Positions 1-25,210 of a DNA stretch of 25,210 nucleotides are shown piece by piece. Position 1 is the stretch's first letter; each line of letters starts with the position of its first letter. This DNA is from Candidatus Desantisbacteria bacterium CG1_02_49_89. Lineage in GTDB: Bacteria; Desantisbacteria; UBA1551. The DNA is taken from the NCBI GenBank assembly GCA_001871075.1, contig MNUP01000079.1:1-25210 (forward strand). The letters are read 5' to 3'. The notes beneath the pieces were generated by a model, which saw nothing but the letters and a program-made list of their open reading frames with translations, had not been told where the DNA came from and did no database searches. A program made the translations under genes and the position numbers.

Positions 1-1456
1 CAGGCTGGACAGAAGCACCATTAACTGTGAGATTGAGAGATGTCCCGCCCAGATTAATATCCGGGCGAGGTCTCGCCCCGACTGAAGTCGGGGCGGAAAG
101 ATTGAGAGATTGTCCCAAAGGGATCCCTTCGGGAAGAGACTGAAGCCAGGAAGGAGCCCTTATTTTCAGATCGAATGGGTTCTCTGATTCTATCTCCAGG
201 TGGAGCTGGCCTTTGAGCGGGTAAAGCGTGCGCAGATTGAACCTTACCTCAGAATCCATCATCCGCAAAGCGCCTTTTATGTCATTGAACAGATTGATCC
301 ACACAGACCTGTTATCAAATGTAACAACGTATTTCGCGATCTCAGAGAGCCCGTATGTGCCGTGCATTGAACAGCACCAGTACGCCTCGTTGCGCTTGCC
401 CGGGGTATGGTTCCCCATTTTTCCGTTCCTGAAATCACCTCCGCCGTAATTGCAGGAAAACCCGCCGTTCGCGCTTTGGTTCCAGAAGAAGTGGTTGAGC
501 AGAGTTTTTTCCGCCATCTCTATGTACCTGAACTTGCGGGTTATGCTCCACATATAAAGGTTTATCATCATCCAGTCCGCTTCAGAGCAACCCTCGTCGC
601 TTGTCCAGCCGGCAATGTAATGTTCGGGCGCGCCGCCTGTCGGAAGCAGGCCTTTCGCATGGATCTTTTCCCATTCTTCTTCAAGCCTGTCAAGTAAAGA
701 CGTATCCGCTGTTTCAAGGTAAAGGTTGACCATGCCCCGCAAAGTTGAAAAGAAGTGATGGGAGTGGATCGCGTGCTCAAAAGGCTTTACGAGCTTCGCG
801 ACCTGCTTTGCAAGCTCAAGGTATTTCTCCTCCCTGGAAGCCCGGTAAATATTTACGAGCCCGTCAATGCAGTGGGTGTAGTTTGAATACACGTAAGCCG
901 CCTTATCCGGGCTTTCTATGTCAACCATGGCTTCCGGGGTTGTCCAGAGCGGGTGGGTCTTCACGTAGTAGTTTGCGAGTTTTTTCGCGGCTGAAAGCAC
1001 GTTATCATCATGCGCAAGATTGTAATATTCCGTAAGGCCTTTAAGCATCCAGTTATGCCCTGAGGTGTGGTCCCTGTAGATCCTGCCTTCCTGCCTTTCC
1101 GCTCCGAAATATCCTTCGGGCCGCTGTAAAGAAAGCACCCCGGCAACGACTTTCTCGAGCTTCTGCTTGATCCCTTCGCGCAGGTCCTGCGGGTAAAGGT
1201 TCCCTGCGTAAGGGAAAATAGCGCTTAACGCGTTAATATACCTGCCTGCCTCATCCCCTGCCCAGTGCCCGCACGGCGAACCCTCTGTTCTGGACATTAC
1301 GAGATCAGCAAGGAGATAATCAGTGGAATACGGCGTGCAGGTCCAGTTCTCCCTTGCTTTTATTGTTTCCTCTTTCAGGAGCCGGCGCGCCGCCATTTCA
1401 ATGCGGGCAGAAAGTTCCCCTCCCAGTTTTACGCTCTTCAGGTTTGGAGTCAGCAT
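1..1456 (-). CDS. Beta-L-arabinofuranosidase-like glycoside hydrolase (GH127/DUF1680), 3' end cut by window
   Basis: The minus frame is open from an ATG at 1456 to the window edge, giving 485 residues with no stop. The start is supported by GAGGA about 6 nt upstream. The protein looks like family GH127: an alpha/alpha barrel with repeated helices and a catalytic zinc-thiolate site. In the family this site is a Glu-x-Cys pair plus a later Cys-Cys pair; here I see EGC at residues 288-290 and WCCSMHG with Cys361-Cys362. GH127 enzymes remove beta-L-arabinofuranose from plant-type glycans. No signal peptide is visible, so it is probably cytoplasmic. Near the C-terminal sheet domain, between IRAPSW and TVNG, about 36 extra residues are encoded by palindromic repeat DNA (see 30-137). 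It lies 42 bp downstream of a DegT gene on the same strand. The exact substrate cannot be deduced, and other DUF1680 activities are possible. Confidence 0.8.
   Translation of the reverse strand, partial: MLTPNLKSVKLGGELSARIEMAARRLLKEETIKARENWTCTPYSTDYLLADLVMSRTEGSPCGHWAGDEAGRYINALSAIFPYAGNLYPQDLREGIKQKLEKVVAGVLSLQRPEGYFGAERQEGRIYRDHTSGHNWMLKGLTEYYNLAHDDNVLSAAKKLANYYVKTHPLWTTPEAMVDIESPDKAAYVYSNYTHCIDGLVNIYRASREEKYLELAKQVAKLVKPFEHAIHSHHFFSTLRGMVNLYLETADTSLLDRLEEEWEKIHAKGLLPTGGAPEHYIAGWTSDEGCSEADWMMINLYMWSITRKFRYIEMAEKTLLNHFFWNQSANGGFSCNYGGGDFRNGKMGNHTPGKRNEAYWCCSMHGTYGLSEIAKYVVTFDNRSVWINLFNDIKGALRMMDSEVRFNLRTLYPLKGQLHLEIESENPFDLKIRAPSWLQSLPEGIPLGQSLNLSAPTSVGARPRPDINLGGTSLNLTVNGASVQP
30..137 (-). 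repeat. Repeat-derived in-frame insertion in the GH127 gene
   Basis: Two 17-18 bp direct repeats (AGATTGAGAGAT-GTCCC at 30-46 and a near copy ending at 116) flank a GC-rich segment with two palindromic parts, one of them CCCGACTGAAGTCGGG. A third palindrome, TCCCAAAGGGATCCCTTCGG, follows at about 114-135. All of it is translated in frame as low-complexity residues between two conserved GH127 motifs. The same GGGATCCC palindrome recurs at 1511-1540 and 17980-18001. Confidence 0.75.
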
Positions 1457-1498
1457 GGTTTTCCTCGTTCATCGTGCTTCGTGCTTCGTTCATCGTTA
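1457..1498. repeat. Degenerate tandem CGTGCTTCGT microrepeat
   Basis: The short gap between the DegT and GH127 genes is almost entirely degenerate copies of a roughly 8-mer (TCGTGCTTCGTGCTTCGTTC). It also contains the GAGGA ribosome binding site of the GH127 gene. Confidence 0.6.
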
Positions 1499-1545
1499 CT
1501 AACTTTTAACGTTTCCCGAAGGGATCCCCTTGGGACAACTTTCAA
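1499..1545. repeat. GGGATCCC palindromic repeat, overlapping the DegT 3' end
   Basis: CCCGAAGGGATCCCCTTGGG is a near-perfect palindrome flanked by AACTTTTAAC and ACTTTCAAC. The same arrangement, including the flanks, occurs at about 17968-18018, and the palindrome alone occurs inside the GH127 gene at 114-135. Confidence 0.7.
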
Positions 1546-2824
1546 CGGTATTAATGGCTTCCGCGATCTGCCTGCAATCTTGAGCGCCGAACGCGGGTGA
1601 TACCCAGATGGCAACAGACCTTCCCAGGATATCAGAGGTGCGCGGGCACATATCCGCAGAATACCTCGGCAGTTTTCCCTTATAAAACGAACAGGTGAAC
1701 GGACATCCCTCTTTTGTGATCGTTTTTTTGCCGATTATATGTTCCCAGTACGGATAAGTGTGCCAGTCGCGTAGTCGCGGGGAATACAGCCTGCCTGAAC
1801 TTATGCCTGCGCCTGCCAGGGCTGATCCTGCTTTTTCCGCTTCCTTCGCGTTGTTGAACATCAGGACTATACTTGTGCCTGCTTCGCCTTTCGGGTCCGC
1901 GGATGGAACAATCCTGAACTTCCCGCTTTTCCTTATGCCCGCGATGATCCTGTCCCTGTTCTCCCGCAAAGACCTTATTATCATGTCCAGTTTCCTCAGC
2001 TGGGCAATGCCTATCGCCGCATGGACCTGGGATTGCCTGTAATTCTCCCCGCAAAAGATCTCACCCGGCTTCCTTTCCTTCGCGTACCTGTCAGGCCTCC
2101 AGCATGCGGATGAATCCTGATAACTCTGGCACCTGGTGTAAAGCCATTCGTCTTTCAGGGTTATGACCCCGCCTTCCCCGCAGGTAAGTATCTTGAAAGG
2201 GTCAAAGCTGAAACACCCGCAGTCCCCGAAACTGCCCAAGAATTTCCCCTTGTACGAACCGCCGCACGCCTGCGCGGTGTCTTCTATGACTTTCAGTTTG
2301 TGCTTTTTCGCTATCCTCATTATCGCGTCCATCCTGCACGGCCTTCCTATCATGTGCACCGCGATTATTGCCTTTGTGCGCCTGGTTATTTTCTTCTCAA
2401 GGTCTACCGGGTCCAGGGTTAGGGTTTCGTCTATCTCGGCAAGCACCGGAATCGCCCTCGCTGTCACGATAATGGAAGCAGAGATGAAAAACGTGTAGGC
2501 CGGCACTATCACCTCGTCACCCGGCCCCACGCCGCACGCCGCAAGGGACGCGAGAAGCGCGGAGGTGCACGAATTTACCGCAAGCGCAAAAGGCACGCCT
2601 GCCTTTTTCGCGAACAACTCTTCAAACTCCCTTACCTTGTCCGGGAACCCGGCAGGCACGTAATACCTGAAAAGGTGGGGGGTCTTGCGAAAATCCTTCC
2701 TGATAATTTTTTCAAGCCTTTTCATCGCCGCAGGCCGCAGGTTCCACAGGCTTATGATCTCCATAAGTTCTTCAACCCCGACCTTCTGGCCGAATAATTT
2801 CCTTTTTAATCTATCATCAGGCAT
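1499..2824 (-). CDS. DegT/DnrJ/EryC1/StrS-family PLP aminotransferase (first copy)
   Basis: 441 residues, fold-type I PLP enzyme. It shows GDEVIVPAYTF near residues 102-112, EDTAQACGG with the PLP-ring aspartate at 182, and SFDPFKILTCGEGG with the Schiff-base lysine at 211. Family members transaminate keto-sugars or related cyclic ketones, usually for cell-surface glycans or secondary metabolites; the substrate here is unknown. The ATG at 2824 follows AGGAGG at 7 nt and overlaps the end of the upstream deacetylase gene by 8 nt, so the two are probably translationally coupled. The last dozen residues (CPKGIPSGNVKS) and the stop codon are encoded by a palindromic repeat shared with two other sites in the window. 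The natural C-terminus has therefore probably been replaced or extended by repeat DNA. Confidence 0.9.
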   Translation of the reverse strand: MPDDRLKRKLFGQKVGVEELMEIISLWNLRPAAMKRLEKIIRKDFRKTPHLFRYYVPAGFPDKVREFEELFAKKAGVPFALAVNSCTSALLASLAACGVGPGDEVIVPAYTFFISASIIVTARAIPVLAEIDETLTLDPVDLEKKITRRTKAIIAVHMIGRPCRMDAIMRIAKKHKLKVIEDTAQACGGSYKGKFLGSFGDCGCFSFDPFKILTCGEGGVITLKDEWLYTRCQSYQDSSACWRPDRYAKERKPGEIFCGENYRQSQVHAAIGIAQLRKLDMIIRSLRENRDRIIAGIRKSGKFRIVPSADPKGEAGTSIVLMFNNAKEAEKAGSALAGAGISSGRLYSPRLRDWHTYPYWEHIIGKKTITKEGCPFTCSFYKGKLPRYSADMCPRTSDILGRSVAIWVSPAFGAQDCRQIAEAINTVESCPKGIPSGNVKS

Positions 2825-3665
2825 CTTTCAGCCTCCTTTTATAATAATTAGAATATGTCATGATCTCCATGCCGGCGTCTTTCGCATATTCGACTATCCT
2901 TGCGGTCAGCTCCATGCCCGGGTCTTCCTTTATGCTGTCCCAATCATGCTGGGCATAGGAATACACAAGGCCGCGCCTGGCGGCATAGTCCAGCTCTTTT
3001 TTAACAACTTTAAAATGATCGCCGTGCTTTTTCCATCCCGTTATCCTGCGTTTGATATGACCATCCTGGACAGGGAACTCCATCATGCGGCCAAAACCCT
3101 GCGGCCCGTAAAAGAACGGCTGGATATCAAGTGAAAGCGGGACCCAGTCATTTTCGTTCCGTGACCACGAACGCACGAATTTAATACCGAGTTTGTCAAG
3201 TATTTCGAGGATATCCGGCCTGTCAGCAAGGCCTCTGTAAAATCCATAGGGAGTTGTAAGCCCGGCGCACTCAACTCCAAGGATATCCTTGAGCAGGGCG
3301 GAGGTTTTTGAAACCTCTTCCGCGATTCGCTGCAGGCTTTCGCCCTTATAAACCGTGGTCCCCTTTTCAAGAAAAACCTTGCCTGTGTCGCCGTCAGCCC
3401 ACGGAGAGTCAAGCTTCTGGACAAGCGATTTCAGCAATATGTGCGAATACGTGTGCTGCTGGATATCTATGAACGGATAGCCGCGGCGGACCTTCCTGAA
3501 TTCTTCGGCGTTCGCCTCAAGCGTTTTCCCGCACACAAAAAAGGTGCACGGCGCGCCCAGGTTCCTATGCATTTCGCCGGCTGTATTGAGGAAATGCCGG
3601 GTCTCCTCGCTGCGCTCAGGCGGCGCCTCAATATCATAACCCAACAGAAATATAGGGACAGGCAC
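2817..3665 (-). CDS. Polysaccharide deacetylase (NodB-homology) family protein, first copy
   Basis: 282 residues. NodB-fold metal-site motifs are visible: the DIE acidic motif at 11-13 and HTYSH (His71-x3-His75), with a later TTPYGFYRG matching the RxPxG region loosely. Such enzymes remove N- or O-acetyl groups from surface or storage polysaccharides using a divalent metal. There is no signal peptide, so this is a cytoplasmic PuuE/PdaA-like member rather than a secreted one. The likely start is GTG at 3665 with AAGAGG about 10 nt upstream. This GTG and the next codons (GTGCCTGTCCCTAT) lie inside the terminal repeat of the adjacent REP-transposase element, so the present N-terminus MPVPI is repeat-encoded. 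It overlaps the downstream DegT gene by 8 nt. Confidence 0.85.
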   Translation of the reverse strand: MPVPIFLLGYDIEAPPERSEETRHFLNTAGEMHRNLGAPCTFFVCGKTLEANAEEFRKVRRGYPFIDIQQHTYSHILLKSLVQKLDSPWADGDTGKVFLEKGTTVYKGESLQRIAEEVSKTSALLKDILGVECAGLTTPYGFYRGLADRPDILEILDKLGIKFVRSWSRNENDWVPLSLDIQPFFYGPQGFGRMMEFPVQDGHIKRRITGWKKHGDHFKVVKKELDYAARRGLVYSYAQHDWDSIKEDPGMELTARIVEYAKDAGMEIMTYSNYYKRRLKDA

Positions 3666-3673
3666 TATTTTTA
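3652..3673 (+). repeat. Left terminal inverted repeat of the RAYT element
   Basis: ATAGGGACAGGCACTATTTT followed by TA. The core can fold into an imperfect hairpin (AATAG/CTATT with loop CCTGT on the complementary strand), as expected of a REP. Confidence 0.85.
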
Positions 3674-3679
3674 AACCTC

Positions 3680-4345
3680 TTATTTTAAAGTGTTTTTCTG
3701 ACTACTTTTAGAATTTTTAAATGTTCGACCCAGCATAACTTCGATTTTCTTTACAAATTCTTTATTACCCGCAGGTCGGCCTGATATTGTACTGCTTTTT
3801 ATTTCTTTAACAATTCTTCCATCTTCGTATTCTGAAAGGAAATTTTTCCAATCTTTAATTTCAGAAATTAGATAAGATTCCCCGGGCAATAAATTATCCA
3901 GTTTCCTATTTACATGGACTTGCGCGCTTGACCACCTATAATCCTCAGGATTATCTATAATACCCGCCTTGACCGGATTCATCTCTACATATCGAACAGC
4001 GGTATAAAGATGAGTTTCACCTAAAACACAGGAAAAAAACCTGGATTGCCACACATGCCCTTTGCGATTCTTCCGATGGTTGAAATATTGGGAATATAAG
4101 GTACCTACCGTATGAAAAACGCCCGACATTGAATCGGGATTTTTGGGAACAGCAACCAAGTGCAAATGGTTGGGCATCAAACAATAAGCCCAGATTTCCA
4201 AACCGAATTTTTTACTATATTTCTCCAGCAGTGAGAGATACGTTTTATAATCCGACTTGCTTGTAAATACTCTCTGCTGATTATTACCTCTTTGAGTGAT
4301 ATGGTGTGGAAAACCAACAGCTATCGCTCTTGCAATCCTGGGCAT
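3680..4345 (-). CDS. REP-associated tyrosine transposase (IS200-like Y1 family)
   Basis: 221 residues. Key motifs are HHITQRGNN at 14-22, the metal-binding HUH motif in MPNHLHLVAVP (His60, His62) and the nucleophilic tyrosine in AVRYVEMNPVKAG (Tyr119). A C-terminal helix-turn-helix-like part contains SGRPAGNKEF. The length is normal for RAYTs. The enzyme cleaves single-stranded REP hairpins through a 5'-phosphotyrosine intermediate. The ATG at 4345 is preceded by AAAGGAG at 5 nt. The gene is more AT-rich than its neighbours (compare the flanking hydrolase and deacetylase), which suggests a separate origin. The reading frame is intact, so it may be active. Confidence 0.92.
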   Translation of the reverse strand: MPRIARAIAVGFPHHITQRGNNQQRVFTSKSDYKTYLSLLEKYSKKFGLEIWAYCLMPNHLHLVAVPKNPDSMSGVFHTVGTLYSQYFNHRKNRKGHVWQSRFFSCVLGETHLYTAVRYVEMNPVKAGIIDNPEDYRWSSAQVHVNRKLDNLLPGESYLISEIKDWKNFLSEYEDGRIVKEIKSSTISGRPAGNKEFVKKIEVMLGRTFKNSKSSQKNTLK

Positions 4346-4402
4346 GCTTACTCCTTTTAAAAAATGAAAAGTGCTTCGAATTCCCCTTATTTTACGTGAT
4401 TA

Positions 4403-4424
4403 TAAAAATAGTGCCTGTCCCTAT
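4403..4424 (-). repeat. Right terminal inverted repeat of the RAYT element
   Basis: Exact reverse complement of 3652-3673. Its CTA at 4421-4423 is the TAG stop codon of the hydrolase gene. Confidence 0.85.
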
Positions 4425-6373
4425 TTTGTTTTGGCTTTGGCCGGCGGGACCACAGGCAGGATCACGCACGAAGGGTTCCCGGAACTGCAGTAAACCGAAT
4501 TTACCGCCGTGTTGGGGTTTGCCTCGAACCTCGGGAAATTGCTGGAAGAAACCGCGACCCGTATCTTGTGCCCCTTGTTGAAAACTATGCTGGTTGACCA
4601 CAGGTCGATCTCTATTTCATAAACTTTCCCGGGTTCAAGCGGCTCCGGCTTTTCAAACGAATTCCTGTATTTAGCGCTGAGTATCCCGTCGGTCAGCAGC
4701 ATTGACCTGCCGTCAGGATAAACATCGCACAGCTTCGCGGTAAAATCAGCGTCCGTTGCTGTGGAAGATACGAATAAACGCGCTTTTATCCTTCCCGTGA
4801 CCTCAACCGGCTCTTTCAAAGCCGGGGTTGAATACGTAAGCACGTCCTGCCTGCGCTCAACAGAACGCTGGTCCATCGGCCCCATTGCCTGGTATAATTC
4901 CTGACCCCCTTTTGTTGGAGCCGGGTCTGAAGGACTGTAAAAAAACGTGTCAACGCCTGAATTCTTATCCGGCTTGTCTATTGCAAGGATGCCGTCTCTA
5001 TTCAGGTACAACTTTGTTGCTTTCGCGGGCACCGGCCAGGTATCAGAAGTGCGCCATTTGTTCCCCGGAGTTTTGTTATCATCCACGTCCCCCATCACGT
5101 AGTAATAGACCGCGGGGTCCTTCATTATGCCGGTGTCAGCGCCTTTCAGCCAGTAGTCAAACCAGCAGAACTGGTCCATCACAGGGCCGGGATCAAGCGA
5201 GTTCGCGGGGAATACAAGCTCACCCTGCTTGCGGCTTCCTATCGCGTAGTGGACCCAAGGGCCTATTATAAGTTTCTGCCTGCCTTTCGCCCCCTCACCG
5301 CCTGATGCCTGGATATTCGAAAAGGAATCAAGCTGGCCCTGGGTGAACAGGTCAAACCAGCCCCCGATATGCAGGATGGGCGCGCGTATGCTGCCGAGTT
5401 TTTCGTTGACGTTCAGGCCTTTCCAGAACTCATCGTAACAGGGGTGGCCTTTCACCGCGTCAACCGCTTCAGGTTTAAATTTCTGCTGTTTGAACCAGCC
5501 TTCGATAAGCGATTTCCTGAAAGCGCCTCCCTGGTACACCATCTGGTTATACAGGTCCTGGCCAGCGAAAAGAACGTGCTGGCACGCAAGACCCGGCGGA
5601 GCGGCAGGGGCGAGGAGCAGCTGGGTTATGCCCACAGCCGAACCTCCGAACGTTCCTATTTTCCCGTTGCACCATTCCTGTTTCAGGATCCATTCGGCTG
5701 TTTCATACCCGTCTTTGTTCTCTCCCCACGCGTCATCCCTGAACATCACCCACAGGCCTTTTGAAAAATACCTGCCCCTTATGTCCTGGGCAACAACAGC
5801 GTAGCCGTTCTGGCAGAATTCAGCCGCGAAATCGCGTATGCTCGCCCCGTAAGGGGTCCTCCAGAGCAGCACCGGCCATGAATCGTTTCCCGGAGGAAGG
5901 TATACGATGGAATACAAAACCGTGCTGTCGCTCATCGCGATCCGCACTGTCCTCTGGGATCTTATTGCCGGCTCAAGCACGAATTCGATCTCGGCGTCCT
6001 GAGAAAGGTCAAGCGCGTCAACTCCGTCAAGCTCCAGATCCCTGTACCTGGGCTCCCTGCCGCAGAACGGGACGTTCCCCGAAAGCCTGTTTATGTGGGA
6101 AAGTGACTGGGTGAAAACGAACGCGTCCTTGCAGCTCTGGTCCGTCTCTATTAAGAACTCCCCGTTCTTGTCGGTTACTGCAATTTTACGCACGGGTATT
6201 TTGCCGTAGGGCTTTATCTTCGAAGGCAGCTGGGTGGAAGCTATGCCGACCTGTATTTTGGCAACAGGCCTTCCGCTGCCTGCGGCAAGGACCCTGCCTT
6301 TCAAGACAGCGGCGCCTGAAACCGCTGGCAGCGCCACGGAAAACGCAAGAAGAATCAGCAAACATTTTTTCAT
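4421..6373 (-). CDS. CocE/NonD family hydrolase (X-Pro dipeptidyl-peptidase S15-like), exported
   Basis: 650 residues. A Sec signal peptide (MKKCLLILLAFSVALPAVSG) is followed by a short beta-rich carboxypeptidase-regulatory-like domain at about 22-85, an alpha/beta-hydrolase core and a C-terminal jelly-roll (PepX_C-like). The catalytic triad is visible as Ser245 in FGGSAVG, Asp341 in HIGGWFD and His375 in IGPWVH. Family members cleave acyl or ester bonds such as cocaine, cephalosporin or glutaryl esters, or N-terminal X-Pro peptides; I cannot choose a substrate. It probably acts in the periplasm or outside the cell. AAAGGA lies about 7 nt before the ATG. The TAG stop lies in the RAYT terminal repeat. 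Confidence 0.88.
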   Translation of the reverse strand: MKKCLLILLAFSVALPAVSGAAVLKGRVLAAGSGRPVAKIQVGIASTQLPSKIKPYGKIPVRKIAVTDKNGEFLIETDQSCKDAFVFTQSLSHINRLSGNVPFCGREPRYRDLELDGVDALDLSQDAEIEFVLEPAIRSQRTVRIAMSDSTVLYSIVYLPPGNDSWPVLLWRTPYGASIRDFAAEFCQNGYAVVAQDIRGRYFSKGLWVMFRDDAWGENKDGYETAEWILKQEWCNGKIGTFGGSAVGITQLLLAPAAPPGLACQHVLFAGQDLYNQMVYQGGAFRKSLIEGWFKQQKFKPEAVDAVKGHPCYDEFWKGLNVNEKLGSIRAPILHIGGWFDLFTQGQLDSFSNIQASGGEGAKGRQKLIIGPWVHYAIGSRKQGELVFPANSLDPGPVMDQFCWFDYWLKGADTGIMKDPAVYYYVMGDVDDNKTPGNKWRTSDTWPVPAKATKLYLNRDGILAIDKPDKNSGVDTFFYSPSDPAPTKGGQELYQAMGPMDQRSVERRQDVLTYSTPALKEPVEVTGRIKARLFVSSTATDADFTAKLCDVYPDGRSMLLTDGILSAKYRNSFEKPEPLEPGKVYEIEIDLWSTSIVFNKGHKIRVAVSSSNFPRFEANPNTAVNSVYCSSGNPSCVILPVVPPAKAKTK

Positions 6374-6554
6374 ACAAAATCCTTTTAGCCACGAATTTCC
6401 ACTAATTTCCCCCTGCAGTCCGATGTTGCATCGGACTCAACGCAGGGACCTGCGCGCCAGAACCAAGCGGATGGCGCTTCGGACGAAAGCACGAAAAAAT
6501 CACCACGGAGGCACGGATTAATTTTAAACCTTTTTAACCTTTAACCCCTTTAAC
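6374..6554. repeat. Repeat-filled gap with a nested hairpin (6411-6447)
   Basis: No gene is visible. The gap contains degenerate CCACGAATTTCCACTAATTT repeats, then a two-step palindrome: CCCTGC, AGTCCGAT, loop GTTGC, ATCGGACT, CAAC, GCAGGG. A related copy is at 15794-15835. The gap ends with degenerate TTTAACC repeats next to the ceramidase-like gene stop. Confidence 0.7.
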
Positions 6555-7805
6555 CTATTTAACCGACAGAAGAAGCTCACGAACGGCGGCAACCAGCGTT
6601 TCCCCGACATTGGGGGCGAAATGGAAGAACCCGCAGATGACCGGGACCATGTCCGCGGCGTAGCCGTTGCGGGCGAAATCGTCCTCATCCGGTATATAGC
6701 CCACTTCATCATTCGCGATACCGATGACAAAAGTATTTTTCGCCGGCGAGCATTTTTTTATTTTAAGCCCCCATTTTGTAAAAACTTCTCCCGGAAGCAT
6801 GGCGAAAAGGATATCTTTTCCAAGCATTAGTACCTGGATTTCAACAGGCAGTGTATCGCGCACATTCCTGCTTATTTCCCTTAAGGTATCTTCCTTCCAT
6901 TCCCTGTAAAACCTTTCCCAGTCAGGCTGTTTCCTCTGTTCAGCGTACCTGCTCATTATGCCTTCGACAAATTCTTCGTCAGGCACGCGCAACGGAAGGT
7001 TGACAAGCTTTGACCTCATGCTGACGCCCAGGTTCTGCGCCGGTTTTATTTTCCCGTAAATCCTCAAAGCTTCTTCTGCCAGCTGCTCCCCGTGCTCCTT
7101 CATCTTTTCAAACGATGACGTGCAGGCGTCCTTCGCATTTATGTCCCCGCAGCACCCCTGTGCGAAAACCGCAGTTCCCTTGCCGAGCGCCGCGTCTATT
7201 TTCGAGCTGGCAAAACCGGGCCAGTCAGCGCTCACAGCAATGTTGGAAGGCCCGCCTACAACCGCGTGCGCCGCGTAATTGTAAAACACTGCCTTTGTTT
7301 TTCCCTTGTAATCGTCAACGCGCAGGACTATAAGGGACGTATCCATAAGCCCGCCCTTAACAACCCTGTTCACCCCGATCTCAACCTTGCCTTTTCCCGC
7401 CCCAACTAAAACCGGTTCAAGGTTATTATTCGCCTCCTGCGCCGCTTCAAGGATCTTCTCCCTCAGGAACGCCATGTAACCCTTATCCATCTCGCCCCAG
7501 CCCCTGAGGTAGACTGTCACGGGGCCTGAATGGGTGTGTGTGGCGGAGATACTTATATTGTTCTCCGGAATCTTAATGGTCTTTGAGATCTCCTGCCTGT
7601 ACCGGACAACAAAATGCCTTCCGATCCCGCAGAGGTCGCATACGATAAGGAGCGCTTTTTTCCTGCCGTCGTCAAACAGGAGCGCCCTTGCGTAGAGGTC
7701 GTCGTGTATCTCCTTCCCGATCCGGTTGATATAAACGCCGTACCCGGCCATTTCAAGGCCCGGCCGGGGCGTTATCTTTATTTTCGAAACTCCTGCCTTC
7801 AGCAT
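6555..7805 (-). CDS. Neutral/alkaline ceramidase-like zinc hydrolase (N-terminal domain only)
   Basis: 416 residues with the fold motifs of the neutral/alkaline non-lysosomal ceramidase N-terminal domain: AGVSKIKITP at the start, the zinc-ligand motif SATHTHSGP (residues 87-95), NYAAHAV and SADWPG, followed by FAQGCCGDINA. True ceramidases are about 650-700 residues, exported, and have a C-terminal immunoglobulin-like domain. This protein lacks both that domain and a signal peptide, so it is better called ceramidase-like, with an unknown amide or ester substrate. The ATG at 7805 follows GGGAGG at 5 nt. Homologues of this short form are common in environmental genomes beside sugar-metabolism genes. 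Confidence 0.82.
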   Translation of the reverse strand: MLKAGVSKIKITPRPGLEMAGYGVYINRIGKEIHDDLYARALLFDDGRKKALLIVCDLCGIGRHFVVRYRQEISKTIKIPENNISISATHTHSGPVTVYLRGWGEMDKGYMAFLREKILEAAQEANNNLEPVLVGAGKGKVEIGVNRVVKGGLMDTSLIVLRVDDYKGKTKAVFYNYAAHAVVGGPSNIAVSADWPGFASSKIDAALGKGTAVFAQGCCGDINAKDACTSSFEKMKEHGEQLAEEALRIYGKIKPAQNLGVSMRSKLVNLPLRVPDEEFVEGIMSRYAEQRKQPDWERFYREWKEDTLREISRNVRDTLPVEIQVLMLGKDILFAMLPGEVFTKWGLKIKKCSPAKNTFVIGIANDEVGYIPDEDDFARNGYAADMVPVICGFFHFAPNVGETLVAAVRELLLSVK

Positions 7806-8033
7806 AAAACCCTCCCATATCTTACTGCGCCTTTTCTCGGTGTTTCCCTCGGCGGGGCGTTCGCATCTGATTGCCTGCTCACTCTAAAATTTTACCCGTT
7901 CCGGGCCTTAGGTAAAATTTTTTAATGCCCGCTACAGGAAAGCACCTCGCGGCGCAGCACATGGCCTCTTCTGCCCGCAATCCCGGTTCTGATTTATCCT
8001 ATATAAGGATTTCAAAAATATTCGTTGTCACTT
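7806..8033. other. Intergenic gap with an 11-bp perfect inverted repeat
   Basis: No gene is visible. AAAATTTTACC (7886-7896) and GGTAAAATTTT (7911-7921) form an 11-bp stem with a 14-nt loop. A short T run follows on the plus strand only, so it is not a good terminator for the minus-strand genes. ATCCTATATAAGGAT at 7996-8010 is a second small palindrome just downstream of the transporter stop. Confidence 0.5.
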
Positions 8034-8891
8034 TTATATGCTCAAAAGGGCTATGCCGGCCGCTCCCAGGAATATGCCGGCATACCCCGCTTTCCTGATC
8101 TTTTCCCTGAACACGATAGCCGAAACTATTGTGCTGACAATGACAGGTCCGGTAAGCGTCACAGGAAAAACACCCGCTGGCGGATAGGTAGTAAGCAGCT
8201 TAAGCGTTAGGAAATTGCCTATAAGGCTGCATGCCGCGCCAGCGGTCCCGAACAGGAAAACCCTGCCGCCCAGCATCTTCCTGCCCGCGCTGAAAATAAA
8301 AAGAAGTATCCCGCCAGCAAGGTAGGTCACAAGCAGGTATGCAAGCAGATCAGACCCGAAACGCGCGGCTGTGGACTGGCAGATGCCGTTGCCCCCGTTT
8401 ATGAAAAAAGAGCTTACGGCGAAAAGAAGCCATTTGCCGCTGCTCGGTTTCTTTTCCCCGGAAGAGCTGGAAGTAATGAGCAGAAGGCTCAGTATTATAA
8501 GGCATATACCCAGTATCCTGAAAGGCCCGATCTTCTCCTTCCAGGCAATAACCGAGAAAACGACAGGTATCAGGAACGAGAGCTGGAACACGGACACGGA
8601 AAACGCGTAGTTGCCTATCTGCGCGGCTTTGGTGAAAAACAGGAACGCGGTTATGCCGCACACGCCCCCGGCTGCGGCCAGCAAAGAACAGAAAAGGGTA
8701 AAATTGACAGGACGGCGGGAAACCAGGACAGCGGCAAGGACCATGACCGCGGAAGACATCGAAACCACAGTGGTAAGCCCCAGCGGCGACATGCCCCTGT
8801 CCGTGCCAAGGCGCATGACAAGCGTTATCAGGCTGAAAACCGTTATGATCACAATAAAATAAATCAGGGCTGTCAAGTGTTCCCCTTTCAC
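8034..8891 (-). CDS. EamA/DMT-superfamily transporter
   Basis: 285 residues, almost entirely hydrophobic, with about ten predicted membrane helices in two five-helix repeats. Residues 1-140 and 151-285 each end in the typical short basic loop and helix (for example WKEKIGPFRILGICLIILSL and FREKIRKAGYAGIFLGAAGI). DMT proteins export or import amino acids, nucleotide sugars or other metabolites across the inner membrane; the substrate is unknown. The GTG at 8891 touches the stop of the upstream DegT gene (TAAGTG), implying coupling. A TTG five codons later, preceded by AAAGGGG, is a plausible alternative start. Confidence 0.85.
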   Translation of the reverse strand: MKGEHLTALIYFIVIITVFSLITLVMRLGTDRGMSPLGLTTVVSMSSAVMVLAAVLVSRRPVNFTLFCSLLAAAGGVCGITAFLFFTKAAQIGNYAFSVSVFQLSFLIPVVFSVIAWKEKIGPFRILGICLIILSLLLITSSSSGEKKPSSGKWLLFAVSSFFINGGNGICQSTAARFGSDLLAYLLVTYLAGGILLFIFSAGRKMLGGRVFLFGTAGAACSLIGNFLTLKLLTTYPPAGVFPVTLTGPVIVSTIVSAIVFREKIRKAGYAGIFLGAAGIALLSI

Positions 8892-10139
8892 TTAGATCTT
8901 CGCCAGCTCCGCGGAGTTCTCTTTTATCTTGGCGACCGCGTCTATTATTTTTTGGACCTTCGGCCGCTTTGAGAGGAGTAAACAATGCGATATCGTGACC
9001 TGCCGGTTCGCGCAGAAATCTTCCGCCGCGGGCAGGCGCAGTTTTTCGTAGTCAGGCAGTTTTCCTATGATCCTGGGCGGGAGGACCTTAGCGATCTGTG
9101 ATCTGCGGAACGCATAATTCTTGTAAAGCGGCACCCCGTACGCTGCGCCCGCGGGTATGCCTTCCGCGTTCAGCGCGCGCAGGAATTTATCCCTGTGCGC
9201 GCCCCCGAAATGTTTTGGATCATATTTAATGATAAAGAAATAGTAGCCCCTTTTCGTGATCCTGCTGTCCCGCGGCAGGGGCTCTGCCCCGCCGATCTTA
9301 CTGAGTTCTTTCGCAAGGAATTCCCCCATCCTGTGCTTGTAATCCGTCTGGTATTTAAGCCTTTTTATCTGGCTTAAGAGCAGCGCGGCCTGTATCTCGC
9401 TGAGCCGGTAGTTGGACGAAAGTATGAAATGCCCGTATCCGGGCTTTCCCACCACTCGGCCTATGTTATGGATGATGGACGCTTCTTCAAAGAGTTTCCG
9501 GTTGTTGGTAATGACCGCCCCGCCTTCTCCTGACGCCAGCGATTTGCTTTCCTGGAAGGAGAACGAGCCGAAGTCCCCGATCGTGCCGGCATGCTTTCCA
9601 CGCCACCTGGTGCCGTGCGCGTGCGCGCAGTCCTCAACAAGAAGGAGCCTGTGCTTTCTTGCAATGGACCTTATACTGTCAAGGTCAACCGGATACCCGC
9701 CGTAGTGGACGACGATTATCGCTTTTGTCCGTTTTGTTATGGATTCCTCGATCGACCTTGGGCTTATCTGGGCTGTGTCAGGGTCGCAATCCGCGAATAC
9801 GGGTATCGCGCCGACCTCGCTGACAGCGCTTGCGGTCGCTATAAAAGTCACTGCAGGCACTATTACCTCATCCCCGATCCGCACGCCGCCGGCTTTAAGC
9901 GAGAGCTCAAGCGTGACCGTTCCGTTTGAAACCGCAAGAGCGTATTTCGCCCCGGTCCACTTCGCGTATTCGTGCTCAAACCTTTCTGCCCAGGAACCCG
10001 GGTATATCCGGCACCACCTGCGGCCTTTAAGCGCTTCCTCCACCGTTTTTATATCGCTTTTGTCCACCATGGGCCAGGGAGGTGTTTTCAGCCCTCCCTC
10101 TGCCACTGGTTTCCCGCCAAGCACCGCAAGCTTTGCCAT
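8892..10139 (-). CDS. DegT/DnrJ/EryC1/StrS-family PLP aminotransferase (second copy)
   Basis: 415 residues from the ATG at 10139, chosen because GGAGG lies 5 nt upstream; an in-frame TTG at 10151 overlaps that ribosome binding site and is unlikely. Motifs are GDEVIVPAVTF near 89-99, VEDCAHAHG with the PLP aspartate at 170, and SFQESKSLASGEGG with the PLP lysine at 199. The N-terminal GGLKTPPWPMVDKSD resembles the AHBA-synthase-like branch often seen in environmental genomes, but a substrate cannot be named. It is only distantly similar to the first DegT gene and, like it, lies downstream of a deacetylase gene. It is directly coupled to the EamA transporter gene. Confidence 0.9.
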   Translation of the reverse strand: MAKLAVLGGKPVAEGGLKTPPWPMVDKSDIKTVEEALKGRRWCRIYPGSWAERFEHEYAKWTGAKYALAVSNGTVTLELSLKAGGVRIGDEVIVPAVTFIATASAVSEVGAIPVFADCDPDTAQISPRSIEESITKRTKAIIVVHYGGYPVDLDSIRSIARKHRLLLVEDCAHAHGTRWRGKHAGTIGDFGSFSFQESKSLASGEGGAVITNNRKLFEEASIIHNIGRVVGKPGYGHFILSSNYRLSEIQAALLLSQIKRLKYQTDYKHRMGEFLAKELSKIGGAEPLPRDSRITKRGYYFFIIKYDPKHFGGAHRDKFLRALNAEGIPAGAAYGVPLYKNYAFRRSQIAKVLPPRIIGKLPDYEKLRLPAAEDFCANRQVTISHCLLLSKRPKVQKIIDAVAKIKENSAELAKI

Positions 10140-10151
10140 AAAGACCTCCAA

Positions 10152-10283
10152 AGCGTATCAGAGTATCAGCGTGTCAGCGTGTCAAAGTAAAAACATGGAA
10201 TCTATTTTAAAACTTATTAAGCTTATCTATAGCTTTGGCTTGTTTTTTACTCTGATACGTTGACACTTTGATACGTTGACACG
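10152..10283. repeat. Inverted clusters of GTGTCA/TGACAC microrepeats
   Basis: About 40 bp of GTATCAGAGTATCAGCGTGTC-type units at the right side of the DegT gene face a similar inverted cluster (CTGATACGTTGACACTTTGA) next to the deacetylase stop, with an AT-rich core between. Together they could form a long imperfect hairpin. The same TGACACGTTGACACG units occur at 12314-12375. No gene is visible. Confidence 0.65.
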
Positions 10284-11135
10284 TTATTTTAAGGATTTGC
10301 TGAACGTGGTCCACCCCGAAACTCCAATGGAGCGCAGCCAGGAGAACAATTCCTCGTAAAGCGGCCGCACCCGGTCCCAGGCAGACATCATCGCCCAGTA
10401 ATGGGAGCCGAAAATGCCGGTCCCGCGGTCACCGAGTTCCCTGATGTAATTCTTCATTTCGCTTTTGAACAGGTCTATCCTGTCCGCGTATTCGTTCTCA
10501 GGAAGGCCGAAAATAACAAGGTCTTCCATGCACCCCATTTCAAGAACGCCCTCAAATTCCGCCGGCAGCCTGAAGTCCGGGTCCCACCTGCGGTGTTCGG
10601 GATTTTTTGTGGCGGTATAAGCGGTCGCGAGCGGGTTTATGCCCCTGCTTGACGAATATTTTATGCCCGCGCCTGCCAGGGCTTTGTAGGCTTCCCCGCA
10701 CATGCCGAAACACGGGGACCTGAAAACAAGCGGTTTGCGCCCGAACGCCTGTTTGTAAATTTTCACGCCGGTGTTGATTTTTTCGCCCAGCCTCTCAACC
10801 GTATGTTCCTTTTCCCACTTCTTCCTGTTGCTTTCATATTCATTAAGGACCTTTGTGTTGAGTATGGTAGAATTTTTCGAAGGCAGCCCGAACTCAAGGC
10901 AGGTGTCGTGCCTCAGGCCGTGCAGCTGGAAATCATGCCCCCTGGTTTTGGCGCGCTCTACCGCCTTCATCAGGTCTTTTTTTTCATACCCGGGCTTGCC
11001 TCCCGCGAAGGGAACCCAGAAGAACGTTCCGGGAATACCCATGCCTTCAAGCCACGCGCATACTTCCTCAAACCACCGTATATGCTGGGGGTTGTCTGTC
11101 CCGCCGATATCGTCGTTCGTGAAAATGAACCGCAC
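10284..11135 (-). CDS. Polysaccharide deacetylase-like (NodB-fold) protein, second copy
   Basis: 283 residues. It has the NodB-type acidic motif FTNDDIGG (Asp8, Asp9), a His-x3-His motif in QLHGLRH (His72, His76) and FRSPCFGMCGEAYKAL, which matches the RxPxG motif region. These are the metal and substrate residues of family-4 carbohydrate esterases and the related DUF2334 group. There is no signal peptide. The start is GTG at 11135 with GGAG about 6 nt upstream. The target is unknown: a sugar nucleotide, free acetyl-sugar or polysaccharide are all possible. It precedes the second DegT gene, repeating the deacetylase-to-DegT order of 3665-1499. Confidence 0.78.
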   Translation of the reverse strand: MRFIFTNDDIGGTDNPQHIRWFEEVCAWLEGMGIPGTFFWVPFAGGKPGYEKKDLMKAVERAKTRGHDFQLHGLRHDTCLEFGLPSKNSTILNTKVLNEYESNRKKWEKEHTVERLGEKINTGVKIYKQAFGRKPLVFRSPCFGMCGEAYKALAGAGIKYSSSRGINPLATAYTATKNPEHRRWDPDFRLPAEFEGVLEMGCMEDLVIFGLPENEYADRIDLFKSEMKNYIRELGDRGTGIFGSHYWAMMSAWDRVRPLYEELFSWLRSIGVSGWTTFSKSLK

Positions 11136-11322
11136 TTCCGCTCCAAAACCACACGATTACACAGAGTTCCAACAGATGACCCGCTTCATCGGCGGGTTAT
11201 TGTCCATTGGACCCGCAGGGCGCGGCAATCTGAATATTTGAGATTGCTTCATTTCATTCGCAATGACATTTCTCGTGAAATCGCGTGAAATCTCGTGGTT
11301 ATATGTTTTGCCTCGATCTGAA
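11136..11322. repeat. Gap with GATTGC...GCAATG hairpin and AAATCTCGTG repeats
   Basis: No gene is visible. GATTGCTTCATTTCATTCGC followed by AATGAC (11242-11267) forms a small hairpin. It is followed by degenerate CTCGTGAAATCGCGTGAAAT repeats. No terminator for apbE could be seen. Confidence 0.5.
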
Positions 11323-12303
11323 TTATTCCGTGGCAAGGATTTGTTCATCGGAAGTGATGATAACGCCCCTGGCTTTCATTTTCTTAAGCAGCGCAAGCCC
11401 TTTTTCAGGGCCCAGCACGAACATGCTCGTAGAAAGCCAGTCCGCCGCCATACTGTCTTCCGCGATCACGGTCGCGCTGATAACGCCTTCAGCCGGGTAG
11501 CCGGTGCGCGGGTCAAAGATGTGGTGGAACCTTTTTTGCTTCCCTTCCTGGAAACCCATAAAGAACCTTTCGTAATCCCCGGATGTCGTAACGGTCCTGT
11601 CTTTTACGGTTAAGGTCTTCAGGATGCCTTCCTTTCTCGGGTTTTTTATGCCTATGCGCCAGGCTGTTCCCATGGCGTACAGGTCGCCGCCTGCCTTCAC
11701 TATGGCTTTCCTGATGCCTTCCTTTTTAAGGACTTCGGCTGCCTTGCCGACCGCAAATCCCTTTGCGATCCCGCCAAGGTTCACCTGCACTCCTTTTTTC
11801 CTGAAATAGATCAGGTTGTTCTTTTCGTCAATAATTATGTTCTTATAGCCCACCAGCTCCAGCGCCTTCTTTATCTGTTTTTCGGAAGGTAGTGCGTGCC
11901 TGCCATTAGCAGGGCTAAAGCCCTGCGCTACATTAGAAACTGGACCAAAGCCCCACAAGGAAACGACAGGGGCGACTGTAACGTCAAAAGCGCCTTCTGT
12001 CGCGTCGCCCGCCTTCACTGCCTCCTTCATCACTTCCATAAATTCCGGTGAAGGATCTTTGATCGTTCCTGTGCGGTTAAGCACGGAAGCTTCGCTTCCG
12101 GGATCAAAGACGCTCAATGTCTTTTCAATGCCCGCGATCCTGTCAAAAGCCTTTCCCGCGGCTTCCCTTGCTTTGGTTCCGTCCGCCCTGATGGTGATCT
12201 CCACAAAGGTCCCCATCATCATCCTTGTTTCTTTGTACGGCGGCTGCGAGCAGCCGCATAATAAAACGGTGTAAAGTGTAACGTGTAACGTGTAAAGCAG
12301 CAT
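11323..12303 (-). CDS. apbE: FAD:protein FMN transferase (ApbE), lipoprotein
   Basis: 326 residues from the ATG at 12303. Upstream codons are open but run through repeat DNA, so I reject a longer start. A short hydrophobic leader ends in the lipobox LLCGC, so the mature protein is probably anchored at residue Cys17 to the outer face of the inner membrane. ApbE hallmarks follow: MMMGTFVEITI, SVFDPGSEASVLNR, GAFDVTVAPVVSLWGFGP, VNLGGIAKGFAVGKA, AGGDLYAMG, and HHIFDPRTGYPAEGV near the C-terminus, where the metal and FAD bind. ApbE transfers FMN from FAD to a Thr of target proteins, here most likely RnfD and RnfG. Two oddities are an in-frame palindromic insertion (VAQGFSPANG) and a leader encoded by tandem repeats. 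The ribosome binding site is weak. Confidence 0.93.
   Translation of the reverse strand: MLLYTLHVTLYTVLLCGCSQPPYKETRMMMGTFVEITIRADGTKAREAAGKAFDRIAGIEKTLSVFDPGSEASVLNRTGTIKDPSPEFMEVMKEAVKAGDATEGAFDVTVAPVVSLWGFGPVSNVAQGFSPANGRHALPSEKQIKKALELVGYKNIIIDEKNNLIYFRKKGVQVNLGGIAKGFAVGKAAEVLKKEGIRKAIVKAGGDLYAMGTAWRIGIKNPRKEGILKTLTVKDRTVTTSGDYERFFMGFQEGKQKRFHHIFDPRTGYPAEGVISATVIAEDSMAADWLSTSMFVLGPEKGLALLKKMKARGVIITSDEQILATE
11894..11941 (-). repeat. In-frame palindromic insertion in apbE
   Basis: AGCAGGGCTAAAGCCCTGCG (starting 11908) is a palindrome translated as NVAQGFSPAN between the conserved WGFGPV and the helix beginning LPSEKQIKKAL. Known ApbE proteins have only a short linker there, to my knowledge. 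Confidence 0.7.
12264..12302 (-). repeat. Tandem TTACACG repeat encoding the ApbE leader
   Basis: Degenerate copies of a 7-9-mer (TTACACGTTACACGTTACAC on the minus strand) are read as LYTLHVTLYTV, the hydrophobic leader just before the lipobox. Confidence 0.7.
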
Positions 12304-12376
12304 CTTTCTAAACTTTGACACGTTGACACGCTGCCTGCCCGCCAACGCTTTCTGGGTGGGACACGTTGACACGTTT
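12304..12376. repeat. Gap with TGACACGTTGACACG tandem repeats
   Basis: Two clusters of TTGACACG units flank a short CTGCCTGCCCGCC segment between amrS and apbE. This is the same family as 10152-10283. No promoter could be seen, so apbE is probably cotranscribed with amrS. Confidence 0.6.
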
Positions 12377-13360
12377 TTACTGGATGACATCAACTTTCTC
12401 CCCACAGTAACCACACTTGCCTTCCTTTACTTTGAATCTGGTGACGCTGAAACCGCTGCGCTCTATGACAGGCTTGCCGCATTTGGGGCAGTAGGTCGCG
12501 TCGGATCCCGGGTCCCAGACGTTGCCTATGTAAACATATTTTAATTTTTTCATCGCGATCTTTCTCGCGGTTTTGAGCGTATCTTCCGGAGTGGGCGGTA
12601 TATCCATTTTGTAACAGGGATGGTACCTGGAAAAATGCAGGGGGATGTCCGCCCCAACTTCCGCCACCCAGTCCACGAGTTTAGCGATCTTCTCCGGGCT
12701 GTCGTTCAGGGTCGGGACAACAAGGTTTGTAAGCTCGATGTGCGCCTTCCCGTGCATCGCCTTTATGGTGTCCAGCACCGGCCCCAGTTTCCCTTTGCAG
12801 ATCTTTGCGTAGAAATCCTCGTCCATGGCCTTAAGGTCTATGTTCGCCGCGTCAATAAAGGGCAGGACCTCCGCAAGCGGCTCCCTGCTTACAGAACCGT
12901 TTGTCACAAGCACGTTCTTGAGCCCTGCCTTTTTCGCCAGCCTTGCCGTTTCCAGCACGAACTCAAACCATATAAAAGGCTCGTTGTAGGTATAGCATAT
13001 CCCGAACGATGCGTGCTTCTGCGCTGTCCTGACCGCCTGTTCGGGCGTGATCTCGTCCACCGGTGCCTTTGCGTCCTGTGAAATGGACCAGTTCTGGCAG
13101 AAATCGCAGTGGAAATTGCACCCGGCTGTGCCCATGGAAAGGATAGTTGAGCCCGGATGGAAATGGTAAAGCGGTTTTTTTTCGATCGGGTCCATTGAAA
13201 TAGAAGTAACCTTCCCATAATTCAGGGAATAGAGCTTACCGCCCGTGTTCCTGCGGACACCGCAGACCCCGGCCTTACCCTCAGAGATAATGCAGTTATG
13301 GGGGCATAGCAGGCACTTTGTTTTTTCGCCCTGCTTTTCCCAGTACAGCGCCTCTTTCAT
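12377..13360 (-). CDS. amrS: AmmeMemoRadiSam-type radical SAM enzyme (PflA/YjjW-like)
   Basis: 327 residues. The radical SAM cluster motif is CNFHCDFC (Cys81, Cys85, Cys88). An N-terminal four-cysteine cluster (Cys16, 19, 23, 33, in CLLCPHNC and GVCG) is typical of the AmmeMemoRadiSam group. A C-terminal zinc ribbon (CPKCG and CGYCG) is an extra. Other family features are TYNEPFIWFEF and LVTNGSV. The enzyme would generate a 5'-deoxyadenosyl radical; its physiological product is not established. The usual partners AMMECR1 and Memo are not in the window. The gene is transcribed from the promoter at 13515-13542, with AGGAAG 6 nt before the ATG. Its position beside apbE and rnf may be chance. Confidence 0.88.
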   Translation of the reverse strand: MKEALYWEKQGEKTKCLLCPHNCIISEGKAGVCGVRRNTGGKLYSLNYGKVTSISMDPIEKKPLYHFHPGSTILSMGTAGCNFHCDFCQNWSISQDAKAPVDEITPEQAVRTAQKHASFGICYTYNEPFIWFEFVLETARLAKKAGLKNVLVTNGSVSREPLAEVLPFIDAANIDLKAMDEDFYAKICKGKLGPVLDTIKAMHGKAHIELTNLVVPTLNDSPEKIAKLVDWVAEVGADIPLHFSRYHPCYKMDIPPTPEDTLKTARKIAMKKLKYVYIGNVWDPGSDATYCPKCGKPVIERSGFSVTRFKVKEGKCGYCGEKVDVIQ

Positions 13361-13370
13361 TATAACTTCC

Positions 13371-13410
13371 TGATTACGGTGATTTTAAAAAGATGATTTC
13401 GGTGATTATA
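13371..13410. repeat. GATTACGGTGATT tandem element, half copy
   Basis: GATTACGGTGATTTTAAAAA followed by a GATTTCGGTGATTATA unit. This matches the left half of the elements at 15090-15170 and 19764-19840. The matching right half lies about 170 bp away at 13579-13617, with the amrS promoter and the rnf terminator between. Confidence 0.65.
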
Positions 13411-13445
13411 AAATTTTTTACCCAAAACCATTAATCTTTTAATCT

Positions 13446-13463
13446 ATTGATCTGCTGATCAAT
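13446..13463. promoter_or_regulatory. Palindrome ATTGATC-TGCT-GATCAAT in the amrS leader
   Basis: A perfect 7-bp inverted repeat flanked by CATTAATC and ATTAATC units lies about 50-60 nt downstream of the predicted amrS transcription start. It could be an operator or just another microrepeat cluster; nothing decides. Confidence 0.35.
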
Positions 13464-13514
13464 CCATTAATCAAATACTATATAATGTTATTTGATAAAC
13501 TTTATGCAATAAAT

Positions 13515-13542
13515 AGTATATCATATTTCATGTGAAAGTCAA
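13515..13542 (-). promoter_or_regulatory. Sigma-70 promoter of the amrS-apbE unit
   Basis: On the minus strand, TTGACT (13542-13537), a 16-nt spacer and TATACT (13520-13515). It sits directly downstream of the rnf terminator and in AT-rich DNA, giving a leader of roughly 150 nt before the amrS ATG. Confidence 0.75.
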
Positions 13543-13550
13543 GACGAAAT

Positions 13551-13578
13551 AAAAAAAGCAAGGTTTTTCCTTGCTTTT
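13551..13578 (-). terminator. Intrinsic terminator of the rnf operon
   Basis: Minus-strand AAAAGCAAGG, loop AAAAA, CCTTGCTTTT and a run of seven Ts: a 10-bp stem with a U tract, 42 nt after the rnfB stop codon. Confidence 0.88.
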
Positions 13579-13617
13579 AATAATCACCGGGATCTCTTTT
13601 TGAAATCACTGTAATCT
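13579..13617. repeat. Right-half copy of the AATCACTGTAATC element
   Basis: AATAATCACCGGGATCTCTT and then AAATCACTGTAATC match the right half of the elements at 15090-15170 and 19764-19840. It fills the space between the rnfB stop and the terminator. Confidence 0.6.
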
Positions 13618-13619
13618 TG

Positions 13620-14408
13620 CTATAATTTATGGATGGCTTTTTGCGGGCATTTCTCTGCGCATATCCCGCACTGGTTACATTTTGCGTAGTCGATCACCGC
13701 GAGGTTGTTGACCATTGTTATCGCCTGAACCGGGCAGGCTTTCTCGCATATGCGGCAGGCAATGCAGGCAATGGCGCACACTTCTTTCGCCCTTTTCCCA
13801 CGGTCAAGGTTCCTGCATACCACAAGGACCTTCTGGCTGCGCGGCACCATCGATATAAGGCCGCGGGGGCAGGCCTTGACGCATTTTTGGCAGGACCTGC
13901 ATTTCTTCGGGTCAATAGAGGCAAGGCCTTCGGGCGTTATGCTGATGGCGTCAAACGGGCATACCTTCGCGCAGCTGCCCAGACCCAGGCATCCGTAAAC
14001 GCACGCCTTGTCCCCGGTATAAAGAAGAGCGGCTGCCTGGCAATTCTCAATGCCGCTGTATTTGTATTTCTTCACAGCCTGTTTCGCGCCTGCCCTGCAA
14101 GCTACGAAAGCCACAAGTTCGGCTTTCGGCTCTATTTCAACGCCCAGTATCCTGGCTATTTTCTTCACGGTCTCAGGCCCGCCCGCGACGCAGGCGTTTG
14201 CCTCTGCCTTCCCTTTTGCCAGCGCCTCTGCAAGGCCCTGGCATCCCGGGAAGCCGCACGCGCCGCAGTTCGCGCCCGGAAGGAGCTCAAGTATTTCCGC
14301 TTCCCTGGGGTCAATCTCAACCGCAAGCCTGTTGAAGGCCACGGAAAGAATTATTCCGAACGCAAGCCCCAGACCCCCAAGAGCGACCGCAGCGATTAAA
14401 ACATTCAT
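13620..14408 (-). CDS. rnfB: Rnf complex iron-sulfur subunit RnfB
   Basis: 262 residues. An N-terminal membrane helix (about 2-25) is followed by the RnfB-specific four-cysteine cluster NCGACGFPGC with Cys48, 51, 56 and 73. Four ferredoxin-like cysteine runs come next: CLGLGSCAKVCP, CRSCQKCVKACP, CIACRICEKACP and CNQCGICAEKCP. RnfB takes electrons from reduced ferredoxin on the cytoplasmic side and passes them into the membrane part of the Rnf complex, which couples ferredoxin:NAD+ oxidoreduction to Na+ or H+ translocation. It is the last gene of the operon, as in Acetobacterium-type clusters, and is followed by a terminator. The ATG at 14408 has GGAG about 6 nt upstream. Its length is ordinary or slightly short for the multi-cluster type. 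Confidence 0.96.
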   Translation of the reverse strand: MNVLIAAVALGGLGLAFGIILSVAFNRLAVEIDPREAEILELLPGANCGACGFPGCQGLAEALAKGKAEANACVAGGPETVKKIARILGVEIEPKAELVAFVACRAGAKQAVKKYKYSGIENCQAAALLYTGDKACVYGCLGLGSCAKVCPFDAISITPEGLASIDPKKCRSCQKCVKACPRGLISMVPRSQKVLVVCRNLDRGKRAKEVCAIACIACRICEKACPVQAITMVNNLAVIDYAKCNQCGICAEKCPQKAIHKL

Positions 14409-14417
14409 TCTGTCTCC

Positions 14418-14466
14418 AAATCCCCCTATTTCCCCCTTTGCTAAAGGGGGATATCAGGGGGATTAA
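14418..14466. repeat. Palindromic CCCCCTTT-GCT-AAAGGGGG repeat between rnfA and rnfB
   Basis: Two nested inverted pairs: AATCCCCC with GGGGGATT outside, TCCCCCTTT with AAAGGGGGA inside. A second copy is at 19427-19473. Its transcript would form a stable hairpin inside the operon. Confidence 0.8.
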
Positions 14467-14477
14467 GATGTTCGAAA

Positions 14478-15071
14478 TCACAAACCAAACAACCCCTTAA
14501 AACCAAGGAACGCGAGGGACATAAGGCTCGCGGTAATGAACGCTATCGGATAGCCCTTGAACGCTTTCGGAACAGGCGCTGTGTCTATGCGCTCCCTTAT
14601 GCCGGCGAAAAGCACTATGGCAAAGCAGTACCCGATCGCCACCCCCATCGTGTATACTATGCTTTTCACGAAGCCCAGGTTGTAATCTATGCAGAGGAAC
14701 GCCGCCGCGAGCACGGCGCAGTTCACGACTATAAGCGGGAGATAGATGCCCAGCGCCCTGTAAAGGGCGGGAGCGGTTTTTCTTACGAACATCTCCTCAA
14801 GCTGAACAAAAGTCGCGATCGTGAGTATGAAAGCCGCGGTTCGAAGATAGGTAAGGTCAAAGGGAACCAGGATGAAATGGTACACGAGCCACGTAACGGT
14901 TGATGACATCGCCATAACGAATATGACGGCCATCCCCATTCCTATGGACGCTTCCATGCTGTTGGAAATGCCGAAGAACGAGCAGAGCGCTATGAACCGT
15001 ATGAGCAGGATGTTATTGACCAGCATAGCGCTGAGGAAGATCAGGAATAAGTTCATATTGTTGCTTATCAT
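14478..15071 (-). CDS. rnfA: Rnf complex membrane subunit RnfA
   Basis: 197 residues with six membrane helices and the paired half-motifs that RnfA shares with RnfE and NqrD/E (LVNNILLIRFIALCSFFG, YLPLIVVNCAVL, GIRERID). RnfA and RnfE form an inverted-topology heterodimer in the inner membrane that binds a [2Fe-2S] cluster at the interface, through conserved cysteines (for example the one in ALCSFFG and in VVNCAV). The ATG at 15071 is preceded by GGGGGTG; an internal ATG five codons on has no ribosome binding site. The gene sits between two repeat elements. Confidence 0.96.
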   Translation of the reverse strand: MISNNMNLFLIFLSAMLVNNILLIRFIALCSFFGISNSMEASIGMGMAVIFVMAMSSTVTWLVYHFILVPFDLTYLRTAAFILTIATFVQLEEMFVRKTAPALYRALGIYLPLIVVNCAVLAAAFLCIDYNLGFVKSIVYTMGVAIGYCFAIVLFAGIRERIDTAPVPKAFKGYPIAFITASLMSLAFLGFKGLFGL

Positions 15072-15089
15072 GTCACCCCCGATGAACTT

Positions 15090-15170
15090 GATTACGGTGA
15101 TTATCGTAGACTGCGATTACGGTGATATTTAAATAATCACTGTAATCTCTTTAAAAAATCACTGTAATCA
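15090..15170. repeat. GATTACGGTGAT / ATCACTGTAATC intergenic element (copy between rnfE and rnfA)
   Basis: Two direct GATTACGGTGATT-type units are followed by two inverted AATCACTGTAATC units, so the roughly 80-bp element can fold into a long hairpin. It is nearly identical in plan and sequence to 19764-19840. Half copies are at 13371-13410, 13579-13617 and 15765-15794. Confidence 0.8.
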
Positions 15171-15749
15171 TCTTTTAATGGAGTTCTGGTGGATAGCCAT
15201 AAGGAAACCTATAACCAGGAACGCGCCGGGCGGAAGTATCATTATAAGGAACGGCTGATAGCCCTTCGGCATGACTGCGTAACCGAACACGGTACCATTG
15301 CCTAAAACCTCCCTTATGATGCCTATAAGGGTGATTATCATCGTGAAACCGCAGCTCATGCCTATGCCGTCCAGCAAGGAAGCCAGCACGGTGTTCTTGC
15401 CGGCGAACGCCTCTGCCCTGCCCATGACAATGCAGTTGACCACGATAAGCGGCACAAAAACGCCCAGGGAACGCGAAAGAACGGGCGAGAAAGCCTTTAA
15501 TGAGTAGTCCGCGATCGTCACGAAGGTAGAGATGATAACTATAAAAACCGGTATGCGTATTTCGTGCGGCACAAATTTTTTCACGGAGGCTATCACAAGG
15601 TTGGAGCACGTCAGGACAAAAATAAACGCTGCGCTCATTCCCAGCGCATTGAAACCTGAAGTCGATACGGCAAGCGTCGGGCACAAGCCCAGCATTATGA
15701 CCAGTATCGGATTTTCTTTCCACAAACCCTTTGTCAGTTCCTTCCACAT
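15168..15749 (-). CDS. rnfE: Rnf complex membrane subunit RnfE
   Basis: 193 residues with six membrane helices. Features are WKENPILVIMLGLCPTLAVS at the N-terminus, the cytoplasmic-side KKFVPHEIRIPVFI, and FVPLIVVNCIVMGRAEAFA, the counterpart of the RnfA motif. It pairs with RnfA around an intramembrane [2Fe-2S] cluster. The ATG at 15749 follows AAGGAAAT. The stop codon lies at the edge of the 15090-15170 repeat element. The only same-strand neighbours are rnfG upstream and rnfA downstream, so cotranscription is likely. Confidence 0.96.
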   Translation of the reverse strand: MWKELTKGLWKENPILVIMLGLCPTLAVSTSGFNALGMSAAFIFVLTCSNLVIASVKKFVPHEIRIPVFIVIISTFVTIADYSLKAFSPVLSRSLGVFVPLIVVNCIVMGRAEAFAGKNTVLASLLDGIGMSCGFTMIITLIGIIREVLGNGTVFGYAVMPKGYQPFLIMILPPGAFLVIGFLMAIHQNSIKR

Positions 15750-15764
15750 TTTTATTTCCTTATT

Positions 15765-15899
15765 GTGATTACGGTGATTATTAAAAATGATTACCCCTGC
15801 AGTCCCGATATAAGAATCGGGACAAGACGCAGGGGTCCTTTAGGGACAGTGATTTAAACGATGTTACGATGCACGATGAACGATGCACGAAATACGATC
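15765..15899. repeat. Gap of three repeat families between rnfG and rnfE, with nested hairpin 15794-15835
   Basis: A left-half GATTACGGTGATTATT element is followed by a nested palindrome: CCCCTGC, AGTCCCGAT, loop, ATCGGGAC, AAGAC, GCAGGGG. This is the same plan as 6411-6447. Next come degenerate ACGATGCACGATGAACGATG units, close relatives of 1457-1498. No gene is visible. Confidence 0.75.
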
Positions 15900-16844
15900 T
15901 TATTTGACGAGAGCAATGGCGTCGCGCACAGCCTGGGTTACCGCCCTCGCGGACGCGGTCGCGCCTGAAACAGCGTCTATCTTGCCGTTGACCGGGTCAT
16001 CCGCCTTCAGAGCGGCTTCTTTCGCGCTCCTGTTCCGGAACTGCCACAGGAAATCCGGCCTGTCGATCGCGGAACCGATGCCGCCTGCTTCCTTGTGGCT
16101 GATGATCTTGATACCGGTTATTTTCTTTTTGTCCGAAAGCCCGAACATAACTACTATGGGGCCCGCGTATCCTTTCGCGGTTGTCTCTATGACCTTGCCA
16201 ACTTCCTTTTCCCCGTCAAACGCGGCCCACACCTTTATGCCGGTGTATTCAGCGGAAATATCCTTAAAACTCTTACCCCAGGTTATAACCTCTTGCAGGG
16301 ATGCTTCGTTATCCAAAACTACAGGCTCAAAAGCTTCCTGCAGGCCTTTATTCACTGCGCCGGTGACTGCGCGGGAGGAGATCGTAGCTCCGGAAAGCGC
16401 GTCTATTTTTCCGTTCTGCGCGTCGTCTTTCTTAAGGGCTGTCTCCGCCTTATCCCGCCCGTCGAACTGGGCGAGGAACTTCTTTTCCCTTATCTTTGCG
16501 CCAAGCCCCGGGGTTTCGTTGTGTTCCAGTATCTTTACCCTGGTTATTTTCCTGTTCGGGTCGATCCCGAATAATATGCGTATAGGCCCGCCGTAACCCT
16601 GGATGCTGACCTCAACAACCATCCCGATCTCAACAGCGTCCTTGTACACTTTCCATTTCTTTCCCGGCACCACCTCATCAAACCTGGTGGCTTCAGGCAT
16701 CACTTCCTTAAGGGCTTCATTTTTCTCAACAAGCGCCTGTTTCTCGATCCTGGCTTTTGTCGCGCTGTATACGAACGCGAGGCAGCCTGCCGCAAGCGCG
16801 CACGTTACCAGGAGTACCAGGCTCATTTTCCATAAATTCTTCAT
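15900..16844 (-). CDS. rnfG: Rnf complex flavoprotein subunit RnfG with two FMN-binding domains
   Basis: 314 residues, about 100 more than the usual 180-215-residue RnfG. An N-terminal membrane anchor (about 8-28) is followed by two complete FMN_bind domains: residues about 75-170 with GYGGPIRILFG, ETPGLGAKI and DALSGATISS (Thr154 the likely FMN-linked residue), and about 215-312 with GYAGPIVVMFG and DAVSGATASA (Thr296). Both keep the S-G-A-T-x-S flavinylation motif that ApbE modifies. RnfG normally carries one FMN on the outer face of the membrane and passes electrons between RnfD and the RnfA/E cluster. The ATG at 16844 follows GAGAGG at 6 nt. I see no frameshift or fused second gene start; the two domains form one continuous chain. 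Confidence 0.93.
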   Translation of the reverse strand: MKNLWKMSLVLLVTCALAAGCLAFVYSATKARIEKQALVEKNEALKEVMPEATRFDEVVPGKKWKVYKDAVEIGMVVEVSIQGYGGPIRILFGIDPNRKITRVKILEHNETPGLGAKIREKKFLAQFDGRDKAETALKKDDAQNGKIDALSGATISSRAVTGAVNKGLQEAFEPVVLDNEASLQEVITWGKSFKDISAEYTGIKVWAAFDGEKEVGKVIETTAKGYAGPIVVMFGLSDKKKITGIKIISHKEAGGIGSAIDRPDFLWQFRNRSAKEAALKADDPVNGKIDAVSGATASARAVTQAVRDAIALVK

Positions 16845-16925
16845 ATAAACCTCTCAAATATTATCAGCCACGGATTTATAACAAAGTACAGCTTTCAACT
16901 TTTAACCTTTAACCTTTTTAACCTT
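16845..16925. repeat. TTTAACC tandem microrepeats next to the rnfD stop
   Basis: CTTTTAACCTTTAACCTTTT and further units run into the last codons of rnfD, whose TAA is part of a repeat unit. The same units occur at about 6517-6560. Confidence 0.6.
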
Positions 16926-17871
16926 TAACTGCTTTAACAGCGCCAAACCGGCGCGGCTTTACATACTTATCGATAAGCGGAGTAAGGCAGTTCATGAACA
17001 GTATGGAATAACAGACCCCTTCGGGGAACCCGCCGCAGGCCCTTATCAGGGACGTGATCGCGCCGCATCCCAGGCCGAAGATCAGTTTCCCGTTTTTAGT
17101 GGTGGGCGCTGTCACCATGTCGGTTGCCATGAAGAACGCGCCCAGGATCAGCCCGCCTGAAAGGATCTCGGAAACAGGGTCCCTTTTGAAGAAAAAGGAC
17201 AGTAGCGCCACAACGCCTATGAATGAAGCGGGCGTGCGCCAGTCGATCACTTTCCTTATTAAAAGTATCGCGGCGCCTATAAGAAGCGTGATCTTGCAGG
17301 TTTCTCCTATGGAACCGGGTATGCTGCCCGCGAACATGGCCCAGTATGAAGGCGCGGATTGGCTGAGATGCATTTTAATGACGGTAAGGGGGGAGGCGCC
17401 CGTAACCGCATCCACTCCGCCGAACGAAAGGACCGGCAAAGTCCAGGTTGTCATTGCCGCAGGCCAGGAAGAAAGCAGGATCGCCCTTGCTGCAAGCGCC
17501 GGGTTGAAAATATTGTATCCCAGCCCGCCGAAGAGCTGTTTGACTATAAAAATGGCTATGACCGCGCCTACCACCACTATCCACAAAGGAATGGCAGGCG
17601 GCAGGGTGAATGCGAAAAGCAACCCGGTAACAACCGCGCTGCTGTCCTTTATGCTAATTTTCCTGCCCAGCATTTTCTGGCTGATCGCTTCAGCGGCTAC
17701 GCATGAAGCGATGCTGACCGCGACAACAAGCAGGGAGCGCCAGCCGAAAATATAGATTGACGCGATCAGGGTGGGCAGAAGGCTCATATTGACCGCCCTC
17801 ATCACCCCGGGCGTGTCTTCGCCCTTAACCCTTATGTGCGGCGGCGCCGACACAACGAATTGCTGTTCCAT
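16918..17871 (-). CDS. rnfD: Rnf complex membrane flavoprotein subunit RnfD
   Basis: 317 residues with about nine to ten membrane helices. The covalent FMN site is DAVTGASPLT (Thr157). Other family landmarks are SAPPHIRVKGEDTPGVMRAV at the N-terminus, GGLGYNIFNPALAARA, and FFMATDMVTAPTTKNGKLIFG near the C-terminus. RnfD is related to NqrB and carries electrons across the membrane between the flavin and iron-sulfur subunits. The ATG at 17871 has only a weak upstream GGGA. The final residues (VKAVKG) and the stop merge with TTTAACC-type repeats. Confidence 0.96.
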   Translation of the reverse strand: MEQQFVVSAPPHIRVKGEDTPGVMRAVNMSLLPTLIASIYIFGWRSLLVVAVSIASCVAAEAISQKMLGRKISIKDSSAVVTGLLFAFTLPPAIPLWIVVVGAVIAIFIVKQLFGGLGYNIFNPALAARAILLSSWPAAMTTWTLPVLSFGGVDAVTGASPLTVIKMHLSQSAPSYWAMFAGSIPGSIGETCKITLLIGAAILLIRKVIDWRTPASFIGVVALLSFFFKRDPVSEILSGGLILGAFFMATDMVTAPTTKNGKLIFGLGCGAITSLIRACGGFPEGVCYSILFMNCLTPLIDKYVKPRRFGAVKAVKG

Positions 17872-18011
17872 ATTTTATCCCGTATTAAAGATTTCTGCGA
17901 AACCACGAATTAACACGAATTCCCACGAATTATTTTACATCTAGCATTCAGCATCCAGCTACTCAACTTTTAACTTTTCCGAATGGATCCCTTTGGGACA
18001 ACGTTCAACTT
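17872..18011. repeat. Gap of CACGAATT, GCATTCAGCATCCAGC and GGGATCCC-type repeats between rnfC and rnfD
   Basis: Contains ACCACGAATTAACACGAATT tandem units (also at 22405-22437 and 6390-6408), a CATTCAGCATCCAGC unit and a copy of the AACTTTT...GGATCCCTTTGGGACAAC repeat seen at 1499-1545. No gene or terminator is visible. Confidence 0.65.
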
Positions 18012-19415
18012 TTAACTTTTCTTAGCTGCTGCCAGGCGCGATTTGGCGTATTTGATCAGGTGCACAAGCGGCCGGCGGGAGGCGCACACGAACGCGCATG
18101 CCCCGCACTCCATGCAATCCATTATCCCTAATTCCTTGCACCTTTCAAAAATATCTATCCCGGCATAATCCCCTATGCGGTTGGGCATCAGGTACATAGG
18201 GCATATGTCCACGCACCTGCCGCATTTTATGCAGGGCCCTTCTTTTTCTTCCTTTACGTCATTCAGAACGAGTATGCCGCTTGTCCCTTTTATAACCGGC
18301 ACGTCCAGCGTGTACTGCGCGATGCCCATCATGGGCCCGCCCATAATAATTTTAGGGAATGTCCCGACAAAGTCGGGACCGCTGCTTGCTCCCGCGATAA
18401 GGCCGCCGCAATATTCAATGACCCGGGACACAGGCGTGCCTATCCTGACGCGCAGGTTCCTGGGTTCTTTTATGCCCGGGCCTGTGACGGTTACAACCCT
18501 TTCGATCAGCGGCTTGCCTGATGTTACAGCTTCATATATTGCGAATGCCGTGCCAACGTTCTGGACTATCACGCCCACGTCAAACGGCAGGCCCCCGCCG
18601 GGAACTTCCCGGTTCAATATCGCCTTGATAAGCTGCTTTTCCGCTCCCTGAGGGTATTTCGTCTTTACGGGCGCGAGATGTATGTCGTTATTCGTCGTGC
18701 GTCGCCCTTGCGGGTCGTGCGTCGTGCGCAGCTTCTCTATAGCGTCCAATTTATTGGATTCGATGGCGATAAAAGCGCGATTAATGCCGAGGACTTTTAA
18801 AATTATTTTAAGTCCTTCGAGGATCTCGGCGGGTTTTTCAAGCATGAGCTGGTGGTCATTGGTCAGGTAGGGTTCGCACTCGCAGCCGTTCAGGATAACG
18901 GTATCGATCTTCTTCTCAGGCGGCGGAGAAAGCTTCACGTGCGTGGGAAAAGCGGCTCCGCCCAGCCCCACGACGCCCGCCTCGCGTATCTTTTCCTTTA
19001 TCTGCTGAGGCGTTAACTGTGTTAATAATTCAGTCGACGGTCCACGGTCAACGGTCCACGGTTTAGAAGCAGTAGTCTCCTGACCGTGGTCTGTGGACTG
19101 TGGACTATTTGCTTCGATAACAATTGATAGGACGTCTTTCGGGATAACCGGGTGGGGGCGGGGTTCGATCGCGGAGACTTTTCCGGAGATGCTTGAGTGC
19201 AGAGGCGCGGAAACAAAAGATTTTGAATCACCGATCTTCTGGCCTTCTTTGACCTCATCTCCCGGTTTTACAAGCGGCTCGCAAGGCGCGCCGGTGTGCT
19301 GCTGTAAAGGAATGACGACCAGGGAAGGGACAGGCATGTCCTCAATGGGCTTGCGCTCGGTGAAGTGTTTGCTTTCCGGGGGATGGATCCCGCCCGGAAA
19401 TGTCTTCAAATTCAT
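18012..19415 (-). CDS. rnfC: Rnf complex peripheral subunit RnfC with three repeat-encoded insertions
   Basis: 467 residues from the ATG at 19415, chosen for the canonical MNLKTFPGGIHPPESK start and GAGG 6 nt upstream. A longer open frame merely translates a palindromic repeat. The domains are an N-terminal RnfC barrel (1-100), the NADH/FMN fold with GLGGAAFPTHVK (150-161) and GCECEPYLTND, a SLBB-like part, and two [4Fe-4S] motifs, CIKCGRCVDICP (395-406) and CMECGACAFVCASRRP. RnfC exchanges electrons with NAD(H) on the cytoplasmic side. Residues about 103-133, 229-243 and 342-353 look like insertions encoded by repeats; the core motifs around them are intact. It is the first gene of rnfCDGEAB. 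Confidence 0.95.
   Translation of the reverse strand: MNLKTFPGGIHPPESKHFTERKPIEDMPVPSLVVIPLQQHTGAPCEPLVKPGDEVKEGQKIGDSKSFVSAPLHSSISGKVSAIEPRPHPVIPKDVLSIVIEANSPQSTDHGQETTASKPWTVDRGPSTELLTQLTPQQIKEKIREAGVVGLGGAAFPTHVKLSPPPEKKIDTVILNGCECEPYLTNDHQLMLEKPAEILEGLKIILKVLGINRAFIAIESNKLDAIEKLRTTHDPQGRRTTNNDIHLAPVKTKYPQGAEKQLIKAILNREVPGGGLPFDVGVIVQNVGTAFAIYEAVTSGKPLIERVVTVTGPGIKEPRNLRVRIGTPVSRVIEYCGGLIAGASSGPDFVGTFPKIIMGGPMMGIAQYTLDVPVIKGTSGILVLNDVKEEKEGPCIKCGRCVDICPMYLMPNRIGDYAGIDIFERCKELGIMDCMECGACAFVCASRRPLVHLIKYAKSRLAAAKKS
18361..18379. repeat. In-frame palindrome in rnfC (third insertion)
   Basis: GTCCCGACAAAGTCGGGAC, a perfect 8-bp inverted repeat with a 3-nt loop, is translated within ASSGPDFVGTF between EYCGGLI and the conserved PKIIMGGPMMG. 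Confidence 0.7.
18692..18728. repeat. In-frame CGTCGTGCGTCG repeat in rnfC (second insertion)
   Basis: TCGTCGTGCGTCGCCCTTGC and GGGTCGTGCGTCGTGCG are translated as LRTTHDPQGRRTT, between the AIEK helix and the conserved APVKTKYPQGAEKQ. The identical motif forms a tandem array upstream of nrdD at 22267-22296. Confidence 0.75.
19034..19112. repeat. In-frame GGTCCACGG / CCGTGGACT repeat in rnfC (first insertion)
   Basis: ACGGTCCACGGTCAACGGTC and further units face inverted GTGGTCTGTGGACTGTGGAC units. All are translated as a Thr/Ser/Pro-rich stretch between IVIEAN and LTPQQIKEKI. Confidence 0.75.
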
Positions 19416-19426
19416 ATTTGCCTCAT

Positions 19427-19473
19427 AATCCCCCTTGCTTCCCCCTTTACTAAAGGGGGATTGAGGGGGATTA
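19427..19473. repeat. Palindromic CCCCCTTT-ACT-AAAGGGGG repeat between the redoxin gene and rnfC
   Basis: Second copy of the repeat at 14418-14466, with the same nested arms. Its right edge supplies the TAA stop of the redoxin gene. Confidence 0.8.
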
Positions 19474-19743
19474 GATATTTTCGAAGTAGGGCTTGAATTC
19501 CTTTGACTCCACTGCCCTGCCTGTCCAGCGGGCAAGCTCCTGCCCGTTTTTCTCGATTATGATCGCGGGAACGTTCGTGGCGTCGGCCATAGCGGCCTCC
19601 GTAAGCCCGTCAACCGTGTCAATGCTTTGATAAAGGACCTTTACCTTATCAACCACGTTCCAGCGCTCAAGGAAAATGCGGAACTTCTCCCTCATTGCCT
19701 TGCAGACGGCGCAGGAATCCTTGCCGAATATCTTTACAGTCAT
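19471..19743 (-). CDS. Small thioredoxin/glutaredoxin-like protein
   Basis: 90 residues. A thioredoxin-fold N-terminus MTVKIFGKDSCAVC has a CxxC active site (Cys11, Cys14). A cis-proline region NVPAIII and a C-terminal WTGRAVESKEF are also visible. The protein would be a cytoplasmic dithiol electron carrier. The ATG at 19743 has CGGAG 5 nt upstream. It lies between nrdD (101 bp downstream of its stop, across a repeat element) and rnfC (55 bp), all on one strand. The place next to nrdD suggests it may serve the class III ribonucleotide reductase, as redoxins do in some NrdD subgroups; this is inference. Confidence 0.85.
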   Translation of the reverse strand: MTVKIFGKDSCAVCKAMREKFRIFLERWNVVDKVKVLYQSIDTVDGLTEAAMADATNVPAIIIEKNGQELARWTGRAVESKEFKPYFENI

Positions 19744-19763
19744 TTTAACTCCGTTAAAATGAC

Positions 19764-19840
19764 GATTACGGTGATTATAAATATGATTACGGTGATATTA
19801 AAATAATCACTGTAATCTCTTTAAGAAATCACTGTAATCA
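19764..19840. repeat. GATTACGGTGAT / ATCACTGTAATC intergenic element (copy between nrdD and the redoxin gene)
   Basis: GATTACGGTGATTATAAATA and GATTACGGTGATATTA are followed by inverted AATAATCACTGTAATCTCTT and AAATCACTGTAATCA. This is the best match to 15090-15170. It could fold as a long hairpin just after the nrdD stop. Confidence 0.8.
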
Positions 19841-19844
19841 GTAT

Positions 19845-22238
19845 TTAAGCGAATTGGTAGTGCTGCACCGCTTTCTGGCGGTCTTTCAGCTCTCCCAGCT
19901 TTGACTTGTTCCAGCAGTGGACCTTTGAGAAATAACCCACGATGCGGGTAAGCCCGTAAACATTGGCGCTGCCGCAGGACCCGCAGGTATCCGTCAGCCC
20001 CCTGCCTACCTTTGCGCAGTCGTTGCATATCGTAAATTCCGGGGAGATCGTAAGCTGGCCGCACTGCGTGTTCTCCCAGGTTTTCCTGACAAGGTTCTCT
20101 ATGCTCTCAGGCGACGGCCTTGCCTCTCCCACAAAAGCGTGGATTATCGCGCCGCTTTCGATTATGGGGTGGAACTTGCTCTGCCCTATGATCCTGTCAA
20201 GGAAACCGATCGGGGCGTTCGCCGCGTAGTGTATCGAGTTGGTGTAATAATACGAGTCCTTTTTAATGTCGCCCTTCACCACCTCTTTGCTCTGCGGGAA
20301 CTCTCTCAGGTCAACCTTGGTAAGCCGCCTTGAAGCGGATTCAGCGGGTGATTCTTCAAGGGCGATGTTCAGCCCGTATTTCCTTTTGAACTCCAGGGTC
20401 TTAAGGTACATGGAAGATATTATCTTCATGCCCAGCCTGAACGCCTCTTCGCCCTCGTGCAGCTGTTTCCCGATCAGGTACTGCACGCATTCGTTAAGGC
20501 CTATAAGCCCTATTATATAGGTGGACTTCTCAAGGTCCACGTACGGCTTGCCGTCGCACGCGTTCTTTCCTATCTGCCACAGCGGGGTGCCGGGGCCTGA
20601 CATAAGCTTCGCGATGAACCTTTTCTTTTCAACGTGCGCCTTCATCGCGATCTCCATCGCCTTATCAACTTCCTCAAAAACCTTCGTGATGTTCTCTTTC
20701 CCTGCGCGGTACGCGCACTGAGGCAGGTTTATGGTGACGTTCTGGAAACCGCAGAACCTTATGGTCTCGGGATGCTTCAGCATCTCCGGGTCAGTAACCT
20801 TGGTCCGCAGCCGGCAGCACTGGCTCAGGGTCGCCCCGTCGCCCCTGTCAAAGAAGAAATAGGGGCTGCCGTTAAAGCTTGCCACCTCGCACGCGAACTT
20901 AAACAGCTCGTACTGTTTGGGGTCTGAGAATGTCTCGTTATTAATGTGAAGGTCCATCTTCGGGAACGAGAAAGGATGCCCTTCCCTGTCCCCTTCTTTC
21001 CAGACCTCCATCAGCGCGCGGGCGAACATCTGGGATTCCTTTTCAAAATCCCTGTATGCCTTGCCCATATATTTCCCGCCCGGGCCTATCGCTTCGACGT
21101 CCTTCAGGTAATCGGGTATGCCCAGGTGGATGTTTGAGTCAAGGAACAACGACTGGCCGCCGCGCGAGAACGCGTTCTGCGAACCGCTGAATATAAGGTA
21201 CTGGGCCTCCTGTTTCATTTCATCGTAAGACATCCCCTGCAGGAAAGGAGCGTAGAATATGTTAAGGAACCCTATTCCGAGAGCCCCGGCGTAATACGCC
21301 TGCATTGAAGCGAGGAATGTATTGAGGTGGCCTGTCAGGGTGCGGGCGTGTTTGGGCGGAGCTGAAGCCGTACCCAGGTTGTCCAGGACAAGCCCGTATT
21401 TCTTAAGGTATTCAAGCGAGTGGCTTGAGCAGTAGACCCTCGGGTAGCCCAGGTCGTGCACGTGCACAAGGCCTGTGAGGTGGGCGATCCCCACGTCCTC
21501 GCTGAAGATCTCCTGAAGCATGTACTGCTTTATTGTGTTCTCGGCGATAGAAAGGTTTATTGCCTCGGGGTTGTTCGCGGTAATGTTGGAATTTTCCTGG
21601 CTTTTGGAGAAGATGAGCTCGCGCAGGTCGTACACCGGCATTCCTATCACCTGCTGGGATTTGAGCCGGCCGTTGAATCCCCTGTTGATAAGCTCCATGT
21701 CCACGAATTCGCGTATCATTGAAGTCGAAAGTTTCTTTAAGCCTAACGCCAGGATCTTTTCCTCAACCTCACGCGCGATCTTATCTGCGAAATCCAGCGG
21801 GACCTGGGCTTCCCTGACAAGCGCCTCCGCGATCTTGGATTTATCCCACGCAAGCACCTCATACTTGCTTGGCGCGGTCACGAGCAGAGAAAGGTCCGTG
21901 GTATTATTCCCGCCCTTGACCTCTTTGTGGACCGTAAGGAACTGCCTCAGCCTTGCTCTCTTATCACGGTAGAGTATGTATGCCTTTGCTGTTTTTGCGT
22001 GCCCGGCCTCTATCAGAACCTTTTCCACCACATCCTGTATGTCCTCTATCCCCGGAACGCGCCGCGTGAACTTCTTGGCGAGGGCCGACTCGGCCTGGCT
22101 TGCGAGCTTGCCTGCCGTGTCTTTCCTCTTACCGCCCACTGCTTTGGCGGCCCTGAAGATCGCCTCCGCTATCCTGGTCCTGTCAAAAGGAACAACGCGC
22201 CCGTCCCTTTTGCGCACCTGCTTTAAAACTGCTGACAT
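19845..22238 (-). CDS. nrdD: Anaerobic (class III) ribonucleoside-triphosphate reductase
   Basis: 797 residues. An N-terminal ATP-cone (KRDGRVVPFDRTRIAEAIFR, about 10-95) is followed by a second cone-like segment at about 120-210. The ten-stranded barrel contains Cys in VYCSSHSLEYL and in SQCCRLR as candidate radical-chain cysteines. A zinc site comes from CNDCAK and CGSCGS. The glycyl-radical loop is RIVGYFS, with Gly768. It converts NTPs to dNTPs under anoxia. The activating enzyme NrdG is not in the window. The ATG at 22238 follows GGGAGGTGAG. It is probably expressed with nrdR from the NrdR-box promoter at 23145-23173, since no convincing promoter is seen in the gap. The sequence around YCSSHSLEY resembles the Thermotoga-type NrdD as I recall it. 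Confidence 0.95.
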   Translation of the reverse strand: MSAVLKQVRKRDGRVVPFDRTRIAEAIFRAAKAVGGKRKDTAGKLASQAESALAKKFTRRVPGIEDIQDVVEKVLIEAGHAKTAKAYILYRDKRARLRQFLTVHKEVKGGNNTTDLSLLVTAPSKYEVLAWDKSKIAEALVREAQVPLDFADKIAREVEEKILALGLKKLSTSMIREFVDMELINRGFNGRLKSQQVIGMPVYDLRELIFSKSQENSNITANNPEAINLSIAENTIKQYMLQEIFSEDVGIAHLTGLVHVHDLGYPRVYCSSHSLEYLKKYGLVLDNLGTASAPPKHARTLTGHLNTFLASMQAYYAGALGIGFLNIFYAPFLQGMSYDEMKQEAQYLIFSGSQNAFSRGGQSLFLDSNIHLGIPDYLKDVEAIGPGGKYMGKAYRDFEKESQMFARALMEVWKEGDREGHPFSFPKMDLHINNETFSDPKQYELFKFACEVASFNGSPYFFFDRGDGATLSQCCRLRTKVTDPEMLKHPETIRFCGFQNVTINLPQCAYRAGKENITKVFEEVDKAMEIAMKAHVEKKRFIAKLMSGPGTPLWQIGKNACDGKPYVDLEKSTYIIGLIGLNECVQYLIGKQLHEGEEAFRLGMKIISSMYLKTLEFKRKYGLNIALEESPAESASRRLTKVDLREFPQSKEVVKGDIKKDSYYYTNSIHYAANAPIGFLDRIIGQSKFHPIIESGAIIHAFVGEARPSPESIENLVRKTWENTQCGQLTISPEFTICNDCAKVGRGLTDTCGSCGSANVYGLTRIVGYFSKVHCWNKSKLGELKDRQKAVQHYQFA

Positions 22239-22495
22239 TACTCACCTCCCCCCTGTTTTTAAAACCGTTCGTCGTGCGTCGTGCGTCGTGCGTCGTAAAA
22301 ACAGCTGGTTAATTGGATAGAATTGTAAAATTTGAAAAGTTAAAAGGGATCGTAGATTTGTAGGTAGTATTGTATTATTCCAATTTACGATTAACTGCTT
22401 TTGCAACCACGAATTAACACGAATTTCCACGGATTTTTACTCTGTAAACTTTGTAAACTATGGAAACTCTGTAAACTACATCTGCTTTTGCCTTG
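22239..22495. repeat. Gap of tandem microrepeats between nrdR and nrdD
   Basis: No gene is visible. It holds a CGTCGTGCGTCGTGCGTCGT tandem (22267-22296), a copy of the CCACGAATTAACACGAATTT family (22405-22437) and CTGTAAACTTTGTAAACTAT-type units (22441-22480). No clear terminator, promoter or NrdR box was found here. Confidence 0.6.
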
Positions 22496-22942
22496 TTATT
22501 TGAGCTCCTTAACTTCCTTGCTGAAATCGTCAACGTCCTTGAACTCGCGGTAAACCGAGGCGAAGCGCACGTAGGCGACCTTGTCGACCTTGTGCAGTTC
22601 TTTTATGACCAGCTCGCCTATGCGCTTTGACGGGATCTCCTTTTCAAGCGAGGACTGAAGTTTCGCCTCAACCCTGCCGGCGATGCCCTCTAACTGCTCC
22701 ATGCTTATGGGGCGTTTTTCACAGGAATGGAGAAGACCTTTCAGGATCTTTTCCCTTGAAAATTTCTCCCTCCTGCCGTCTTTTTTGATAACCATTATAG
22801 GGATTTTTTCTATCTCTTCGTAGGTGGTGTAGCGTTTTTTGCACTGCAGACATTCTCTGCGTCTCCTTATTGAAAGGCCGTCTTCATTTTCGCGGGAATC
22901 AACAACTTTGTCCTGAAGGCTGTTACAGAAGGGACACTTCAT
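22496..22942 (-). CDS. nrdR: Transcriptional repressor NrdR
   Basis: 148 residues from the ATG at 22942, which gives the canonical MKCPFC start. GAGG lies about 9 nt upstream; a TTG two codons earlier is the alternative. A zinc ribbon with Cys3, Cys6, Cys31 and Cys34 surrounds the DNA-binding SIRRRREC run, and an ATP-cone follows (PIMVIKKDGRREKFSREKIL to about residue 135). NrdR senses ATP/dATP and represses ribonucleotide reductase genes by binding paired NrdR boxes. Such boxes are present at its own promoter, and nrdD follows 257 bp downstream. The length matches the family. Confidence 0.97.
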   Translation of the reverse strand: MKCPFCNSLQDKVVDSRENEDGLSIRRRRECLQCKKRYTTYEEIEKIPIMVIKKDGRREKFSREKILKGLLHSCEKRPISMEQLEGIAGRVEAKLQSSLEKEIPSKRIGELVIKELHKVDKVAYVRFASVYREFKDVDDFSKEVKELK

Positions 22943-23120
22943 TATCAATGCCCTCTTAAAACGGCGTTAATTGGATTTGAAGGTTGTATGAGTATAAAGA
23001 TATATATTATTCCGCTATTTTAAATTGCAAATTTCAAATTGTAAATTGCAAATTTTATTAAAACACTATAAATACGGCCGGAAAGGGGCAAAAAACGGTA
23101 AAAACGCTGTAAAACCGAAA

Positions 23121-23136
23121 CCACTACATATTGTAT
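23121..23136. promoter_or_regulatory. NrdR box 1 (promoter-distal)
   Basis: CCACTACATATTGTAT matches 13 of 16 positions of the ACACWATATATWGTGT consensus. It lies just downstream of the predicted transcription start of nrdR. Confidence 0.75.
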
Positions 23137-23144
23137 CATTGGAT

Positions 23145-23173
23145 ATTATATCATACAATATATTGTTTGTCAA
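23145..23173 (-). promoter_or_regulatory. Consensus sigma-70 promoter of nrdR(-nrdD)
   Basis: Minus strand TTGACA (23173-23168), exactly 17 nt, TATAAT (23150-23145). Both hexamers are perfect. An AT-rich tract with A and T runs upstream (23174-23235) could act as an UP element. The leader to nrdR is about 195 nt. Confidence 0.9.
23153..23168. promoter_or_regulatory. NrdR box 2, inside the -35/-10 spacer
   Basis: ATACAATATATTGTTT matches 14 of 16 consensus positions, with ACAATATATTGT a perfect palindrome. It is separated from box 1 by 16 bp (32 bp start to start), the known tandem spacing. Binding would occlude RNA polymerase. Confidence 0.85.
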
Positions 23174-23270
23174 GCAAAAAAAATAAAAAACTCATTTTTT
23201 CAAAAATAATTTTTTAATGAACGCAAAAAATATTTTTTTCAGCGCTGAAACTGCAAATTCTGCCTTTGTG
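23174..23270. other. AT-rich non-coding stretch with TTTCAGCGCTGAAA palindrome
   Basis: A long A/T-rich segment upstream of the nrdR promoter. TTTCAGCGCTGAAA (23237-23250) is a perfect palindrome shortly downstream of the DUF2442-like stop. It could help terminate that transcript, but the geometry is not classical. Confidence 0.35.
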
Positions 23271-23519
23271 TTACCTAAAAACCAGTGGATATCGGTCTGG
23301 ATGCCGGAGTGAATCTATCTCCAAATCAACATCTAAATCCGACCAGCATAAGCAGTGCCCGCGAATTAACTGAACGTTCAAGATTTGGCTAATAGAGGAT
23401 TTCTTAAACCAAGGATAGCGGTTATAATCAAGAAAAAATTCTTTGCTATTGACCCAAATCCAGATTCCTCATTTACTTACATTTGTAATTTCAACTCTTG
23501 AAATGCTTGTTCCAGGCAT
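23271..23519 (-). pseudogene. DUF2442-like small gene interrupted by an in-frame TGA
   Basis: On the minus strand, ATG at 23519 with a strong GGAGGAG about 7 nt upstream begins MPGTSISRVEITNVSK. It then meets TGA (23471-23469) and continues in the same frame as GIWIWVNSKEFFLDYNRYPW...DLDVDLEIDSLRHPDRYPLV to TAA at 23271. The whole 82-codon frame matches the DUF2442 pattern (ISxVEVTNISKxGxW, YPWFKxxxxxxILNV, DLDVDLxIDSI, HPxxYPL). The family commonly has His, Arg or Asn at the interrupted position, so one C-to-T change in a CGA codon would explain it. DUF2442 proteins often pair with toxin-antitoxin-like DUF4160 genes; no partner is seen. Other genes here end normally with TGA, so recoding is unlikely. 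Confidence 0.75.
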
Positions 23520-23623
23520 AAATAATCTCCTCCCTGCGTCTTTGAATTACTTTTTTAATTTCCTTTTAATGGACTCGTCGCTCAAACTTTCCGGAGTAGA
23601 GCCTTTAGGCTCGTTTATTTCTC

Positions 23624-23698
23624 GTTTCAATCCACGCCTCCGCGCGGGAGGCGACTCCTGGAGTAGAGCCTTCAGGCTCGTTGGGTACCTGTTTCAAT
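23624..23698 (-). CRISPR. Orphan CRISPR unit: one 32-bp repeat, one spacer, one truncated repeat
   Basis: One complete repeat (23624-23655) is identical to the type-B repeat of the main array (GTTTCAATCCACGCCTCCGC...). A 35-nt spacer-like segment (23656-23690) follows, then an 8-nt repeat stub GTTTCAAT (23691-23698) at which the DUF1016 gene ends. On both sides of the repeat lies a similar GGAGTAGAGCCTTYAGGCTC sequence (23593-23612 and 23660-23679). The unit lies about 820 bp from the main array. Confidence 0.8.
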
Positions 23699-24206
23699 AA
23701 ACGTAATATCGGTTCTTCTTATCTGTTAAATCTTTAAATATGATTTGACATTTGTCAAGACCAGGCACCCAAGCTTTTTGAATGAGAGTATTTTGAACAT
23801 AATAAAGTGCTTCCTTAACGTTTTTGCATTTTGACATAATAACGATATTGTGTCCCCAGGGTATTTGGGTTATTTGGCCAACAAGTTGTTGGCTAAATGC
23901 AGGAGACCTGGAATAAAACAGGTACCATTGCTTTATGTATTTTAGATTACTCAGAGAAAAACCTTTAATATCGCGGAACTCAGCAGCTAAATCCCTGCTT
24001 AACTGGGCAAGAACCCCGTCGCCCCACTTTGATTTCTTTTGCTTTAAAACAATATCCACTCCGAGTTCCCAGTAAAAAGCGAGAAGTTCAGCATTGACTT
24101 TTATTACTGCTTTAATCTGGGCAGCACGGACCTTTTGCTTTATCTTTTCCAGCCAAACCTTATAGTCATTACCCTGGGCAAAATTAACAGCCATATTTGC
24201 ATTCAC
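23694..24206 (-). pseudogene. DUF1016/YhcG N-terminal domain gene, truncated and probably frameshifted
   Basis: 170 residues from GTG at 24206 (GGAGG 7 nt upstream). It contains the DUF1016 N-terminal hallmark run: NAELLAFYWELGVDIV, KWGDGVLAQLSRDLAAEF, GFSLSNLKYIKQWYLFY, IPWGHNIVIMSKCKNVKEAL. Full-length members are about 340 residues and end in a PDDEXK nuclease domain, which is absent. After QNTLIQKAW the frame departs from the family, while the neighbouring frame reads LVLTNVKSYLK, resembling the expected VLTNQIKSxLY. A frameshift near 23775 is therefore likely. The stop TGA lies inside a CRISPR-repeat stub. Family members are linked to restriction and mobile DNA processing. Confidence 0.72.
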
Positions 24207-24288
24207 AATCCTGCCTCCATATTTACAGAATTTTCCACCGCGTTTCTCCAATATCCGCTGGCATCAGCGCTATCATTTCAATCCCCAT

Positions 24289-24517
24289 ATTGTGACATGC
24301 TTACGATAGAACCCACGAACAACAAGGTTCTGCCGAAGGCAGGTTCTTATTGTGTCACGCCCACGACTCAACCCACGAACAACAAGGTTCTGCCGAAGGC
24401 AGGTTCTTATTGTGTCACGCCCACGACTCAACCCACGAACAACAAGGTTCCGAACGAAGTGAGCGGTTCTTATTGTGTCAGGCCTACGACTACACCTGCG
24501 GACAACAAGCTTTGCTT
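24289..24517. repeat. 60-bp tandem hairpin repeat next to the CRISPR array
   Basis: Two exact 60-bp units (24311-24370, 24371-24430), a third with a changed hairpin head (24431-24492), and partial units on each side. Each unit has the form ACAACAAG-GTT-CTGCC-GAA-GGCAG-GTT-CTTATTGT, an imperfect stem with symmetric GTT internal loops. The third head is CCGAACGAAGTGAGCGG. The last partial unit fuses with the degenerate terminal CRISPR repeat at CTTATAAATC. Confidence 0.85.
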
Positions 24518-25210
24518 ATAAATCGGGTCTTAAATTCTTACCGGTTAAGATTGTAAGCATTGCAAGGAACAGCGAAGGTTTCAATCCCCTATAAATCGGG
24601 TCTTAAATTCTTACGAAAATGTCGGAGGACTCCGCGCACATAGCCAAAAAGTTTCAATCCCCTATAAATCGGGTCTTAAATTCTTACAATGGTATACGTA
24701 GGGTAAGAGGCGCACAGGACAAAAGTTTCAATCCCCTATAAATCGGGTCTTAAATTCTTACATAGGGTGGCTGATACCGGAAGACAAGGACATAAAGGTT
24801 TCAATCCCCTATAAATCGGGTCTTAAATTCTTACCCGGGAAGCGGGCAGCAGGAAAGGGAGGCGAGTATGAAGTTTCAATCCACGCCTCCGCGCGGGAGG
24901 CGACATACTGCCCCTGTTATAAAATTTCCTAATATAAGTTTCAATCCACGCCTCCGCGCGGGAGGCGACTATAGCCGCTGGGGAAGATGAAATTGCCGTT
25001 ACTGTTTCAATCCACGCCTCCGCGCGGGAGGCGACTCAATGCTTATAATGCTATGGTGGACGTTGCAATGTTTCAATCCACGCCTCCGCGCGGGAGGCGA
25101 CCGCTAATTTAGCAGCTGGGGTTACAATTACATTTGTTTCAATCCACGCCTCCGCGCGGGAGGCGACAGATGAGGCGGCAAAAGGGATCCTGGGATTTAA
25201 GTTTCAATCC
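24517..25210 (-). CRISPR. Composite CRISPR array: 37-bp repeats switching to 32-bp repeats, continuing past the window
   Basis: Part A has a degenerate terminal repeat (24517-24541) and four complete 37-bp repeats starting at 24578, 24651, 24725 and 24798 (GTTTCAATCCCCTATAAATC... ending AAATTCTTAC), with spacers of 36, 36, 37, 36 and 38 nt. Part B has five complete 32-bp repeats starting at 24873, 24938, 25004, 25070 and 25136 (GTTTCAATCCACGCCTCCGC... ending GGAGGCGAC), with spacers of 33, 34, 34, 34 and 33 nt, and a partial repeat at 25201. On the minus strand both types end in GGATTGAAAC, so transcription is probably leftward. The degenerate repeat at 24517 then marks the leader-distal end and the leader lies beyond 25210. 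Repeat B is type I-C-like with a 7-bp stem (CGCCTCC/GGAGGCG). Repeat A is weakly structured. No cas genes are in the window. Confidence 0.95.

Follow-up and report, generated by a model that had tools for sequence, protein, structure and literature searches.

Layout of the array at the contig end

The right end of the window, which is the whole stretch of 25,210 nucleotides that was analysed, is formed by one uninterrupted run of repeats and spacers with two repeat types (Table 1). The 37-bp repeat GTTTCAATCCCCTATAAATCGGGTCTTAAATTCTTAC is present in four exact copies starting at positions 24578, 24651, 24725, and 24798, and the 32-bp I-C-like repeat GTTTCAATCCACGCCTCCGCGCGGGAGGCGAC in five, at 24873, 24938, 25004, 25070, and 25136. 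From left to right, the spacers have lengths of 36, 36, 37, 36, and 38 nt, and then 33, 34, 34, 34, and 33 nt, with complete separation of the two length classes at the repeat switch (exact p = 0.008). The run has the near-identical direct repeats and regular, unique spacers of a CRISPR array, with five units of each kind and all spacers different, and the clustering of two repeat families within it corresponds to the mixed repeats (DR mixing) described in PMC3396285. The initial annotation proposed an abrupt switch between two repeat types at 24873, a change of spacer length from 36–38 to 33–34 nt at the same point, and a similarity of the repeats limited to 10 bp. The exact repeat blocks and the separated spacer lengths confirm the first two claims, and the repeats have nothing else of note in common beyond GTTTCAATCC.

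The junction contains neither a leader, which was looked for between the two halves, nor a run of N. Bases 24857–24869 of the junction spacer (GGGAGGCGA) are identical to a part of the end of the I-C repeat (shuffle p = 0.016), a match that we judged to be probably due to chance. The right edge of the window is the true end of the contig (G000:C38, 25,210 bp), which stops at the sixth repeat of the I-C side, directly after the shared decamer. The array is known from one fragmented MAG, which consists of 150 contigs and is 93.5% complete.

Table 1. Coordinates of the array at the right end of the window and of the repeat cluster to its left
Feature	Position	Strand	Basis
Degenerate copy (28/37) of the 37-bp repeat of the sister genome, GTTTCAATCCTTGTTTTAATGGACTCGTCGTTCAAAC	23551..23587	-	24-base core exact, expected 0.00 in shuffles
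Perfect 32-bp I-C-like repeat, solo, not part of the main array	23624..23655	-	32/32
Candidate relic stub GTTTCAAT, 35 nt (one spacer length) from the solo repeat	23691..23698	-	spacing
Outermost (trailer-end) 37-bp repeat, bases 1–12 (ATTTCAATCCCC)	24275..24286	-	one mismatch; joined to 24517–24541 = 36/37
230-bp insertion of about four 60-bp hairpin units within the outermost repeat	24287..24516	.	tandem units; splits the repeat exactly after base 12
Outermost 37-bp repeat, bases 13–37	24517..24541	-	repeat match
Four intact 37-bp repeats, spacers 36–37 nt	24578..24834	-	exact copies
Junction spacer, 38 nt, length class of the 37-bp half	24835..24872	-	spacing
GTTTCAATCC at the junction, sole sequence common to both repeats	24873..24882	-	reverse complement contains the crRNA handle ATTGAAAC
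Five identical 32-bp I-C-like repeats, spacers 33–34 nt	24873..25167	-	7-bp stem, 5-nt loop, -13.0 kcal/mol
Final spacer before the contig end, 33 nt	25168..25200	-	spacing
Shared decamer opening the next repeat (10-base stub), cut by the contig end	25201..25210	-	contig = 25,210 bp

The array extends further to the left than 24517, where its start had been placed in the initial annotation, which overlooked the split outermost repeat. Segments 24275–24286 and 24517–24541 together rebuild one 37-bp repeat with 36/37 identity and no bases lost, so that the true left end is at 24275. When the 2.5 kb to the left were shuffled 1000 times, a 12-base prefix match of such quality appeared in 13 cases. 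The 230 bp between the segments (24287–24516) have partial matches at six other sites in the genome. Given the rarity of the prefix match in shuffles and its exact fit to the missing part of the 37 bases, we conclude that the outermost repeat was entered by a dispersed element, which split it after base 12. The split and degenerate repeats are located to the left, where old trailer ends would be expected. Positions 1–200 at the left contig end carry a different dispersed repeat family, which is matched >40 times in the genome, and a REP-associated-type Y1 transposase is encoded at 3680–4345.

A second group of repeat-like sequences is located at 23551–23698, 0.6 kb to the left of the main array. 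Its solo I-C repeat, which adjoins a degenerate I-B-type repeat (23551–23655), was likewise overlooked in the initial annotation. The solo repeat is preceded by a gap of 36 nt and followed by one of 35 nt. The hairpin GAGTAGAGCCTTYAGGCTCG is found in both of these spacer-length gaps (23589–23690); with ≤2 mismatches allowed, the genome has 27 occurrences of it. Variants of the hairpin, such as GACCC..GGGTC, alter both sides of the stem together. One possible reading of the cluster is the trailer end of another hybrid array; the other is an I-C repeat that lies between tandem hairpin elements. Under either reading, the solo copy establishes the I-C repeat as part of this genome. An ORF with a DUF1016 N-terminal domain (23694–24251), in which a C-terminal domain was not detected, ends at the GTTTCAAT stub and is maybe a truncated gene. 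The layout resembles that at 8513–8550 of L124 in the sister genome, where a solo copy of that genome's own 37-bp repeat is separated from an array by about 0.8 kb containing a DUF5714 gene.

Repeat types, shared decamer and orientation

The 32-bp block has the repeat form of type I-C systems, a stem-loop with GTTTCAATCCACGC, and its spacers fall within the 33–35 nt of such systems; the same repeat form is present in many arrays found by the genome scan. It resembles the I-C-like arrays of the scan in its repeat GTTTCAATCCACGC...GCGAC, strong stem-loop, and 33–34-nt spacers, and differs from type I-C arrays in that an I-C cas gene was not detected and a foreign repeat block is attached to its trailer end. 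The families of cas8c/csd1 (PF09709) and cas1 (PF01867) are absent from the bin, which is incomplete and from which the adjoining contig is missing. The I-C label, which was derived only from the repeat sequence, is a putative one. The 32-bp repeat has no match in plasmids.

The affiliation of the 37-bp block is less apparent. Its repeat had been described as unstructured, which is too strong: the 37-mer RNA folds weakly, yet better than its own shuffles (-8.9 kcal/mol, z = -3.6). A type III assignment finds no support in the bin, where the RAMP family PF03787 is absent, although this is weak evidence from an incomplete bin. The length of the repeat and its last ten bases agree with type I-B, and elsewhere the similarity does not exceed chance. 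The repeat was found only in the window among 386 genomes, including that of the window itself, and was not present in viral contigs. The cores of three spacers compared with viral contigs, and one whole spacer compared with phages, gave no match.

The closest comparison is provided by the type I-B locus of the sister genome (G001), which is the only relative of the same order that was compared; the family of the window organism consists of one genome. The locus encodes a Cst2/DevR-type Cas7, which scored above the cut-off, a Cas5b-like protein, Cas3, Cas1, Cas2, and Cas4. Its 37-bp repeats end with GGATTGAAAC, as do those of the window, and one of them has a near copy, preserved in degenerate form, at 23551–23587. 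Outside the decamer, in contrast, the 37-bp repeat of the main array agrees with the sister repeats no better than by chance (9/27, p ~0.3), and we rejected the I-B label for it.

When transcribed, the shared decamer GTTTCAATCC reads GGATTGAAAC and includes the 8-nt crRNA 5' handle ATTGAAAC. This handle is familiar from several type I and III systems. The same decamer is found in the type I-B repeats of the sister genome and in an unrelated 37-bp repeat of a Brocadiaceae MAG. An 8-nt, repeat-derived crRNA 5' handle is documented in PMC3396285. Since the decamer also occurs in other repeat types, sharing it is by itself no evidence of recombination, and these comparisons identify it as a common repeat end and not as a sign of shared descent.

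The order of elements at the sister locus is cas1-cas2-cas4, an AT-rich gap, and repeats ending with ...GGATTGAAAC. The repeats of the window have the reverse complement orientation. Therefore, the leader is expected to the right, outside the contig, as the initial annotation had suggested, with the I-C half leader-proximal and the 37-bp half leader-distal. The direction of transcription and the relative age of the halves are likewise provisional. The proposal that two adaptation machineries or Cas systems built the halves fared less well: the bin, 93.5% complete, contained no member of the Cas1, Csd1, or RAMP families, so two machineries can only be inferred. In I-C systems, Cas5c processes the I-C units. 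If an I-C system is present beyond the contig end, its Cas5c would cut the I-C units, and the 37-bp units would be silent without a nuclease of their own.

Origin of the junction

It is probable that the array is a genuine hybrid, in which an I-C array was fused onto a decaying 37-bp array. What is observed directly comprises both repeat blocks in their given order and the two classes of spacer length, together with an interrupted repeat at the outer end and a second site on the contig with a perfect I-C repeat; the joining of two arrays is the event that these findings suggest. The older, leader-distal part would be the remnant of an array with 37-bp repeats, one of which a dispersed element interrupted. 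This remnant would have been joined at a repeat edge, in or beside the shared GTTTCAATCC, by an array of I-C type or by an I-C leader with its first repeat. Any later growth would have copied the leader-proximal I-C repeat, making the leader side entirely I-C with 33–34-nt spacers. A transcript from the right would give I-C crRNAs first, and the 37-bp units would yield crRNAs only if their own processing nuclease were present.

The initial annotation placed a recombination event inside the shared 10 bp. Such an event is plausible, and the decamer could still be the site of the join, but the decamer is widespread, and 10 bp is shorter than the usual lengths for homologous recombination. The junction spacer has the length of the 37-bp half, which places the switch at the edge of the next repeat. 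A short-homology join or a Cas1-linked join at the repeat edge fits equally well as recombination within the 10 bp; short homology and Cas1-like chemistry leave the same sequence and are thus indistinguishable.

It is unlikely that the junction is artificial, either as a chimeric library molecule or as an assembly misjoin of two arrays from the same bacterium or community. The MAG is fragmented in the manner of short-read assemblies, with contig-end overlaps that vary from 95 to 121 bp and runs of N in some contigs, and chimeric molecules do form at short homologies. It is suspicious that the contig stops precisely at the end of the shared decamer, since this is the place where a graph would fork between the two repeat types. 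However, assemblers normally require overlaps far longer than 10 bp, the junction is free of N runs, and spacing and orientation across it are normal. The I-C repeat is also present independently in the interior of the contig, where a 32/32 copy has host genes as neighbours; the I-C block is hence more than a piece of foreign DNA attached to the contig end. The contig end is otherwise readable: its last 141 bases start exactly at a repeat start (25070), which would fit a k=141 graph with strain variation. Overlaps of 141 bp were not found among the sampled contig ends. Overlaps of 95–121 bp together with the N runs make the MAG unlike the output of one fixed k, and a single assembler k as the cause of the contig end is unsupported.

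The perfect I-C repeat at 23624, to the left of the 37-bp block and in the same orientation, is also what would be seen if a 37-bp segment, such as an excised repeat-spacer circle, had been inserted into an older I-C array and thus had I-C repeats on both sides. Nevertheless, the solo repeat is parted from the block by the DUF1016-family ORF and unrelated sequence, and its flanks hold dispersed hairpins that are found at other genome sites, which makes continuity with the array uncertain. We consider such an insertion very improbable.

A junction could also arise with no recombination of arrays, if the leader-proximal 37-bp repeat had been converted to the I-C form, by copying or conversion from another array, and then multiplied by adaptation. 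PMC3396285, citing Yosef et al. 2012, states that new repeats are copied from the leader-proximal repeat, so one conversion would produce a uniform block. However, the change of a 37-bp repeat into a 32-bp repeat with ten shared bases needs the same kind of join, and the proposal differs from the fusion of an I-C array onto the 37-bp array only in the number of I-C units that arrived at once. Conversion is extremely improbable as the origin of the junction.

In the main array, and perhaps in the 23551–23698 relic, the I-C type is on the leader side and the 37-bp type on the trailer side. That I-C arrays of this lineage repeatedly take the leader side of other arrays via the common crRNA-handle end is quite unlikely; if true, the shared handle would be a portable joint that combines the memories of unrelated CRISPR systems in one transcript.

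Rarity and relation to known arrays

We scanned 84,980 species genomes with an exact pattern for a non-I-C repeat located one unit before an I-C repeat. The pattern requires an exact GTTTCAATCC on each side and an ACGC within the I-C repeat, and it covers this order of the types; other repeat families lie outside it. The scan gave 16 stretches, nearly all of which reflect ordinary I-C-like arrays with point variants or with degenerate repeats at the end, and in none of the 16 is an unrelated repeat present as a block of several copies. Among viral contigs, this order had 0 matches and the opposite order one single-unit match. The best partial parallel is in a Brocadiaceae genome (L013), where a single 37-bp repeat GTTTCAATCCTCATCCAGCCCGAAGGCTGGATGCTAC precedes an I-C array; GTTTCAATCCTCATCCAGCCCGAAGGCTGGATGCTAC occurs once more in that genome, alone. 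In arrays of Campylobacterota MS502-29 (L011, L017), the I-C repeat variants GCACGCCCCGTGAGG, ACGCGCCCACGAGG, and ACGCGCCCCGTGTGG are mixed in blocks within one array.

As a rule, recombination of arrays has been deduced for repeats that are identical or nearly so. Two repeat families that each form clusters within one array, as in the window, have been described for crispr1 of Pyrobaculum oguniense and crispr5 of P. neutrophilum, where homologous recombination or copying of the leader-proximal repeat of another array was proposed as the cause (PMC3396285). One Pyrobaculum array combines repeats otherwise tied to III-A and III-B gene clusters (PMC3396285). The Pyrobaculum repeats are close relatives from one Cas type that differ in a few bases, in the 5' motif or the core, whereas those of the window differ in length (37 versus 32 bp), structure, and spacer class, and only 10 bp are common to them. 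In Sulfolobus, spacer-repeat segments are exchanged between CRISPR loci of one cell (PMC4390879); unlike in the window, with its unrelated repeat types, the exchange was inferred to occur via recombination between direct repeats. A later paper (PMC12282179) also mentions other work in which repeats were mixed between arrays. A junction of repeats that differ in length, structure, and spacer class was not found in our searches of the open literature, and the array of the window is a rare, extreme variant of a known array rearrangement.

The array calls for caution with array finders that assume one repeat per array. A fused array would permit a direct test of the processing and use of old spacers. 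A junction at which only the handle end is shared would show that unrelated arrays can fuse, with old spacers carried under a new leader.
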